DNA of 64,000 bases, taken from positions 912,001 to 976,000 of the forward strand of contig NZ_JAOWKZ010000002.1 of assembly GCF_025751495.1 (NCBI RefSeq), given 5' to 3'. Position numbers and translations under genes: made by a program. Below the pieces are notes generated by a model. It saw only the letters and a list, made by a program, of their open reading frames with translations, was not told the origin of the DNA and made no database searches. Each line of letters starts with the position of its first letter. Within the stretch, counting starts at the first letter, position 1. Origin of the DNA: Albidovulum litorale. GTDB lineage: Bacteria; Pseudomonadota; Alphaproteobacteria; Rhodobacterales; Rhodobacteraceae. Positions 1 through 64,000 of the stretch are shown here, piece after piece.

Positions 1-1513
1 GAAAGGCGCGACCGCGCTTGGCGCGATGGCCGCCACCGGGCTTGCCCTGCCGCGTCCGGCATTCGCCGCCGGCGGCACGCTGAAGACCCGCACCTATGCC
101 GACATCCGCTCCATGGACCCGGCCTTCAGCCAGGGTGTGGTGGATGAAGAGATTCACGCCGCGATCTACAACAAGCTGATCCAGTACAAGCCGGGCCGCG
201 AATGGGGATGGCAGCTTGACGCCGCCACGATGGTCGAACAGGTGGACGACACCCATATCAACTTCGCGCTGCGGGACGATATCGGGTTTACGAACGGCTT
301 TGGCGCAATGACCGCCGAAGACGTGAAATTCTCGTTCGAGCGCATCATCGACGACGCGCTGGAATCCACCAACAAGCCCGACTGGGGCCCCTTGGACCAC
401 GTTGAAGTTACGGGCGAACGCACCGGCACCATCGTGCTGAAGAACGCGTTCCAGCCGCTCTGGTCGATCACGCTGCCCTATATCGCGGGCAATATCGTGT
501 CGAAGGCCGCTTTCGAAAGCGTCGGCGGCAAGATCGACACCCAGCCGGTCGCGACCTCGGGTCCCTACCTGCATGCCGGCTGGGAGCCGAAGCAGAAGAC
601 CACGCTGAAGCGCAACCCGGACTGGAAGGGCGAAGCGCCCGTCTATGACGAGATTCAGATCTACCACATTGACGATGAAAAGGCCGCCGAGATCGCGTTC
701 GAGGCCGGTGAGATCGACTTCACGCGCGTCAGCCTCGACTCCGTCGAACGCCTGAAATCCTCGCCCATCGACGGCGCGACGCTCGATGAATACCCGTCGC
801 TCTACTATGTCTGGGTCGGCATGAACCTCGACAACCCGAAGATGGCGAACCTGAAACTCCGTCAGGCGATCCAGTATGCCATCGACGTGCCCTCGATCAT
901 GGCGGGCGCCTATTTCGGCGCGGCCGAGCCGTCGACCGGCATCATCGCGCCGGGTCTGCCGGGCCACCGCGAAGCCTCGCTGACGGGTACCGCTGCTGAT
1001 CTGGAGAAGGCGCAGGCTCTGATGGCGGAATCGGGCGAAACCAACGTCTCGCTGACCATCAGCGTCCTGAACAAATCCGCGAACGTCACGGCGGCGCAGA
1101 TCATTCAGGCCAACCTCGCCGCTATCGGCATCACCCTGGACATCAGCCTGCACGAAGGCGCGACGTTCTGGGAACTGGGCAACGACGAGAACGTCGAACT
1201 GGTGCTGAACCGCTATTCGATGACGCCGGACCCGTACTACGCGACCTCGTGGTTCATCACTGAACAGGCAGGCATCTGGAACTGGGAGCGGTTCAAGAAC
1301 GAAGAGTTCGACGAACTGCACCTTGCCGCCCAGTCGGAAGGCGATCAGGCCAAGCGCGCGGCGATGTATGCCCGCGCCCAGGACCTGATGGAAGAAAGCG
1401 GCGCCTACAAGTTCATCACTCATGAATCGACGCCGGTCATCTATCGCAACGGCGTCGTCCCGGCGCTGCGGCCGGATGGATTGCCGCTCTACCGCTACTT
1501 CGGCGCGGTATAA
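1..1513 (+). CDS. Dpp/Opp-type ABC transporter substrate-binding protein (5' end outside window)
   Basis: Periplasmic solute-binding protein of the family 5 (peptide/nickel) group. It captures a peptide-like solute and delivers it to the two permeases encoded just downstream. The frame is already open at base 2 and reads KGATALGAMAATG before an Ala-rich stretch ending PAFAAGG. This looks like the hydrophobic core of a Tat-type signal peptide, so the true start lies left of the window and the ATG at 26 is internal. About 503 codons are visible, normal for the family. The mature part has typical features: an early RTYADIRSMDPAF segment and a DDTHINFALRDD segment before the variable lobe. It is the first gene of a seven-gene operon. 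The substrate cannot be read from sequence; the downstream amidohydrolase and dipeptidase suggest a small peptide or amide. Confidence 0.9.
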   Translation, partial: KGATALGAMAATGLALPRPAFAAGGTLKTRTYADIRSMDPAFSQGVVDEEIHAAIYNKLIQYKPGREWGWQLDAATMVEQVDDTHINFALRDDIGFTNGFGAMTAEDVKFSFERIIDDALESTNKPDWGPLDHVEVTGERTGTIVLKNAFQPLWSITLPYIAGNIVSKAAFESVGGKIDTQPVATSGPYLHAGWEPKQKTTLKRNPDWKGEAPVYDEIQIYHIDDEKAAEIAFEAGEIDFTRVSLDSVERLKSSPIDGATLDEYPSLYYVWVGMNLDNPKMANLKLRQAIQYAIDVPSIMAGAYFGAAEPSTGIIAPGLPGHREASLTGTAADLEKAQALMAESGETNVSLTISVLNKSANVTAAQIIQANLAAIGITLDISLHEGATFWELGNDENVELVLNRYSMTPDPYYATSWFITEQAGIWNWERFKNEEFDELHLAAQSEGDQAKRAAMYARAQDLMEESGAYKFITHESTPVIYRNGVVPALRPDGLPLYRYFGAV

Positions 1514-1532
1514 CACCTCCCTGCGGACGGAG

Positions 1533-1556
1533 GGGGCGTGGGTTCGCCCGCGCCCC
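1533..1556 (+). other. Intercistronic stem-loop with UUCG tetraloop
   Basis: A 10-bp stem (1533-1542 with 1547-1556, one G-U pair) closed by TTCG, starting 20 bases after the binding-protein stop. No T-run follows, so it is probably not a full terminator. Hairpins here commonly protect the binding-protein mRNA or partly attenuate permease expression. The structure is seen in the sequence; the role is inferred. Confidence 0.6.
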
Positions 1557-1597
1557 TTCCACCCTTCAGGAATCGGCTGTCTCGCGGGGAGGAGATC

Positions 1598-2542
1598 ATG
1601 CTGAACTACATTATCAGGCGCCTCGGATTGGCGGCGGTGATCACCGTGCTGGCCGTGACGCTTCTGTTTCTGATCATCCACATGATCCCGGGCGATCCGG
1701 TTTCGACCATGCTCGGTCCCAAGGCCACGCCCGAGATGCGGGCGGCGCTTGAGAGCCGGATGGGGCTCGACAAACCGTTGCCTGTCCAGATCGGTCTTTT
1801 CTTTCTGAACATGCTGCGCGGCGATCTGGGGATGGATGTGTTTTCGAACCGTCCGGTGACGACAATCGTATTCGGCCAGATTCCTTACACGCTGACGCTG
1901 ATCTTCGTTTCGATCCTCTGGTCGGCGGTGCTGGGCATCGCGCTCGGCTGCTACTCGGCGGTCAACCGCAATTCGCTGGGCGACCGGCTGACCGGCGTCC
2001 TGTCGGTATCGGTCATCGCCGTGCCCGCCTTCGTCGTGTCGCTTTACTCGCTGCTGCTCTTCGCGGTGAAACTGCAATGGTTCCCGGCCATCGGCGCGGG
2101 GGAGCCCGGCGGTTTTGGCGATCAGCTTCACCACCTCGTCCTGCCCAGTCTTGCCATCGGCCTCAGCTGGGTCGGCTATATCGCGCGGCTTGTCCGTGCC
2201 TCTATGCTGGAGGTGATGGGCGAAGGCCACATCCGTACCGCCCGCGCCTTCGGCCTGCTGGAGCGGCGGATCACCTTCGGCTATGCGCTGCGGCTTGCCA
2301 TCCTGCCCACAGTCACCGTGATCGGCGTCGGCATGGGCTTCCTGCTGTCTGCCGCCGTTTTCACCGAGATCGTCTTTTCCCGCCCCGGACTTGGCAAGCT
2401 GGTGATCGACAGTATCACCACCCGCAATTACCCGGTGGTGATGGGATCGGTGCTTTTCTCCACCCTCATCTTCGTGGCCTCCACGACGCTAGCAGACATC
2501 GTCAATGCCATCCTCGACCCGCGTATCCGGGCCGGGAAATAG
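1598..2542 (+). CDS. ABC transporter permease, DppB/OppB type
   Basis: Inner-membrane permease of a peptide-type ABC importer, 314 residues, the usual DppB length. The start at 1598 is preferred because a strong GGGGAGGAG lies just upstream and the protein then begins MLNYIIRRLG, the normal DppB N-terminus; an in-frame start at 1538 would add an unlikely Pro/Arg-rich leader. There are about six hydrophobic segments, the HMIPGDPV motif after the first membrane helix, and the C-terminal BPD_transp_1 region with the ATPase-contact loop near residues 215-235 (RTARAFGL). It pairs with the DppC-type permease 12 bases downstream. Confidence 0.92.
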   Translation: MLNYIIRRLGLAAVITVLAVTLLFLIIHMIPGDPVSTMLGPKATPEMRAALESRMGLDKPLPVQIGLFFLNMLRGDLGMDVFSNRPVTTIVFGQIPYTLTLIFVSILWSAVLGIALGCYSAVNRNSLGDRLTGVLSVSVIAVPAFVVSLYSLLLFAVKLQWFPAIGAGEPGGFGDQLHHLVLPSLAIGLSWVGYIARLVRASMLEVMGEGHIRTARAFGLLERRITFGYALRLAILPTVTVIGVGMGFLLSAAVFTEIVFSRPGLGKLVIDSITTRNYPVVMGSVLFSTLIFVASTTLADIVNAILDPRIRAGK

Positions 2543-2554
2543 GGGGCCGGGATC

Positions 2555-3439
2555 ATGACAGACACAGCCGTATCATTGCCGAAGCCCCGTTCCGAACTGG
2601 GCGAGATCTTTCATCACCTCGTTCGTGACCCGTTGGGTCTTGCCGGGCTGATTATCGTGACGCTGATCGTCGCGTCCGCGCTCTTCGCGCCATGGATCGC
2701 ACCTTATGACCCGATCGCGATGAACATTCCCGATCGGCTTCAAAGCCCGAACCTTACCCATCTTATGGGCACCGATCAGATCGGCCGCGACACGTTCAGC
2801 CGCGTCATCTGGGGCGGGCGCGTGGCCCTTCAGGTCGCCCTGCCTACAATCGCGGGGGCCATCGCCATCGGCCTGATCCTTGGCATGATCGCGGGCTACG
2901 GGCCCAAATGGCTGGACAACCTGATCGTGCTCTTTTTCGATACGGTCCGGTCCTTCCCGACCGTCATGTTCGCGTTGGCGGTTGTCGCGCTGGTGGGGCC
3001 GAGCCTGAATACCGTGATCCTTGTTATCATGGTCACATCGATCCCGACCTATGGCCGCGTGGTGCGCACGCTGACGCAGTCGCTAAAGGAAGCCGAGTTC
3101 ATCACCGCCGAGAAATCGCTGGGCGCTTCCACCGCACGGATCATGACGATCCACATCGTTCCGAACGTGCTCGGGCCCCTCGCGGTCCTGGCTGCGATGG
3201 ACATCCCGACGGTCGTCGGGCTTGAGGCAGGCCTGAGCTTCCTCGGTATGGGGGTAAAACCGCCCACGCCGTCCTGGGGTTCGCTCTTGAATGACGGCTA
3301 TTCGCTCATCCGCAACACGCCATGGCTGATTGTCGCCGGGGGCATTCCGCTGATCCTGACGACGCTGGGTTTCACCTTCCTTGGTGAGGCGTTGCGCGAC
3401 GTGGTCGATCCGAAGCTTCGTGGCAAGGGGGGCAAGTGA
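2555..3439 (+). CDS. ABC transporter permease, DppC/OppC type
   Basis: Second inner-membrane permease, 294 residues. A short cytoplasmic N-terminus (VRDPLGLAGL) precedes the first helix. The DppC hallmark LMGTDQIGRD near residues 70-80 and the coupling segment around EAEFITAEKSLGAS are present, as is the conserved end GEALRDVVDPKLRGK. It forms the membrane channel with the preceding permease. Its stop codon overlaps the start of the first ATPase gene by one base, indicating translational coupling. Confidence 0.92.
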   Translation: MTDTAVSLPKPRSELGEIFHHLVRDPLGLAGLIIVTLIVASALFAPWIAPYDPIAMNIPDRLQSPNLTHLMGTDQIGRDTFSRVIWGGRVALQVALPTIAGAIAIGLILGMIAGYGPKWLDNLIVLFFDTVRSFPTVMFALAVVALVGPSLNTVILVIMVTSIPTYGRVVRTLTQSLKEAEFITAEKSLGASTARIMTIHIVPNVLGPLAVLAAMDIPTVVGLEAGLSFLGMGVKPPTPSWGSLLNDGYSLIRNTPWLIVAGGIPLILTTLGFTFLGEALRDVVDPKLRGKGGK

Positions 3440-4410
3440 TGGCCGTTCTCGACATCCGTGACCTATCGGTCAGCTATGCCACCCCGCGCGGCGCGCTGAA
3501 GGCCCTGCGCAATGTCTCGATGACGATCCCCGAGGGCAAGATCGTTGGCATCGTCGGTGAAAGCGGCTGCGGCAAGTCCACGCTGATTTCCTCGATCATC
3601 CGGCTGATGGCCCCGAACGCAAAGGTCGGTTCGGGCGAGGTGCGGTTCAAGGGCGAAAACCTTCTCAGCCGGTCCGAGGCCGGGATGCGCGCCCTGCGCG
3701 GGACCGAGATTTCCATGGTCTTTCAAGATCCGATGCAGACCCACAACCCGGTTCTGACCGTGGGCCGGCAGATGGTGGACATCCAGTATCGCGACAAGTT
3801 GTCAAAGGCGGACAAGCTGAAACGCGCGGCCGAGATGCTGGCGCTTGTCGGCATTCCCGACCCGGAGGCACGGCTGAACCAGTATCCGTTCGAGTTTTCC
3901 GGCGGCATGCGCCAGCGCATCGCGATTGCCATGGCGCTGATGGCGAAACCGTCGCTCTTGATCGCGGATGAACCCACGACCGCGCTCGACGCCACGCTGG
4001 AAGTGCAGATCATCAAGCGGCTGCGGGAATTGCAGGATGAGATCGGCTGTTCGATCCTCTTCATCTCGCACCATCTCGGCGTCATTGCCGAGCTTTGTGA
4101 CGAGGTGGTGGTGATGTATGCGGGCGAGGTGGTGGAAAGCGGCAGCGTCCGCGACGTCTTTCACAATCCCGCGCATCCCTACACCCGCGCTTTGCTGGAA
4201 TGCGACCCCGGACATATCAAGGTCAGGACCCGCAACCTGCCGACGATCCCCGGCAATATCCCCGACCTTGTCAGCCTGCCGAAGGGGTGCATCTTCGCCG
4301 AGCGCTGCGACAAGCGCCATGACGCATGTGTAACGCGGCCCGCGATGGGAACCGCCAGCCCCGGCCATCATGCCGCCTGCCACCTTATTGCAGAAAGGGT
4401 GACCGCATGA
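3439..4410 (+). CDS. Peptide ABC transporter ATP-binding protein, DppD/OppD type
   Basis: Cytoplasmic ATPase driving the importer, 323 residues. Walker A is GESGCGKST, the ABC signature is SGGMRQR, Walker B is LLIADEP, and the H-loop lies in FISHHLG. The C-terminal oligopeptide_HPY extension carries the cysteines of GCIFAERCDKRHDAC, which bind an Fe-S cluster in some relatives. The upstream TGA shares its last base with this ATG; a GTG at 3436 is an alternative one codon earlier. The gene overlaps the next ATPase by 4 bases. Confidence 0.93.
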   Translation: MAVLDIRDLSVSYATPRGALKALRNVSMTIPEGKIVGIVGESGCGKSTLISSIIRLMAPNAKVGSGEVRFKGENLLSRSEAGMRALRGTEISMVFQDPMQTHNPVLTVGRQMVDIQYRDKLSKADKLKRAAEMLALVGIPDPEARLNQYPFEFSGGMRQRIAIAMALMAKPSLLIADEPTTALDATLEVQIIKRLRELQDEIGCSILFISHHLGVIAELCDEVVVMYAGEVVESGSVRDVFHNPAHPYTRALLECDPGHIKVRTRNLPTIPGNIPDLVSLPKGCIFAERCDKRHDACVTRPAMGTASPGHHAACHLIAERVTA

Positions 4411-5393
4411 GCGCGCTGCTTCAGATCCGTGACGTCTTCGTCCGCTTCCGCCTCCGCGGTGGTGTTTTTTCCTCCGCCGGAACCATAGACGCGGTGTCAG
4501 GTGTCAGCCTCGACATAGAAGAGGGCAAGACCTATGGCATCGTCGGCGAAAGCGGGTCGGGCAAGACCACTTTGGCCCGGGCTGTCGCGGGGCTTCACCA
4601 TGCCTCCGAAGGCTCGATCCTCTATCGCGGGCAGGAACTCGTCGACCTGCCGGAGGCAGAGTTCCGCAAGCTGCGCCGCGAAATCGTGATGATGTTTCAG
4701 GACCCGATCGGATCGCTGTCGCCCCGCCTGACGATCAAGTCTCTGATCACCGAACCCTTCCGCATTCAGGGCATGGGCGACCGCGACCTTGAGGCAGAGG
4801 CGAAGCGCCTGCTGACCATGGTCGGCCTGCCGCCGGAATTCGCGGCGCGCTACCCCTATCAGATTTCCGGCGGTCAGGCCCGCCGGGTGGGTGTTGCGCG
4901 GGCACTGGCGCTCGATCCGAAACTGCTGATCGCCGACGAACCCACTGCCGGGCTCGACGTGTCGATTCAGGGTGAGATGCTGAACCTTCTGGCGCGTCTT
5001 CAGGATGAACTCGGCCTGGCCATAATGATCATCACCCACAACCTGAATGTCGTGCGCCACATCACCGACAAGGTCGGAATCATGTATCTGGGCAAGCTGG
5101 TGGAGGAAGGCCCAACCGAAGAGGTGTTTGCCCGCCCGCAGCACCCCTACACGCTGGCCCTGCTGGCCGCGAACCCCGAGCCTGATCCCGACGCGCAACT
5201 GATGCGGGTGGAATTGCAGGGCGAACCGCCCTCGATCCTGCGTCGCCCGAAGGGCTGCGAATTCCACACCCGCTGCCCCTTCGTGCAGCCGCGTTGTTCC
5301 ATAGAGATGCCCGTGTGGACGGCGCGGGCTATGGGTGCCCATCGCTGCCATTTCCCGGAAATCTGGGTCCAGGAAGAAACCGCCGCGTCATGA
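4407..5393 (+). CDS. Peptide ABC transporter ATP-binding protein, DppF/OppF type
   Basis: Second ATPase of the heterodimeric pair, 328 residues. Walker A is GESGSGKTT and Walker B LLIADEP. The signature reads SGGQARR, slightly off the usual SGGQRQR. The C-terminal HPY region contains CEFHTRCPFVQPRC. The ATGA overlap with dppD at 4407-4410 fixes the start; a longer reading from 4326 would lie inside dppD. The ATGA overlap with the following hydrolase gene places transporter and enzymes on one mRNA. Confidence 0.93.
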   Translation: MSALLQIRDVFVRFRLRGGVFSSAGTIDAVSGVSLDIEEGKTYGIVGESGSGKTTLARAVAGLHHASEGSILYRGQELVDLPEAEFRKLRREIVMMFQDPIGSLSPRLTIKSLITEPFRIQGMGDRDLEAEAKRLLTMVGLPPEFAARYPYQISGGQARRVGVARALALDPKLLIADEPTAGLDVSIQGEMLNLLARLQDELGLAIMIITHNLNVVRHITDKVGIMYLGKLVEEGPTEEVFARPQHPYTLALLAANPEPDPDAQLMRVELQGEPPSILRRPKGCEFHTRCPFVQPRCSIEMPVWTARAMGAHRCHFPEIWVQEETAAS

Positions 5394-7027
5394 GTGCCAC
5401 GATCTTCACCAATGGAACGATCCTGACGCTGGACGATGCCAATTCCACGCCCAAAGCGGTTGGGATCGACGGAGAGCGGATCGTTGCGGTCGGACACCTG
5501 CACGATGTCCGTGCAGCCCTGCCCGGGGCGGATGAGGTGGACCTTGCAGGCCGCACCCTCATCCCAGCCTTCATCGACCCGCATGGGCACTTCCCGGACT
5601 CGGCCTTTGTCACGCTCCTGCGGGCCGATCTTGCATCGCCCCCGCGCGGGGAGTGTCGATCTCTCGCTGATGTCTTCGCGCGGCTCAGCGCCAAGGCCGC
5701 CCAGACCCCGAAAGGCGAATGGGTCATGGGCGCAGCTTTGGACGAGACATTGCTGGCTGAAGGCCGCATGCCAACCCGCGATGAGCTGGACGCAGTTTCG
5801 CGGGACCATCCGGTGTGGGTCATTCACACATCGGGCCACTGCGGTGTCGCGAATTCGATGGCTCTGGCGCATCAAGGGATCAGCGAAGGCACGCCCGACC
5901 CGGCAGGCGGACGGTTCCTGCGCGATACGGCAGGCCGTCTGACCGGTGGCATAGAGGGCCTGAGCGCGATGGGCGAGATGGGGGATACCCATTTCCTGAT
6001 CAACCAACAAAGTTTTCGACGCAGCTTCGATGCCGCCCGCGAGGAGTACCTCGCCCACGGTGTCGCGCTCGCGCAAAACTCTTGGACAGCCCTGCCACTT
6101 CTGGAGCTGTTCGCCGATGTGGCAAGTCAGGGAGATCCCGGCATCGACCTCGTTCTGTTGCCGGTCGCGGAGATAGAGCCGGGTTTTTCAACCTCGAACC
6201 TCTGCCGCAACTGGCCGGGCGCCAACATATCGCTTGGCCCCCGCAAGTTGCTGACCGACGGCTCGTTCCTGATGCGTACGGCCTGGCTGACCAAACCCTA
6301 CCATACCGGGGCGCCCGGCAAGGTGCCCGACAAAGGCCTCGCCTATATGGAGCGCGACACGCTGTTCGCCGAGGTTCGGAAGCTCCACGACATGGGCTAT
6401 CAGATCCACACCCATTGCAACGGCGATGCAGCGTCGGACATGTATCTCGATGCGATCGAGGCGGCTTTGGCAACCAATCCGCGCGCCGATCACCGCCATA
6501 CAATCATCCACGGGCAGGTGATGCGCGAAGACCAACTTGAGCGCTGCGCCGAACTCGGCGTGACGGTCAGCTTCTTCCCCGCCCATGTCTGGTATTGGGG
6601 CGACCAGCACTATTCCGAATTGCTCGGACCGGAGCGGTCGCAGAATATCTCGCCCACAGGCTGGGCCGAAAAGGCCGGTGTGCGTTTTACCATCCACAAC
6701 GACGCCTCGGTCACGCCCACCCGACCGCTCCACCTGATCCATACGACGGTAAACCGTGTGACGCATGGTGGCCGCACACTGGGCGAGGAACAGAAGATCA
6801 GCGCCCTTTCGGCGCTGCGCGCCCACACGATCGACGCGGCCTGGCAGGTCTTTCAGGAAGATGAGCGTGGCTCTATCGAACCCGGCAAACTCGCTGACCT
6901 CGTCATACTGGACGCCAGCCCCCTTGACCGACCCGACAGGATCGACACGATCAGAGTGGAACAGACCTGGCGCCGGGGCGCGCGGGTCTATCAGGTAGAA
7001 AACAAGAAGGTCGGAGCACTGGTGTGA
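5390..7027 (+). CDS. Amidohydrolase family protein (YtcJ-like, amidohydrolase 3)
   Basis: Metal-dependent hydrolase with a TIM-barrel core, 545 residues, typical of the YtcJ/amidohydrolase_3 group acting on C-N bonds in amides or cyclic amides. Visible ligands include the HxH pair in FIDPHGHFPD near residue 65, a histidine in HTHCNGDAA, the HTIIHGQVM segment, and a late Asp in HNDASVTPT. The N-terminal beta-sandwich starts TIFTNGTILTLDD and is completed by the C-terminal IEPGKLADLVILD segment. No signal peptide is visible, so it should be cytoplasmic and act on the imported solute. The start is set by the ATGA overlap at 5390. The substrate is unknown. Confidence 0.85.
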   Translation: MSATIFTNGTILTLDDANSTPKAVGIDGERIVAVGHLHDVRAALPGADEVDLAGRTLIPAFIDPHGHFPDSAFVTLLRADLASPPRGECRSLADVFARLSAKAAQTPKGEWVMGAALDETLLAEGRMPTRDELDAVSRDHPVWVIHTSGHCGVANSMALAHQGISEGTPDPAGGRFLRDTAGRLTGGIEGLSAMGEMGDTHFLINQQSFRRSFDAAREEYLAHGVALAQNSWTALPLLELFADVASQGDPGIDLVLLPVAEIEPGFSTSNLCRNWPGANISLGPRKLLTDGSFLMRTAWLTKPYHTGAPGKVPDKGLAYMERDTLFAEVRKLHDMGYQIHTHCNGDAASDMYLDAIEAALATNPRADHRHTIIHGQVMREDQLERCAELGVTVSFFPAHVWYWGDQHYSELLGPERSQNISPTGWAEKAGVRFTIHNDASVTPTRPLHLIHTTVNRVTHGGRTLGEEQKISALSALRAHTIDAAWQVFQEDERGSIEPGKLADLVILDASPLDRPDRIDTIRVEQTWRRGARVYQVENKKVGALV

Positions 7028-8454
7028 GTTACGCCATCTATATCGGCAAGAACCACTCGGCCACCGGCCATGCCTGGCTTGGCGGTTACGGCGACGAACC
7101 GTCCTCGCACTGGCTGGAAATCATTCCGGCAGCCGATCATGGCCCGGGCACGATGATTGAGGTGGGCGTGGGACCGGAGGCGGACATGCCGGGCCGACGC
7201 ACACAGATCCCGCAGGTCAAGCGCACGCTCAGGCATATGCGGGTCAGCTATTCTTACTATCTCGGCGTGCCGGCCCCCATCACCAATGGCGGGTTGAACG
7301 CAGCGGGCGTAGCCGTGCGCGATGTCTGGTCGACCTCGCGGGCCGAACTGATCGCGATGACGCCGAAAGACCAGACCGGCCTGAACTATTCAGACCTCGC
7401 GCGGATCGTCATGGAACGCGCCACATCGGCGCGTGAGGCGGTGGAGATTTGCGCCGCCCTCATCGCCGACCATGGCGAGGCGACATATGGTGGCAACTCG
7501 CACCTCTTCGCCGATGCCGATGAGGCCTGGGTGATGATCCAGTTCGCGGGGGGCAAGGGGCTCTGGGTGGCCGAACGGCTGGGTCCCGACAGCATCCGCG
7601 CCTCGCGTCCCGGCTACGTGCTGGAAGTGCCGGTGAATGAGCCGGATCCCCCCGATTTCCTCTGGTCGCCGAACTTCGTCAGCTTCGCCCGTGAGATGGG
7701 CTGGTATGACGACGGCGCCTTCAATGCCAACACGATCTATGGCGACAGCAAGGGCCGGTGGGAGGGTGTCCGGTGGATCGAGGCCGAAATGCAGGCCCGC
7801 GCCGCAAGACCCGAAAAGATCGACCTCGCTGATGTCATATGGGCGGTCAGGACCGAAAAGCTGACCGGCGACACCGCCGGTTACGGTCAGGTCGTACCCC
7901 TTTTGTCCCCGTCTGACCCGGCGCTTTACATGATGTGGCATGCCGCGACCGGCGCCATCGCCGCGCCTTTTGCCCCGGTCTTTCTCGGCCAATCCACTAT
8001 TCCCCCGGAATACGGCCCGCACCGTTATCTGACGACCGGCGAATCCCACCGTTTCATGGACCTCCGCAAGGCGGTCAGCGGCAATACCGACACTGTCTCG
8101 CTTGTCTCGCAGGCGCATGAGGCGCATCGCTCAGCGGTGCAGGAAGCCAAGCGGCTGATGTATCTGATGCAGCTACTCGGCCCCGAGGCGCTGGGCCGGG
8201 CCACCGGAGTATTCGAGGCGCATGAGGCACGCCTTGCCCGCCAGACCGCGGCGCATCTGCGCATTGCGGATGCGGCCGTTGCCGCCGGGCTGACCGACGA
8301 CATGATGGAGATCCTTGGTGCGTTTAGCACCGGCGCGCTTCTGGCGGGTTTGCGAGCCGTTGCAGGCCTTTCTGCGGGGTTCGAGGTGGAGCTTTCGGCG
8401 CGGGACCTGACCTGGAGCCCGGGCACGCCGGTAGCCTTCCCGCAGATCTGGTGA
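7024..8454 (+). CDS. C69 family dipeptidase-like Ntn-hydrolase
   Basis: A 476-residue protein of the peptidase C69 (PepD dipeptidase) family, which belongs to the N-terminal-nucleophile hydrolases. Family features are the N-terminal strand ending IGK, ITNGGLNAAGVAV, the GGNSHLFADADEAWVMIQ region and the W-rich middle. Characterised PepD enzymes use an N-terminal Cys (CTT..VGK); here the aligned segment reads MSYAIYIGK, so Ser2 occupies that place. Translation starts at GTG, in a GTGA overlap with the amidohydrolase. Last gene of the importer operon; it probably cleaves the imported peptide or its hydrolysis product. Activity is inferred. Confidence 0.8.
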   Translation: MSYAIYIGKNHSATGHAWLGGYGDEPSSHWLEIIPAADHGPGTMIEVGVGPEADMPGRRTQIPQVKRTLRHMRVSYSYYLGVPAPITNGGLNAAGVAVRDVWSTSRAELIAMTPKDQTGLNYSDLARIVMERATSAREAVEICAALIADHGEATYGGNSHLFADADEAWVMIQFAGGKGLWVAERLGPDSIRASRPGYVLEVPVNEPDPPDFLWSPNFVSFAREMGWYDDGAFNANTIYGDSKGRWEGVRWIEAEMQARAARPEKIDLADVIWAVRTEKLTGDTAGYGQVVPLLSPSDPALYMMWHAATGAIAAPFAPVFLGQSTIPPEYGPHRYLTTGESHRFMDLRKAVSGNTDTVSLVSQAHEAHRSAVQEAKRLMYLMQLLGPEALGRATGVFEAHEARLARQTAAHLRIADAAVAAGLTDDMMEILGAFSTGALLAGLRAVAGLSAGFEVELSARDLTWSPGTPVAFPQIW

Positions 8455-8535
8455 CCCGGCCCGCTCACGCAACTTTTGTTTGACCTGCCTCCCCATCCGC
8501 CCGACGGTGGGGACACGTCAGGCGTGGAGGGTGGT

Positions 8536-9168
8536 ATGGACGATGACGTCAAGGTTGTAATCGAAACGCGGGAAAACGGCCCGCTGGTCATCAAGGGGCT
8601 GGATGAACTCACGGGCCCCGACGGTCAACCGCTGGAGGTGAAGCCGGTCGTCGCGCTTTGTCGTTGTGGCGGCAGCAAGACCAAGCCCTTTTGCGATGGC
8701 AGTCACAAGACCAATGGGTTTCAAAGCTCGGGCGGCACGCCGTCCGGGGTGAACCGCATCCTGCGGTACGCAGGTCAGGAAGTGACGGTCACCTACAACC
8801 CGCTCATCTGTTCCCACGCCGCCGAATGCGGCCGCATCGCGCCCGAAGTCTTCAACCCAGCGCAGAAGCCATGGGTTCAACCTGACAAGGGCAGCCGCAA
8901 TGCGGTGGAATCGGTGATTGCCCATTGCCCCTCGGGTGCGCTGGCACTGGCGCTGGGCGATGCGGTCACCCATCTCGTCGCCGACCGGGCCCGGATTGAG
9001 GTCGCCCGCAATGGCCCCTACTACGTGCGCGAGGCCGACATTGCCGAACCCCATCCTGGCGAAGGCGCGTGCCGCCGCAAATACGTGCTTTGCCGTTGCG
9101 GCAAATCGGGTATCAAACCCTATTGCGACGGCAGCCACCGCGATCAGGGCTGGAAAAGCGGCGATTAA
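8536..9168 (+). CDS. CDGSH iron-sulfur domain protein with central Fer4_19 domain
   Basis: A 210-residue protein with two CDGSH modules flanking a small ferredoxin-like domain. Module 1 is CRCGGSKTKPFCDGSH near residues 40-55. The middle has NPLICSHAAECGR plus a late HCPS typical of the Fer4_19 (divergent 4Fe-4S mono-cluster) family. Module 2 is CRCGKSGIKPYCDGSH at the C-terminus. CDGSH domains bind redox-active 2Fe-2S clusters through three Cys and one His, all present in both copies. The start at 8536 follows a GGAGGG site. It stands alone 81 bases after the transporter operon and may be transcribed separately. Role likely redox or Fe-S cluster transfer. Confidence 0.85.
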   Translation: MDDDVKVVIETRENGPLVIKGLDELTGPDGQPLEVKPVVALCRCGGSKTKPFCDGSHKTNGFQSSGGTPSGVNRILRYAGQEVTVTYNPLICSHAAECGRIAPEVFNPAQKPWVQPDKGSRNAVESVIAHCPSGALALALGDAVTHLVADRARIEVARNGPYYVREADIAEPHPGEGACRRKYVLCRCGKSGIKPYCDGSHRDQGWKSGD

Positions 9169-9308
9169 GATGTCGGGCAATACATCCTGACTGACTGGAA
9201 CAGCTTTCGGCTAGCCGGATTGACTCCGTACGCGGCTGCAAGGGCTTTTCACCGGCGGGTCCTGCGGGCATAGTCACGTCCGCGGGACATTTGATCCGGG
9301 GGACGGAA

Positions 9309-10202
9309 ATGGATTTAGAGCAGGTTCTGGGAGAATTGATCGGCGGCAACGGCGTGCTGATCGCTCTGGCGGTATTCATCATCATCTGCGTCATGCTTGG
9401 CGTGCGGATCGTGCCGCAGTCGGAAAAGCATGTCGTGGAACGGTTCGGGCGGCTGCGCGCCGTCCTCGGGCCGGGGATCAACTTCATCGTGCCGTTCCTC
9501 GATCGCGTGGCGCACAAGATTTCTATTCTTGAACGCCAGCTTCCGAATGCGTTGCAGGATGCGATTACCTCCGACAACGTGCTGGTGAAGGTGGAAACGT
9601 CGGTCTTTTACCGCATCATCGAACCGGAAAAGACCGTCTACCGGATCCGCGATGTGGATGGCGCCATTGCCACGACGGTCGCCGGCATCGTTCGGTCCGA
9701 GATCGGCAAGATGGAACTTGACCAGGTCCAGTCGAACCGCGCCGACCTGATCGCCAAGGTGCGTGAGCAGGTCGCGGCGATGGTCGATGACTGGGGGATC
9801 GAGGTCACGCGGGCCGAAGTGCTGGACGTGAACCTTGATGAGGCGACGCGCGCCGCGATGCTGCAACAGCTGAACGCCGAGCGCGCTCGCCGCGCGCATG
9901 TGACCGAGGCCGAGGGCAAGAAGCGCGCAGTCGAACTGGCCGCCGATGCCGACCTCTACGCGGCCGAGCAGGAAGCCAAGGCCCGCCGCATCTCGGCCGA
10001 GGCCGAGGCCTATGCGACCGAGGTGGTGGCAAAGGCGATCCGTGAAAACGGGATCGAGGCCGCACAGTATCAGGTCGCTCTGAAGCAGGTGGAAGCGCTG
10101 ACGGCGGTCGGGCAGGGGGCAGGCAAGCAGACCGTGATCGTGCCCGCCAATGCGCTGGAGGCCTTTGGCGATGCGTTTAAGATGCTGAAGGGACGGTCGT
10201 AA
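9309..10202 (+). CDS. SPFH/Band 7 (stomatin-like) membrane protein
   Basis: A 297-residue stomatin/prohibitin-type protein. One N-terminal membrane segment (about residues 14-32) is followed by the Band 7 domain starting VVERFGRLRAVLGPGINF and a long Ala/Glu-rich coiled coil (about 175-245, EAEGKKRAVELAADADLYAAEQEAKA). Such proteins oligomerise in membrane microdomains and are usually paired with an NfeD partner, which is exactly the next gene. The start at 9309 follows a GGGGGACGGA site. The TAATG overlap with the partner shows translational coupling. Confidence 0.9.
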   Translation: MDLEQVLGELIGGNGVLIALAVFIIICVMLGVRIVPQSEKHVVERFGRLRAVLGPGINFIVPFLDRVAHKISILERQLPNALQDAITSDNVLVKVETSVFYRIIEPEKTVYRIRDVDGAIATTVAGIVRSEIGKMELDQVQSNRADLIAKVREQVAAMVDDWGIEVTRAEVLDVNLDEATRAAMLQQLNAERARRAHVTEAEGKKRAVELAADADLYAAEQEAKARRISAEAEAYATEVVAKAIRENGIEAAQYQVALKQVEALTAVGQGAGKQTVIVPANALEAFGDAFKMLKGRS

Positions 10203-10474
10203 TGCTCTGGCAGCTATGGTGGGTCTGGATGATCGCCGGGGCGATTCTCGGCATTCTCGAAGTGGTAATCCCCGGATTTATCCTTCTGGGTTTTGCTATC
10301 GGGGCGGCGCTGACCGGACTTCTTCTTTGGGCCGGAATCCTCGGCGGTTCGCTCGCGGTGCTGCTGCTCGTATTCGCCGTGGCATCGCTTGCAGCATGGC
10401 TCTTCCTGCGCAAGGTCGTGGGCGTGCGGCGTGGCCAGATCAGGGTCTGGGACAGCGACATCAATGACAACTGA
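10202..10474 (+). CDS. NfeD family membrane protein
   Basis: A 90-residue, strongly hydrophobic protein with about three membrane segments. It resembles the short NfeD class that accompanies stomatin-like proteins (opening LWQLWWVWMIAGAILGILE). Only a short C-terminal tail (KVVGVRRGQIRVWDSD) remains where longer relatives carry an OB-fold. The start overlaps the stop of the SPFH gene, and the end overlaps the Nudix start by 11 bases. Probably acts with the SPFH protein in membrane quality control or microdomain organisation. Confidence 0.85.
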   Translation: MLWQLWWVWMIAGAILGILEVVIPGFILLGFAIGAALTGLLLWAGILGGSLAVLLLVFAVASLAAWLFLRKVVGVRRGQIRVWDSDINDN

Positions 10475-10892
10475 TTCCGGCTTCGTCGGCGCGAAGCTTG
10501 CGCTGATCGGGGCCGGACGGGTGCTGACCTGTCTCAGGGACGACCGGGAGGGGATTGCCTTTCCCGGGTTCTGGGATCTGCCCGGCGGCGGGCGTGAAGG
10601 ATCTGAAGGCCCCGAAGACTGCGTTCTGCGCGAGTTGCGCGAGGAATTCGGGCTGGTCTTGCCGAAATCCCGGCTGATCTGGCGGCGCGACTATGCGTCA
10701 AAACACGAGCCCGGTGGCCGCGCTGCGTTCTTCGGTGGCCGGATCGAACCCGGCGAGGTTGACAGGGTCGTTTTCGGGGATGAGGGGCAGGGATGGCAGA
10801 TGATGGAGATCGGGGTCTTCGTGACCCATGCCCGTGCCGTTCCCTATCTGCGCACCCGGCTGCAGGATTTCCTTTCGGCAGGGGTCATGTGA
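10464..10892 (+). CDS. Nudix hydrolase
   Basis: A 142-residue Nudix protein with a complete Nudix box: G, five residues, E, seven residues, then RELREEFGL, at about residues 45-67. It hydrolyses a nucleoside-diphosphate-linked compound; the exact substrate cannot be read. The WDLPGGG approach resembles the MutT/NUDT group. The start at 10464 lies inside the end of the NfeD gene, so the three genes probably share a transcript. An in-frame reading from 10389 would lie wholly inside nfeD and lacks a family-like N-terminus. Confidence 0.85.
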   Translation: MTTDSGFVGAKLALIGAGRVLTCLRDDREGIAFPGFWDLPGGGREGSEGPEDCVLRELREEFGLVLPKSRLIWRRDYASKHEPGGRAAFFGGRIEPGEVDRVVFGDEGQGWQMMEIGVFVTHARAVPYLRTRLQDFLSAGVM

Positions 10893-10937
10893 AGACCTGT
10901 TCAACCGCGCGTGCGACTGGGGCATAATCGCGCCATC

Positions 10938-12191
10938 ATGCAAGCCCTTTGCCGCGACTGCCTGCACATGTTCGAGACCGGCACGCGCTGCCCGGCCTGC
11001 CGGTCACCGCGCATCCTGTCGCATCCTGAACTTTTCTCGCTTTCCATCGCGCACATGGATTGCGACGCTTTTTATGCGTCGGTCGAGAAACGCGACAATC
11101 CCGAGATCCGCGCCAAGCCGGTCATCGTCGGCGGCGGCAAGCGGGGGGTCGTCTCCACCTGCTGCTACCTCGCCCGGATCAAGGGCGTGCGGTCGGCGAT
11201 GCCGATGTTTCAAGCGCTGAAACTTTGCCCCGAGGCGGTCGTGGTCAAGCCGCGCGGCAGTCACTACGCCGCCGTGTCGCGCCAGATCCGCGCGCTGATG
11301 GACGAACTGACGCCGGTGATTGAGCCCCTGTCGCTGGATGAGGCGTTCCTCGATCTGACCGGCACCGAGCGGCTGCACAAGGCGCCCCCTGCGGTCCTCC
11401 TGTGCCGCCTTCTGAAACGGATGGAGTCGGAACTGGGGCTGACTGGATCGGTTGGCCTGTCCCATAACAAGTTCCTCGCCAAGATCGCCTCGGACCTCGA
11501 CAAGCCGCGCGGTTTTTCGATCATCGGCAAAGGTGACACTGCGGCGTTCCTGAAGGGCAAGCCGGTGCGCATGATCTGGGGGGTTGGTGCTGCGACCCAG
11601 GAACATCTGAACGCGGCGGGTATCCGGACCTTCGACGATCTCGCCCGATGGGACCGCAAGGACCTGCACCACCGTTTTGGCCAGATCGGCGACCGGCTCT
11701 GGCATCTCGCGCGGGGCGAGGATTACCGGCGCGTCAATCCGCATGAGCCGATGAAGTCGATCTCGGCCGAAACCACGTTCGATGAGGATATCGCCGACCG
11801 TGATCTTCTCGATGGTCACATCTGGCGACTGGCCGAGAAGGTCGCCGACAGGACGAAGGCCAAAGGGCTGGCAGGGCGGACCGTGACGCTGAAGCTGAAG
11901 CGCGCCGATTTCACCACGATCACACGGCGCCATACCCTGCGCGAGCCGACCCAGATCGCCGACCGGCTCTACCGCGAGGCGGCCGACCTTCTGGCGCAGG
12001 TCAAGGGGCGGGATGCCTACCGGCTGATCGGTGTCGGCCTGTCGGATATCGTGTCTGCGGGTGAGGCGGATCTGACGCCCGACCTGCTCGACCCTCAGGC
12101 GGCGAAACGGGCGGGTGCGGAACGTGCCACCGATGCGATCCGGGCAAGGTTCGGCCCCGACGCGATCGTCAAGGGCCGGTCGCTCAGGTGA
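10938..12191 (+). CDS. dinB: DNA polymerase IV (Y-family)
   Basis: Error-prone translesion polymerase, 417 residues. The palm carries the catalytic Asp in HMDCDAFYASVE and the Asp-Glu pair in SLDEAFLDLTG. The little finger domain occupies the C-terminus (VTLKLKRADF). An N-terminal extension, CRDCLHMFETGTRCPACR, contains two CxxC pairs forming a zinc-ribbon-like knuckle, common in alphaproteobacterial DinB but absent from E. coli. The start at 10938 (MQALCRDC) keeps the whole ribbon; 10911 is an in-frame alternative. Convergent with the next gene with no spacer. Confidence 0.93.
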   Translation: MQALCRDCLHMFETGTRCPACRSPRILSHPELFSLSIAHMDCDAFYASVEKRDNPEIRAKPVIVGGGKRGVVSTCCYLARIKGVRSAMPMFQALKLCPEAVVVKPRGSHYAAVSRQIRALMDELTPVIEPLSLDEAFLDLTGTERLHKAPPAVLLCRLLKRMESELGLTGSVGLSHNKFLAKIASDLDKPRGFSIIGKGDTAAFLKGKPVRMIWGVGAATQEHLNAAGIRTFDDLARWDRKDLHHRFGQIGDRLWHLARGEDYRRVNPHEPMKSISAETTFDEDIADRDLLDGHIWRLAEKVADRTKAKGLAGRTVTLKLKRADFTTITRRHTLREPTQIADRLYREAADLLAQVKGRDAYRLIGVGLSDIVSAGEADLTPDLLDPQAAKRAGAERATDAIRARFGPDAIVKGRSLR

Positions 12192-13061
12192 TCATTCCGC
12201 CGCCAGCGGCATCGTGGACGATTTGCCGCGACCGATCTCGGCGATCTCAGCGAGTATCCCGGTCAGGATCCGCTTGAAGCCAAGAAAGTTGCCGTTCGGC
12301 CGGATTTCGCGCTCGTTCATGTAGAGGGACCGGTCCATCTCGATCTGAACTGCATGCATCCCGCGCGAGGGGCGGCCATAGGTCTGGGTAATGTATGCCC
12401 CGGCAAACGGCGCATTACGCTGGGTGCGGAAACCCGCCGATTCGAAAGCCGCCTCGATCCGGTCCACGATGTCAGGGGCCGCCGCCGAACCGAACCGGTC
12501 GCCAAGGACGATTTCGGGGCGCTTAATGCCGGACGAGGCGATGGAATCCATCGCTTCATGCGGCATTGAGTGCATGTCGATCAGAATTGACTGACCAAAG
12601 GTCGCACGGGCGTCGTCAAGCAGGCGGCGCAAGCAGTCGTGATAGGGATGCCAGACCTGTTCGATCCGCGTGGCGGCTTCGGACAGGGGCAGTTTGCCGC
12701 GATAAATGGCACGACCACCGGCAACAACGCGAGGAATGACTCCAAGACCCGAGGCGACGCGGGGATTATGAACCGCGATTCTCACACCTTCGATTAATGC
12801 CGGGTCCATCTCGTCCGCGGCGCGGTTCACATCGACATAGGCCCGCGGCGCACGCGCGGTAAGCAGCGGCGCCCCGAACGCCACCACGCCGTCGAGAAGC
12901 TGATCGATGAAAGCGTCCTCGGACGATCGGATGGAATGTTCGTCAAGTATCGACGTTTCGAGAAAACCTGCCGGATAGTCGCGGCCTGAATGCGGCGAGG
13001 CGAACACGACGCTGGTCAGGCGTCGTAGGGGCAGGGTCAAATCATGTGGCGAACCGGTCAT
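12192..13061 (-). CDS. N-formylglutamate amidohydrolase family protein
   Basis: A 289-residue member of the FGase family (PF05013). These are zinc enzymes related to HutG that release formate or cleave related N-acyl amino acids. Visible motifs are FASPHSGRDYP near residue 20, the ARAPRAYVDVNRA segment, IDMHSMPHEA near residue 155, and a C-terminal QIEMDRSLYMNE. No hut genes lie nearby, so histidine degradation is not implied; these proteins often stand alone in Rhodobacterales. The stop codon abuts the dinB stop directly. Confidence 0.85.
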   Translation of the reverse strand: MTGSPHDLTLPLRRLTSVVFASPHSGRDYPAGFLETSILDEHSIRSSEDAFIDQLLDGVVAFGAPLLTARAPRAYVDVNRAADEMDPALIEGVRIAVHNPRVASGLGVIPRVVAGGRAIYRGKLPLSEAATRIEQVWHPYHDCLRRLLDDARATFGQSILIDMHSMPHEAMDSIASSGIKRPEIVLGDRFGSAAAPDIVDRIEAAFESAGFRTQRNAPFAGAYITQTYGRPSRGMHAVQIEMDRSLYMNEREIRPNGNFLGFKRILTGILAEIAEIGRGKSSTMPLAAE

Positions 13062-13213
13062 GGCCGCTCCTTGCGAATAGGCCGACTATAGCGACAAACA
13101 ACTGCACGCCGAAACCCCTTGAAAGCCGCACCGACTCCTTTTATAGACCCGGGACCGAAGCGGTTGCGACCGCGCACCCAATAGGGCCAGCGCGTCGGAA
13201 TCGTTGACGGAAC

Positions 13214-13288
13214 GGGCGGTTAGCTCAGCGGTAGAGCACTACGTTGACATCGTAGTGGCCACTGGTTCGATCCCAGTACCGCCCACCA
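13214..13288 (+). tRNA. tRNA-Val (anticodon GAC)
   Basis: Full cloverleaf with encoded CCA. Acceptor arm GGGCGGT (13214-13220) pairs with ACCGCCC (13278-13284). The D arm contains TAGCTCAGC, the anticodon arm CTACGTTGACATCGTAG presents GAC, and the T arm contains GGTTCGATCC. 75 nt including CCA. Confidence 0.95.
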
Positions 13289-13356
13289 TCCGCCCCCGAT
13301 TCGGGGGCATTTGAGTTTCAACAGGCGCGACGCGCGCCGCGAATAGGAGAAGACCG

Positions 13357-13482
13357 ATGAAGGTCAAGAACTCGCTCCGCTCGCTGAAGTTGCGCCATCG
13401 CGACTGTCAGATCGTGCGCCGTAAGGGCCGCGTCTATGTGATCAACAAGACGCAGCGCCGTTTCAAGGCCCGTCAGGGCTGA
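13357..13482 (+). CDS. rpmJ: 50S ribosomal protein L36
   Basis: A 41-residue, very basic protein reading [18 protein letters not shown] and ending RRFKARQG. This is the L36 form lacking the full four-ligand zinc site (a single Cys is seen), of the kind encoded away from the main ribosomal operons. AGGAGA lies 8 bases before the ATG, and a strong terminator follows 20 bases after the stop, so this is a monocistronic unit downstream of tRNA-Val. Confidence 0.93.
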
Positions 13483-13501
13483 GTGGCACAAGAGCTTTGT
13501 G

Positions 13502-13530
13502 AAAAGCCGCCGGTAGTCCGGCGGCTTTTT
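13502..13530 (+). terminator. Rho-independent terminator after rpmJ
   Basis: A perfect 12-bp stem (13502-13513 with 13518-13529), loop TAGT, ending in a T-run. The A-run on the 5' side also makes it usable from the opposite strand by the convergent phosphatase gene. Confidence 0.9.
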
Positions 13531-13562
13531 CCTTTGGTGGCCATGGGTCTCGGCCGCCCATG

Positions 13563-14051
13563 TCACGGCACACGCAGATGCGTCAATGCCGCTGTGTCGC
13601 CGCCCACAGGCCGGACGACGAAAAGGTTCGCAAAATCGTCCTTGGGGATCTCCGGAGGATCAGACACGCCGAGCATCGACAGGATCCCGGGGATCGTCTC
13701 GGTATGGGCGACGACCAGAACGATGTCGTCTTCGTGGTCAAAGCCAAGAATGTCGATTAGCCCTGCAGTATCCCTCCAGTCGTGTTCGGTCACGGGAACG
13801 GCCAGAATGTTGGCGATCAGGCCCCCGGTTTCGCGCGCGCGGCGCGTATCCGATGTGACAATCATACCGATCCCTGCAGACCCTAGCATTTCCGCCCAGG
13901 CCGCAGCTCGCAAACGACCGGCCTCGGTCAAGGCGGGGTCATCGCCGGAAAGCTCCTTTTCGGCGTGGCGGATGATGAATACGGTCTCCTGCGCGACCGC
14001 AGGAGCCGCGATGAGGTAGACAAGGCAGATGGTCCGAATGGTCTTGAGCAT
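13563..14051 (-). CDS. Secreted histidine phosphatase (SixA-like)
   Basis: A 162-residue histidine phosphatase superfamily protein. The catalytic motif is FIIRHAEK after an N-terminal signal peptide (MLKTIRTICLVYLIAAPAVA), so it probably acts in the periplasm. The second core histidine is in VVAHTETIPG. The short single-domain form resembles SixA-type phosphatases, but SixA itself is cytoplasmic, so the substrate is open. The start at 14051 gives a clean signal peptide; an upstream in-frame start at 14099 does not. It runs towards rpmJ and probably shares the bidirectional terminator. Confidence 0.8.
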   Translation of the reverse strand: MLKTIRTICLVYLIAAPAVAQETVFIIRHAEKELSGDDPALTEAGRLRAAAWAEMLGSAGIGMIVTSDTRRARETGGLIANILAVPVTEHDWRDTAGLIDILGFDHEDDIVLVVAHTETIPGILSMLGVSDPPEIPKDDFANLFVVRPVGGDTAALTHLRVP

Positions 14052-14115
14052 GGCGCACCCCTCTGCCAACAGCGTCCCATACGCTGCTGCCCCGAGCAAA
14101 CGTTTTTGGCTTTAA

Positions 14116-15774
14116 TCAGAGCGAGTCGACCAGAAGCCGGGCAACAGTCTGCTGGGTCAGATAGCCGGTGACTGGCAGGTTCCGGGCCTGCTGATACCGT
14201 CTGAGCGCGCGCCTTGTATCGTCGTCAAAGACACCGTCCGCCTTGCCGGGTTTCAGCCCAAGCGCGGCGAGCCGCTGCTCTACCATTGAGCGCATTACCC
14301 CGTTCAGCCCAAGCGCCTGTTCGGTCCTCGCAGCCTGCTCCTGCGCCGCCGTGTCTGCTGCCGTCGTGTCGGGTTCTGCCAGCATCAGCTTTGCCTCGTC
14401 GGCGAAGGCGCCCTGCGGATAATCTGCAAGGTACCGGCGGTAGCCTGCTGCCGTATTGGTCCGCACGGCAACATCCCATGCCGCGCGATCTGCGGCGGCG
14501 GCCTGTTCCCGCCGGGCATCGTCGAAGACCTTCAGTCGCTCCTGCGCCAGTTCAGCGAAAAGCCCGTCGGGGTAGCGCCTGAGATAGGCCCTGAGCCCCG
14601 CCTCGTCACCCGCCGCGCCGGTCTGGTCCCAGTAGAGCCGGTCGAGCCGTTCTTGTTCGGCCTGACGTGCGGTCGCCTCGGCTTCCAGTTCGGCCGCGCG
14701 CTTTTCGGCCTGCGCGGCAAGGGCCGCCATCTGCGGAGCGGTGATATAGCCGGTCGTTTCGTGTCCGTTCCGACGCTGCCATGTCCCGATCGCATTGCGC
14801 GAGCCGGGACCAAACAGTCCGTCTATGCCCTTCGGGTCGATATCCAGGATCGAAAGATCGCGCTGGATTTGACGGCGCTGATCTCGCGACAGACGAAGCG
14901 CCTCCTCGGCCGCGCGGGCCTGCGCCACCGGATCGTCGGCCTCGGTGATCGCCCGGCGCGCCGCATCGGCAAAGAGCCCGTCTGGATAGCGGCGCAGATA
15001 GGATTCGTAGGCCAGCTTCGTGTCGATCTCACGCGTTGTTTCCCACAATTCGCGTTCGATTTCCAAACCGGCTTCCGCCGCGGTGGAGGTCGTGGCAGGC
15101 GCGGGTGGCCCGGCGACTTCCGCCGCAGGCAGGAACGGTGCCGTGTCCCCAAGATAACCTTCGACCCGCAGGCCCTGTGCACGCTCGGCCAGCGCGGCCA
15201 GCGTAAGGCCGCGGATGGCAACGACGTCGCCTGCGAATTCGGCGATATCGTCAGCCTCGCCACTGATCAGCGTAACACCCTGCGGAATGTCGAGCGCACC
15301 AATTCCCGGCGACAGCCCGCGACCGGGGTCAATGCGGCGCTCCTCCGTTCCCAGCAACACCACCGCTTTTCCGGGACGTTCGGCCGCAATGGCAAGAATG
15401 GTCGACAGGGGCAAACCCGCGCCATCGGCCGAAGCCAGACCCGGCAGCCGTGCCTCGGTCCCAAGGAACCAGGTTTCACCGACTGCATGGACGAAGTGCC
15501 CTGCCAGCAGGATCACGGTGCGTCCCGGCGCTGTTGTATCGCCATAATGCTCGGACAGAAGCGCGCGCATCGCGGCTGTGTCGAGGTCGCTGCCCTTGCG
15601 CACGACCAGACCCGTTTCCTCGAGCGCTACGGCGGCATCCAGCGCATCATCGGCGGCGGATATGTTCGAGGCATTTCGGTAATTCTCGTTGCCGATCACG
15701 AGCGCGGCATCCTGGGCACAAAGGGGCGTAGCGATCAGAAGCGCAGCGCTGAAAACAAACGGCTTGAAACCCAT
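14116..15774 (-). CDS. Secreted caspase-fold protein with peptidoglycan-binding domains, no cysteine in mature form
   Basis: A 552-residue exported protein. Signal peptide 1-20; caspase/peptidase C14-like domain about 22-215 (ALVIGNENY, then ILLAGHFV with His93); peptidoglycan_binding_1 domains about 295-350 and 485-550. Three repeats of about 34 residues occur at roughly 242-275, 380-413 and 432-465, each with a YLRRYPDGLFA-like core. A coiled Ala/Glu stretch lies near 350-380. The only Cys in the whole protein is in the signal peptide (Cys19), so the usual catalytic Cys is missing. It may be a wall-anchored pseudoprotease or scaffold. It stands alone between convergent and tandem neighbours. 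Confidence 0.8.
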   Translation of the reverse strand: MGFKPFVFSAALLIATPLCAQDAALVIGNENYRNASNISAADDALDAAVALEETGLVVRKGSDLDTAAMRALLSEHYGDTTAPGRTVILLAGHFVHAVGETWFLGTEARLPGLASADGAGLPLSTILAIAAERPGKAVVLLGTEERRIDPGRGLSPGIGALDIPQGVTLISGEADDIAEFAGDVVAIRGLTLAALAERAQGLRVEGYLGDTAPFLPAAEVAGPPAPATTSTAAEAGLEIERELWETTREIDTKLAYESYLRRYPDGLFADAARRAITEADDPVAQARAAEEALRLSRDQRRQIQRDLSILDIDPKGIDGLFGPGSRNAIGTWQRRNGHETTGYITAPQMAALAAQAEKRAAELEAEATARQAEQERLDRLYWDQTGAAGDEAGLRAYLRRYPDGLFAELAQERLKVFDDARREQAAAADRAAWDVAVRTNTAAGYRRYLADYPQGAFADEAKLMLAEPDTTAADTAAQEQAARTEQALGLNGVMRSMVEQRLAALGLKPGKADGVFDDDTRRALRRYQQARNLPVTGYLTQQTVARLLVDSL

Positions 15775-15874
15775 AAGACATCTCCCGATTGGTCGCTGCT
15801 AGTGTAGCGTTTCGGGCCCAGTTATCCGATCACAGTTTTCGGCGGGTGCGAATTCTTCCACCGACAAGTCATCA

Positions 15875-17383
15875 TCAACCCAAGGATCGGCCGCCGCCGT
15901 CCAGAAACCAATCATCGGGATAGGGATACCACCAGTCCTGAATAACCGGCTTGTGGTCGATGATGACCATCTTCGTGCGTCTGAAGGCGTCGAGCCCCTG
16001 TCGTCCGAGTTCGCGACCGAGGCCGGAGGCCTTCCAGCCGCCGAAGGGCAGGGCGTCGTTGTCGATGAGCGGGTTGTTGACCCAGACCATCCCGGCGTCC
16101 AGCCGTTCGGCGGAGTCCATTGCCTCATTTAAGTTGGTGGTGAAAACAGAGGCGCCCAGTCCGAAGGGGGAGGCATTGGCACGCGCGACGGCGTCGTTGA
16201 AGTCGCGGACGCGGACGACGGCGGCGACGGGGCCAAAACACTCGGATTGTAGAAGCGCCATATCCTCTTTGCAGCCGGTAAGTATGGTCGGTTCGTAGAA
16301 CCAGCCCCGGTTCTGATCGGGCGGCACGCGTCCGCCGGTGACGACCTCCGCGCCTTTCGCGATTGCGTCTTCAACAAGCGCCGCCACCCGGTCGCGCGCG
16401 GCCTCGGAAACGAGCGGTCCGATCTCGGATTTCATCAGGCCATTGCCGACCCGCAATGTGCGCGTCTTTTCAGCAAAAGCCTCAACGAAAGCGTCATGAA
16501 CGGCATCGACCACGTAAAGCCGCTCGGCCGAAGTGCAGACCTGTCCCGAAAGGTGGAATGCAGCCGTCACGGCGCCGGCCGCCGCAACATCCAGCGGCGC
16601 GCTTTCGCAGACGATCATCGGGTCGCTGCCACCCGCCTCGATCACCGCGGGCTTCATCGCAGCGGCCGCCGCCATCCCGACTGCCTTGCCCGCCGCGACT
16701 GAGCCGGTGAAGGCGACGGCATGTGTGCGGGACGAGGCGATGAGCTTCTCCGCCAGAGCAGCGCCGCCCGGCAGACAGGCAACAAGGCCTTCGGGCAGGT
16801 CCCGGAAGCACTTCATGAATTCAAGCGTTGAAAGCGTGGTCACAGGCGCCGGTTTGACGATGCAGCCGTTCCCGGCGGCGAGGGATGCCGCGACCGTCCA
16901 GCACATGAGAAGGACGGGGAAGTTGAAGGGCATGATGTGGACCGACACGCCAAGCGGTTCGTAACGCGCATACTGGAACGATCCGGCTTGCGTTGTGCCC
17001 GCGACCTTTCCGGCCTCGTCCCGCGCCATTTCCGCATAATAACGGAAGATCGGCGCGCAGTTCGCAATCTCGCCGATGGCCTCCGGATAGGGCTTGCCCA
17101 TCTCGCGGCTCATCAGGATTGCGGCGGGGCGGTGGTCGGCCGTCTCGATCGTGTTGGCGAGTTGGTGCAGGACCCTCGCCCGGGTCTTCGCGTCGACCCG
17201 CTTCCATGCCGCCTGCGCCGCGCCGACGGCGTCGAGGGCCGAGGCCATCTCGTCGTCGCCCGCCTCCGCGATCCGGCCGACGACCTCCAGAGTCGCGGGG
17301 TCGATCACTTCGCGAGGGTCACCCGCCATGGGGCGGAAACCGGGCGTGACGAAGAAGGCGGGGCGGGTGGGATCGAACGGCAT
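15875..17383 (-). CDS. NAD(P)-dependent aldehyde dehydrogenase
   Basis: A 502-residue ALDH superfamily enzyme oxidising an aldehyde to the acid in the cytoplasm. The NAD-site region IMPFNFP, the Rossmann segment VAFTGSVAAGKAVG, the general-base Glu in IEAGGSDP and the nucleophile in SGQVCTSAERL are all present, as is the late ECFGPV motif. It resembles succinate-semialdehyde and aminoaldehyde/betaine-aldehyde dehydrogenases; the C-terminus is about 20 residues longer than average (QDWWYPYPDDWF). Last gene of the leftward polyamine-type operon, 7 bases after a cupin gene. An aminoaldehyde made from an imported amine is the natural guess for substrate, but this is inference. Confidence 0.88.
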   Translation of the reverse strand: MPFDPTRPAFFVTPGFRPMAGDPREVIDPATLEVVGRIAEAGDDEMASALDAVGAAQAAWKRVDAKTRARVLHQLANTIETADHRPAAILMSREMGKPYPEAIGEIANCAPIFRYYAEMARDEAGKVAGTTQAGSFQYARYEPLGVSVHIMPFNFPVLLMCWTVAASLAAGNGCIVKPAPVTTLSTLEFMKCFRDLPEGLVACLPGGAALAEKLIASSRTHAVAFTGSVAAGKAVGMAAAAAMKPAVIEAGGSDPMIVCESAPLDVAAAGAVTAAFHLSGQVCTSAERLYVVDAVHDAFVEAFAEKTRTLRVGNGLMKSEIGPLVSEAARDRVAALVEDAIAKGAEVVTGGRVPPDQNRGWFYEPTILTGCKEDMALLQSECFGPVAAVVRVRDFNDAVARANASPFGLGASVFTTNLNEAMDSAERLDAGMVWVNNPLIDNDALPFGGWKASGLGRELGRQGLDAFRRTKMVIIDHKPVIQDWWYPYPDDWFLDGGGRSLG

Positions 17384-17390
17384 CGGAACC

Positions 17391-17738
17391 TCAGCGGATC
17401 ATGTAGACCTTCTTGATGGTCTCGTGGACGGTACAGGTGCCTTTCCAGTCCTGCGGGAAGAAGGCGGCGGTATCGGGCGTGATCTCGATCACCTCGCCGC
17501 TTTCATGAACATAGGTGCTGCGGCCTTCGAGGAAGTGGCAGAACTCGTCCTTCGTGACGTGGCAGAACCACTTGCCGGGCGTGCAGATCCAGAGGCCGCA
17601 TTCGCTCGACCCGTCGGGATTGCGCGAGATGAGCCGGCCCGAGATCCGCGATTCCCCCTCGATCATCGTCGGGATGACGCCCCAGTCGACGAGGTCGGTC
17701 TGGTCCAGCGGTTTGCGCATCAAAGGTGTGGTGGTCAT
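17391..17738 (-). CDS. Cupin (DUF861/Cupin_3) protein, copy 1 of 3
   Basis: A 115-residue single-domain cupin of the Cupin_3 family, related to the cupin halves of (S)-ureidoglycine aminohydrolase. Core: CGLWICTPGKW, then DEFCHFLEGR and the FFPQDWKG turn. It is a clear paralogue of the next two genes and lies 7 bases upstream of the two flanking frames in the same operon. Function unknown; cupins of this class beside polyamine transporters and ALDHs are often thought to bind or isomerise a small amine or acid. Confidence 0.82.
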   Translation of the reverse strand: MTTTPLMRKPLDQTDLVDWGVIPTMIEGESRISGRLISRNPDGSSECGLWICTPGKWFCHVTKDEFCHFLEGRSTYVHESGEVIEITPDTAAFFPQDWKGTCTVHETIKKVYMIR

Positions 17739-17745
17739 GGTGCTC

Positions 17746-18087
17746 CTAGCGGCTCATGAAAGCCTTGGTGGCGGTTTCGGTGACGATGCATAGGCCGGTC
17801 CAGCCGGCGGGGAAGAAGACCATTGCACCGGGGGCGATGGGGATTTCCTGCCCGTCGTCGGCGACATACATGCCCCGCCCCGAGACGAAGTAGCAGAACT
17901 CGTCCGAGGGGATGGTGACGCGCCGCTTGCCGGGCGTGCAAGACCAGAGGCCGCATTCGCTGGACCTGTCCGGGTTGGCATGCATCACCTTGCCCGAAAG
18001 GTGCGGCGCGCCTTCAATCACGTTCTTGCTCGGCCCCCAGTCGTCGAGCGTGACTTCGGCCGCGTCGGGCCAGTTGGGCGTTGTCAT
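17746..18087 (-). CDS. Cupin (DUF861/Cupin_3) protein, copy 2 of 3
   Basis: A 113-residue cupin with the same core as its neighbours: SSECGLWSCTPGK, DEFCYFVSGR and VFFPAGWTG. The start at 18087 (MTTPNW) overlaps the stop of copy 3 as ATGA, while an in-frame start at 18147 would sit inside copy 3. The Cys in the DEFC motif and the CTPG motif recur in all three copies. No catalytic role can be assigned. Confidence 0.8.
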   Translation of the reverse strand: MTTPNWPDAAEVTLDDWGPSKNVIEGAPHLSGKVMHANPDRSSECGLWSCTPGKRRVTIPSDEFCYFVSGRGMYVADDGQEIPIAPGAMVFFPAGWTGLCIVTETATKAFMSR

Positions 18088-18449
18088 TCGTTGGCCTCGC
18101 GATCCGAAAGGTAATAAGTGTTGCGCATGGTTTCGTGCACCTCGCACTCCCCCGTCCAGCCGGAGGGGAACATCACGGCGGTGCCCGGCGTGACCTCGAT
18201 CACCTCGCCCGTATCGGAGCGGTAGGTGGCCCGACCGGCGACGAAATTGCAGAACTCGTCCCGCGGTATGGAGAGCCGCCAGTGGCCCGGGGTGCAGACC
18301 CAGATGCCGATTTCGGGGCGGTTCCCCGGCCCCTTGTGGACGAGCTTGCCCGAGGATCGCGAGGTGCCTGAAATGGCGTCAGGCTGGGCGCCCCAGTCGA
18401 CCAGATCGGCCCTTGTCGAGGCGTCGTGAAGATGCGGCGCCGAACTCAC
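18084..18449 (-). CDS. Cupin (DUF861/Cupin_3) protein, copy 3 of 3
   Basis: A 121-residue cupin and the most divergent of the three (EIGIWVCTPGHW, DEFCNFVAGR, VMFPSGWTG). The GTG at 18449 is preferred because it overlaps the glycosyltransferase stop as GTGA and yields an N-terminus (VSSAPHLHDASTRADLVDWG) in line with the paralogues; longer readings run inside the glycosyltransferase gene. Translationally coupled on both sides. Confidence 0.75.
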   Translation of the reverse strand: MSSAPHLHDASTRADLVDWGAQPDAISGTSRSSGKLVHKGPGNRPEIGIWVCTPGHWRLSIPRDEFCNFVAGRATYRSDTGEVIEVTPGTAVMFPSGWTGECEVHETMRNTYYLSDREANE

Positions 18450-19723
18450 TTCGCGAGCCCTTCCAGAAGCTTCGCAGCCTTGGCCGGACCGCTCTGCGCC
18501 TGCATATGCTTGGATGTTGCGGAAAGCTTCGCCGCCATCGCCTTGTCGGTCAGGCAGGTCTCGATCTTCGCCAGAAGCTCCGCGTCCGTCCAGTCGTAGC
18601 GCGGCATCTTGAAGCCGTGACCTGTCTCCTGAACCCTTGTCGCGTTGTCGTGGCCGTCCCAGACATAGGGCATGATGATCGCGGGCTTGCCGAAGTAGAG
18701 GCATTCGGTGAACGAGTTGTTGCCGCCGTGATGGATCACCGCATCGACTTGCGGAATGACCGAGGGCTGCGGAAACCAGCCGGCCACCTGCACGTTGCCG
18801 GGCAGGTCGGAATATTCGGCGGCATAGTCGCCGATGTTCACGAGGGCCCGGTACGGCGACTTCGCCAGCGCCGCGATGATCCGCTTCAGAAGGTCGGTGT
18901 CGCCCGCACCGAGCGAGCCGAAGGAAACGTAGAGAAGCGGGCCGTCGTTGTTCTTGGCAAATGTCGGAACCTCATAGGGTTCCTCTTTCCGGACGCAGCC
19001 TTCGAGATACTGGAACCGCCCTGGGTCCAGCGGCACGTCGCGGTGGAACTTTACCGGCTCGGGGTAGAGGAGGAGGTTCATATAGGGCGAGGCTTCGAAG
19101 AACTGGCCGATCGGATAGGCATCCTCGCCGCATTCGGCGAGGAATGCGTTGAAATCGTCGTGGATCGGCTTGATCACGCTGTTGAATTTGTTTCGGAACG
19201 CCTTGTGGCAGGCCGTGTCATTCTCGCCGCAGCCCGAGAGGTGCGGCGGGATCCCTTCCTCCTCGATCTCGTTTTCGGAACAGGAAATGACGCGGACCCA
19301 TGGCACGCCGTACTGCTTGATCGCCGGGAAGAGGATGACATTGTCAACGGCAATGACGTCGGGCTTCACCTTGGCCAGCACGCCCGGCAGGTCTTTCTGC
19401 GCCCATTTTGCGCTGTCGACGATCGCCTCCCAGCAATCCTTCACATAGTTGTCGATCTGGTCGATCGGCGCCTTGCGGAAATTCGGGATGTGGCCGTTGA
19501 TGAAGTCCTCCCAGAACTTCGCCATCTGCTCGGGCGGCATCGGTTCGGACAAGGCCACGGGATGCGCTTCGAACCCGTAACCCTGATAGACTTCGACAAA
19601 ACCCGGATCGGAGAGGAACACGGCCTTGTGGCCGAGCGCTTCGACCGCTTGCGCGATACCAACGGAGTTCAGCGCCGGGCCAAAGGCGGCTTCGGGGAAG
19701 AAGGCGAAGGTTTTCTGGGCCAT
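18446..19723 (-). CDS. GT1-type glycosyltransferase (UGT/MGT-like), paralogue A
   Basis: A 425-residue GT-B fold enzyme of the UGT/macrolide-glycosyltransferase type. The N-terminal acceptor domain begins FFPEAAFGPALNSVG. The C-terminal donor domain has SFGSLGAGD, the GWFPQPSVIPQ loop and the signature HHGGNNSFTE followed by PYVWDGHDNA, where typical enzymes end in DQ. It should transfer a sugar from a nucleotide donor to a small acceptor in the cytoplasm. It sits between the transporter ATPase and the three cupins. A close paralogue lies on the other side of the promoter region (24616-25932). Acceptor and donor are unknown. Confidence 0.82.
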   Translation of the reverse strand: MAQKTFAFFPEAAFGPALNSVGIAQAVEALGHKAVFLSDPGFVEVYQGYGFEAHPVALSEPMPPEQMAKFWEDFINGHIPNFRKAPIDQIDNYVKDCWEAIVDSAKWAQKDLPGVLAKVKPDVIAVDNVILFPAIKQYGVPWVRVISCSENEIEEEGIPPHLSGCGENDTACHKAFRNKFNSVIKPIHDDFNAFLAECGEDAYPIGQFFEASPYMNLLLYPEPVKFHRDVPLDPGRFQYLEGCVRKEEPYEVPTFAKNNDGPLLYVSFGSLGAGDTDLLKRIIAALAKSPYRALVNIGDYAAEYSDLPGNVQVAGWFPQPSVIPQVDAVIHHGGNNSFTECLYFGKPAIIMPYVWDGHDNATRVQETGHGFKMPRYDWTDAELLAKIETCLTDKAMAAKLSATSKHMQAQSGPAKAAKLLEGLAK

Positions 19724-19738
19724 GGTTGTCTCCCTGTT

Positions 19739-20722
19739 CTAATCGTTGAATTGACGTGTATCGGCGTCGTTCCAGCCGAGCGTGACGGTATCGCCCTCGG
19801 CCACCGGCCTCCGGTCGGCGGCATTGGCCGTGAGGCGGACGAGAAGCGGTTTCGGCGACAAAGGGGTTGCGACGTGAAGCTGCAGGTCGAGCCCGTGATA
19901 GGCCCGCGCCGCAACGCGCCCCTCGACCGTGCGGTCGGCGCTGTCGGGGAAAAGGTGGATGCGTTCGGGGCGGATGGCGAGCGTGCGGCCGCCCTCTTCA
20001 ATGAAATTCATCACGCCGATAAAATCAGCGGCGAAGCGGTTCGCGGGATGTTCGTACACCTCATGCGGGGTGCCGCATTGCAACAGCCGCCCGTCCTTCA
20101 GGATTGCCACGCGGTCGGCCATGACCAAAGCCTCCTCCTGATCATGGGTGACGACGATGAAGGTGATGCCAACCTCATGCTGCAGCCGCTTGAGTTCGAG
20201 CTGCATCGCCGCCCGCAGCTTCTTGTCGAGCGCGCCCAAGGGTTCGTCGAGGAGCACGAGCCGCGGCCGTTTCACCAGCGCGCGGGCGAGCGCGACACGC
20301 TGCCGCTGGCCGCCCGACAGCTGGTCGGGTTTGCGTTTCGCCATCGGCGAAAGCTCGGTGATCTCCATGATCTCGCCAACGCGCGACGCGATGTCGGACC
20401 GGGGTAGACGTTCCATTTCCAGCCCGTAGGCGATGTTCCCCTCCACCGTCATATGCGGGAAGAGCGCGTAGCTTTGGAACATCAGGTTGACCGGCCGACG
20501 GTTGGGCGGTACGCGCGAAATGTCCCTACCGTCCAGCAGGATCGCGCCCGCGTCCGGCGTCTCGAACCCCGCCAGCATCCGCAGCAGCGTGGTCTTGCCC
20601 GACCCGGACGCGCCGAGAAGCGCGAAGAACTCATTCTCCATGATGTCGAGCGACAATCCGTCGACGGCCGTCACCGCACCGAACCGCTTCGTCACACCGT
20701 TGATCGAAAGAAGCGCGGTCAT
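19739..20722 (-). CDS. Spermidine/putrescine-type ABC transporter ATP-binding protein (PotA-like)
   Basis: A 327-residue ATPase of the CUT1/PotA kind. Walker A is GASGSGKTT, Q-loop MFQSYALFPHMT, signature LSGGQRQR, Walker B LVLLDEPLGALD. A C-terminal TOBE domain (LAIRPERIHLFP) follows. The start at 20722 (MTALLSING) overlaps the stop of the upstream permease as ATGA; longer in-frame readings lie within that permease gene. Powers uptake of a cationic amine-type solute with the three genes upstream in the operon. Confidence 0.9.
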   Translation of the reverse strand: MTALLSINGVTKRFGAVTAVDGLSLDIMENEFFALLGASGSGKTTLLRMLAGFETPDAGAILLDGRDISRVPPNRRPVNLMFQSYALFPHMTVEGNIAYGLEMERLPRSDIASRVGEIMEITELSPMAKRKPDQLSGGQRQRVALARALVKRPRLVLLDEPLGALDKKLRAAMQLELKRLQHEVGITFIVVTHDQEEALVMADRVAILKDGRLLQCGTPHEVYEHPANRFAADFIGVMNFIEEGGRTLAIRPERIHLFPDSADRTVEGRVAARAYHGLDLQLHVATPLSPKPLLVRLTANAADRRPVAEGDTVTLGWNDADTRQFND

Positions 20723-21513
20723 GGTGCGATCACCCCCCTGTTCAGCCGCTGCGACAGAGTCAGTGCGGTGACCGAGACAATCATCACCAAGGTTGCCAAC
20801 GCATTGATTTCGGGCGTCACGCCGAAGCGGATCATGGCGAAGATCTGCATCGGCAGGGTGGTGGAGGCGCGACCGGCACCGGCGGTAAAGAAGGCGATGA
20901 TGAATTCGTCGACCGACAGCGTGAACGCGAGAAGCGCGCCGGCGATCACGGCGGGCAGGATCAGGGGCAGCGTCACCCGGCGGAACGTCGTGAAGCCCGA
21001 TGCGCCGAGGTCCGCCGAGGCCTCCGTCACCGACCAGTCGAAGCTCTTGAGCCGCGCCCGAACTACCGCCGAGACGAAGGCCAGGTTGAAGACGACATGG
21101 GAAAGGATGATCGTGTGCAGCCCCATCGGCACTTTCAGGAGCGAGAAGAAGCTCAGAAGCGCGATGGCGAGCACGATGTCGGGAATGATCATCGGCGCGA
21201 AGACCAGCGCCTCCAAGGCGCGGCCCTTTCGCCGCCGGGTTTCGATCCCAAGCGCGAGCAGCGTGCCGAGAACCGCCGCGATGGCTGTCGAGATCATCGC
21301 GACTATCAGCGTGTTGAGAGCGGCCGAGAGGATGTCGCGGTTCGCCATCAATGCGCCGTACCACTTGACCGAAAATCCGGTCCAGGCGGTGGGCAGGCCA
21401 CCCTCATTGAAGCTGAGCGCGACAAGGGTCGCGATAGGGATGTAGAGAAAGGCGAAGACCGCGACGAGAACGACGGCAAGGCTTCGGCGGGTTGCGGGCG
21501 AACGGTCAGCCAT
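20719..21513 (-). CDS. ABC transporter permease, PotC type
   Basis: A 264-residue inner-membrane permease with about six membrane helices and the coupling motif EASADLGASGFTTFRRVTLP, characteristic of the PotC side of polyamine-type importers. It overlaps the PotB-type gene by 8 bases and the ATPase by 4. Partner of the PotB-like permease. Confidence 0.9.
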   Translation of the reverse strand: MADRSPATRRSLAVVLVAVFAFLYIPIATLVALSFNEGGLPTAWTGFSVKWYGALMANRDILSAALNTLIVAMISTAIAAVLGTLLALGIETRRRKGRALEALVFAPMIIPDIVLAIALLSFFSLLKVPMGLHTIILSHVVFNLAFVSAVVRARLKSFDWSVTEASADLGASGFTTFRRVTLPLILPAVIAGALLAFTLSVDEFIIAFFTAGAGRASTTLPMQIFAMIRFGVTPEINALATLVMIVSVTALTLSQRLNRGVIAP

Positions 21514-22372
21514 CGGTGCCCTCCCGCCTTTCGCCCGCGCCCTTCTCGGCGGCGATGGCCTGAAGCGTCAGAAGCCCCATCATGATCGCGATCAGCACCA
21601 TCGAGATCGCCGCCCCGAAGGGCCAGTCGTTCGCGGTCAGGAACTGAGCGTAGATCAGGTTGCCCATCATCTGGAACCGCCCGCCGCCAAGAAGCGCGGG
21701 GGTGATGAAGTTGCCGATGGACAGGACGAAGACGAAGACCACGCCTGCTGCGATCCCCGGAACGGTCATCGGAAGGATCACGCGGCGGAACGTGGTAAAG
21801 GCCGAGGCGCCGAGATCGCGCGACGCCTCGGCAAGTTCCGGGTTCAGCCGGGCAAGCGGCGCGTAGCAGGCGAGGATCACGAAGGGCAGGTAGTTGTAAA
21901 CAAGGCCGGTGATCACCGCGCCTTCGGTGTAGAGCATGGAGGGCGGCTCGCCCTCATATCCCAGCATCCGCAAGCCTTGTGTGATCAGCCCCTCGCGGTT
22001 CAGAAGCACGATCCAGGCATAGGTGCGGATCAGGTAGTTCGACCAGAAGGGCAGCACAGCGAGGAAGAGCAAGAGAGGTTGGCGGTGACGCGGCGCGGCG
22101 GCGATCGCGTAGGCGGCGCCGTAGCCGATGACGACAGCGATCAGCGTGGCAAGCCCCGCGATCCGCGCTGAGGTCAGGAAGATTCCGGCATAGAGCGGAT
22201 CGACGATCAGCGCGAAGTTTTCCAGCGTGAAGGTGTAGTCGATCCCGCCATAAAGCCCGCGCCGGAAGAAGCCGAGCGCAAGGATCAACCCGCAGGGAAC
22301 GACCATGAGCGCGGTCAGCCACATCAAGGCTGGCGCCATCAGAAGGGTCGAGCGGGTATTCGGGCTTTGCAC
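21506..22372 (-). CDS. ABC transporter permease, PotB type
   Basis: A 288-residue inner-membrane permease. The coupling loop reads EASRDLGASAFTTFRRVILP, nearly the same as in PotC, and the long periplasmic loop after helix 1 (YGGIDYTFTLENF) is typical of PotB. It is separated from the binding-protein gene by 54 bases holding a strong hairpin, which may set the ratio of binding protein to permease. Confidence 0.9.
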   Translation of the reverse strand: MQSPNTRSTLLMAPALMWLTALMVVPCGLILALGFFRRGLYGGIDYTFTLENFALIVDPLYAGIFLTSARIAGLATLIAVVIGYGAAYAIAAAPRHRQPLLLFLAVLPFWSNYLIRTYAWIVLLNREGLITQGLRMLGYEGEPPSMLYTEGAVITGLVYNYLPFVILACYAPLARLNPELAEASRDLGASAFTTFRRVILPMTVPGIAAGVVFVFVLSIGNFITPALLGGGRFQMMGNLIYAQFLTANDWPFGAAISMVLIAIMMGLLTLQAIAAEKGAGERREGTDG

Positions 22373-22395
22373 GCGAGGGGTCTTTTTTGGGAAAG

Positions 22396-22421
22396 GGGGC
22401 GGGGCCGGGTGGCCCCGCCCC
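22396..22421 (-). other. Intercistronic GC hairpin between PotD-like and PotB-like genes
   Basis: A perfect 11-bp stem (22396-22406 with 22411-22421) and 4-base loop, directly after the binding-protein stop at 22427. In the direction of transcription it is followed by CTTTCCC rather than a T-run, so attenuation or mRNA protection is more likely than full termination. Confidence 0.6.
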
Positions 22422-22426
22422 TCAGG

Positions 22427-23482
22427 TCACTGCGCGGCCTTGATCGCGCTGACGGCCTTGGCATAGGCGCGGCTCGCCTCGCCCACGTCGCGGAGCTGCT
22501 CCAGCGCGACGAGATCAGCTGGCGCCATGCCCATATTGGGGAAAGCCCCCGCCATGTCAGGCGACAGGCTCTCCATCGCCGGCTTGTTTGGCACCTTGTA
22601 GAGGATGTTCTCCGCCGCCCAGGCGTGGTTCTTGGCGTCGAGAATGTAGTTGATGAACTTGAACGCCCCATCTTTGTTTTCGGACGCCTTCATCACCACC
22701 ATCGTGTCGACCCAGAGGTCGGAGCCCTCTGACGGGATCATGAACTTGATGTCCGGGTTCTCGGCGATGCCGTAGTTGCACCAACCATCCCAGGCATGGA
22801 CCAGCGTCGCCTCGCCCGAGACGAGCTTCGAATAGAAGGTCGTGTCGTCGAAGGCGAGCATCGTCTTCTTTGCCTCGATCAGGTCGGCCTCGACCTCATC
22901 GAGTTTGGCCTGATCGGTTTCGTTCACCGAATAGCCCTTGGCGAGGAACCCGGCGGCCAGAAGCCAGCGGTCGGTGCCAAGCAGCGTGACCTTGCCCGCC
23001 TGCGCCTCGGCCGGATGGAGCAGGTCGTTCCAGGACGTCGGCTCCGGCGATACAAGATCGGAACGGTAGCACAGCCCCGTCGTGCCCCAGGCATAGGGCA
23101 CCGAGAAGCTGTTGCCCGGATCGTGCGGCAAGGCGGCCGCCTCGGGATAGAGGTTTGCAAGGTTCGGCACCTTGCCCGCGTCGATCGGCTCCAGAAGGTC
23201 AAGGTTGTGCAGCACTTCCGCGAAAGGCGAAGACACAAACACTACGTCATAACCCGCGCCGCCTGAGGCGATCAGTTTACCCATGATCTCTTCGTTGGTG
23301 GCGTGGACGACCATCTCGGCGGCCTCGCCGGTTTCGCTGGAGAAAGCCGTAACCGCGTCGGGCGCCATGTAGCCATCCCAGTTCGAGATCACGAGTTCGG
23401 CCGAAGCCGGGCCGGCGGCGGAAAGACCAGCGGCGGCCACACCGGCCAGCAATAGCCGGAAATGAGGGGTCTGTTGTGTCAT
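22427..23482 (-). CDS. Spermidine/putrescine-type ABC transporter substrate-binding protein (PotD-like)
   Basis: A 351-residue periplasmic binding protein. The signal peptide ends near ASAEL; the mature protein begins VISNWDGYMAPDAV, the classic PotD/PotF opening. AWGTTGLCYRSD is the conserved hinge region, and VHAWDGWCNYGIAENPDIKF corresponds to the polyamine-contact region of PotD. The acidic pocket residues cannot be confirmed by eye, so the ligand could be another amine such as a betaine or amino-guanidine. First gene of a nine-gene leftward operon, divergent from the GntR regulator. Confidence 0.88.
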   Translation of the reverse strand: MTQQTPHFRLLLAGVAAAGLSAAGPASAELVISNWDGYMAPDAVTAFSSETGEAAEMVVHATNEEIMGKLIASGGAGYDVVFVSSPFAEVLHNLDLLEPIDAGKVPNLANLYPEAAALPHDPGNSFSVPYAWGTTGLCYRSDLVSPEPTSWNDLLHPAEAQAGKVTLLGTDRWLLAAGFLAKGYSVNETDQAKLDEVEADLIEAKKTMLAFDDTTFYSKLVSGEATLVHAWDGWCNYGIAENPDIKFMIPSEGSDLWVDTMVVMKASENKDGAFKFINYILDAKNHAWAAENILYKVPNKPAMESLSPDMAGAFPNMGMAPADLVALEQLRDVGEASRAYAKAVSAIKAAQ

Positions 23483-23522
23483 TTCAGGTCCTCTTCTGTT
23501 GGATGCCGACCGAGATCAGTCG

Positions 23523-23606
23523 GTATTATTTTTCGATTTTGAACCAATTCAGGACGACTCTTGGCTGATCGCCTTGACCCGATAGTATTATTGAGCGAAA
23601 AAATAC
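23523..23606. promoter_or_regulatory. Divergent promoter/operator region of the polyamine-type cluster
   Basis: An AT-rich patch in an otherwise GC-rich region between the PotD-like gene and gntR. GTATTATT occurs twice (23523-23530 and 23585-23592), and the second copy forms an inverted repeat GTATT-N12-AATAC (23585-23606). CGAAAAAATAC at the right end also mirrors GTATTATTTTTCG at the left. These are candidate sites for the adjacent GntR regulator; exact boxes are not established. Confidence 0.45.
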
Positions 23607-23651
23607 GTCAATACCCAAGGCGGCGCTGATGCTGCCCGTCGGGAAGAAAGA

Positions 23652-24611
23652 ATGATGCAGAGCAACGGCGGAAAAACCGCTTCACCACGACCGCGCCAGA
23701 ACCACCTTGATCTCGCGCGTCGGATTCTCGATGTCGCACGCGAACGGGGCTTGGGACCGGGCGCGCATCTTCCCGAACAGTATCTCGCCACGCAGTGCAA
23801 CGTCTCGCGGACACCTGTCCGTGCCGCCTTGAAACTCCTGACAGAACAGGGGCTTGTCGAACATGAGGCAGATCAGGGCTACAGGCTGGCAAAGGGGGTG
23901 TCGCTGACCGGCGCCTTCGCTGAGCCACTGCCCGACCCCAAAGAAGCAGAGCTTGCCGCACGTATCATCCGCGACCGCGCCGCGCGTCGACTGGACGAAA
24001 CCGTGACGGTGGGCGAGGTGATGCGCCGCTATGACTCGGACCGCCGCACGGTCCTAAAGGCGTTTGGCACCCTTGCCGAGGACGGCCTTGTTTCGCGCGC
24101 ACCGGGCCAGTCCTGGGTTTTCGCAAACCTTCCTGACAGCTTGGAATCGCAGTCCGACAGTCTCGATTTCCGGCTGATTCTCGAACCCGCCGCCTTGACG
24201 ACGCCAGGCTTCTCGCTCGATCACGACCGCGCCGCCGCGTTGCGCCGTGCGATGGTGGCGCTTCTGGCAGAGCCGGACGACCGTCTGGATGGCAACCGCT
24301 TCCGCCAGCTTGACCTGGAGTTCCACATGCTGATTGCGCGCGGGGCCTCAAACCGCTTCGTCAGCGACGCTTTGGCGGCCCATCATCGACTGCGCGGTTT
24401 GCCGGGCGCGGCAGTGCGCAGTAATGTCGTACGGCTCAGGCAGGCGATGCTGGAACACCTTCATATTCTCGATCATCTGGAAAGCGATCAGGTCGCAGTC
24501 GCCGCCGATCTGCTGCGCGTGCACCTGCGCCTGTCGCGCAACCAGCGGCCGAGAGCCGCAAACCGCGGCGTGCCGCCGCTTGCCATCCGCGCCAAGCCGC
24601 GCGAGGGGTGA
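23652..24611 (+). CDS. GntR family regulator with two winged-helix domains and FCD domain
   Basis: A 319-residue regulator. The first winged helix spans about residues 17-82 (ARRILDVARERGLGPGAHLP then VSRTPVRAALKLL). A second, more divergent one spans about 97-155 (AARIIRDRAARRL then RRTVLKAFGTLAEDGLVSR). The FCD-type ligand domain follows (about 170-300, with LEFHMLIARGASN). Most FadR-subfamily GntR proteins have one winged helix and about 230-250 residues, so the extra domain is unusual. It is divergent from the transporter operon and directly upstream of the second glycosyltransferase, making it the obvious local regulator. Confidence 0.82.
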   Translation: MMQSNGGKTASPRPRQNHLDLARRILDVARERGLGPGAHLPEQYLATQCNVSRTPVRAALKLLTEQGLVEHEADQGYRLAKGVSLTGAFAEPLPDPKEAELAARIIRDRAARRLDETVTVGEVMRRYDSDRRTVLKAFGTLAEDGLVSRAPGQSWVFANLPDSLESQSDSLDFRLILEPAALTTPGFSLDHDRAAALRRAMVALLAEPDDRLDGNRFRQLDLEFHMLIARGASNRFVSDALAAHHRLRGLPGAAVRSNVVRLRQAMLEHLHILDHLESDQVAVAADLLRVHLRLSRNQRPRAANRGVPPLAIRAKPREG

Positions 24612-24615
24612 TGGA

Positions 24616-25932
24616 ATGAGCATCGGTCCCACAATCGCGCTTTTCCCCGAAGCAAGTTTCGGCGCCGCGCTGAACTGCGTCGGCATCGCACGGGCGCTGA
24701 AGGCGCGCGGCGCTCGACCGGTCTTTATCTGCCACGCGGGATTTTCGGGCGTCTTCGCTGAATACGGCTTTCAGGAATACCATCTGCCGCTGGCCGACGC
24801 CCCGGTGCCGGAAACCTATTGGCAAGATTTCATCAGTCGCCACCAGCCGCATTTCAATCTCGACCCGGCGGACCAGATCGAGACCTATGTCGCGCCCACT
24901 TGGGATGCGATCGTGGAAACCGCAGAACAGGCCGAGGCGCCGCTGTTCGCCCTCCTGCAACGGCTCAGACCCGATGCGGTGGTTCTTGATAATGTCGTGA
25001 TGTTTCCGGCCATCGTGCGCGCGGGATGTCCGTGGGTGCGGGTGATCTCCTGCGCTGAAACAGAGCTGCCCGACCCGAATGTACCGCCCTACTTATCCGG
25101 TCTCCCGGCGGATGACCGGTTGCACTGGCAAACCTTCGTCGAGCGTTACAATTCAGCGGTCGGGCCCGTTCATCACCGTTATAACAAGTTCCGCTCCCGC
25201 CATGGTTTGCCGCCGCTCGACCAAGGTCAGTTCCTCGAGCCCTCGCCATGGCACAATCTGCTGCTTGCCCCTTCAGTCCTGCGCTATGACCGACAGCACC
25301 AGCTCGACCCGGCGCGCTTTACATTCCTCGAAGGCTGCGTGCGACAGGAAGCGCCTTACCAGGTGCCGGAATTCGCTGCGGGTGAGGGGCCGTTGATCTA
25401 TGTATCCTTCGGCAGCCTCGGGGCGCTGGACACCGAACTCATCAAGCGGCTGATCGTCGTCTTTGCCGAGTTCCCTGCCCGTTTCCTCGTCAATGTCGGG
25501 GCATTCCGGGACGCCTACCGGGCCGTACCCGACAACGTCATTCTCGATCAATGGTTCCCGCAACCGAGCGTCGTGGCCGAGGCGGATCTCTTCATCCACC
25601 ACGGCGGCAACAACAGCTTTTGCGAAGCGCTCTATTACGGCGTCCCGTCGCTCATCATGCCCTATTGCTGGGACGGCCACGACAATGCACGCCGTGCAGT
25701 GGAAACCGGGACCGGCAGGCGGCTCCATCGCGCGCACTGGACGGCGGATGAATTGACAGCAGCGATGCAGTCAGCGCTTGAGGATAGGGAGATGTGCGGC
25801 AGGCTAAAAGATAACGAGAGTCGCATGGTTCCGGAAAACGGAGTGGATCTGGCGGCGGAGCGCATTGTCGAGGCTGCGCGTCAAGGTGCTGTGAAGTCTG
25901 CGCCGTTGATCAGACTTCCAGGGGCGGATTGA
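24616..25932 (+). CDS. GT1-type glycosyltransferase (UGT/MGT-like), paralogue B
   Basis: A 438-residue paralogue of the enzyme at 18446-19723. It shares LFPEASFGAALNCVG, DNVVMFPAIVRAGCPWVRV, YVSFGSLGALDTELIKRL, DQWFPQPSVV and the signature HHGGNNSFCEALYYGVPSL with PYCWDGHDNA. It begins 4 bases after the GntR stop (ATGAG at 24616), so the two are cotranscribed. Two related transferases on opposite arms of one regulatory region suggest two glycosylation steps, or forward and alternative acceptors. Substrate unknown. Confidence 0.82.
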   Translation: MSIGPTIALFPEASFGAALNCVGIARALKARGARPVFICHAGFSGVFAEYGFQEYHLPLADAPVPETYWQDFISRHQPHFNLDPADQIETYVAPTWDAIVETAEQAEAPLFALLQRLRPDAVVLDNVVMFPAIVRAGCPWVRVISCAETELPDPNVPPYLSGLPADDRLHWQTFVERYNSAVGPVHHRYNKFRSRHGLPPLDQGQFLEPSPWHNLLLAPSVLRYDRQHQLDPARFTFLEGCVRQEAPYQVPEFAAGEGPLIYVSFGSLGALDTELIKRLIVVFAEFPARFLVNVGAFRDAYRAVPDNVILDQWFPQPSVVAEADLFIHHGGNNSFCEALYYGVPSLIMPYCWDGHDNARRAVETGTGRRLHRAHWTADELTAAMQSALEDREMCGRLKDNESRMVPENGVDLAAERIVEAARQGAVKSAPLIRLPGAD

Positions 25933-26173
25933 CTAATAGGACGTGCGACAGTTCCGCGGTCGCTTTCGGCGTTGCGAGAACTGCGAGATACGCAACCGTT
26001 CGGTTCGACCGCGTATGACTCCATGGCTTCGGCACTGAGCTGCAATCAAACGGGCGGCTGTCTGTCAATGGGTCGGAATGTGAAAGCTATAACACCTGGG
26101 TGTGAGAAAGCTGGATATCCAGCTCTGTGGGCCCAAGTTCCACCACCTATGGCCGAAGTTTTCCGGAGAGAAT

Positions 26174-26195
26174 TGGTGCGCTTAAGGGACTTTGA
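26174..26195. repeat. Candidate attR: decayed copy of tRNA-Thr 3' end
   Basis: TGGTGC-GCTTAAGGGACT here aligns with TGGTGCCGCTGAAGGGACT of the tRNA-Thr gene at 35743-35761, in the same orientation, with one deletion and one mismatch over 19 positions. Two further A residues upstream also match. This is the expected duplicate left when an element integrates at a tRNA 3' end. Confidence 0.6.
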
Positions 26196-26250
26196 TTGCA
26201 ACGCTATGGTATTGATTTAGTGTACGTAAAAAATGCGGTCAGATAAAAAG

Positions 26251-26271
26251 ACCCCCAATAATGCCCCCAAT
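26251..26271 (-). repeat. TGGGGGCAT-type repeats at left island end
   Basis: Read on the minus strand, two near-adjacent copies: ATTGGGGGCATT (26260-26271) and ATTGGGGGT (26251-26259). The same word recurs at the other island end beside the integrase remnant. I recall such GGGGGCAT repeats near tRNA-targeting P4-type integrases, where they would be arm-type binding sites; that assignment is inference. Confidence 0.5.
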
Positions 26272-26477
26272 CGTTGCGTTGGCGCGAAATTCTCCCACTA
26301 TCCGATCTGGTTTAAGATCCGGCGTATCTAGGCTCCGCGTAGACCTTTGCACTGACGCTTCCGGCCCATTTCGAACCTTCGCCGTGGGGGTCGCTATGCT
26401 GCGCTTGCAACCTGAAGTCTGACATTCGCTTCAATGCAAATGCTTGTCTCAACAGCGATAAGCAGCGTGGGCTGGTG

Positions 26478-27716
26478 TTAGTTTTCTTGGCAATTATAGT
26501 GATCCAATTCCGTCAGGAACGATGTCAAAGCAAGGATTCCCGCGCCCATGTCATCTTTGGTGGCGAATTCTTCAGGCGTGTGGCTTACACCGTCTCGGCA
26601 CCTGACAAAAAGCATTGTAATGAGGCACAGATCCGCCATGGCCGATGCGTCATGTGTAGCGCCCGACGGCAGGACAAGGCCGGACGCGCCGAATTTCTTT
26701 GCAGCGGCAGCCAGTTGGGCGGACAATGAGTTGTCGCAAGGCTGCGCTATCTGGGAATAGGTCTTCTTGGCTTTGATCGCAGTTCTTCGGTCTGTGGACA
26801 GTTTCTGCATGAAGTTGTGAAGTGCTTCGCCCGCGGCGTAGCGGGACGCGTCGTCCGGCGAACGAAACTCGGCTGTCATGGTCACTCGGCGCGGCACCGC
26901 ATTGACGACATTCGGTTCAACGGTCAGAGCGCCGACGGTTGCGCGGAGGTCGGGGGTGGTTTGTCCCAGCCGGTCAACCTCGGTAACGATGGCGGCTGCG
27001 GTGACAAGCGCGTCACGCCGTCCGGACATGGGCAGCGTGCCCGCATGGCCGGTTTCGCCTGTTATCTCAATTTGATGCCGTTCAATGCCGCAAATCGCCG
27101 TGACGACGCCAAGGGGCTGGTCGTCGCGCTCAAGAACGGGTCCCTGTTCGATGTGAGTTTCGACGAAACCCAACACGTCATCGGGATTGCGTACGAGCGT
27201 TCCCACTACTTCGGGGTTCAGCCCGAAGCCTGTCATCGCCTCCTGAAGCGTTACCCCCTGCGAATCCGTCATGGTCAGCACAGCGGCATCGAACGTCCCC
27301 GCCAGGGCGCGCGAGCCGATCAGGGCCGTTGGAAACCGCACGCCTTCTTCGTCGGCGAAGGCCAGGATCTCGACCGTGAATGGCAGGTTGATCCCGTCTG
27401 ACCGAAGCTTTGCCAAGGCCAGAAGCGGCAGCACGACGCCCATGATCCCGTCGTAGGCGCCGCCCTCGCGTACTGAGTCCTGATGTGATCCCATCAGCAG
27501 CGTTTTCGATCCGGGTGGACCTTCGAGTCGGCCAATCAGCGTTCCGGCATGGTCAAGCGCAACGGTCAAACCCACCGCCTCCATATGCATCTGAAGGAGA
27601 TCAATCGCCGCCCGGTGTTCTGGCGTGAAGGGAAGACGCGTCACACCCGGACCCGGCTCAGAGCAGGTTGCGAGTTCGTTCAGAAGGCTTTCGGCGCGTG
27701 CCCCCCAATCAGTCAA
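26478..27716 (-). CDS. Zn-dependent amidase, hydantoinase/carbamoylase family (N-carbamoyl amino acid hydrolase-like)
   Basis: A 412-residue M20-like enzyme of the HyuC/allantoate amidohydrolase family. Motifs: MGSHQDSVREGGAYDG (metal His and Asp), FADEEGVRFP (metal and base Glu), HIEQGPVLE, and PSGATHDASAMA near the end. It cleaves the carbamoyl group or a related amide from an N-substituted amino acid. The start is taken as TTG at 27716, which overlaps the upstream stop (TTGACTGA), because earlier starts lie within the DUF1028 gene and the next ATG would remove conserved sequence. The resulting length is exactly typical. It lies in the genomic island with a peptide-type importer. Confidence 0.85.
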   Translation of the reverse strand: MTDWGARAESLLNELATCSEPGPGVTRLPFTPEHRAAIDLLQMHMEAVGLTVALDHAGTLIGRLEGPPGSKTLLMGSHQDSVREGGAYDGIMGVVLPLLALAKLRSDGINLPFTVEILAFADEEGVRFPTALIGSRALAGTFDAAVLTMTDSQGVTLQEAMTGFGLNPEVVGTLVRNPDDVLGFVETHIEQGPVLERDDQPLGVVTAICGIERHQIEITGETGHAGTLPMSGRRDALVTAAAIVTEVDRLGQTTPDLRATVGALTVEPNVVNAVPRRVTMTAEFRSPDDASRYAAGEALHNFMQKLSTDRRTAIKAKKTYSQIAQPCDNSLSAQLAAAAKKFGASGLVLPSGATHDASAMADLCLITMLFVRCRDGVSHTPEEFATKDDMGAGILALTSFLTELDHYNCQEN

Positions 27717-28374
27717 GGATGCGCTCCTTGTCGGATGTGACGGGAACTTGCTGTGCCCAATCGTAATAGTCGCCGGACGTAGCCTTTTGGCAGAGCTGCT
27801 CCAGCGCACCAATCGGGTCCGTGGCATGGTAGTCGATCCTCAAGGTCAACGGAGGACGATCAGGATGGAGGACGAGTATCGCAGCCGAGAGAAGACCCCG
27901 AAAATCGCCGCCCGCGTCATGGGCGGCCTTCAAGGCATTGATCAATCGGCGCTCGAATGCATCGCCAGAACTGGTGAACGCGGTTTCCATCGCGCTCAGT
28001 ACACTGTCACTTCCCAACATGTTTCCTGATACAATTCCGCCCGGAAATGTCAGGCTGCCTTTCACATCCTCATTCTTGTCCCCGGTATAGGCGGCGACGT
28101 TGCCGCTTAGGTCCATCGCCGAAAGTTGCCGATACGCCCGCCCTCTGTCGCGGGACGTCACGTCGTTAACCGCCTGTTCGGGCGCGGAGCCGTTGCGCAT
28201 CTGCTGCAAGACTTCCTCCCCCCAGAATGTCGAGGGCGCGGCGCCCTGGCTGGCGGACATGCCTGCGGCGAGTTCTCCGCGCAAAACCCATCCACCAACA
28301 CAAAGACTGCCTGTTGCAGCGGCCCCTCCGATGGAACCTGTCTTTTGGTCGCGCGCTAGAATCGAGAACGTCAT
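27709..28374 (-). CDS. DUF1028 family protein (Ntn-hydrolase fold)
   Basis: A 221-residue DUF1028 protein. Hallmarks: MTFSILARD at the start, GGAAATGSLCVGGWV, MSASQGAAPSTFWGEEVLQ and GNMLGSDSVLSAMETAF. The family has an N-terminal-nucleophile-hydrolase-like fold, and Thr2 would become the N-terminus after Met removal. Its activity is unproven, but it is common beside peptide importers and amidases. The start at 28374 leaves the palindromic operator outside the gene; 28401 would put the start inside the palindrome. Divergent from the importer and cotranscribed with the carbamoylase. Confidence 0.85.
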   Translation of the reverse strand: MTFSILARDQKTGSIGGAAATGSLCVGGWVLRGELAAGMSASQGAAPSTFWGEEVLQQMRNGSAPEQAVNDVTSRDRGRAYRQLSAMDLSGNVAAYTGDKNEDVKGSLTFPGGIVSGNMLGSDSVLSAMETAFTSSGDAFERRLINALKAAHDAGGDFRGLLSAAILVLHPDRPPLTLRIDYHATDPIGALEQLCQKATSGDYYDWAQQVPVTSDKERILD

Positions 28375-28399
28375 ATCGCACCTTAAACTGGAGTCATCC

Positions 28400-28441
28400 A
28401 TTTATCATGATAAATTGACGATTGCAAATTATCATGATAAA
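28400..28441. promoter_or_regulatory. Tandem palindromic operators in divergent promoter
   Basis: A perfect 16-bp palindrome ATTTATCATGATAAAT (28400-28415) and a second copy with core TTATCATGATAA (28429-28440), centres 27 bases apart. They sit between the DUF1028 and binding-protein genes in a strikingly AT-rich patch. The island's own GntR regulator (33845-34609) is the best candidate to bind them. Near-integral helical-turn spacing fits cooperative binding on a divergent promoter. Confidence 0.75.
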
Positions 28442-28475
28442 TATGCGACCAGAACACCAACAGGGAGAATAAGAA

Positions 28476-30053
28476 ATGCCACTGCTTTCCTGGACCCGAA
28501 GGGGCCTCGTCGCGGCCGTTGGGGCCGCTTTCTTGATCGGCGGTCTGGGTGGGCCGGTCGTTGCACAAACCCCGCCCGGCGTCTTGATCGTCGGCCAGAT
28601 TGCAGAACCGAAATCGCTCGACCCCGCGGCCGTGACGGCCGTCAACGATTTCCGCATTCTCGTAAATGTTTACGAGGGGTTAACCCGCTACAAGTCGGGC
28701 ACACTGGAGGTGGAGCCGGCGCTGGCGACCAGTTGGGACATCAGCGAGGACGGCACCCAATACACCTTTACCCTGCGTGATGGCGTGACGTTCCACGACG
28801 GGACGCCCTTCAACGCCGAGGCAGTCAAGTTCAACTTTGACCGGATGCTGGACGAGAATCACCCCTATCACGACACGGGGCCTTTCCCGCTGTCGTTCTT
28901 CTTTGGTGCGGTTCAGTCGACCGAGGTCGTTGATGACATGACAGTGAAGTTCACGCTGAACGCGCCCTACGCACCCTTCCTGTCGAACCTTGCCTATCCC
29001 ACCGGTCTGATCGTGTCGCCTGCCGCCGTCGAGGCGCACGGCAAGGAGTTCGGCCGCAACCCGTCCGGCACCGGTCCTTTCAAGTTCGCCGAGTGGCGCT
29101 CGAACGAGGCCGTAGTCGTTGAACGGAATGACGGCTATTGGGGAGAAGCCGCTGGTACGCAAGCCGTCGTCTTCCGCCCGATCACCGACGCCAACACCCG
29201 TGTGGCCGAAATGCTGGCGGGCGGTATCGACATGATGGTTGAAGTGCCACCGACATCGCTGGGCCAGTTTTCGGGCGGTGGCTTCAGCGTTGCGGAACAG
29301 GCCGGGCCGCACGTATGGTTCCTGATCCTGAACGCCAAGGAAGGCCCGTTTGCCGACAAGCGCGTACGTCAGGCCGCAAACTATGCGATCAACAAGGAAG
29401 CGATCGTGAACGACGTGCTGGAAGGCACGGCAAGCGTGGCGGCTGGTCCGACTCCTCCCGCCTTTGCCTGGGCCTATAACGAAGCGCTCGATCCCTATCC
29501 CTACGATCCCGAAAAGGCCAAGGCGCTGATCGCTGAAGCCGGGGCTGATGGGGCAACGCTGACCTTCTATGTCACCGAGGGCGGTTCCGGTATGCTTGAT
29601 CCGGTGCCGATGGGCACTGCGATCCAGGCGGACCTTCAGGCCGTTGGCTTTGACGTGAAAATCGAAACCTACGAGTGGAACACCTTCCTGGGCGAAGTGA
29701 ACCCGGGGCTGGAGGGCAAGGCGGACATGGCTGAAATGGCCTGGATGACCAATGACCCCGACACGCTGCCCTATCTGGCGCTGCGGTCCGAGGCCTGGCC
29801 TGACAAGGGGGGCTTCAACTCGGGCTACTACGCCAACCCGAAGGTCGATGAACTTCTGGACGCCGCCCGTACGGCGACGGATCAGGATGAACGCGCACGG
29901 CTTTACCGCGAGATGCAGGAGATTGTGCAGGAAGATGCGCCCTGGGTCTTTGTCGCCAACTGGAAGCAGAACGCGGTAACCAATGACCGGGTGGAGAACT
30001 TCGGGCTTGAGCCGTCGTTCCTGCTGCACCTGCAAGGCGTGGTAAAGAACTGA
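28476..30053 (+). CDS. Peptide-type ABC transporter substrate-binding protein
   Basis: A 525-residue family 5 solute-binding protein. The signal peptide is about residues 1-31 (RRGLVAAVGAAFLIGG, ending VVAQ). The mature protein opens VLIVGQIAEPKSLDPAAV, the usual signature region for this family, followed by FTLRDGVTFHDGTPF. First gene of the island's importer operon, 35 bases downstream of the second operator. Specificity is unknown; neighbours suggest an N-acylated or carbamoylated amino acid or short peptide. Confidence 0.92.
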   Translation: MPLLSWTRRGLVAAVGAAFLIGGLGGPVVAQTPPGVLIVGQIAEPKSLDPAAVTAVNDFRILVNVYEGLTRYKSGTLEVEPALATSWDISEDGTQYTFTLRDGVTFHDGTPFNAEAVKFNFDRMLDENHPYHDTGPFPLSFFFGAVQSTEVVDDMTVKFTLNAPYAPFLSNLAYPTGLIVSPAAVEAHGKEFGRNPSGTGPFKFAEWRSNEAVVVERNDGYWGEAAGTQAVVFRPITDANTRVAEMLAGGIDMMVEVPPTSLGQFSGGGFSVAEQAGPHVWFLILNAKEGPFADKRVRQAANYAINKEAIVNDVLEGTASVAAGPTPPAFAWAYNEALDPYPYDPEKAKALIAEAGADGATLTFYVTEGGSGMLDPVPMGTAIQADLQAVGFDVKIETYEWNTFLGEVNPGLEGKADMAEMAWMTNDPDTLPYLALRSEAWPDKGGFNSGYYANPKVDELLDAARTATDQDERARLYREMQEIVQEDAPWVFVANWKQNAVTNDRVENFGLEPSFLLHLQGVVKN

Positions 30054-30062
30054 AGCTAAACG

Positions 30063-30090
30063 CTCCGGGGCCGTCCTGTCGGCCCCGGAG
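30063..30090 (+). other. Intercistronic hairpin covering the permease ribosome-binding site
   Basis: A perfect 10-bp stem (CTCCGGGGCC 30063-30072 with GGCCCCGGAG 30081-30090) and 8-base loop, ten bases after the binding-protein stop. The 3' arm contains the GGAG that serves the permease ATG at 30096, so the fold would both protect the upstream mRNA and limit permease translation. Confidence 0.65.
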
Positions 30091-30095
30091 AAACC

Positions 30096-31058
30096 ATGCG
30101 CGGGGCAATGATGGGCGGCTACATCCTGAAACGTCTGATCTCTGCGGTCCCGGTCCTTCTGGGCATCACGATCATCGTCTTTCTGATCATGTCGCTCATT
30201 CCGGGCGATCCGGCCACCGCAATTCTCGGCTCATACGCCACCCCTGAAAATGTCGAAAAGCTGAACCGTGACCTTGGCCTCGATAAGCCGATGGTCCAGC
30301 GCTATTTCATCTGGCTCGGCAACATGCTGACCGGCGATTTCGGGCGCTCCTTTTCGCTCAACCGCCCCGTTCTGGACGAGATCGTCGAGCGTTTCTCTGC
30401 AACCCTTATTCTGGCCGGCACGGCGTTTGTGTTGTGTTCGGTTCTTGGCGTGCTGGCGGGTGTGGTATCGGCCGCGCGCCAGTATGGCCTTGCAGACAAG
30501 GCAATCACATTCATCGTACTGATCGGCATCTCGGTGCCGTCCTTTTTCCTTGGCATGATGATGATCCTGCTCTTCGCGGTGAACCTGCGCTGGCTGCCCG
30601 TATCGGGGATGTACGCGATCTATGGCGGCGGGGACCTGCCCGATCTTCTCAACCACCTGATCATGCCTGCGCTCGCGTTGGCGGCGGTGGCGACGGGCGT
30701 CATTGCGCGGCTTGCACGTTCGGCGATGCTGGAGGTCCTGCGGCAGGACTATATCCGCACGGCGCGCGCCAAGGGTGTGCCGGAACGCCGCGTGATCATG
30801 GGTCACGCGCTGCGTGCGGCCATGGTGTCGATCATCCCGGTTCTCGGCATTCAGGCCGGGTTCGTCCTGTCGGGGGCGGTCTACATTGAAATCGTGTTTC
30901 AATGGCCCGGTGTGGGGCGGATGCTGGTCGAAGCAATCCTGAAGCGCGATCTCTTGCTGGTTCAGGGCGGCGTTGTCTTCGTTGCGGCCTGTTATGTCAT
31001 GTTCAATATCGCGGTGGACGTGGCGCAAAGCCTGCTTGATCCAAGGATCAAGACATGA
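30096..31058 (+). CDS. ABC transporter permease, DppB type (island copy)
   Basis: A 320-residue permease: first helix VPVLLGITIIVFLIM, then SLIPGDPATAILG, the coupling region RTARAKGVPERRVI, and the ending DVAQSLLDPRIKT. An in-frame ATG at 30111 (MGGYILKRL) is a plausible alternative start, but GGAG is best placed for 30096. It overlaps the next gene by 4 bases (ATGA). Confidence 0.92.
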   Translation: MRGAMMGGYILKRLISAVPVLLGITIIVFLIMSLIPGDPATAILGSYATPENVEKLNRDLGLDKPMVQRYFIWLGNMLTGDFGRSFSLNRPVLDEIVERFSATLILAGTAFVLCSVLGVLAGVVSAARQYGLADKAITFIVLIGISVPSFFLGMMMILLFAVNLRWLPVSGMYAIYGGGDLPDLLNHLIMPALALAAVATGVIARLARSAMLEVLRQDYIRTARAKGVPERRVIMGHALRAAMVSIIPVLGIQAGFVLSGAVYIEIVFQWPGVGRMLVEAILKRDLLLVQGGVVFVAACYVMFNIAVDVAQSLLDPRIKT

Positions 31059-32920
31059 GCACGTTTCTGAAACTCCTGTTCCGCAATCGTCTGGCCGCCA
31101 TGGGCGCGGTGGTGCTGGGGGCGATCCTGCTTCTGGTGCTCGTCACGCCGATCCTGCCCTTGCACGACCCCGACATCACCGCCACCGCCGACCGGTTCAA
31201 GCGACCGTTCACCGAAGGCCACCTTCTGGGCACAGATCATCTTGGCCGCGATCTGCTCAGCCGTTTGCTGCATGGGACGAGGCTTTCTCTTGCTATCGGT
31301 GTCGCCGCTGCGTTGATTGCCGCCACCATCGGCTCGGCCATCGGCATTGTTGCGGGGTATTTCGGCGGACGCACCGACAATATCATCATGCGCGGCGTGG
31401 ATATGCTGATGGCCTTTCCCTACATCCTGCTGGCACTGGCCATCGTTGCCGCCCTCGGCCCCGGGCTGATGAACGCCTTGATTGCCGTGGCCGCCGTCAA
31501 CGTGCCCTTCTTTGCCCGCAACATTCGCGGCATCACCGTCGGTCTTGCGGGACATGAATTCATCGACGCGGCGCGGCTGGCGGGTATGGGGCACACGCGG
31601 ATCATCCTGACCGAACTCCTGCCCAATGTTCTGCCCGTCATTGTGATCGCCATGTCGACGACGGTGGGCTGGATGATTCTGGAAACCGCCGGTCTCAGCT
31701 TCCTTGGCCTTGGCTCACAACCCCCCCAAGCCGATCTCGGCTCAATGCTGGGTGAGGCACGTTCAGCGATGATCTCGCATCCACACACCTCCATCGTGCC
31801 GGGGGTGATGATTTTCCTCATCGTCATGTCCATCAACCTGCTGGGCGACGGCGTGCGCGATGCGCTCGATCCCCGGTTGCGTTCGGGCGCCTTGTCGCGG
31901 CCGCGGGCAACCACGCTTGTGGAGCGTCAGGGCGACATCCCCGCCGCAACCGACGATCTTCTGGCCATTCAAGAGCTAGAAACCCAGTTCCACGTGGGTA
32001 ACCGCATCTACCGCGCTGTGGGGGGCGTCTCACTGGCAGTGAAGTCCGGAGAATGTCTGGGCGTGATCGGCGAAAGCGGCTCAGGCAAATCCGTCACTGC
32101 ACTTTCGGTCATGGGGCTTGTCGCCTCGCCACCCGGAGTGATCACCGGCGGCGCGGTGCGGTTCCAGGGCGAGGACCTGATCGGCGCGCCCTACGAAACC
32201 CTGCGCCGGAAGCGCGGTGACCGGGTGGCCTATATCTTCCAGGACCCGCTTTCTACCCTGCATCCCCTCTATCGCATCGGGCAGCAACTCGCCGAGGCAA
32301 TCCAGTCGCACCACAAGATCGGCTCTGCCGAGGCCCGGTCCCGCGCCATTAGGCTGCTGAAAGATGTGCGCATCCCCAATGCGGAGGCTCGGGTGGACAA
32401 CTTTCCCCACGAAATGTCGGGCGGCATGCGACAGCGAGTCGGCATCGCCATGGCGCTGGCGAATGAACCCGATGTGATCATTGCCGACGAACCTACCACC
32501 GCGCTGGATGTCACCGTGCAGGCCCAGATCCTCTCGCTCCTCGACGACCTGCGCCGTGACCGGGGGCTGGCGATCATTTTCATCACTCATGACTTCGGCG
32601 TCGTGGCGCAGCTTTGCGACCGGGTGGCGGTGATGTATGCGGGCCGGATCGTCGAGGAAGGTCCCACCAAGGCCGTACTCGACGCACCCGCGCATCCCTA
32701 CACCAAACGCCTGATCGCCTGCGTGCCGGAGTTGGGAGGCGGACGGCGCGAACTGGCAGCCATCCCCGGCCTGCCACCGGTTGTCGATGACCTGCCGCCG
32801 GGATGTGCCTTCGCTCCACGTTGCGACAAGGCACAGGACAATTGCAGGGCAGCAGAAGTCGTGCTGCTGGGGAATGAACCGCGCGCCGTCCGGTGCCTCT
32901 ATCCGGAGGAGGCCATTTGA
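31055..32920 (+). CDS. Fused DppC-type permease and DppD-type ATPase
   Basis: A 621-residue fusion. Residues about 1-280 form a complete DppC permease (LLGTDHLGRDLLSRLL, GHEFIDAARLAGMGHTRI, GDGVRDALDPRLRSG). After a linker of about 30 residues, residues about 310-621 form a DppD ATPase (GESGSGKSV, MSGGMRQR, VIIADEPTTALD, FITHDFG, and the C-terminal HPY region CAFAPRCDKAQDNC). There is no stop or frameshift at the junction. Such permease/ATPase fusions occur in several peptide importers. The fused ATPase should pair with the DppF protein encoded next. Confidence 0.93.
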   Translation: MSTFLKLLFRNRLAAMGAVVLGAILLLVLVTPILPLHDPDITATADRFKRPFTEGHLLGTDHLGRDLLSRLLHGTRLSLAIGVAAALIAATIGSAIGIVAGYFGGRTDNIIMRGVDMLMAFPYILLALAIVAALGPGLMNALIAVAAVNVPFFARNIRGITVGLAGHEFIDAARLAGMGHTRIILTELLPNVLPVIVIAMSTTVGWMILETAGLSFLGLGSQPPQADLGSMLGEARSAMISHPHTSIVPGVMIFLIVMSINLLGDGVRDALDPRLRSGALSRPRATTLVERQGDIPAATDDLLAIQELETQFHVGNRIYRAVGGVSLAVKSGECLGVIGESGSGKSVTALSVMGLVASPPGVITGGAVRFQGEDLIGAPYETLRRKRGDRVAYIFQDPLSTLHPLYRIGQQLAEAIQSHHKIGSAEARSRAIRLLKDVRIPNAEARVDNFPHEMSGGMRQRVGIAMALANEPDVIIADEPTTALDVTVQAQILSLLDDLRRDRGLAIIFITHDFGVVAQLCDRVAVMYAGRIVEEGPTKAVLDAPAHPYTKRLIACVPELGGGRRELAAIPGLPPVVDDLPPGCAFAPRCDKAQDNCRAAEVVLLGNEPRAVRCLYPEEAI

Positions 32921-33876
32921 TGCCCGCGCTAAAGGTCACCAACCTCGCCAAAACTTTCCCTATGAAACCACGGTTCTTCGGCCCTACCCCACCCGGTGTG
33001 CGTGCCGTGCGGCCGATGAGTTTCGAAGTGGCGGCGGGCGAAACGCTGGGCGTCGTCGGCGAATCCGGCTGCGGAAAGTCCACGCTGGCGCGGATGCTGG
33101 TCGGGCTGTTGGAGCCGTCGGAAGGAGCAATCCAGATCGAAGGCCGCGCGCTCGATAACGCCAATCCGGCGGAGTTCGGCAAGCTGATCCAATATGTCTT
33201 TCAGGACCCGCAAAGCTCGCTCAACCCGCGCAAGACCATTCGCCAGGTGATGGAAGCGCCGCTGAAACGCCTTCATGGCATGGCGCAGGCAGAGCGCGAC
33301 CGGCGTATCAGCGAAATCTTCGCCAGCGTGAACCTGCGCGAGGAGTTTCTCGACCGCTATCCGCATGAATTCTCCGGGGGACAAGCGCAGCGGATCGGTA
33401 TCGCCCGCGCACTGGCCGCCAACCCCAGGATCATCATTCTGGACGAACCGGTTTCCGCACTTGACGTTTCGGTGCAGGCGCAGGTTCTCAACCTGTTGGC
33501 CGTTCTGAAATCGCAATTCGGGCTGACCTATCTCTTCATCACCCATGACCTCGCGGTGGTCGAAGCGGTCAGCGACCGGATCATCGTGCTCTACTTTGGT
33601 GCCGTGGTCGAGATCGGCAAAGCAGAGAGCATCTTTGCAAACCCCCGACACCCTTATACAAAACTTCTGGCTGACAGCGCGCCGGTCGTGGGCAAGCCCC
33701 TCAAGGCACCTGAACAGAAAGGAACGGAACTGCCCGATCCGCTTAACCCTCCACCGGGCTGCGCCTTTGCTGGCCGCTGCGCGCGCGCCTCAGACCAGTG
33801 CCGTACAATCGAGCCAGACCTCAAGCCAATGGGAGACGACCAGTTTGCCGCCTGCCACCACCCGCTCCAAGACTGA
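32920..33876 (+). CDS. Peptide ABC transporter ATP-binding protein, DppF type (island copy)
   Basis: A 318-residue ATPase: Walker A GESGCGKST, Q-loop VFQDPQSSLNPRKT, signature FSGGQAQR, Walker B IIILDEPVSALDV, C-terminal HPY cysteines (CAFAGRCARASDQC). The TGATG overlap with the fusion gene and an upstream GGAGGAGG fix the start at 32920. It overlaps the regulator gene by about 32 bases. Confidence 0.93.
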   Translation: MPALKVTNLAKTFPMKPRFFGPTPPGVRAVRPMSFEVAAGETLGVVGESGCGKSTLARMLVGLLEPSEGAIQIEGRALDNANPAEFGKLIQYVFQDPQSSLNPRKTIRQVMEAPLKRLHGMAQAERDRRISEIFASVNLREEFLDRYPHEFSGGQAQRIGIARALAANPRIIILDEPVSALDVSVQAQVLNLLAVLKSQFGLTYLFITHDLAVVEAVSDRIIVLYFGAVVEIGKAESIFANPRHPYTKLLADSAPVVGKPLKAPEQKGTELPDPLNPPPGCAFAGRCARASDQCRTIEPDLKPMGDDQFAACHHPLQD

Positions 33877-34609
33877 ACCCAAGCTCAGCCGCCCGGTTCA
33901 GGTCGCCGAAGCGATTAAGAACTGGGTCGTCGAACAGGGTTTGCAGGCCGGGGACCGTTTGCCCGGGGAAGCCGAACTGATTGAGCGCTTTGGCATGGCC
34001 AAGGGCACCATCCGCGAGGCCATGCGTGTGCTCGAAGCGCAGGGGCTGATCAAGACCCGCACCGGCCCAGGCGGCGGCAGCTTTGTGCACGAAGTCAGCC
34101 GACAGCGCGCCAAGGCCTTGCTGGGCAACTACTTCTATTTCAAGAATTTGACCATCGGAGACATCTACCAGCTGCGCCTGACGCTGGAGCCTGAACTGGC
34201 TGCGACGCTGGCGGGAAAATTGTCCGAAGAAGTTCTGGAACAGCTTGAGGCGAACATTGCCGCGTATTCCGAACCCGCTAAGACCCTGAATGAAGAACGC
34301 GAACAGCACGTTGCCTCACTGCGGTTCCACGCAATCTTGGCCGCACAGGCGAAGAACCCTCTGCTTGGATTTGTGATTGATTTCATGGTGAACCTGCTGA
34401 CCGATCTGACGGTCTATCGACGCCTTTATTCTCCCCCAAATGTCGAGCTTTGGAAGCAAGGCCGCGATCACCAACGCCAGCTCATTACCGCTCTTCGCGA
34501 CGGCGAAGCGGAAACTGCACGCTCGATCATGTTCGATCACATGGAAACGGCTTGGAAACTGATGCGCCGACAAGAGGTCGAAATGGAGAGTCGATTCATT
34601 TCAGAATGA
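33845..34609 (+). CDS. GntR/FadR family transcriptional regulator
   Basis: A 254-residue FadR-type regulator. Winged helix about residues 17-85 (DRLPGEAELIERFGMAKGTI, REAMRVLEAQGLIKTR), then an FCD ligand-binding domain (LRLTLEPELAATLAGKL, RFHAILAAQAKNPLLGF). The TTG at 33845 is the best-placed start after GGGAG in the end of dppF; no ATG fits. Last gene of the importer operon, it probably autoregulates through the palindromes at 28400-28441. Confidence 0.82.
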   Translation: MPPATTRSKTEPKLSRPVQVAEAIKNWVVEQGLQAGDRLPGEAELIERFGMAKGTIREAMRVLEAQGLIKTRTGPGGGSFVHEVSRQRAKALLGNYFYFKNLTIGDIYQLRLTLEPELAATLAGKLSEEVLEQLEANIAAYSEPAKTLNEEREQHVASLRFHAILAAQAKNPLLGFVIDFMVNLLTDLTVYRRLYSPPNVELWKQGRDHQRQLITALRDGEAETARSIMFDHMETAWKLMRRQEVEMESRFISE

Positions 34610-34889
34610 GACCCATTTTCGACCTCGGAGCAAACGCGGCATTTAGTGATGAAATGCGCTGTCAACGTTGGGTTGTCATTGTGGGAGGCCATAGCGGATC
34701 GGAGGATCCGACATGGAACTAACCCCAAATCTTTCAGGTATCCGCGCCCTACGCCCAGCATGGAACAAGGGCCGCGTTCGGCCCTTTGCCGACATCCAGC
34801 GGCTTGCAGCGATGCTGCGGTCGCAGCCCGCGTTGCTGCCGTTCTGGTTCGACGCAGAAAGTCGGAGTCAGATTGTTCGGAGATGGATC
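34610..34889. other. Region without a convincing gene inside the island
   Basis: About 280 bases between the GntR regulator and the ParE-like remnant. Short open frames exist on both strands, including a 91-codon one at 34713-34988, but none shows family features and the latter overlaps the ParE remnant antisense. Probably scar sequence from loss of the island's integration genes. Confidence 0.5.
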
Positions 34890-35126
34890 TCAGAGGCGCC
34901 GCTCGACATCCATGCTCTGATGAAGGATCCGCACGACGACAAGATTGGCTTCGGTCCTGCGGAAGAAGATGACATGGCGCCCGGATAGGCATTTCTGCAT
35001 TCCCTCCGCAATCGACACGGGCCTCCCCGTCCGGTCGCCGCGCGCGAGTTGGTCGACCGCGTTGATCAGGTCGGTGGTGTAGGCGCGTTTGATGCGTTCG
35101 TTTTCTTCATTCACCTTACGGGGCAT
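34890..35126 (-). pseudogene. Chimeric remnant: integrase N-terminus fused to ParE toxin C-terminus
   Basis: A 78-codon open frame with two unrelated halves. The first 15 or so residues, MPRKVNEENERIKRAY, match the usual start of tyrosine integrases that follow small HTH genes next to tRNAs. The rest resembles the second half of a ParE-type toxin: DLINAVDQLARGDRTGRP, then GRHVIFFRR and the classic ending VRILHQSMDVERRL. A strong AAAGGAG site precedes the ATG. The likely event is one deletion removing most of the integrase, any parD, and the first third of parE. The toxin part lacks its N-terminal helices, so activity is doubtful. Confidence 0.6.
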
Positions 35127-35174
35127 GATATCTCCTTTCGAAGTGACAGCTTGAACAGAGGTTCGAGGTATCCA

Positions 35175-35588
35175 TTAGGCTGCCTCGTCCTTGTTGCCGC
35201 TGACCTCGAAGAACCTTTCCAGCTCGCCGATCTGCGCCGCTCCGACGACGCGCGAAGCGGACCCCTCGCAGATCGCGCAGAAGCCGGTGATGCGGACCGG
35301 TTTGCCCGGAAGCTGTTCCAACTGCACCATATTCTCGAAGAACTTGCGCGGTGCCTTGCAGGACAGGCAGTAGACTTCATCAGGGTGCAAAGGACGCTTC
35401 TTCGCCTGCCTACGCTCGGTCAGAAATTCTTTGGCTTCGCTACCCATGATCAAGGTCGGTCGCTGCGTGTTGAGCGCTGGCAGGCCCTGCCTGATCCAAC
35501 CGCGCACCGCACCGGTCACACCCAGCGTGCGGGCAAGCTCCGGGACGGTGTAGGTCTGAGCCGACCGCATGGGCATGGTTGGGGGCAT
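35175..35588 (-). CDS. HTH protein with zinc-ribbon-like cysteines (island integration module)
   Basis: A 137-residue protein. The N-terminal third is a MerR/Xis-like helix-turn-helix (YTVPELARTLGVTGAVRGWI). The middle has two CxxC pairs, YCLSCK and FCAICE, about 35 residues apart, suggesting a zinc ribbon. It lies 48 bases upstream of the integrase remnant and faces away from tRNA-Thr, the usual order in tRNA-anchored elements. It may be an excisionase or integration accessory factor, though no such role is shown. ATG at 35588 is used; 35576 and 35570 are alternatives. Confidence 0.65.
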   Translation of the reverse strand: MPPTMPMRSAQTYTVPELARTLGVTGAVRGWIRQGLPALNTQRPTLIMGSEAKEFLTERRQAKKRPLHPDEVYCLSCKAPRKFFENMVQLEQLPGKPVRITGFCAICEGSASRVVGAAQIGELERFFEVSGNKDEAA

Positions 35589-35641
35589 TCCATTTCAGGC
35601 TCATCTCGATGCCCCCAGAAAACGCCCCCAAAGTGGGGGCA
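35579..35641. repeat. Cluster of TGGGGGC(A/G)T repeats at right island end
   Basis: Four copies within 63 bases in both orientations: TTGGGGGCAT at 35579, inverted copies at 35610-35617 and 35622-35630, and TGGGGGCAT at 35634. The last two form a 7-bp hairpin. The same word occurs at the left island end (26251-26271). Likely integrase or accessory-protein binding sites beside the tRNA attachment site. Confidence 0.5.
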
Positions 35642-35742
35642 TTTCACCAGACTTCTATGGACTTCATGGGGCAGCGTGATCATCTGAGATCCTAAAATAC
35701 ACGGCATTTCAGGATGTCATCGGACTTGTCTGTATGGGAAAG

Positions 35743-35818
35743 TGGTGCCGCTGAAGGGACTCGAACCCCCGACCCCATCATTACGAATGACGTGCTCTAC
35801 CAGCTGAGCTACAGCGGC
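35743..35818 (-). tRNA. tRNA-Thr (anticodon CGT), site of island insertion
   Basis: Complete cloverleaf on the minus strand with encoded CCA. Acceptor GCCGCTG pairs with CAGCGGC; D arm TAGCTCAGCTGG; anticodon loop TTCGTAA presents CGT; T arm GGGTTCGAGTCC. 76 nt. The 3' end points at the island and is partly duplicated at 26174-26195. Confidence 0.95.
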
Positions 35819-35861
35819 CTGGTGGCGGGCTGATAGCATCATCGCGCCCGGGTGTGTAGCC

Positions 35862-37349
35862 CTAATTTCGGGCTTTTTGACCGACCTCTTCGTCGAGGAT
35901 CAGGATGTCGTCTTCGGGTTTGGCGTCGGGTGTTTCTGACGAATCCCCGGCTAAATCCGCTTCCGGTTCAGACGGTTTTCCGACGATGAGGGGCAACATG
36001 TCCGCTCCGTTCGGCATCGGTGCAGACGATTGTGTGGATTCGCGCCAACTCAGCGTGTCGAATCCACCGCAATTCTCGCAGGTCGGAGACCAGTCAGCCT
36101 GAACGCCGTGGCACTTGTCACAGACCCATTGAGGCCCCCGACTTGCCGTCAACGCACGGGTCAGCCAGCCCCTCACCAGCGCGTCATCCTCACCCTCGCC
36201 CCGCGCGATGGCCGCCATGATGGTCAGGCTGCGGGAGGTCGGGTGGGTTTCGGCGAGATCGCCAAGCGCGCGGCGCGCGGCGGGGAAGTCTTCTGCCGCG
36301 ATATTCAACTCAGCCCGCATGAGACGGGATTCCTCATGATCCGGGGTCGTGGAGAGGAGTGTCTCGAACCGCTTCAGGCGCTGGGCCGGGGTTTCATCCG
36401 GCGCTATCTCGGCGAAAGCGGCGGCCAGATCGGGATGCGGTTGTGCCGCCCACGCCTTTTTCAGAACCCTGACCGCGTTCTTGGGTTTGCCGCTCTGTAT
36501 GTAGCTCCGCGCGGCGAGGACCGCAGCCGGGATCAGGTCGGGCGAGAGGCGGTTCGCCTCGATCGCCGCCTCGCGGGCTTCGATCGTCGCCTCGTCAGAG
36601 AAGACTTCCCGCGCCTCCTGCAGTGCCAGAACCGCGTCGCGGCGGCGATGCACATCGCGCGGCAAAAGACCCTGTTTCAGCTTGGTCCCGATCACCTGCC
36701 GGGCGCCCTTCCAGTCACCGGCAGACGCCTGAAGCTGCAACAGCGTGTCCTGAACGCCCTCATGCTTGGGCTTCAGGGAAAACGCCTTTTGCGCAAGTTT
36801 CAGCGCGGTGTCGGTATCGCCTTCGGACAGTTTCTGCATCATCAGGCCCCGCACGCCAACGAAACGGGTGCGGTCATCGGCCAGAAGGCGTTTGTAGACC
36901 TCGCCAGCCTTTCGGCTGTCGCCCGCAAGTTCGGCCGCCTGCGCCATGATCAGATTGGTCAGCTCCGGCCGTTGCAGGTATTTCTCGGCCTTCGTCGCCT
37001 GCGAGATGGCAACGCGACCCTCACCCGAAGCCAGCGCCATCAGCCCGTCAGCCAGCGCCTGAAAGCCCTTTCGTTCGCGGTTGCGGTCGAGGTAACGGCT
37101 GACCGCTGTTTCATCGCCGTTCAGAAAGCGCAGAACGGCGACGAGGAAGCCAAGAACTTTCAGAAGCAGCCACATCGAGACGAGCAGCAGCAGAAATGCG
37201 ATGATCGCCTGAACCGGCCCGAGCGTGAATTCCATATTGCCAACCGACATGCGGATCCCGCTGCCGGTTTCGGTCAGGTGCCCGACCGCAAGCGTCAGTG
37301 CCGCAACCGCGGCGACGAAAAGTACGATCTTGATGAAGGACCAGATCAT
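35862..37349 (-). CDS. HemY-like membrane protein with TPR-type repeats
   Basis: A 495-residue inner-membrane protein of the HemY_N family, encoded near hemD in many proteobacteria. Two N-terminal membrane helices (about 5-25 and 45-70) precede a long helical TPR-like region (KYLQRPELTNLIMAQAAELA; RTRFVGVRGLMMQKLSEGDT). Near the C-terminus VCDKCHGVQADWSPTCENCG has two CxxC pairs, a zinc-ribbon also seen in LapB/YciM-like proteins. The exact function is unknown; despite the name it is not a proven haem enzyme. It follows the COG4223 gene by 7 bases. Confidence 0.85.
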   Translation of the reverse strand: MIWSFIKIVLFVAAVAALTLAVGHLTETGSGIRMSVGNMEFTLGPVQAIIAFLLLLVSMWLLLKVLGFLVAVLRFLNGDETAVSRYLDRNRERKGFQALADGLMALASGEGRVAISQATKAEKYLQRPELTNLIMAQAAELAGDSRKAGEVYKRLLADDRTRFVGVRGLMMQKLSEGDTDTALKLAQKAFSLKPKHEGVQDTLLQLQASAGDWKGARQVIGTKLKQGLLPRDVHRRRDAVLALQEAREVFSDEATIEAREAAIEANRLSPDLIPAAVLAARSYIQSGKPKNAVRVLKKAWAAQPHPDLAAAFAEIAPDETPAQRLKRFETLLSTTPDHEESRLMRAELNIAAEDFPAARRALGDLAETHPTSRSLTIMAAIARGEGEDDALVRGWLTRALTASRGPQWVCDKCHGVQADWSPTCENCGGFDTLSWRESTQSSAPMPNGADMLPLIVGKPSEPEADLAGDSSETPDAKPEDDILILDEEVGQKARN

Positions 37350-37356
37350 GTCGCCC

Positions 37357-38748
37357 TCACTTCATTTCACTCGCAAGCGCGGCCACCGCTTCGACCGCAG
37401 CCATCCGCCGTTCGACCAGCGCCAGCCATTCCGCCATATGCATCTGCCCGGCCTCCGGCAACATCCCGATCTCACTGACCGCAGCGGCAAGATCGCCCGC
37501 ACCCAGAGCCGCCTCGGCACGGGACAGTATGGCATCGGGATCTTCGCCTGCCCGTGGGCTGAGCGACCGTGCGCCGGACTGGCTGCGCAGGAAGGCGGTT
37601 ATGCGTTCCATCGTGCTGCCCCCAGCCGTTTCCTTGAGCGACGACGAAAGCGCGGCCCGAGCTGCCGGAGGATACCCGTCACGCAAGGCGGCAAGGCTTG
37701 GCACGCCCTGGGCCTGATCGACGAGCACCTGTGGCGGTTCGACGCCAGCCGCCTTCAGGTCGGCCAGACCCTCTTCCAGCGATTTTCCACTGTCCAGCGC
37801 AGCCTGCAAGCGCCCGATGGCGGCCCGCGCCTGCGCAAGACGGGCCGCATCGGCGGCTTCCGCGTGCAGCCTTGCGGTTTCCGCTTCGGCCGCTTCGATC
37901 CGTTCGGTGGCCGAACTGGCCGCGGCGGCAATCTGTTCCTGCGCAGCGGTGGTATCAGCCTTTTGCGCCGCAATCTCTCCGCGCAGCGCCTCCATCTCCC
38001 GTCCGAAAGCCTCAAGGGCCGTTGCCGACGCGGCACCGCCTTCGACCGGCCGTTTTTCAATCTCTGCGAGGCGATCATCGACGGATGCAAGGCGCTGCGA
38101 TTCGGTATCGAGCCGGGCCGCCATGTCGTCCAGCATCCCGCGCAGGGCTTGCAGGTCCTGCCCGGTCTGCTCTGCAAAGGCGGCCTGTGCATCGGCCGCG
38201 GTCTGAGCGGCCGGGTCTGACCGGATGGCCTCGATCTCGGCGCTCAGGGCGGCGATGCGATCGGTCTGCACTTTTGCATCGGCCGCGATCGCAGCCAGTT
38301 GCTCGGTCGTGGTGTCCGTCGGCGCCCAGTAGCGCTGCAGGACGAAAGCCGACCCCGCCGCGCCGAGCCCGGCGGCGACAACACCGCCGAGCACCATTGC
38401 CCCGAAGCCGCTGCGTGACGCCGGTGCTGCCGCTTCCGAATTGGCCGATGTGACGGCTTCGGGCGCAAGCTCAACCGGTTCCGGATTGGATTCAGGACTG
38501 GCGTCGATCACATCCGCGCCGGTCGCGTCATCCTCGGTGGTAAGATCGGTGTCCGGGCCAACCTGCTCATCAGAGGGCGCCTCGTCTTCAGCGCCGGTCG
38601 CGGAGATGTCGGACGCTTCACCCTCTGCATCCGACTTCAACGGCTCGGGGGGTGTTTCTGCGCCCTCAACCACGGCCATTTCTTCGGCCGCATCACCTTT
38701 TTCGGTATCCGTGGCCGAGTCGGATGTTTTCTTTCCTGAACGTGCCAC
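37357..38748 (-). CDS. Mitofilin-like membrane protein (COG4223)
   Basis: A 463-residue protein of the alphaproteobacterial mitofilin-like group. An acidic, low-complexity N-terminus (about 1-120, rich in Asp, Glu, Ala and Pro) precedes one membrane helix (MVLGGVVAAGLGAAGSAFVL). A long coiled coil (about 150-310) and a compact C-terminal helical domain follow. The GTG at 38748 gives the MARSGKK start, with AAAGGA 7 bases upstream; a TTG six codons earlier is weaker. Relatives of mitochondrial Mic60 are thought to shape membranes. Conserved order with hemD upstream and the HemY-like gene downstream. Confidence 0.82.
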   Translation of the reverse strand: MARSGKKTSDSATDTEKGDAAEEMAVVEGAETPPEPLKSDAEGEASDISATGAEDEAPSDEQVGPDTDLTTEDDATGADVIDASPESNPEPVELAPEAVTSANSEAAAPASRSGFGAMVLGGVVAAGLGAAGSAFVLQRYWAPTDTTTEQLAAIAADAKVQTDRIAALSAEIEAIRSDPAAQTAADAQAAFAEQTGQDLQALRGMLDDMAARLDTESQRLASVDDRLAEIEKRPVEGGAASATALEAFGREMEALRGEIAAQKADTTAAQEQIAAAASSATERIEAAEAETARLHAEAADAARLAQARAAIGRLQAALDSGKSLEEGLADLKAAGVEPPQVLVDQAQGVPSLAALRDGYPPAARAALSSSLKETAGGSTMERITAFLRSQSGARSLSPRAGEDPDAILSRAEAALGAGDLAAAVSEIGMLPEAGQMHMAEWLALVERRMAAVEAVAALASEMK

Positions 38749-38830
38749 GGAGTATTCCTTTTTCAAGTCAACGCGATGGAGGATCAGCAGCCGCCCCTTG
38801 AACTCAGCTTAGACGCCGGGGCCCTTGCCC

Positions 38831-39577
38831 TCAAGCTATGTTCGGTGCGGCAATAAGCGCGGCAAGTGCGTCGAGCATTGATGAACCGTCCGGGTGGGTC
38901 GCAATCCGGAGGGTCCCTGGGTTCAGATCCGCGGCGGCCTCGGCCACTGCGTCGCTCATGGCAGCGATGCGGAGGTGAGCGGCGCAACCGGCAAAACGTT
39001 CCGCCGCGATCCGTGCCGAACGTGGCGAAAAGAGCGGCAGAAGCACCGCTTCCGGGGATGCCAGCAATTTTTCGGCCTGCGGGGTAGGGGCAACGGCGAG
39101 CTGTTCGTATACGATAACCGAAACAGTCTCTATTCCGGCTGAATTCAGCTCGGCCGCAACGTCACGGGCAACATGAACGCCGCGCGGAAACATGTATCGC
39201 GTGCCGCCGTTTCTTGCCTTGATCGCATTCACCAGACCGGCGGCATCGCCCGGACCAACCTGCACCGAAAAACCGGCCGAGCGCGCGGCCTCTGCGGTGC
39301 GGTCGCCGACGCACCAGGCGATTGCATCGCGCCGGGGGGTCAAAGCGGCATAGGCAGTCACCGCGTTTTGCGAGGTGAAGATGACGCCATCGGTTTCGGG
39401 CGGTATGGGGCCGGGATCGCGCGTGCGTATTTCGGTCAAGGGCGACATCACAACCGGCCAATCCGCCCCGAAACGGTCCCGGAATGCCTGCGCGAAGCGG
39501 CGCGATTGCGCTTCGGGCCGGGTCAGCAGAAGGGTCGGGCGGGCCTGGTCCAAAATCCCCCCGGGATTGTGCGGCAT
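38831..39577 (-). CDS. hemD: Uroporphyrinogen-III synthase
   Basis: A 248-residue HemD-type enzyme closing hydroxymethylbilane to uroporphyrinogen III, the precursor of both haem and the cobalamin pathway encoded further right. Family marks are [15 protein letters not shown] at the start, [26 protein letters not shown] and [10 protein letters not shown]. HemD sequences diverge widely, so assignment also rests on the conserved neighbours COG4223, HemY-like and divergent tsaD. ATG at 39577 is used; TTG at 39553 would give a protein 8 residues shorter. Confidence 0.85.
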
Positions 39578-39625
39578 CTTTCCCGGTGTTACCTGCCCAT
39601 GGAGCCTCACGCAACCGGCAGCGCC

Positions 39626-40720
39626 ATGAACGAGACGATAACAGTGCTGGGCCTTGAGAGCAGCTGCGACGATACGGCAGCGGCAGTGGTGCGGCTGGCG
39701 GATGGGCAGGGGCAGATCCTGTCGTCGGTCGTCTATGGTCAGACGGCCTTGCATGCCGCCTTTGGCGGCGTCGTGCCCGAGATCGCTGCCCGCGCCCATG
39801 CCGAGAAGATCGACCTCTGTGTGGAAGAGGCTCTGGCTGCGTCCGGCCTGCCGCTGACGTCGATGGACGCCATCGCCGTGACAGCGGGGCCAGGGCTGAT
39901 CGGCGGGGTCTTGTCGGGCGTCATGTGCGCCAAGGGACTTGCCGCCGGAAGCGGGCTGCCGCTGATCGGGGTCAATCATCTGGCCGGGCACGCTCTGACG
40001 CCGCGGCTGACCGACGGGCTGGCCTTTCCCTATCTGATGCTGCTGGTGTCCGGCGGGCACTGCCAGTTCCTGATCGCGCGTGGCCCCGACAGCTTCACCC
40101 GCCTTGGCGGCACCATTGACGACGCACCGGGCGAGGCGTTTGACAAGACCGCCAAACTGCTCGGCCTGCCGCAGCCCGGTGGACCCGAAGTGGAACGCGC
40201 CGCGCTGGGTGGCGATCCGGCGCGGTTCACCTTTCCACGCCCGCTGCTTGATCGGCCGGGCTGCGACATGTCCTTTTCAGGGTTGAAGACGGCTCTTTTG
40301 CGGACCCGCGACGGAGTTATGGCCGAAAAGGGCGGGCTGACGGTGCAGGACCGTGCCGATCTTTGTGCCGGTTTTCAGGCTGCTGTCGCCGATGTGCTGG
40401 CCGAAAAATCGCGCCGGGCCATGGCCGAGTACCTGACATTGGACCCTGCCGAACCGGTGCTGGCCGTCGCTGGCGGGGTGGCGGCAAATGCCGCCATTCG
40501 GGCCGGATTAGAGACTGTTTGCGACGAAGCGGGCCTGAAATTCACCGCTCCGCCTCTGGCGCTTTGCACCGACAATGCGGCGATGATCGCCTGGGCGGGG
40601 ATCGAGCGGTTTCGGTTGGGGCTATTCGACGGGATGGACCTTGCCGCCCGGCCGCGCTGGCCGCTTGATACGTCACAACCGGCTTTGCTCGGTTCGGGCA
40701 AGAAAGGGGCCAAGGCATGA
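39626..40720 (+). CDS. tsaD: tRNA N6-adenosine threonylcarbamoyltransferase
   Basis: A 364-residue TsaD (formerly Gcp) that completes t6A37 on ANN-decoding tRNAs with TsaB, TsaC and TsaE. Motifs: [14 protein letters not shown] at the start, metal-binding [34 protein letters not shown] and late [10 protein letters not shown]. The start at 39626 matches the family; longer readings run antisense into hemD. The ATGA overlap with gpsA at 40717 couples the two genes. Confidence 0.96.
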
Positions 40721-41682
40721 AGATCGGGGTTCTGGGCGCAGGGGCTTTCGGGACGGCGCTGGCGGTTGCTCTGGCGCGCGAAGGGCAGGAGGTCGGGCTT
40801 TGGGCGCGCGACCCGGATCAGGCGGCCCGGCTTCAGACCGAACGCCGGAATGAGCGGCGTTTGCCGGGTGTCGATTTGCCCGAAACAGTGTCTGTTTCTG
40901 CGGAAATCGCGTCTGTTGCACAGGCTGAGATCCTGCTTCTGGCGGTCCCGATGCAGCAGATGGCGGGGCTTCTGATCCAGCATCGGGCTGCACTCGACGG
41001 GCGCGCGTTGATCGGTTGCGCCAAGGGGATTGACCTTGCCTCGGGCAGGGGGCCAACGCAGATCATCGGCGAAGCCTGCCCAAAGGCAGTGCCAGCAATC
41101 CTGACCGGGCCGAGTTTCGCCGCTGATATCGCACGGGGCCTGCCGACCGCGCTGACCCTAGCCTGCGGCGACGATGCGCGGGGGGAAGAGTTGCAGGGGG
41201 CACTGTCCACACCGGTGCTCAGGCTTTACCGCACCTCCGATACGGTCGGGGCGGAGCTGGGCGGGGCGCTGAAGAACGTCGTTGCCATAGCGGCGGGCGT
41301 GGTCATGGGGGCGGGACTCGGCGATAGCGCCCGTGCCGCGCTGATGACCCGTGGCTTTGCCGAAATGAACCGTCTGGCGCTGGCGCTCGGTGCGCGGGCA
41401 GAGACGCTTTCAGGTCTTTCCGGCTTTGGCGACCTTGTACTTACCTGCACCTCCACCCAGTCCCGCAACTTCCGCTTTGGCCATGCGCTGGGCAAGGGGG
41501 AGGCGTTCGACCCCTCAACCACCGTGGAAGGCGCTGCGACAGCAAAAGCAGTGTCTCAACTGGCGAAAAAGCGCGGAATTGACATGCCCATCGCCAATAT
41601 GGTCGGCGCCCTCGTCGACCGGAACATAACCGTGGCAGAGGCCGTCAGCACGCTTCTGGCCCGCCCGCTCAGAAAGGAATGA
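40717..41682 (+). CDS. gpsA: Glycerol-3-phosphate dehydrogenase [NAD(P)+]
   Basis: A 321-residue GpsA, making sn-glycerol 3-phosphate for phospholipids. Rossmann motif [13 protein letters not shown] at the start, CAKGID, catalytic Lys in [12 protein letters not shown], and [19 protein letters not shown]. Coupled to tsaD upstream and followed directly by a YciI gene, an order common in Rhodobacterales. Confidence 0.96.
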
Positions 41683-41684
41683 AC

Positions 41685-41954
41685 ATGCTCTACGCGATCA
41701 TCTGCCGCGACAAGCCCGGCCAGCTTCAGACCCGTCTCGACACCCGCGACGCGCATCTGGCCTATATCAAAGAGACCGGCATTGTCGCGATGGCGGGACC
41801 CTTTATCGAGAACGGCGCGATGTGCGGATCGCTGATCGTGCTGGAAACCGACAGCCTTGCAGCGGCCGAGGGTTGGGCGGCGGGCGATCCCTATAAGGCA
41901 GCGGGGCTCTTTGAAAGCGTCACTGTGACCGAGTGGAAGAAGGTGATCGGCTGA
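41685..41954 (+). CDS. YciI family protein
   Basis: An 89-residue ferredoxin-like-fold protein of the YciI family. The MLYAIICRDKPG start, the VAMAGPFIENG core and a late DPYKAAGLFESV are typical. The His-Asp pair of characterised YciI proteins is partly visible (RDAHLAY). ATG at 41685 has AAAGGA 7 bases upstream and is better spaced than ATG at 41679. The reaction is unknown. Coupled to gpsA and, by TGATG overlap, to the EVE gene. Confidence 0.85.
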   Translation: MLYAIICRDKPGQLQTRLDTRDAHLAYIKETGIVAMAGPFIENGAMCGSLIVLETDSLAAAEGWAAGDPYKAAGLFESVTVTEWKKVIG

Positions 41955-42367
41955 TGCAGTACTGGCTGTTCAAATCCGAACCCGACACCTGGAGCTGGGA
42001 CCAGCAGGTCGCCAAAGGTGAGGAAGGCGAAGAATGGCATGGCGTGCGCAATTATCAGGCGCGCAACAACATGCGGGCGATGAAGATCGGTGATCGGGGG
42101 TTTTTCTACCACTCCAATATCGGCAAGGCAGTCGTCGGCGTGGTCGAGGTCTGCGCCCTCAGCCATCCTGACAGCACCACCGACGATCCGCGCTGGGACT
42201 GCGTCGACATCAAAGCGGTGGAGCCCCTGAAACGCCCTGTCACGCTGGATGAGATCAAGGCCGATCCGCGTCTGGCAGAGATGGTGCTGGTGAAGAATTC
42301 GCGCCTGTCGGTTCAGCCAGTGACAGAAGCAGAATGGAAGCTGATCCGGGAACTTGGCGGACTGTAG
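41954..42367 (+). CDS. EVE domain protein
   Basis: A 137-residue EVE (PUA-like) protein: YWLFKSEPDTWSWDQQ at the start, then EWHGVRNYQARNNMRAMKIGD and FFYHSNIGKAVVGV. EVE folds bind modified bases in DNA or RNA. Here it is in the gpsA-YciI-EVE housekeeping group, as in many alphaproteobacteria, rather than beside a restriction gene. ATG overlaps the upstream stop by one base. Confidence 0.88.
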   Translation: MQYWLFKSEPDTWSWDQQVAKGEEGEEWHGVRNYQARNNMRAMKIGDRGFFYHSNIGKAVVGVVEVCALSHPDSTTDDPRWDCVDIKAVEPLKRPVTLDEIKADPRLAEMVLVKNSRLSVQPVTEAEWKLIRELGGL

Positions 42368-42426
42368 ACCGGATTGAAAATCAGCGGCATGATGGCCTTG
42401 CGTTGCGACGTGCAAAGGGGAACGCC

Positions 42427-42819
42427 ATGGAACTCATCAGTGTGATCGTGGCCGGCGCTGCGGCCTATGCGTTCGGAGCTTTCTGGTACATGAAATGGGC
42501 GAAGCAGTGGATCGCCGCCTCGGGAATCGCGGTGGACCCCGACGGCAAACCTGCCAACAAGAGCGTGGCACCGTTTGTTATAGCCGGGATCGCGATGCTG
42601 ATCGTCACCGGCATGATGCGGCATGTTTTTGGAATGGCGGGGATCGAGACCATCGGTGCCGGTCTTGTGGCCGGGTTCGGCATGGGAGCGTTCATCACCC
42701 TGCCGTGGATTGTCACGAATTACGCCTATTCGGACCGGCCAAAGGAATTGACTCTTATCGACGGCGGTTATGCCGTCTTTGGCTGCACCATCATCGGTAC
42801 GGTCCTGTCGTTCTTTTGA
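42427..42819 (+). CDS. DUF1761 membrane protein
   Basis: A 130-residue protein with about four membrane segments matching DUF1761 (AYAFGAFWYMKWAKQWI near the start, GAFITLPWIVTNYAYSDRP in the third quarter). Function unknown. ATG at 42427 is preceded by AAAGGGGAA. A strong hairpin follows 8 bases after the stop, so it ends this transcription unit. Confidence 0.8.
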   Translation: MELISVIVAGAAAYAFGAFWYMKWAKQWIAASGIAVDPDGKPANKSVAPFVIAGIAMLIVTGMMRHVFGMAGIETIGAGLVAGFGMGAFITLPWIVTNYAYSDRPKELTLIDGGYAVFGCTIIGTVLSFF

Positions 42820-42827
42820 AGAAATAC

Positions 42828-42859
42828 AAAGGGTCCCGGCCACCCAACCGGGACCCTTT
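42828..42859 (+). terminator. Terminator-like hairpin after DUF1761 gene
   Basis: A perfect 12-bp stem AAAGGGTCCCGG (42828-42839) with CCGGGACCCTTT (42848-42859), 8-base loop. The stem's own T3/A3 ends let it work on either strand; only a short T-tract is present. The rest of the 220-base gap to 43040 shows no gene. Confidence 0.7.
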
Positions 42860-43039
42860 GCCACCCCACGTGCTCCCTTCGCACCACGCGTGAAACTGAA
42901 AAGGTCTCGGCCGTACTGGCCTTGTTGAGATAACGCTAACCCCTGCGCCGGATTCGCGCAAGAAAATCTTCCCGATAATACTCTTCAAAATCAGCCGGTT
43001 ATGGAAACGGGCCGTTAATATCCGGCCCGCGTTCCAGGA

Positions 43040-43381
43040 TCAGGAATAGACCGACTCTTTGCCGAAATGCTTCACCAGCATGTAATAGACGACCGCGCGG
43101 TACTTGTTGCGCTCGGACCGGCCATAGGTGTCGATCACCGAATTGATCGCGGCCATCAGTTGCGGACCGTCCTTGAGGCCCAGCTTCTTGATCAGGAAGT
43201 TGTTCTTAACCGTCTCAAGTTCGCTGTCCTGCCCCGCAGCCACGGTTTGCGCGTCGGCATCGTAGATCGACGGGCCGCAGCCGATCGTTACCTTGGTCAG
43301 CAGCGCCATATCCGGCGTCATGCCGCATTTGCTCTTCAGGTCGTCCGCGTATTTCGCGATCAGTTCGTCTCTTTTGCCCAC
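43040..43381 (-). CDS. DUF2853 family protein
   Basis: A 113-residue, all-helical DUF2853 protein, small and conserved in alphaproteobacteria. The core reads LLTKVTIGCGPSIYDADAQT, VKNNFLIKKLGL, and ends YYMLVKHFGKESVYS. GTG at 43381 gives MGKRDELIAKY, the usual N-terminus, with GGAGGG just upstream; 43399 would add six residues. Function unknown. Confidence 0.82.
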   Translation of the reverse strand: MGKRDELIAKYADDLKSKCGMTPDMALLTKVTIGCGPSIYDADAQTVAAGQDSELETVKNNFLIKKLGLKDGPQLMAAINSVIDTYGRSERNKYRAVVYYMLVKHFGKESVYS

Positions 43382-43464
43382 AGGTCCCTCCACTGTCACA
43401 ATCTGGGTCTGAAAATGCAGGCCGCCCAGTGGACGGTCCCGAACGGGCCGAAGTAAACGACAAA

Positions 43465-43500
43465 ACGCCCCGCCGGGTAAAGAAAAACCCGGCAGGGCGT
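43465..43500 (-). terminator. Terminator of ahcY
   Basis: A 14-position stem (43465-43478 with 43487-43500, one mismatch). In the leftward direction it ends in GTTTTG and lies 51 bases after the ahcY stop. Confidence 0.8.
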
Positions 43501-43550
43501 CAGAATCGAGGGGAAAATCCGCCGAAAACTCCCCTGGAGGAGAACCAGGG

Positions 43551-44945
43551 TCAGTAACGGTAGTGATCCGACTTGTAGGGCCCGGCCACCGTCACGCCGA
43601 TATAGTCGGCCTGATCGGGGCGGAGTTCCGTCAGCTTCACACCGATCCGCGCCAGATGCAGCCGGGCGACTTTCTCGTCCAGATGCTTCGGCAGGATATA
43701 GACGCCGGGCTTGTACTCCGCGCCCTTGGTCCACAGCTCGATCTGGGCCAAAACCTGATTGGTGAAGCTCGCCGACATGACAAAAGACGGATGACCGGTC
43801 GCGTTGCCGAGGTTAAGAAGTCGGCCTTCGGACAGAAGGATGATCCGTGCGCCCGAGGGCATCTCGATCATGTCCACCTGATCCTTGATATTGGTCCATT
43901 TGTGGTTCTTCAGGCTCGCCACCTGAATCTCATTGTCGAAATGGCCGATATTGCCGACGATCGCCATGTCCTTCATCGCGCGCATATGCTCGATACGGAT
44001 GACGTCCTTGTTGCCCGTGGTGGTGATGAAGATATCGGCGCTGCCGACGACATCCTCCAGCACGACGACCTCGTACCCGTCCATCGCCGCCTGAAGCGCG
44101 CAAATCGGGTCGATCTCGGTCACTTTCACACGCGCGCCTGCGCCACGCAGCGAGGCGGCAGAGCCCTTGCCCACATCGCCGTAGCCGCAGACGACAGCGA
44201 CCTTGCCGGCCATCATCGTATCGGTTGCGCGGCGGATGCCGTCGACGAGCGATTCCTTGCAGCCGTACTTGTTGTCGAATTTCGACTTGGTGACGCTATC
44301 GTTCACATTGATTGCCGGGAAGGGCAGCAGACCCTTCTTGTGCAGGTCATAAAGCCGGTGCACGCCGGTCGTGGTTTCCTCTGACACGCCCTTGATCGCG
44401 TCGCGCTGCTTGGTGAACCAGCCGGGGCTTTCGGCAAGGCGCTTCTTGATCTGGTTGAAGAGGCAGACCTCTTCCTCGCTCGTCGGCGTTTCGATCAGGC
44501 TGGTCTCGCCCGCCTCGACCCGTGCGCCCATCAGGATGTAGAGCGTCGCATCCCCGCCATCGTCGAGGATCATGTTGGCGGTGCCTTCCTCGAATTGGAA
44601 GATCTTGTCGGTATAGGCCCAGTAATCCTCCAGCGTCTCGCCCTTGATCGCAAAGACCGGAACGCCGCTTTCAGCAATCGCGGCGGCGGCGTGGTCCTGG
44701 GTCGAGAAGATGTTGCACGAGGCCCAGCGCACATCGGCACCAAGGGCGGTTAGTGTTTCGATGAGAACGGCCGTCTGGATCGTCATGTGCAGCGACCCGG
44801 CGATCCGCGCACCTTTCAGCGGTTTCGCTGACCCAAACTCTTCGCGCAAGGCCATCAGGCCCGGCATCTCGGTTTCGGCGATATCAAGCTCCTTGCGGCC
44901 ATAGGACGCGAGGTTGATGTCTCTGACGATATAATCCTTGGGCAC
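43551..44945 (-). CDS. ahcY: Adenosylhomocysteinase
   Basis: A 464-residue S-adenosylhomocysteine hydrolase, recycling SAH to homocysteine and adenosine. The NAD-binding motif [54 protein letters not shown] and the C-terminal KSDHYRY are all present; the 40-residue insert typical of bacterial/plant forms lies near DDGGDATL. The GTG at 44945 (MPKDYIVRD) has AAAGGAG 7 bases upstream. Its leader can fold to hide that site. In R. capsulatus ahcY is controlled by HvrB and lies near hvrA and regA, as seems the case here. Confidence 0.96.
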
Positions 44946-45000
44946 GGCGTTGCTCCTTTGCTTCGCCAGCCCGCTTACCATCGGCACGGCGTTGGAGCAA
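44941..45000 (-). promoter_or_regulatory. ahcY leader: SD-sequestering inverted repeat and 12-base direct repeat
   Basis: On the minus strand TTGCTCC (45000-44994) can pair with GGAGCAA (44956-44950), which contains the ahcY Shine-Dalgarno. The 12-mer CAACGCCGTGCC occurs twice (44994-44983 and 44952-44941), the second copy carrying the GTG start. A translational control element is plausible; it does not match the SAH or SAM/SAH riboswitch layouts I know. Confidence 0.5.
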
Positions 45001-45013
45001 CACGGCGAAATCA

Positions 45014-45436
45014 TCACACGTCTTGCTGTTCGATCATATCCATCGGTATGCCCCCGGAACCCTCGAATGTTCCCGTTCCGGCGACGCAGGCAATTCCGTC
45101 CGACCGCACGTAGACGCGAGTCCATGTTCCGAGCATATCCGACCGCCACATCTCCAGCCGGCGCCCGCCATTGAGGTTGGCTGTATCTTCGAGTGTCTCG
45201 TAAAAGTCGTAATAAAGCTTGCCGGTCAGGGTGGCATGCGTGTCGCAATAGGGCTCGGCAATATCCTGATTGTCGCCGGTCGCTTCGATCATTTCGTAGA
45301 CACTCAGATTGATTGGCACAGTCGGCAGCGCGGACGGTCCTTTGAAAGACTCTGTGGGATCATTTGCCAAAGGTATTGCGGCCACCGCGATTCCGGCAGC
45401 GCTGACAAACAGTGACGCTATGATGATGCGTTTCAT
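45014..45436 (-). CDS. Secreted protein of unknown function
   Basis: A 140-residue exported protein. Signal peptide about 1-19 ([17 protein letters not shown]). The mature part has two Cys ([10 protein letters not shown] and GIACVAGTG) that could form a disulfide, and [27 protein letters not shown] recognise no domain. It lies 68 bases upstream of ahcY on the same strand and could share its transcript. Confidence 0.7.
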
Positions 45437-45551
45437 TGTGCCTCTTTCCGGTCAGACCGCATCTGATAACGTGCGAGTTGCGTCCGGGTTCCAACCGGCC
45501 GGTTTACTCCTGCGGCGGTCCGGCATAGGTCTCGGCTGATGGAGGACGGCG

Positions 45552-46151
45552 ATGAAGAAACCCGCTCGCGCGTGGCAACGCATGCTTTCCGGTCGAAGGC
45601 TCGACCTGCTCGACCCGACGCCGATGGATATCGAGATTGAGGACATCGCCCATGGCCTCGCCTTCGTGGCGCGCTGGAATGGGCAGACGGTCGGGGACTG
45701 GCCCTATTCGGTGGCGGAACACTCATTGCTGGTCGAAGAAATCTTCACACGCGACAATCCCGATGCCCCGGCCCGCTGGCGGCTTGCAGCACTTTTGCAT
45801 GACGCGCCCGAATACGTGATCGGGGATATGATTAGCCCGGTGAAAGCGGCGGTCGGGCCAGGTTATGGGGCGCTGGACGAACGGCTGACGGCGGCGATCC
45901 ATTTGCGCTTTGGCCTGCCAGCGGCGCTGCCGGTCGCGATCAAGAAGAAGATCAAGCGCGCGGATCGTATCTCGGCCTGGCTGGAGGCGGTTCAGATCGC
46001 GGGCTTTACCCGGCGCGAAGCCGACAAGTATTTCGGTGCGCCGGAACAGGCGGTTGCGGGGCTGACAATTGCACCGCGCGCACCGGCGGAGGTGCGCGCG
46101 GCCTTTCTTGAACGGCATGCCGGCCTCATGGCCGAAAGCCTACCGGGGTGA
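45552..46151 (+). CDS. HD-domain phosphohydrolase (YfbR-like)
   Basis: A 199-residue HD hydrolase related to 5'-deoxynucleotidase YfbR. Metal ligands visible are the His in VAEHSLLVEE, the HD pair in ALLHDAPEYVIGDM, and a late Asp in KRADRISAWLEA. It likely removes phosphate from a nucleotide. Divergent from the secreted-protein gene and convergent with the DUF1127 gene, which it overlaps by 12 bases. Confidence 0.85.
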   Translation: MKKPARAWQRMLSGRRLDLLDPTPMDIEIEDIAHGLAFVARWNGQTVGDWPYSVAEHSLLVEEIFTRDNPDAPARWRLAALLHDAPEYVIGDMISPVKAAVGPGYGALDERLTAAIHLRFGLPAALPVAIKKKIKRADRISAWLEAVQIAGFTRREADKYFGAPEQAVAGLTIAPRAPAEVRAAFLERHAGLMAESLPG

Positions 46152-46355
46152 CCACCGCCAGACCGGCGGGCATTCGTCTGCGTCGAAATCATTTGGATCG
46201 AGGCCAATATCCCTGAGGAGGTGGTCATCGAGGTGCCGCACCTCAAAGCGCAGCTTGCGAATTTCCTCGGCCGGATCCACGCAGTGCTGCTTCGTTTCGG
46301 TCGGCCGGTTCTGGAAGGTGGCGATTCTGAAGGTGTCTGCCAGTGTCGTTAACAT
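46140..46355 (-). CDS. DUF1127 (YjiS-like) small protein
   Basis: A 71-residue protein ending in a DUF1127-like motif: LRFEVRHLDDHLLRDIGLDPNDFD. In other alphaproteobacteria small DUF1127 proteins affect phosphate and carbon responses and RNA turnover; this one is longer at its C-terminus (ADECPPVWRWSPR). Divergent from the LysR gene across 97 bases. Confidence 0.75.
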   Translation of the reverse strand: MLTTLADTFRIATFQNRPTETKQHCVDPAEEIRKLRFEVRHLDDHLLRDIGLDPNDFDADECPPVWRWSPR

Positions 46356-46452
46356 TTTTCTGTCTCCATCTGAATTTCATGTCTTAAAAATACGTGTTTT
46401 TTCGTTAATCTGAGAGTCAGAAGGATTTCATATATGTAAGTCTGAGTAACAT

Positions 46453-47334
46453 ATGGATCAGATAGACTGGCTTCACTATCCGCCACTACCGGCACTCCGG
46501 GCCTTTGAGGCCACGGTACGGCTCGGCGGCTTTAGTGCTGCGGGGCGATCCCTGAATGTCACGCATGCCGCCGTGTCGCAGCAGGTCCGCGCGCTAGAAG
46601 CCTATCTTGGTTTTGCACTGGTTAACCGAGATGGCCGCAAGCTCGCGGTCACGCCGGAGGGCGCACAACTCGCATCGGCACTTAACGAAGGTTTTGGCAC
46701 GATCCAGACGACCATCTCGGCGCTGATGGCGGGTGGCGAAGACCGCCCTGTCACCATCACCGTCACGCCCACATTCGCTACGAACTGGCTCATGCCCCGG
46801 CTCGGCCAGTTCTGGAGCAATCATGCCGAGGTTCCGATCTCTCTCAGGCCGGATGCCAAGGTGCTGGATCTCAGGCGCGAACGGATCGATCTTGGAATAC
46901 GTTTTGGGTCGGGGAATTGGCCCGGGGTGGAGGCTGAATACCTTACCTCTGCGCGGTATGTGGTCGTGGGTGCACCTCGGATCGTCGGCGCAACAGGTTC
47001 CGTCGACCGATCGGTGATGGCCGGGCTGCCATGGGTTCTTGAACCCGACTGGCCTGAACAGCGCAACTGGATTGATTGTTGCCTTGGCCTTAATCCGGCT
47101 GATCTGAACATTACTGAGTTCGCGAGCGAAGAACTCGCCCTTTCAGCCGCGCGGCAAGGCTACGGCCTTCACATCACCAGCGCAGCCTTGATTGAGGAAG
47201 ACCTTAAATCCGGTGCGCTGCGCGTCGTATTCGACTCCGACGAAGACAATCCGGGATATTATATAGTCACCCCTCCCGGTTCGATCCGCCGGCCGGCCCG
47301 GTTGTTCATCCGCTGGTTGCGAGATAGCGTTTAA
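46453..47334 (+). CDS. LysR family transcriptional regulator (candidate HvrB)
   Basis: A 293-residue LysR protein. The N-terminal HTH (PALRAFEATVRLGGFSAAG, THAAVSQQVRALEAYLG) resembles the GcvA group, followed by a LysR_substrate domain (VTITVTPTFATNWLMPRL). In Rhodobacter capsulatus the LysR regulator HvrB lies by hvrA and activates ahcY; this gene holds the same place, so HvrB is a reasonable but unproven identity. It converges on and overlaps the H-NS gene by 4 bases. Confidence 0.82.
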   Translation: MDQIDWLHYPPLPALRAFEATVRLGGFSAAGRSLNVTHAAVSQQVRALEAYLGFALVNRDGRKLAVTPEGAQLASALNEGFGTIQTTISALMAGGEDRPVTITVTPTFATNWLMPRLGQFWSNHAEVPISLRPDAKVLDLRRERIDLGIRFGSGNWPGVEAEYLTSARYVVVGAPRIVGATGSVDRSVMAGLPWVLEPDWPEQRNWIDCCLGLNPADLNITEFASEELALSAARQGYGLHITSAALIEEDLKSGALRVVFDSDEDNPGYYIVTPPGSIRRPARLFIRWLRDSV

Positions 47335-47645
47335 ATCGCCAGATCTTCCAGTTTTTTACCGGCCTTCAGCGCAGCTTCGACCCAACGCGGTTTGCGGCCG
47401 CGACCGGTCCAGGTTTCGGACTTGTTGGCGGGATTGGCGTATTTCGGCTTGGCCGGTTTTCTTTTACGAACCGTCGAAGCGCCAACGAGTTCATTCAGCG
47501 AAAACCCGAGGGCTTTGGCCTTTTCTTCAATGGCAGCAAGCGCTTCGCGCTTTTTACGCTCTTCGAACCCTTCAATCTGACGCGCTACCTGTTTCTGAAG
47601 ATCTTTCAGGTCTTTCAGCGACATCGAAGTGAGGTCGATTTTCAC
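47331..47645 (-). CDS. hvrA: H-NS family DNA-binding protein (HvrA-like)
   Basis: A 104-residue H-NS family protein. An N-terminal coiled coil for oligomerisation (KDLQKQVARQIEGFEERKKR) is followed by the C-terminal DNA-binding motif around TWTGRGRKPRWVEAAL. HvrA of Rhodobacter is this kind of protein, acting on light- and redox-regulated genes next to regA. The GTG at 47645 (MKIDLTSMSL) has AAAGGAA 7 bases upstream. It lies immediately downstream of regA on the same strand. Confidence 0.85.
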   Translation of the reverse strand: MKIDLTSMSLKDLKDLQKQVARQIEGFEERKKREALAAIEEKAKALGFSLNELVGASTVRKRKPAKPKYANPANKSETWTGRGRKPRWVEAALKAGKKLEDLAI

Positions 47646-47739
47646 GGCTGTATTCCTTTTTATAGCGGGTGGGCGCGGCCAGATAAAACCCGTGCACACG
47701 ACGATGCAAGGGGCTCTGTGTATTTTTAATGTTTTGCAG

Positions 47740-48294
47740 TTATTTTGGGCTACGTTTCGCCAATATCCGCTGCAACGTCCGGCGGTGCATGCTCAGCCTG
47801 CGCGCAGTTTCCGAGATATTGCGGTCGCACAACTCGTAAACCCTTTGAATATGCTCCCACCGGACGCGATCGGCCGACATGGGGTTTTCCGGCGGCGGTG
47901 GCAGCATATCGTCACGCGACAACAGGGCATTCATGACATCGTCGGCATCGGCGGGTTTCGACAGGTAATCCACCGCTCCGATTTTAACCGCGGCGACAGC
48001 AGTCGCGATGGCGCCATACCCGGTCAGCACCACGACGCGGCAATCGGGCCGTCGTTCGCGAAGGATTTCAACGACATCGAGCCCGTTGCCATCGCCAAGC
48101 CGAAGGTCGACAACCGCGAAGGCGGGTGGCCGGGCCTCGGCCCTGGCACGCCCTTCGGCCACGCTTTCGGCGGTTTCAGGCAGAAAGCCGCGCTTTTCCA
48201 TCGCGCGCGCCAGCCGGTTTACGAAAGGGGCATCGTCGTCGACCAGAAGCAATGTTCTGTCCGATCCCAGATCGGCAAATTCGTCCTCGGCCAT
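47740..48294 (-). CDS. regA: Redox two-component response regulator RegA/PrrA/ActR
   Basis: A 184-residue response regulator. The receiver domain has acidic pocket Asp19-21 (LLVDDD), phosphoacceptor Asp63 (VVDLRLGDG), the Thr in VVLTGYG, and the Lys in YLSKPAD. The proline-rich linker DMLPPPPENP is a RegA hallmark. The Fis-type HTH ends NISETARRLSMHRRTLQRIL, almost invariant in the family. RegA controls photosynthesis, nitrogen fixation, CO2 fixation and respiration genes under the sensor kinase RegB. Neither regB nor senC is in the window; a LacI gene occupies their usual place. Confidence 0.95.
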   Translation of the reverse strand: MAEDEFADLGSDRTLLLVDDDAPFVNRLARAMEKRGFLPETAESVAEGRARAEARPPAFAVVDLRLGDGNGLDVVEILRERRPDCRVVVLTGYGAIATAVAAVKIGAVDYLSKPADADDVMNALLSRDDMLPPPPENPMSADRVRWEHIQRVYELCDRNISETARRLSMHRRTLQRILAKRSPK

Positions 48295-48419
48295 AGGCGT
48301 CCCCTCGTCAAGATTACAACGGTTCTAAGGTGTTGCGTGGCGGGGGTCAATTTCAAGACGTGTTGTTGACCAGCCATCCGCGCGACCATTCAGGTGCGGC
48401 ACGAATGGACTGTCGATGG

Positions 48420-48429
48420 TTAGCGCTAA
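48420..48429. promoter_or_regulatory. LacI-type operator palindrome upstream of orphan LacI gene
   Basis: TTAGCGCTAA is a perfect 10-bp palindrome 80 bases before the LacI-family start, inside GGTTAGCGCTAAAT. LacI-family sites are short palindromes with a central CG or GC, so autoregulation is plausible. The remaining 215 bases between regA and this gene show no reading frame of note. Confidence 0.45.
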
Positions 48430-48509
48430 ATGCCGCTGCGCGCGTTTGCTTGGACAACCGGATTCTTTGACGCTAATCAGGAACAAGGCAAATATTCCGG
48501 GGATATCTG

Positions 48510-49544
48510 GTGACCAATAACGGCCTGGCTGAACCACGCAGAACCTTGACCTTGCGCGATGTGTCCGAGGCGTCCGGGGTATCCGAAATGACCGTCAGCC
48601 GGGTGCTGCGCAATCGCGGGGACGTGTCACCCGCCACGCGGGAAAAGGTGCTGGAGGCCGCCAAGGCGCTCGGCTACGTGCCGAACAAGATCGCGGGCGC
48701 GCTTGCCTCGCAGCGTGTGAACCTCGTTGCGGTGATCATCCCGTCGCTGTCGAACCTCGTCTTTCCCGATGTCCTCAGCGGTATTTCGGCGGAACTGGAA
48801 GAAACCGGCCTGCAACCGGTATTCGGCGTCACCAACTATTCCGCCGAGAAGGAAGAGGCGGTGCTCTATGAGATGCTTTCGTGGCGCCCGACCGGTGTGA
48901 TCGTGGCCGGTCTGGAGCATACCGATGCCGCCCGTGCGATGCTGGAAAATGCCGGTATCCCGATTGTCGAGATCATGGATGTCGACGGCACTCCGGTCGA
49001 TTCCGTCGTCGGTATCTCGCATAAGCGCGCGGGGCTTGAGATGGCCCGCGCCATCGTCAAAGAAGGCTACCGCAAGATCGGGTTTCTTGGCACCAAGATG
49101 CCCTACGACCACCGGGCGCGGAAACGGCTTGAAGGGTTTGAGGCCGGGCTGGCAGAGGCAGGGATCGAACTGACCGACAGGGAATTCTATTCGGGCGGCT
49201 CTGCCCTGCAAAAGGGTCGTGAGATGACCGAGGCGATCCTTGCGCGTAATCCAGACCTCGATTTCATCTATTATTCGAACGATATGATCGGGGCAGGCGG
49301 GCTGCTTTACTGTCTGGAAAAGGGCATAGACGTCCCGGGCCAGATCGGGTTGGCGGGCTTCAACGGGGTCGATCTCTTGGAAGGTCTGCCGCGTAAACTT
49401 GCGACAATGGATGCCTGCCGTCATGAAATCGGTCGCCGTGCTGCGGCCATCGTCGCAGGCCGGTCGGAAACCGGGTTGGTCGGGGGGGAGCGGGTCGAGC
49501 TGACGCCGGTGCTTGAACCCGGCGACACAATCCACAGGAAGTGA
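48510..49544 (+). CDS. LacI family transcriptional regulator (GntR/IdnR-like)
   Basis: A 344-residue LacI regulator. HTH and hinge: LTLRDVSEASGVSEMTVSRV, then GYVPNKIAGALASQR; the sugar-binding core follows (LVAVIIPSLSNLVFPDVL, IGLAGFNGVDLLEGL). It resembles gluconate-type regulators. No sugar uptake or catabolic gene adjoins it, so its targets are elsewhere or it is autoregulated. GTG start at 48510 with GGGGA 7 bases upstream. Convergent with cobF, 4 bases between stops. Confidence 0.86.
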   Translation: MTNNGLAEPRRTLTLRDVSEASGVSEMTVSRVLRNRGDVSPATREKVLEAAKALGYVPNKIAGALASQRVNLVAVIIPSLSNLVFPDVLSGISAELEETGLQPVFGVTNYSAEKEEAVLYEMLSWRPTGVIVAGLEHTDAARAMLENAGIPIVEIMDVDGTPVDSVVGISHKRAGLEMARAIVKEGYRKIGFLGTKMPYDHRARKRLEGFEAGLAEAGIELTDREFYSGGSALQKGREMTEAILARNPDLDFIYYSNDMIGAGGLLYCLEKGIDVPGQIGLAGFNGVDLLEGLPRKLATMDACRHEIGRRAAAIVAGRSETGLVGGERVELTPVLEPGDTIHRK

Positions 49545-49548
49545 CCGG

Positions 49549-50301
49549 TCAGCCCCGTCGCAGGATATAGATATCCATGATCCATCCGTGCCGGGCGCGG
49601 GCCTCTGCACGCGATTTCATGATCTGGTCGGTCATTTCCGAAAGTGGTCCGGCCAGAATAATCTGGTCTTCCATACCCACATAGGCGCCCCACCAGATAT
49701 CGACACCCTCCGGTGCGATAGATTGGAATGAACATTCACCGTCAAGCATGATCGCGAGCGTATCAACGCCATCGGGCCAGCCTTCGTCCCGCAAGCGCCG
49801 CCCGGTCGTAACGATAAAGGGCGCGCCAATCTCGTTGATCGGGATCGCATGGGCGGCTGTCAGCGCCTGAAGCGAGGTGATGCCGGGGATCACCGTCATC
49901 CGCATCGGCAGGGTCCTCTCGACCCGACCCGCAATCCTCAGCGTGCTGTCGTAAAGCGACGGATCGCCCCAGACCAGCAGCGCAACGCGACCGGAATTGC
50001 CAATTTCCGCCTGAATAGTCTCTGCCCAGACTTCTGCGATCGCATCGTGCCAGGCATTGACCCGCGCCCGGTAATCGGCAATCGCCGGGTCGCGCACCGG
50101 CAGGTCGAATTCGACGAACCGCGTTGTCGGGTTGGTCACAACCTCGGCGCAGATCGACCGTCTAAGTTCTGCCAGATCCTCTTTCGTCTCACCCTTTCGG
50201 GGAATGAGGATCAGATCGGCCGAATTCAGCTCCTTGACCGCCTGTAGCGTCAGGTGATCGGGATTGCCCGTACCAATGCCGATGAGAAGAAGCTCGATCA
50301 T
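49549..50301 (-). CDS. cobF: Precorrin-6A synthase (deacetylating)
   Basis: A 250-residue SAM-dependent methyltransferase of the aerobic cobalamin pathway: methylates C-1 of precorrin-5 with loss of acetate, giving precorrin-6A. Opening LLLIGIGTGNPDHLTLQAV, LLVWGDPSLYDSTLRIA and VIPGITSLQALTAAH are CobF-type versions of the CobA/CysG family motifs. It lies 63 bases after cbtA and so probably falls under the cobalamin riboswitch with cbtBA, apart from the other cob genes. Confidence 0.93.
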   Translation of the reverse strand: MIELLLIGIGTGNPDHLTLQAVKELNSADLILIPRKGETKEDLAELRRSICAEVVTNPTTRFVEFDLPVRDPAIADYRARVNAWHDAIAEVWAETIQAEIGNSGRVALLVWGDPSLYDSTLRIAGRVERTLPMRMTVIPGITSLQALTAAHAIPINEIGAPFIVTTGRRLRDEGWPDGVDTLAIMLDGECSFQSIAPEGVDIWWGAYVGMEDQIILAGPLSEMTDQIMKSRAEARARHGWIMDIYILRRG

Positions 50302-50364
50302 GATTCCCCAAATGTCAGAAGGCTCCGCGCGAGTCCATCGCACGGGGCCCCGTCTATTTTTATC

Positions 50365-51087
50365 TCATGCGTCCCGCGACCAAAGGCGGGCGGCAAGCCA
50401 TCCCAGCACGGCCCAGGTTGCGAACCCGACCCCAAGGACACGGGCCGAGAACTCGCCCGCCACTTCCGGCGGGGCGACGCCATGGAAGCCTTCCGGAAGC
50501 GGCGCGCCGATCACATGCGGCGCTGCCAGAAGCGCGCCACCGATAACGGCGGGCATGACTCCCCGTCCGAAGGCGAGCGCAGCAAGCCCCGTCGCGGTTG
50601 CCAGAGCCGTCCCGAACCACCAGATCTGGCGATCCGCCAGATCGGCGGCGACCGACCCCGGCAGTTCAGGCGCAAGGCCCATGGCCGGGACCAGTTGCAG
50701 GGCGGCAAAGCCCGCAAGCCCCCAGAGCACACCATCACGCGCCTCAACACGGCGACCGAAATGCTCGGCCAGCGCAAAGCCCGCGACCAAAAGCAGACCA
50801 TAGCCCGCATAGATCAGGCCGGTAAACAGTACCGTGAGCCCGTTGCGCGTCAGGGCCGAGCCACCGTCTTCTTCGTCGCCGTGCCCCTGTGCAGCCTCAC
50901 CTTCTGCGTGGTCCTGGCTTGCTTCGGCCGCACCTTCGCCAACCCCGGCGAAATGCACCAGCGCACCTGTTTCATATTCTTCGCCCAGAAGGATCAGCTC
51001 CTGCACGAATGCGAAATGCAGCAGGGCGCCAAGCAACCCCGCTGCAAAGCCGGCGATCAGCCCGCCGGCCAGCATACGTTGAATCAT
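50365..51087 (-). CDS. cbtA: CbtA family cobalt transporter subunit
   Basis: A 240-residue membrane protein with about five to six helices (first: LAGGLIAGFAAGLLGALLHF). A His/Glu-rich extramembrane loop around residues 60-75 (ASQDHAEGEAAQGHGDEEDG) may bind cobalt. CbtA and CbtB are predicted, not biochemically proven, B12-regulated cobalt transporters. It follows cbtB by 20 bases. Confidence 0.88.
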   Translation of the reverse strand: MIQRMLAGGLIAGFAAGLLGALLHFAFVQELILLGEEYETGALVHFAGVGEGAAEASQDHAEGEAAQGHGDEEDGGSALTRNGLTVLFTGLIYAGYGLLLVAGFALAEHFGRRVEARDGVLWGLAGFAALQLVPAMGLAPELPGSVAADLADRQIWWFGTALATATGLAALAFGRGVMPAVIGGALLAAPHVIGAPLPEGFHGVAPPEVAGEFSARVLGVGFATWAVLGWLAARLWSRDA

Positions 51088-51107
51088 CAGTGGACCGTCA
51101 GCCCGCC

Positions 51108-51278
51108 TTAGTGGCAGGGGAACCCGGTCGCGTGGCGCATGTCATGCGCGGCGTCGTGCAGCGTCGCCGACTGGGCATGGCCCGCGACGAACATCACGGT
51201 GGCGCCGATCAGGGCCACGAACAGAATGGACATCAGACCGGTAGAGGTCTTGGCGGCGGTTTGGTTCAGCGCGTTCAT
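51108..51278 (-). CDS. cbtB: CbtB-domain small membrane protein
   Basis: A 56-residue protein with one membrane helix (GLMSILFVALIGATVMFVAG) followed by the His-rich tail LHDAAHDMRHATGFPCH, which matches the CbtB C-terminal metal-binding motif. It starts at 51278 after AAGGAG and is the first gene behind the cobalamin riboswitch. Confidence 0.9.
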   Translation of the reverse strand: MNALNQTAAKTSTGLMSILFVALIGATVMFVAGHAQSATLHDAAHDMRHATGFPCH

Positions 51279-51328
51279 CGTTTTCTCCTTGCCGTCACAC
51301 CCGACGGCTCTCGCGTTACCTTCACGCA

Positions 51329-51512
51329 TGGCCGGTCTCCTGACTTGCGGGTCGTCACAGCTTTCCGCCTTCCCGGATATAACTCCAGTGGCCGTTGGAA
51401 AGCCGCTCGCCGCTCACAGTCGCGGGGGCGGTTGGGGCTTTGGGTGCCGCCTTTGGTCCACCCTTCCCCATTCCCGTTTCGGTCCGGACGCTTTGCGCCT
51501 GTCGGACACCAT
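51329..51512 (-). ncRNA. Cobalamin riboswitch upstream of cbtB
   Basis: On the minus strand, the B12 box AAGTCAGGAGACCGGCC lies at 51346-51330, and the aptamer core CCCCCGCGACTGTGAGC lies upstream near 51425. The 5' side begins near GGTGTCCGAC (51510) and includes a GGGAA-type element. All main conserved blocks of the AdoCbl aptamer are in order. It ends about 50 bases before the cbtB start, suited to control of cbtB, cbtA and probably cobF. Confidence 0.92.
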
Positions 51513-51588
51513 GCATATCCCATGTGCCAGCAAGCATGCCGTCCGGTCAAGGCGGATTAACGCCATGAAGGGTTCGGATTGCGACCTT

Positions 51589-51906
51589 TCAACCCGGAAT
51601 GCGCGCGATCGCCTTTTCCCTGAGCGACCCGAGCGGGCGAGCATCAGCAAAAGTTCCGTCAGGCGATGCAGAGTAAAGCCGAAGAAAGATGGTCAGATTC
51701 GGGATATCCACCTTGGTTATGTCTCCAAAGAGATATGCCGTCTTGCCCTCTGCCCGGAATGCCACCGTCGAGGGCCGCGTGCAGCCCGACATGCATTCGA
51801 CCTCGCGCAGATCCGCATCATCACCGACAGCCGCACGCAACTGTGCGGCCAGCCCGTCCTGCCCCGCCGGACAGGACCGGCAAACGGTGACGGTGACGCC
51901 GCTCAT
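51589..51906 (-). CDS. DUF1636 protein in the cob operon
   Basis: A 105-residue protein with an N-terminal CRSCP and a later ECMSGC, a layout like thioredoxin-fold 2Fe-2S ferredoxins (Cys pair, then Cys-x3-Cys). It matches DUF1636, found in cobalamin gene clusters; its role is not established. It overlaps cobA by 4 bases and is the last gene of its operon, ending 77 bases before the start of the riboswitch of the next unit. Confidence 0.82.
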   Translation of the reverse strand: MSGVTVTVCRSCPAGQDGLAAQLRAAVGDDADLREVECMSGCTRPSTVAFRAEGKTAYLFGDITKVDIPNLTIFLRLYSASPDGTFADARPLGSLREKAIARIPG

Positions 51907-52625
51907 CGACCCTCGGCTAGGGGGCCGAGCAGAATCAGCGCCGGACCATCAGCCGCCTCTTCAGCGATGAGTTGCTCCATCGCCCCGAGCGTTCCACGCA
52001 CCAGCTTTTCTTCGGGGGTGGAGACGCTTTCAGCCAGCAGCGCAGGTGTATCCGCCGACATCCCGGCCCCCTGCAGACGCCGCGCCAGTTCCGCGAAGGT
52101 TCGCTTGCCCATGAAGATCACGGTTGTCGCGGTGGGATCGGCAAGGGCTGCAAGGTTCAGATCCTCCGGCAGCGCGCCGGTCACGTCATGGCCGGTCACA
52201 AACTGCACCCGCCGCGCTGTCAGCCGCCGGGTCAGCGGAATGCCCGCCGCCGCCGCCGCTGCCATGGCCGAGGTCACGCCGGGGATGATCTCATACTCGA
52301 TCCCCGCCTCGCGGCAGGCGATGATCTCTTCCTCAAGCCTCCCGAACAACCCGCTGTCGCCGGATTTCAGCCGCACGACCTTCGCGCCTGATTTTGCGTA
52401 GTCGACCAAGAGCCGGCTCACATGATCCTGCTTGGGCGAGGCGCGGCCCGCCCGTTTGCCGACACCGACCATATCCGCCCCTTCCCGCGCCTTGGCAAGG
52501 ATCGGGCCTGAAGACAGGTCGTCGAACAGCACCGCATCGGCCGTCGAGAGCCGGTCCACTGCCTTCAGCGTCAGAAGTTCCGGATCGCCCGGCCCGGAAG
52601 ACACGAAACTTACGAACCCCGTCAT
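51903..52625 (-). CDS. cobA: Uroporphyrinogen-III C-methyltransferase
   Basis: A 240-residue SUMT: two SAM-dependent methylations (C-2, C-7) give precorrin-2, the entry to the corrin branch. Motifs: FVSSGPGDPELLTLKAVD at the start, VRLKSGDSGLFGR, VIPGVTSAMAAAA and TRRLTARRVQFVTGH. It stands alone without the CysG Fe-chelatase half, so it serves cobalamin. Coupled by 4-base overlaps to cobB and the DUF1636 gene. Confidence 0.94.
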   Translation of the reverse strand: MTGFVSFVSSGPGDPELLTLKAVDRLSTADAVLFDDLSSGPILAKAREGADMVGVGKRAGRASPKQDHVSRLLVDYAKSGAKVVRLKSGDSGLFGRLEEEIIACREAGIEYEIIPGVTSAMAAAAAAGIPLTRRLTARRVQFVTGHDVTGALPEDLNLAALADPTATTVIFMGKRTFAELARRLQGAGMSADTPALLAESVSTPEEKLVRGTLGAMEQLIAEEAADGPALILLGPLAEGR

Positions 52626-53932
52626 GTCGCCTCCGCGATCAGGTGAAAGAAAGTGCCGCTGGCATGGCCCCGGCGCGACCCGGTCTCGGGCACGGCATCG
52701 CCATTCGCATCGACGACCCGCGCCAGCGCCATATCCGGCTGGGTAAGAATCGTCGAGTAGTGAAATTCGTGGCCGCGTAGCCGCGCACCGGCCCTGTGCC
52801 CCGGCAGCGGCGCAGCGAGTTCGGCCAGCCTGTAGCCAAGATGCATCTTGCGCTTTTCAAAGGAAGTGATGAGGCCGAGCAGTCCGGCCATTTCGTGTCG
52901 CACGCCATCGCGGTCGACGATGGCCGCCCCCATCGCCATGTAACCGCCGCATTCGCCATGGACGGGCCGTGTCTCGGCAAACCGGCGCAATCCCTGACGG
53001 AATCGCGTCGCCGATGCCAGCCTGCCACCATGCAGCTCAGGATACCCCCCGGGCAGCCAGCAGCAATCGGCTCTGTCGTCCGGCGCCTCGTCGGCAAGCG
53101 GCGAGAACGGCAGGACCTCGGCCCCGGCCGCTCGCCAGGCATCGAGAAGATGCGGGTAGACAAAGGAAAAGGCGGCATCGCGGGCAAGTGCTATGCGCTG
53201 GCCGGGCGGCACTACCGCGACCGGGCCGGACGGCGAAAGCCGCGTCGCCCCCGCCGCCGCCCGCACCGCATCGAGATCGACATGCGCCGCGACGAATTCC
53301 GCCGCATCGGCGATGATCCGGTCCAGTTCCGGTGTCTCTTCGGCCTGCACCAGTCCCAGATGCCGCTCGGGCACCTCGATCGAAGCGCGTCGCGGAAGGG
53401 CACCGAATACACGGATACCGGCGGCCTCCATTCCCACCCGCACCAAAGCCTCATGCCGGGGAGAGGCAACGCGGTTCAGAACCACGCCCGCAACTTTTAC
53501 ATCTGGCCGCATCGTCGCAAATCCCTGCGCCACCGCCGCTGCCGATTGCGCCTGACCCGACACATCCAGAACCAGCACGACTGGCCAGCCGGTTAAAGCC
53601 GAGAGATCCGCCGAGGCTCCTGTGCCGGCCTCTCCCGCCTGCGCCACTCCGTCAAAAAGCCCCATCGAGCCTTCGGCCAACACCAGATCGGCCTGTTCAG
53701 CCGCCCTGATCAGCCCGGCGATCTGGTTCTCGCCCATTGCCCAAGTATCGAGGTTCACCGAAAACCGCCGTGAGGCTGCGAGGTGAAAAGCCGGGTCAAT
53801 ATAATCGGGACCCGACTTGAACGGCTGGACCGCAAGCTGCGAAGCCCTGAACGCCCCAAGAAGCCCCAGCATCAGGGTCGTTTTACCGGTGCCCGAGGCG
53901 GGAGCCGAGATGATGAGACCCGGCGGGATCAT
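52622..53932 (-). CDS. cobB: Hydrogenobyrinic acid a,c-diamide synthase
   Basis: A 436-residue glutamine- and ATP-dependent amidase. The N-terminal dethiobiotin-synthetase-like domain has the P-loop [18 protein letters not shown] and [12 protein letters not shown]. The C-terminal class I glutaminase domain has [10 protein letters not shown], catalytic Cys in [12 protein letters not shown], and a late HEFHYS. Overlaps cobM and cobA by 4 bases. Confidence 0.94.
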
Positions 53933-54711
53933 TGCGGTTCCGGGAACCTCGGATGAGTGCCCACGGGCCGGTAACGGCGGTCATAATCGCCTGCATAGAG
54001 CCTGCTTTCGTCAAACTCCTCGGCCCCGATGGAGCGGCCGACGAAGATCAGCGCGGTGCGCTCCATCTCGGCCCCTACCGCCGTCTCCAGCGTCTCCAGC
54101 GTCGCCCGAACGACGCGCTGGTCGGGCCAGCTCGCGCGCCAGATCACGGCAACGGGGCAATCGGCGCCGTAATGCGGGGTCAGCTCTGCCACCACCTTCT
54201 CCAGCACATGAACCGAAAGATGGATCGCCAGTACCGCACCAGTCCGGGCGAAGTTTTCCAGCGTCTCGCCCGGTGGCATAGAGGTCGCCCGGCCCGAGGT
54301 CCGGGTCAGCACGACCGACTGCACCACGCCCGGCAGGGTCAGTTCCGCGCCCAAAGCCGCCGCGCCAGCGGCGAAGGAGGGCACGCCCGGCGTCACGTCA
54401 TAGGGAATGCCCAATTCGCGCAGACGGCGAAGCTGCTCGCCCATCGCCGACCAGACCGAGAGATCGCCGGAATGAAGTCGCGCCACATCCTGCCCCGCTT
54501 CATGCGCAGTTTGGATCTCGGCGATGATCTCATCCAGCGACAGGGGTGCGGTGTTGACGATCTTCGCGCCATCGGGGCAATGGCCCAGCACCGCCTCGGG
54601 CACCAGCGATCCGGCATAAAGGCAGACCGGGCATGACGCGATCAGGTCGCGGCCACGCAATGTCAGAAGGTCGGGGGCGCCCGGTCCGGCGCCGATGAAA
54701 TGCACTGTCAT
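53929..54711 (-). CDS. cobM: Precorrin-4 C11-methyltransferase
   Basis: A 260-residue SAM methyltransferase acting on precorrin-4 to give precorrin-5. Motifs: [33 protein letters not shown] (CobM-specific), [13 protein letters not shown] and [17 protein letters not shown]-type overlaps on both sides (cobE, cobB). Confidence 0.94.
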
Positions 54712-55070
54712 TCGTTTCTCCCAATCGCAATGGCGGCTGTGGCCAGCCCGTCGCCCGATACCACACGCGGCCCCAGAAGCCGCGCCCCCGGCCCGGCCGC
54801 AGCCAGAGCCGCCGCCTCTGCCACCGATCCCGTGCCAAAGCGTTCGGCCACCTTCGCCGATTGCGTCAGCACCGCCTGCGCGGCCAGCGCCTCGCGCCCG
54901 AACCCGCAGATCACAAGCCCCAGTTCGGCGGCCAAAGCCTTTGCCACCGGCGCGTCCGCCTTTGCAGAAGCACTTGCCAGCAGCTCTGCCCCGCCGCCCG
55001 CGCGCTCCAGCGCGTCCAGAAGCGACGCCACTGTCGCTGCCGCGCGAAAGCCGATCCCCGCGACCCTCAT
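54708..55070 (-). CDS. cobE: Cobalamin biosynthesis protein CobE
   Basis: A 120-residue CobE/CbiG C-terminal domain protein: [17 protein letters not shown], then [19 protein letters not shown] and the late [14 protein letters not shown]. Its role in the aerobic pathway is poorly defined; related CbiG opens the precorrin-5 lactone in the anaerobic route. The start at 55070 overlaps the cobL stop as ATGA; longer readings run within cobL. Confidence 0.9.
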
Positions 55071-56254
55071 TTCACCACGCTCCACTGCACCACGGGCCGC
55101 GCCGGTTCCCAGCCGCGCATCCGGCCCAGGGGCGCTGCACTGGCAATCTCGATCCGCATCAGGCCGCCGCCCCGTTTCGCATGACACCGCGCCAGCAGCT
55201 CTTCGCATTCGATCGTCACCGCATTGACGACGAGCCGCGCGCCTTCGGGCATCGCCGCCCAGACAGACTCTATTCCAGCAGAATTCGCACCCCCGCCGAT
55301 AAAGACTGCATCCGGCACCGGCAGACTCTCCAGCGCCCCGGCCCAGTCCGCCTCGGTCACACTCAGCCGATGCGCCATCCCGAATGCGGCGGCATTCTCC
55401 CGCACATTCGCCGCCCGGTCGGCCCGGCTTTCGACCGCCTGCGCGCTCGTCCCCTGCGCCGAGAGGCACCATTCGACCGAGATGGAACCCGAGCCCGCGC
55501 CCAGATCCCACAGCACCTCGCCGGGGCGTGGTGCCAGTGCCGACAGTGTTAGCGCCCGCACGGACCGCTTGGTCATCACCCCGTCCGAGACGAAGAGATC
55601 ATCCGGCAGACCGGCGGCGCGCGGCAGGCCCGGCGCACCGTTCGCGGTAATCGCGACCGCGGCCGGATAGGCGGCATCGTTTATGTCGAAGCCGCCCGCC
55701 TCAGCACGGCGAATACGTTCCGACGGCCCGCCGAGTGATTCCAATACCGTCAGGTTCGACGGGCCAAAGCCCTTCGCCACTAGCCATTCGGCCAGCGCGA
55801 TAACCGCCGCCCCGTCGCGGACAAGGCAGATTGCCCGAACCCCTCGCGCCAGTACTGGCACCAGTCGCTCGAACGGGGCCGCGTGCAGGCCGAGGCACAA
55901 GGTTTCTTCCAGCCGCCAGCCAAGCCGCGAGGCAGCGAGCGCAAAGGTCGAGGGCGCGGGATGCGACACCCAATCGCCGGGCGAAAGATGCACCGACAGC
56001 GACCCGCCCGCCCCGAACCAGAACGGATCACCCGAGGCCAGAACTACGACCTTGCGGCCCTTTTCCGCCAGAACAGGGTCGATCCTGAACGGCACCGGCC
56101 ATTCCCGGCCCCGTGCCCCGGCCGCCACAAGCTCCAGATGCCTTGGGCCGCCAAAAACGATTTCGGCCGCCTCCAGCGCCTCACGGCTTGCATCCGAAAG
56201 CCCGGCATGACCATCTGCGCCCAGACCAATGATCGTCAGCCAGGGATCAGCCAT
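55067..56254 (-). CDS. cobL: Precorrin-6Y C5,15-methyltransferase (decarboxylating)
   Basis: A 395-residue two-domain enzyme: an N-terminal CobE-type methyltransferase (about 1-200, [33 protein letters not shown]) and a C-terminal Rossmann methyltransferase/decarboxylase (about 215-395, [26 protein letters not shown]). It methylates C-5 and C-15 and removes the C-12 acetate carboxyl. The start at 56254 shares the palindrome CATG with cobK on the other strand; AGAAGGA 8 bases upstream lies inside cobK. Confidence 0.93.
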
Positions 56255-57002
56255 GACACGCGTCCTTCTTCTCGGCGGCACCAGTGAGGCAAGCCAGCTT
56301 GCCCGCCACTTCGCGGCCCAGGGCGTTGATGCCGTCTTTTCCTATGCCGGGCGCACCGACGCCCCCGTGGAACAACCCCTGCCGACCCGCATCGGCGGTT
56401 TCGGTGGTGCCGATGGCCTTGCCGCATATCTGAGCGCCGAAAGCATAACCCATGTGGTGGATGCGACCCATCCCTTCGCGGCCCAGATGAGCCGGAATGC
56501 AATTTCCGCCTGTGCAGACACGAATACGCCGCTTTGCGCCTATGAGCGCTCGCCTTGGGAGGCAGGCGAAAGCGATGACTGGACTCATGTCCCCGACCTC
56601 GCCACTGCTGTCGCGGCTTTGCCCGAGGAACCCGCTTGCATCTTCCTTGCCATCGGTCGCCAGAACCTGACGGCCTTCGCCGCGAAGCCCTGGCATCACT
56701 ACATTCTGAGGCTGGTCGATGCGCCGCAGGGCAGGCTGCCGCTGCCGGACGCCGAGGCGGTGATCGCGCGCGGCCCTTTCACGGAGGAGGGCGACCGGAA
56801 ACTTCTGAAATCCCGCCGTGTGAACCTCATAGTCGCCAAGAATTCCGGCGGCACCGGTGCGCGGGCGAAACTGGATGCCGCCCGAAGCCTCAGGATTCCG
56901 GTGATCCTGATCGACCGGCCGGCTCTGCCTCCGCGCCGCATTGCCCATAGCGTGGCCGAGGTTATGGCGTTTCTCGCTCACCGCGCCGACCTCGGCGTAT
57001 AG
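56253..57002 (+). CDS. cobK: Precorrin-6A reductase
   Basis: A 249-residue NADPH-dependent reductase giving precorrin-6B. RVLLLGGTSEASQLARHF, VDATHPFAAQMSRNAI, YILRLVDAP and VAKNSGGTGARAKLDAA are CobK motifs. It is the only cob gene on the plus strand. ATG at 56253 shares CATG with the cobL start; AGGGAT, inside cobL, is its likely ribosome-binding site. Its 3' end overlaps cobJ tail-to-tail by 25 bases, so it is embedded between two leftward genes with no intergenic promoter space. Confidence 0.92.
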   Translation: MTRVLLLGGTSEASQLARHFAAQGVDAVFSYAGRTDAPVEQPLPTRIGGFGGADGLAAYLSAESITHVVDATHPFAAQMSRNAISACADTNTPLCAYERSPWEAGESDDWTHVPDLATAVAALPEEPACIFLAIGRQNLTAFAAKPWHHYILRLVDAPQGRLPLPDAEAVIARGPFTEEGDRKLLKSRRVNLIVAKNSGGTGARAKLDAARSLRIPVILIDRPALPPRRIAHSVAEVMAFLAHRADLGV

Positions 57003-57712
57003 ACGAAGCGCCCGATCCGGCGGGTATCGCGGTTGCCGACGATTACGACGGTGCGCATGTCGGCCATGTCGGGCGTCGCCTCGCCGAGCGTCACCGTGTT
57101 CAGCACCTCCTCCGGCGTCGTCACCGCGCGGGCGAATGAAACCAGTGTCTCCGGCCCTGCCTCCTCGCGCAGGATCTCCAGCGCGCGGGCGAATTGATGC
57201 GGGCGGCTTTTGGAGCGCGGGTTGTAGAAGGCCATGGCGAAACCGGCCTGCGCCGCCAGTTTCAGACGATGTTCCACCAGTTCCCAAGGCTTGAGATTGT
57301 CCGACAGGTTGATCGCGCAGAAATCATGCCCCAAGGGCGCGCCAAGCCGCGCGGCGGCGGCCAGCATTGCGGTGATGCCGGGCAGGATGCGGATGTCGTA
57401 ATCCTGCGCGTCTGGCCTTGCCTCCAATGCCTCGAACAAAGCCGAGGCCATGGCAAAGACGCCGGGATCGCCGGAGGAGACGATCACCACCTGGCGGCCC
57501 TTGGCCGCCATGTCGAGCGCGTGTCCCGCGCGGTCCAGTTCCACCCGGTTGTCGGAAGGGTGTAGGGTCAGCCCCTCGCGCGGGGCGACGCGGGCGACGT
57601 AGGGGATGTAGCCCACGACATCCGTGGCCTCGGCCAAAGCCGCGCGCACCTCGTCTGTCACCAGCGCATCGTCCCCGGGGCCAAGGCCCGCAACCGCGAT
57701 CCAGCCCGTCAT
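56978..57712 (-). CDS. cobJ: Precorrin-3B C17-methyltransferase
   Basis: A 244-residue SAM methyltransferase that drives ring contraction, giving precorrin-4. Motifs: IAVAGLGPGDDALVTDEV, DVVGYIPYVARV, VIVSSGDPGVFAMASALFE, ILPGITAMLAAAARLGAPLG and FYNPRSKSRPHQF. The start at 57712 (MTGWIAVAG) overlaps cobI as ATGA. Ends inside the 3' end of the opposing cobK. Confidence 0.94.
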   Translation of the reverse strand: MTGWIAVAGLGPGDDALVTDEVRAALAEATDVVGYIPYVARVAPREGLTLHPSDNRVELDRAGHALDMAAKGRQVVIVSSGDPGVFAMASALFEALEARPDAQDYDIRILPGITAMLAAAARLGAPLGHDFCAINLSDNLKPWELVEHRLKLAAQAGFAMAFYNPRSKSRPHQFARALEILREEAGPETLVSFARAVTTPEEVLNTVTLGEATPDMADMRTVVIVGNRDTRRIGRFVYTPRSAR

Positions 57713-58425
57713 GGCCGCCGCCCCTGCCCATGCACCACGGCGATGGAGAAATAGGGCACCTGGGCGGGCGCTTCGCTGATCCGGTGGACCTTCTGATCCG
57801 TCATCGTGCCGCGTTCCACCAGCCATGCCGTATCGAGCCGCCCCGCCGCCGTCAGGCAACGCTTCAGCTTTTCCAGATTGCGACCGATCTTCATCACGAC
57901 CAGCGCATCGGTATCGCGGATGCGGCGGGTGAGTTCCTCCTCCTCAATCGTCGCCGTCACAACGGTCAGCACATCGTCGCCCCACGTGATCGGCTGGCCC
58001 GTTGCGGTCCAGCAACCGGACATGCCTGTGATACCGGGAACGACCTCGACAGCACAGCGCTCGCGAAGCCGCGTATAAAGATGCATGAAGCTGCCGTAAA
58101 AGAACGGATCGCCCTCGCAGAGCACCAAAACAGTCTCTGTTTCGGCCAAATGGGCCAGTTTTTCCGCCCAGACCTCGTAGAAGTCCGCCATCACACGGTT
58201 GTATTCGGGATCGGAGAAATGGATCTCGGTCGTGACCGGGTATTCCATCGGGTACTCGATGGCATCTGCGCGCAGCATGCCGTTTACGATCCTGCGCGCT
58301 TGCCCCTCGTACCCCGCCTTGCGGAAATAGGCGATATGGGTCGAGGAACGCACCAGCCTGTCTGACTTGACGCTCATCAGATCGGGATCGCCGGGGCCGA
58401 GGCCGGTGCAGATGACCTTTCCCAT
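57709..58425 (-). CDS. cobI: Precorrin-2 C20-methyltransferase
   Basis: A 238-residue SAM methyltransferase giving precorrin-3A. Motifs: VICTGLGPGDPDLMSVKSDR, CEGDPFFYGSFMHLYTRL, VVPGITGMSGCWTATGQPI and VVMKIGRNLEKLK. The start at 58425 follows GGAAGGAG. Two bases separate it from the cobH stop. Confidence 0.94.
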   Translation of the reverse strand: MGKVICTGLGPGDPDLMSVKSDRLVRSSTHIAYFRKAGYEGQARRIVNGMLRADAIEYPMEYPVTTEIHFSDPEYNRVMADFYEVWAEKLAHLAETETVLVLCEGDPFFYGSFMHLYTRLRERCAVEVVPGITGMSGCWTATGQPITWGDDVLTVVTATIEEEELTRRIRDTDALVVMKIGRNLEKLKRCLTAAGRLDTAWLVERGTMTDQKVHRISEAPAQVPYFSIAVVHGQGRRP

Positions 58426-58427
58426 GA

Positions 58428-59057
58428 TCACTCCTTCCGGCTGGCGAGCGCGTTGACCGCGGCGACAGTGATCGCCGAGCCGCCAAGACGGCCCTTCACG
58501 ATGACCGAGGGCACCGGCAGGTCTTCCATCAGCGCGTCCTTCGACTCGGCGGCACCGACAAAGCCCACCGGGCAGCCAATGATCGCCGCCGGGCGCGGGC
58601 AGGCCGGGTCCTCGAGCATGTTGAGGAGGTGGAAAAGCGCGGTCGGCGCGTTGCCGATGGCGACAACGGCCCCTTCCAGATGCGGCCGCCACAGCTCCAG
58701 CGCGGCGGCGGAGCGGGTGTTGCCCATCTCCTTCGCCATACCGGGGACGCGCGGGTCCTGCAGGGTGCAGATCACCTCGTTGTTGGCAGGCAGTCTTGCC
58801 CGGGTGATCCCCTCGCTGACCATGCGCGCGTCGCAAAGGATTGGCGCACCGGTCTCGAGCGCTGCACGGGCGGCGATCGCCATACCGGGGGAGAAGCGGA
58901 CATGTTCCTCCAGCCCCACCATCCCGGCGGCATGGATCATGCGGACGACGACGACCTCTTCCTCCGGCGTGAAGCGGGCGAGGTTTGCCTCGGCGCGGAT
59001 GGTGGCGAAGCTTTCGAGGTAAATCGCGGCGCCGTCGGTCTGGTAGCTATGGGGCAT
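58428..59057 (-). CDS. cobH: Precorrin-8X methylmutase
   Basis: A 209-residue CobH, moving the C-11 methyl to C-12 to form hydrogenobyrinate. Motifs: SFATIRAEANLARF, VVVRMIHAAGMVGLEEHV (catalytic His), ILCDARMVSEGITRARLP and IGCPVGFVGAAESKDAL. It overlaps cobG by 11 bases. Confidence 0.95.
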   Translation of the reverse strand: MPHSYQTDGAAIYLESFATIRAEANLARFTPEEEVVVVRMIHAAGMVGLEEHVRFSPGMAIAARAALETGAPILCDARMVSEGITRARLPANNEVICTLQDPRVPGMAKEMGNTRSAAALELWRPHLEGAVVAIGNAPTALFHLLNMLEDPACPRPAAIIGCPVGFVGAAESKDALMEDLPVPSVIVKGRLGGSAITVAAVNALASRKE

Positions 59058-60225
59058 CTTCGGTCTCGGTCAGAAGGGCGGGATTGGCGGAAAGCGTCAC
59101 GGGCGAAAGCCCGGTCCGCGAAGGCAAATCGGCGGCAGTACCGTTCCGGATGAGGTCGACGGTGCCGTCGCTGCGGCCGGTGAGCGTCAGGGGCGCAGGC
59201 CCGGGATGGGCGCAGCCCTTGGCACAACCGGAGACATGGAGCCGCGCACCGGGCGCCAGCGATGCGCAAAGCGCCCGCGCCAGCGGTCGCGTCGCGATCA
59301 GCGCCTGCGGACAGCCGGGCGCGCCGGTGCAGGCGGTCACGCGCAGCATCGGGTCGACTGGGTCGGTGATCAGGCCGGGAATGGCGGGCAGGGTGGTTGC
59401 GCCCTCGATCAGGATCATGCGCCACGGCGTGATCCGCAAGGGACCGTTTTCTGCAAGGATAGACATGGTTTCAGCCGTGATCTGGCCGAATTCGAAGCCG
59501 ACGAGAAAGCCCAGTGGCAGAGGTCCCGGCGCGGAGGCCGGGGCGCTTGATCGCGGCAGGGCAGGAATCTCGGTAAACACGTCCGGCAGGCGTGCGCCAC
59601 GCGCCAGATGCGCCGCCATGCGCCCGCGACCTTCGGGCGCGCCGCCAGTTTTTAGGAACCACCGGGCGAGGTCAATGGCAAGCCCGGCGGCAGTTGACGG
59701 CGTCGCGGTCGCTCCGGTTGCCGCGCCATCTGCGCGGATCAGTAGGGCATCGCCCGGGCCACGTTCGATACGGATATCGGCGGAGGTCTCCGAGAGGACC
59801 GGCTCGGCGCCGCAATCGACGGCATAGCCAAACTTGCCCGGTGTCGCTGGGGCATCCGGATGGCTCAGCGCCCCGGTGAGCGAACGCACAACGTCCTGCA
59901 CCCCGTCGCCATCGCGCCAAAACGGCGTGACCACGACATTGCGACGGCTTTCGGCCTCGGTCGACGCGTCGATGAGACCGAGGACGGACAGGCCGTCGAT
60001 GAGCGGGCCGTGATCCGTCTCGGTCACGCCGCGAAGCTGGACATTGGCGCGGGCCGAAAGGTCGATGAGCCCGTTGCCGTGCTGCGCCGACAGGTCAGCG
60101 ATGCCCTTCGCCTGCGTGGGCGTAAGCCGACCGCCACGGGGCCGGACGCGGACGACGAGGCCGTCACCCGACATCATTGGACGCAGCGCGCCGGGGCACC
60201 AACCTTTGATGACCGGATCGCTCAT
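59047..60225 (-). CDS. cobG: Precorrin-3B synthase (O2-dependent)
   Basis: A 392-residue protein of the nitrite/sulfite reductase fold. It oxidises precorrin-3A with O2 to the 3B lactone, so its presence marks the aerobic route. NIR_SIR half-domains begin KGWCPGALRPMMSGDGLVVR and LGFLVGFEFGQ. The Fe-S ligands are in CTGAPGCPQALIATRPL and SGCAKGCAHPG. Overlaps cobN and cobH. Confidence 0.93.
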   Translation of the reverse strand: MSDPVIKGWCPGALRPMMSGDGLVVRVRPRGGRLTPTQAKGIADLSAQHGNGLIDLSARANVQLRGVTETDHGPLIDGLSVLGLIDASTEAESRRNVVVTPFWRDGDGVQDVVRSLTGALSHPDAPATPGKFGYAVDCGAEPVLSETSADIRIERGPGDALLIRADGAATGATATPSTAAGLAIDLARWFLKTGGAPEGRGRMAAHLARGARLPDVFTEIPALPRSSAPASAPGPLPLGFLVGFEFGQITAETMSILAENGPLRITPWRMILIEGATTLPAIPGLITDPVDPMLRVTACTGAPGCPQALIATRPLARALCASLAPGARLHVSGCAKGCAHPGPAPLTLTGRSDGTVDLIRNGTAADLPSRTGLSPVTLSANPALLTETEDAP

Positions 60226-63200
60226 TGCCCCGCCTCCATCGCGATGGAGTTGCGCCGGGTGATCCAGAGCCCCGCATCGCGAAGCGCCGCGAAGCGGTCG
60301 CGCATGGCCTGAAGGGCGGCGGGGTTTTCCGCCTGCATGAAGGCCACGACCTGATCCCGGCCCAAAGTCGCCTCATGATAGAGGTCGAAAAGATGCGGGG
60401 GCACCGCGCGGGCGAGATGGGCAAAGGCCGCCATGTGGTCGAGCGTTGCCGCGATCTCGGCGGCACCGCGGAAGCCATGGCGCATCATGCCGTCGGCCCA
60501 GTTCGGGTTTGCGGCGCGGGCGCGGACGACGCGGCCGATCTCCTCGCAAAGCGTCCTTGCGCGAGGCGCGTCGGGGCGGGTCGCGTCGAGGTGGTAGAGC
60601 GCGGGCGCTTCGCCGCCAAGTCGTGCGACAGCAGCGGCAAAGCCACCCTCATGCGCGGCATAGTCGGAGGCTAAGAGCAGGTCGGTCTCGGCCAAATCCT
60701 GAATGTGGACGAAGCCGTCGGCGCCCTTCACCTGCTCTTCCAGCGCCGCGCGGGCGGGATGGGAAGCCCCGGAGGCGTCGATGGCCCATTCAGAGCCTGA
60801 AAGCCAAGCCTCACCTGCGGCCCTCTGGCCGTCGGGCCCGTAATCCTCAATCGCCTCGCCCATCGCGACACCGTAGAGGCCGGGCTTCGGTCCGAAAACA
60901 CGCGGAGACGCGCGCAGGTATGGATTGTCCTCGGGCGCTTCCTCGCGCTCCGCCAAGGCCCTTGCGGCGGCTTCGAAAAGCTGGGCAAGCCCTGGAAAAA
61001 CGTCTCTGAACAGGCCCGAAACGCGCAAGGTCACGTCGATCCGGGGCCGGCGGAGCAGGGCGAGGGGGATCACCTCGAAGCCCGAAACACGCTCGGACCC
61101 TTCGTCCCATTTCGGGGAGAGGCCCGCGAGGTGCAGGGCCATCGCGAATTCCTCGCCCGCCGTGCGCATCGTGGCCGAGCCCCAGAGGTCGATGACCAAG
61201 GATTTCGGCCAGTCGCCGTGATCCTGCAGGTGGCGGCGCAGAAGTTCCTCGGCCAGCTTCACGCCCTGCGCATGGGCGGCGCGCGACGGCACGGCGCGGG
61301 GATCGGTGGTGAAGAGGTTGCGGCCCGTCGGCAGCACATCGGAGCGGCCGCGGAAGGGCGAGCCGGAGGGACCAGCCTCCACCCGTTTGCCGTTTAGCGC
61401 CGCCAGCAGCCCGGCACGTTCCTCAACCCCGCACTGGCCGGTGCCGAAGATATGCAGACCGTCGCCATACTGGCTTTCCTTGATGTCGCAGACGAAGCGA
61501 TCGATGCGGGTGATCGCCTCGGCGGGGGAGGCATCTTGGGAAATGCCAAGGTCGTCCTCCACCCCGTGCCCGCGTGCCTCCTCGCGGATCGCTGCAATCA
61601 GCCGGTCGCGGCGGGCGGGATCAAGCCCGTCGGCGGTGGAGTATTCGTCGAGCAGGCGTTCGAGGCGGTTCAGGTCCTCGGGCAGGTTGCTCTCCACCAG
61701 AGGCGGCGGCAGGTGGCCGATAGTGACGGCGCCGATGCGGCGCTTGGCCTGCGCGGCCTCGCCGGGGTCGTTGACGATGAAGGGGTAGATGACCGGCAGG
61801 GGGCCGGTCAGCGCCTCGGGCCAGCACTCGGCCGAGAGCGCCACCGACTTGCCCGGCAGCCATTCGAGCGTCCCATGCGCGCCGATATGGATCAGCGCGT
61901 GCAGCCCCTGCGACCGGAGCCAGAGGTAGAAGGCGACATAGGCATGGCGCGGGGTTCGGCTCAGGTCATGGTAATCGTCGCCCCGGGTTGTGGCCTCGCC
62001 GCGTTCGGGTTGCAGGGCGACGATGGCCTTGCTCCGCCGGATCGCGTGAAAACGGAAATGGCCATCCGTGACCGAAGGGTCGGTCGCAGGATCACCCCAG
62101 GCGGCGAATAGGGCATCTTTTAGCGGGGCAGAAAGGGTCGAAACAGTGTCTGTATAGGCAGAAACGGGCCATTCCAGTGTTTCCGCCGTCAGGGAATGAC
62201 CGAGGTTCTCGCCCACTTTCACATAATGGTTTCCGTCGGCAAGGGCCGCAAGGATGCCTTCCGCCGAGGCCAGCGCGTCGAGGCCCACGGCATGGGCCAA
62301 CTGATGCGTCTTGCCGGGATAGGTGGAAAGGACCAGCGCGACACTGCGGTCAGGCGCGGGCGTGGTCGAAAGGCGGTGCCAACCCACCACGCGATCGGCC
62401 ACGGCGGCAATGCGGTCCGGGTCGGCGCGGTGAGCGAAGCGGGAAAATTGCAGGTCGGGGTCTTTCTTGCCCGGGCTTTTGAAGCTCGCGACACCAGCGA
62501 AGATCCGGCCATCGACCTCGGGCAAAACGACATGCATGGCGAGATCGGCGGGCGATAGGCCCCGCTCGGCTTCAGCCCAGTCCTTCTTCCGCGCTGTGGA
62601 GAGGGCGACTTGAAAGACCGGGCAGCCCGCTGCGTCGAGGGGCGAGGCGGAACCATCCGTACCTTTGGCCGAAAAGGCGGTCGCATTGACCACAGCGGCG
62701 GGGGCAAGGCGGGCAAGCTCGGCCCGCAGCCAAGCAGCGGCGGCGGGGTCCTTCAGCGAGGCGGCATAGGCGCCGATCGCGGCAAAACCGCGCTTCTCCA
62801 GCGCTGCGATCAGCGCGTCGACAGGGTCGGTATCGGCGGAGGTCAGATAGGAGCGGTAGAAGGTCACGACGGCAAGCGGTTGGTCGGATACTTCGGGCGC
62901 GGGCGCGACGCCTTTGCCGGGCAGATACCACCCGAAACCGGGCACCGTCTTGTCGCCAATGACCGGCCCGGCATAAAGGCCCGCCGCCAGCGCCATCTGC
63001 TGAAGCGCCGCCTGCGCGGCCACGGCACCGCCCGCGTCACAGAGCGCCTGCAGGCGGCGCAGGGTCGATTTCGGCAGGGTAGAAAGCGCGTCCAGCCGCG
63101 CATCCTCGCGCCCGTCGGCAGGCAGTATCGCCAGCGCGATGCCGTTCCTGCGGGCAAGGTCCTGCACCTGTGCAAGCCCGTAGGGCCAGTAGCTTTCGCC

Positions 63201-63464
63201 CCCGATCAGGCGGATGAGGATGCCTTTTGCGCCCGACAGTGTCTGTTCGACATAGGTGTCGACCGACAGGGGATGCCGCAGCGCCACGAGGTTCGCCAGC
63301 CGCACGGTCGGCAGACCGCCCGCCGCCCGATGCCAGCCCGCCGCGAAAGCGCCAAGGTCGCTGTCGGAAAACGACAGCACCACCAGTTCGGCCGGGTCCT
63401 GACCCAGGTCGAACGGGGTGTCCGTTTCCTCCAGCCCATGGCTTTCGCGGAAGACGACGTGCAT
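60222..63464 (-). CDS. cobN: Cobaltochelatase large subunit
   Basis: A 1080-residue CobN/magnesium chelatase H-type subunit that binds hydrogenobyrinate a,c-diamide and inserts Co2+ with CobS and CobT, which are not in the window. Motifs: RLIGGESYWPYGL, FYRSYLTSADTDPVDALI, ALIHIGAHGTLEWLPGKSVA, YPFIVNDPGEAAQAKRRIGA, VIDLWGSATMRTAGEEFAMA and the C-terminal NPNWADGMMRHGFRGAAEI. It is shorter than the roughly 1270-residue Pseudomonas denitrificans protein, but the conserved C-terminal blocks are complete. Confidence 0.94.
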   Translation of the reverse strand: MHVVFRESHGLEETDTPFDLGQDPAELVVLSFSDSDLGAFAAGWHRAAGGLPTVRLANLVALRHPLSVDTYVEQTLSGAKGILIRLIGGESYWPYGLAQVQDLARRNGIALAILPADGREDARLDALSTLPKSTLRRLQALCDAGGAVAAQAALQQMALAAGLYAGPVIGDKTVPGFGWYLPGKGVAPAPEVSDQPLAVVTFYRSYLTSADTDPVDALIAALEKRGFAAIGAYAASLKDPAAAAWLRAELARLAPAAVVNATAFSAKGTDGSASPLDAAGCPVFQVALSTARKKDWAEAERGLSPADLAMHVVLPEVDGRIFAGVASFKSPGKKDPDLQFSRFAHRADPDRIAAVADRVVGWHRLSTTPAPDRSVALVLSTYPGKTHQLAHAVGLDALASAEGILAALADGNHYVKVGENLGHSLTAETLEWPVSAYTDTVSTLSAPLKDALFAAWGDPATDPSVTDGHFRFHAIRRSKAIVALQPERGEATTRGDDYHDLSRTPRHAYVAFYLWLRSQGLHALIHIGAHGTLEWLPGKSVALSAECWPEALTGPLPVIYPFIVNDPGEAAQAKRRIGAVTIGHLPPPLVESNLPEDLNRLERLLDEYSTADGLDPARRDRLIAAIREEARGHGVEDDLGISQDASPAEAITRIDRFVCDIKESQYGDGLHIFGTGQCGVEERAGLLAALNGKRVEAGPSGSPFRGRSDVLPTGRNLFTTDPRAVPSRAAHAQGVKLAEELLRRHLQDHGDWPKSLVIDLWGSATMRTAGEEFAMALHLAGLSPKWDEGSERVSGFEVIPLALLRRPRIDVTLRVSGLFRDVFPGLAQLFEAAARALAEREEAPEDNPYLRASPRVFGPKPGLYGVAMGEAIEDYGPDGQRAAGEAWLSGSEWAIDASGASHPARAALEEQVKGADGFVHIQDLAETDLLLASDYAAHEGGFAAAVARLGGEAPALYHLDATRPDAPRARTLCEEIGRVVRARAANPNWADGMMRHGFRGAAEIAATLDHMAAFAHLARAVPPHLFDLYHEATLGRDQVVAFMQAENPAALQAMRDRFAALRDAGLWITRRNSIAMEAGQ

Positions 63465-63470
63465 TACGGA

Positions 63471-64000
63471 TCAGGCCCCTACGGTTTCCGGCACCAGAAC
63501 CGCGCGGATAGCGGCCGGATCGACATCGTGATGTTCTCCGATGACAACCAGCTTAGAGGCGCGGGGAGTATCGCCCCACGGCTTGTCGTATTGCGCGCGG
63601 ATGCGCGTCCCGACGGCCTGCACCAGCATGCGCATCGGCTTGCCAGTGACCGCGACATAACCCTTCACGCGAAGGATGTTCTGCTCCTCGGCAAGGCGGG
63701 TGATCGCCGCCTTCAGCGCCTCGGGATCGGTGACTTCCGGCAGGTCGATGACGACGGTGTCGAAATCGTCATGTTCATGATCGTCGTGGCCGTCATGGTG
63801 CGAGGGGCGAGCGTCGAGATCGTCCTCGGCGGCGGCGTTCAATCCGAGGATCACAGCGGGGTCGATGCGGCCCTCCTCCATGGCGAGGATCGGCAGCTTG
63901 CGCGGGGCTTCGGCCTCGATCACCGCCTTGGCGGCGGCCAGTCCCGCCTCACCCGCCAGATCGGCCTTCGACAGAAGCACGATATCGGCGCAGGAGATCT
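63471..64000 (-). CDS. cobW: CobW GTPase (N-terminal part outside window)
   Basis: The C-terminal part, about 176 codons, of a CobW-type metallochaperone GTPase; the frame stays open to the window edge (ISCADIVLLSKADL, the G4-region SKAD), so the GTG at 63980 is internal. A His/Asp-rich stretch HHDGHDDHEHDD lies in the linker before the CobW_C domain, which ends VVIGEHHDVD. CobW proteins deliver metal, here probably cobalt to the CobN chelatase encoded 6 bases downstream. Confidence 0.9.
   Translation of the reverse strand, partial: ISCADIVLLSKADLAGEAGLAAAKAVIEAEAPRKLPILAMEEGRIDPAVILGLNAAAEDDLDARPSHHDGHDDHEHDDFDTVVIDLPEVTDPEALKAAITRLAEEQNILRVKGYVAVTGKPMRMLVQAVGTRIRAQYDKPWGDTPRASKLVVIGEHHDVDPAAIRAVLVPETVGA

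Follow-up and report, generated by a model that had tools for sequence, protein, structure and literature searches.

A probable remnant of a P4-type tRNA-targeting island beside tRNA-Thr(CGT) in Albidovulum litorale

The question raised by this locus is whether the 9.6-kb stretch beside an intact tRNA-Thr(CGT) gene is an integrated element and, if so, how much of that element is left. An earlier note had proposed a decayed island between the tRNA gene and position 26174 of the window, i.e. the whole 64,000-nucleotide stretch that was analysed. This central claim holds and the far end had been correctly placed: the stretch is very probably the decayed form of an integrative island of the P4 type that had entered the 3′ end of tRNA-Thr(CGT) (Table 1). 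The locus is a remnant derived from such an island and not a functional member, because the P4-type integrase gene has been deleted and only its start aligns. The G+C content dips to 0.551 at 26-27 kb and to 0.567-0.588 at 34-36 kb, whereas values on the left are mostly 0.60-0.65 and those immediately on the right 0.65-0.66. The tyrosine-integrase islands described in the Islander passage (PMC4383910) are likewise bounded by a tRNA gene on one side and, on the other, by a displaced 3′ fragment of it that has the direct orientation, but the filter of that catalogue requires an integrase gene, which in the window is deleted. As a type the locus is ordinary, and its documentation is unusually good. 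Genomes used for comparison are given G numbers, G000 being the window's own.

Table 1 Features of the island remnant in the window.
Feature	Position	Strand	Basis or detail
Far attachment core (attR), tRNA 3′ mimic	26174..26191	minus	one base shorter than tRNA
Far arm (P arm)	26192..26380	minus	two CCCCCA repeats, 26252-26257 and 26264-26269
M20 hydantoinase/carbamoylase-family amidase	26478..27827	minus	TIGR01879, 346.7 bits vs cut-off 204
DUF1028 protein	27709..28401	minus
Family 5 solute-binding protein	28476..30053	plus
Dpp/Opp-type importer permease	30096..31058	plus
Dpp/Opp-type importer permease fused to ATPase	31055..32920	plus
Dpp/Opp-type ABC importer ATPase	32893..33876	plus
GntR/FCD regulator	33545..34609	plus	longest frame; GntR domain from near 33900
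Short tyrosine recombinase, PAWNKGR type, truncated	34713..34778	plus	first 22 codons
Foreign fragment of ParE-type toxin gene	34779..35085	minus	307 bp, C-terminal part
Second tyrosine recombinase, NEENERIKR type	35086..35126	minus	first 14 codons
HTH gene	35175..35588	minus	N-terminus replaced by deletion join
Putative first two codons of lost P4-type integrase	35571..35576	minus	joined directly to HTH frame at 35570; suggested by alignment with L248
Near arm (P′ arm)	35580..35742	minus	four C5/G5 repeats between 35580 and 35641
tRNA 3′ end, core of near attachment site (attL)	35743..35761	minus
tRNA-Thr(CGT), intact integration target	35743..35818	minus	ARAGORN

Intact relatives and the decay of the tRNA-side genes

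The HTH gene in the window has no Pfam match of its own, and its name, already given in the earlier note, rests on relatives (HTH_17 in G060). Such relatives were found in 15 of 101 genomes in one search and in 31 of 394 in another, both counts including G000, whereas comparison with plasmids at the DNA level and with phages at the protein level gave no match, and none of the 196 pattern matches in a related-locus search for the gene was confirmed. Five of the HTH loci were read at length, and three of them lie near tRNA-Thr, namely tRNA-Thr(CGT) in G060 and tRNA-Thr(TGT) in G376 and G292, while the remaining two are found with tRNA-Ser (G020) and in a stretch without a tRNA (G022). In G060 the tRNA is followed by the C5/G5 arm, the P4-type integrase, a gene of approximately 300 codons, the HTH gene, the second tyrosine recombinase, the load and the far core; G376 has a similar order, its second recombinase being represented only by the beginning of the gene. 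A further element, in G112, resides in tRNA-Thr(CGT) and also has a P4-type integrase adjoining the tRNA. The integrases of G060, G376 and G112 carry the Pfam domains Arm-DNA-bind_3, Phage_int_M and Phage_integrase, and the second recombinase gives a Phage_integrase match in G060 (26.2 bits, just below the cut-off of 27.1) and also in G292. The far core lies at a distance of 9.9, 9.2 and 9.0 kb in G060, G376 and G112, respectively; no convincing far core was found in G292. A strict motif, which missed the G060 variant, detected an HTH gene followed by an NEENERIKR recombinase in 5 of 18 loci from relatives, and this succession was additionally seen in G060 and G292.

The window shares with the G060, G376 and G112 islands the near arm, the far arm, the shortened core and the spacing, and with G060 (and G376, where the recombinase is represented by its start) also the HTH gene and the second recombinase, the latter a remnant in the window. 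Those islands differ in that they keep the P4-type integrase and carry other loads, which in G376 appears by eye to be restriction-modification-like. In the window the P4-type integrase that adjoins the tRNA elsewhere is deleted from its start onwards; in G060 approximately 2.5 kb separate the corresponding points at the integrase start and the HTH gene. The earlier claim that the integrase is gone is borne out. That claim's companion, an integrase remnant, stands in part: a tyrosine recombinase fragment is indeed present, but it amounts to 14 codons and belongs to the second recombinase. Its identification as the tRNA-site integrase was rejected, since in relatives this gene follows the HTH gene and the P4-type integrase adjoins the tRNA there. 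The lost integrase, which had used the tRNA as its target, most likely belonged to the P4 type. Two further pieces adjoin the second recombinase in the window. The 307-bp fragment has other copies on contig C8 of G000, in G001 (two copies) and in G012, and the PAWNKGR-type short recombinase is whole in G001.

The cargo operon and its possible later entry

The cargo genes listed in the earlier note are all present, the importer spanning 28476-33876. They lie between the second recombinase and the far arm, in the slot that holds the variable load in intact relatives. However, the block also occurs elsewhere. In G005 the region corresponding to 26501-34610 is contiguous at 84% DNA identity on an 18-kb contig, in which no tRNA was found by ARAGORN and no integrase was seen among the frames by eye, and more loosely related blocks, most of which lack the amidase, are found in eight further genomes (G012, G019, G009, G020, G011, G014, G046 and G061), among which only G011 and G019 clearly have cargo surroundings in common. 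The presence of the block in relatives without island ends means that it may be a later occupant and not the original island load, and its differing places suggest that the operon moves or is rearranged by itself.

The ends could be real and the operon nonetheless a late arrival in the dead island, as a module that moves independently or is native to the chromosome, a prospect which we regard as falling slightly short of even. Besides the blocks in G005 and the eight other genomes, it is favoured by an identity to G005 that is close to that of the glycosyltransferase block (approximately 85%), and by the foreign recombinase and ParE pieces lying between the cargo and the HTH gene. The location of the cargo in the load slot argues against it, as does G001, the closest genome by a flanking protein (94% identical), where the cargo search, which scored only two first-look candidates per genome (here 2 of 181), matched nothing except the 307-bp repeat; judging by this search, the cargo block is likely absent from G001.

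The two ends of the island

The two ends of the remnant can be recognized by features that recur in other genomes. First, the near arm aligns with those of G060, G376, G292 and G007 and also with that of G112, in which the first repeat is degraded; it aligns neither with the near arm of G331 nor with the tRNA locus of G001, which holds another element. Next, the far arms of the window, G001, G060 and G376 mutually align, so that arm-type repeats are present inside both ends of the window locus and are arranged as in intact members. The far arm is 92% identical to a segment of contig C29 of G001, a genome that appears to be Defluviimonas aestuarii JCM 18630, and this is the sole homologue of 26163-26380 in 21 other genomes of the genus (92% over 218 bp). 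The G001 far end lies about 41 kb into its contig in other surroundings, with no tRNA in the 20 kb read. The alignment starts 11 bases outside the core, beyond which the sequences differ, and for the adjoining 25933-26162 no match was found in the same 21 genomes. The far end is considered real because DNA on the inner side of the core has a counterpart in a second genome, and the similarity between the two stops at the core. Finally, the core itself is a near-copy of the tRNA 3′ end in the same orientation and on the 3′ side, with one gap and one mismatch in the alignment, as the earlier note had described; the copy in G001 lacks the mismatch and has the same one-base gap.

The gap is characteristic of islands of this kind. 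In a set of 394 family genomes, drawn automatically, a core one base short was found in three (the window's own, G060 and G112), and all three carry TGGGGG at -78/-66 or -79/-67 (bases inside the far end), whereas a control core with another gap occurred in four genomes, none with TGGGGG repeats. When the two repeats were combined with a core of free length, six of the 394 genomes matched (G000, G331, G129, G060, G376 and G112), G000 only once, and the same pattern read backwards matched none. The pattern was drawn up after the window, G001, G060, G376 and G112 had been seen, so that only G331 and G129 were new. The G129 contig is short and has no tRNA. Compared with 19 bases in the intact tRNA, the core is 18 long in five of the six genomes, 17 in G129 and 18 in G001, i.e. 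none of the seven far copies compared has the intact length, six being short by one base and one by two. A one-base gap in the far tRNA copy is a known trait of such islands in the Islander passage (PMC4383910), and in these copies it is located in the GG that precedes the last C of the acceptor stem, which agrees with the known shortening; decay as the cause of the gap was rejected on the strength of that passage and of the shortening of all seven copies. All these loci keep an intact tRNA, so that the point of strand exchange most likely lies downstream of the shortened place.

A further possibility is that the near arm and the far end derive from two family members that used the same tRNA gene, with the DNA between them joined by deletion. 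Several elements have used this tRNA gene within the genus, and in G112 a near-arm-like sequence follows the far core as in a tandem arrangement. In G331 the far end is present with a different near arm, which indicates that the two ends of one locus can differ in origin. Such a composite nevertheless seems unlikely in the window, as its spacing of 9.55 kb equals that of single intact elements (9.0-9.9 kb).

Taken by similarity alone, the bare core match appears only modestly beyond chance and is suggestive only. Its score of 14.0 exceeds the best scores elsewhere in the window, 12.5 on the same strand and 13.0 on the other. Similarity of the sequence just beyond the far core to native tRNA-Thr trailers is no greater than expected by chance (22 of 200 random pieces attained the same level). 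A chance match with no island end at 26174 is extremely improbable and was rejected: although 3 of 200 10-kb sequences generated by a dinucleotide Markov model attained the score on one strand, and 2 of the 49 loci scored in other genomes reach at least 14 downstream of a tRNA-Thr-like gene by a like statistic, chance would explain neither the far-end homologue in G001 nor the fixed arm spacing, the common shortening of the core and the outcome of the arms-plus-core pattern search. One of the two high scorers, L231, matches exactly over 16 bases and could itself mark a genuine island end. With the other genomes compared, it is near certain that the near-copy at the far end of the decayed island is real.

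Flanks, history and significance

The earlier note had also predicted that 25932 and 35820 would be adjacent in relatives with an empty site; no such adjacency was found among the relatives examined. The left flank is a glycosyltransferase gene and the right flank a hemY-like gene, scoring below the NCBIfam cut-off, which stays together with tRNA-Thr in many relatives. The two flanking genes are on different contigs in all 11 genus relatives that have both, counting glycosyltransferase matches of at least 58% and leaving out G009, which has only a 48% paralogue. No tRNA-Thr follows the glycosyltransferase gene in any of seven stretches of 1-18 kb, among which only G015 and G021 have the DNA after that gene in common. 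Since tRNA-Thr is missing from all seven stretches and the flanks lie on separate contigs in all 11 relatives, the window's left flank is peculiar to this genome among those compared. Among 13 loci compared, no two share DNA on the 3′ side of the tRNA beyond approximately 100 bases (G004 being without a tRNA match). Eighty loci were screened for an empty site, and in 53 of them the same strand carries a complete or nearly complete tRNA match downstream; a crude motif scan placed a P4-type integrase beside the tRNA match in three of these 53 and an arm motif in two. None of the genomes compared shows the pre-island state of the site.

The two ends, the join left by the deletion and the truncations are established by the comparisons, and the following history would account for them. 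A P4-type island would have integrated into the 3′ end of tRNA-Thr(CGT), with an attP carrying a short mimic of the tRNA 3′ end minus one acceptor-stem base. Strand exchange downstream of the missing base would have left the tRNA intact and the shortened mimic at the far end. A later deletion, from the integrase start to the HTH start, would have removed the P4-type integrase together with the next gene; the second recombinase would have been cut to 14 codons, and the ParE gene piece and the piece of another recombinase would have come to adjoin it. The load slot, bordered by that recombinase remnant with its added pieces and by the far arm, now holds the GntR-regulated operon for the importer, the amidase and the DUF1028 protein, in a remnant that is presumably immobile, although the order of these events may have been different.

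The locus demonstrates that an island end can be proved even where the tRNA fragment is too short for significance, by way of its arm repeats and of a core shortened as in other members. It also presents an island slot that has persisted after the loss of its integrase and is at present occupied by a catabolic operon known from other places in the genus. On a broader scale, the comparisons make it rather probable that Rhodobacterales hold a coherent family of P4-type islands of about 9-10 kb in tRNA-Thr genes with a fixed attachment code, which would combine three elements: a mimic of the tRNA that lacks one base (in one case two), two TGGGGG repeats located approximately 66 and 78 bases inwards from the far end, and, at the near end, four C5/G5 repeats. 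If so, the code would be specific enough to find orphan ends in genomes without the integrase, such as G000 and G001, dead islands would become countable, and it could be asked what replaces their load.

Split tRNA-Thr(CGT) genes in related genomes

In two relatives, G012 and G016, the host tRNA-Thr(CGT) gene is interrupted within the anticodon arm by an inserted element of 14 kb and 11 kb, respectively, the former carrying phage-like genes as judged by eye. Each element brings its own tRNA-Thr(CGT), 78-81% identical to the host gene, and the shared core measures approximately 12-14 bases. A partial counterpart is found in a third relative (G011, locus L077), where the 5′ half of tRNA-Thr is present together with a tRNA-Thr(CGT) of the same element-borne type. 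The arrangement of a split gene with a second tRNA-Thr(CGT) carried by the element, partial in G011, resembles tRNA-dependent lysogeny, which is described for actinobacteriophages (PMC10865867) and mentioned for S. meliloti (PMC11476347).

The ParE piece and fused frames in the window

A 307-bp piece spanning the ParE 3′ end recurs in the window and at loci L131, L132 and L133. Its left border is about identical in all copies, and the right border of the window copy is the same as that of one copy in the relative G001. In the window and in contig C8 of the same genome, the piece lies near a short PAWNKGR-type tyrosine recombinase or its N-terminus, and it may be a unit mobilized or trimmed by this recombinase. 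The 14-codon start of the second, NEENERIKR-type recombinase runs in frame into the C-terminal part of ParE, forming an open frame of 78 codons. The importer permease and ATPase are fused in the window, in one frame of 621 codons, with a 606-codon frame at the equivalent place in G005, the relative with a contiguous cargo block. Compared with G001, the left-hand part of the window has a mosaic structure, with blocks that adjoin each other here being widely separated or on a different contig there.

Positions of the features in the window and in other loci (L)
Feature	Sequence	Positions
Split tRNA-Thr(CGT) and element's own tRNA, G012	L069	981-1021, 2324-2399, 15100-15146
Split tRNA-Thr(CGT) and element's own tRNA, G016	L071	1312-1352, 10891-10966, 12379-12427
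Half and full tRNA-Thr, G001	L158	11532-11579, 11667-11742
Half and full tRNA-Thr, G014	L162	11767-11814, 13815-13890
ParE piece	window	34779-35085
ParE piece	L131	3910-4216
ParE piece	L132	316-621, 10187-10493
ParE piece	L133	3248-3553
Recombinase-ParE frame	window	34890-35126
Permease-ATPase frame	window	31055-32920
Mosaic positions versus G001	window	9168-9239, 13482, 15835-15873

Other elements at the tRNA-Thr gene

In G112, the relative with an intact P4-type island (L258, L260), sequence like the tRNA-proximal near arm follows the far core, the tRNA 3′ mimic at the other island end, beyond position 17347 of L258, an arrangement as in a tandem array from which the second element has been lost. 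Finally, a half tRNA-Thr lies close to a complete one in G001 and G014, which indicates that the same tRNA gene has been used by other elements.
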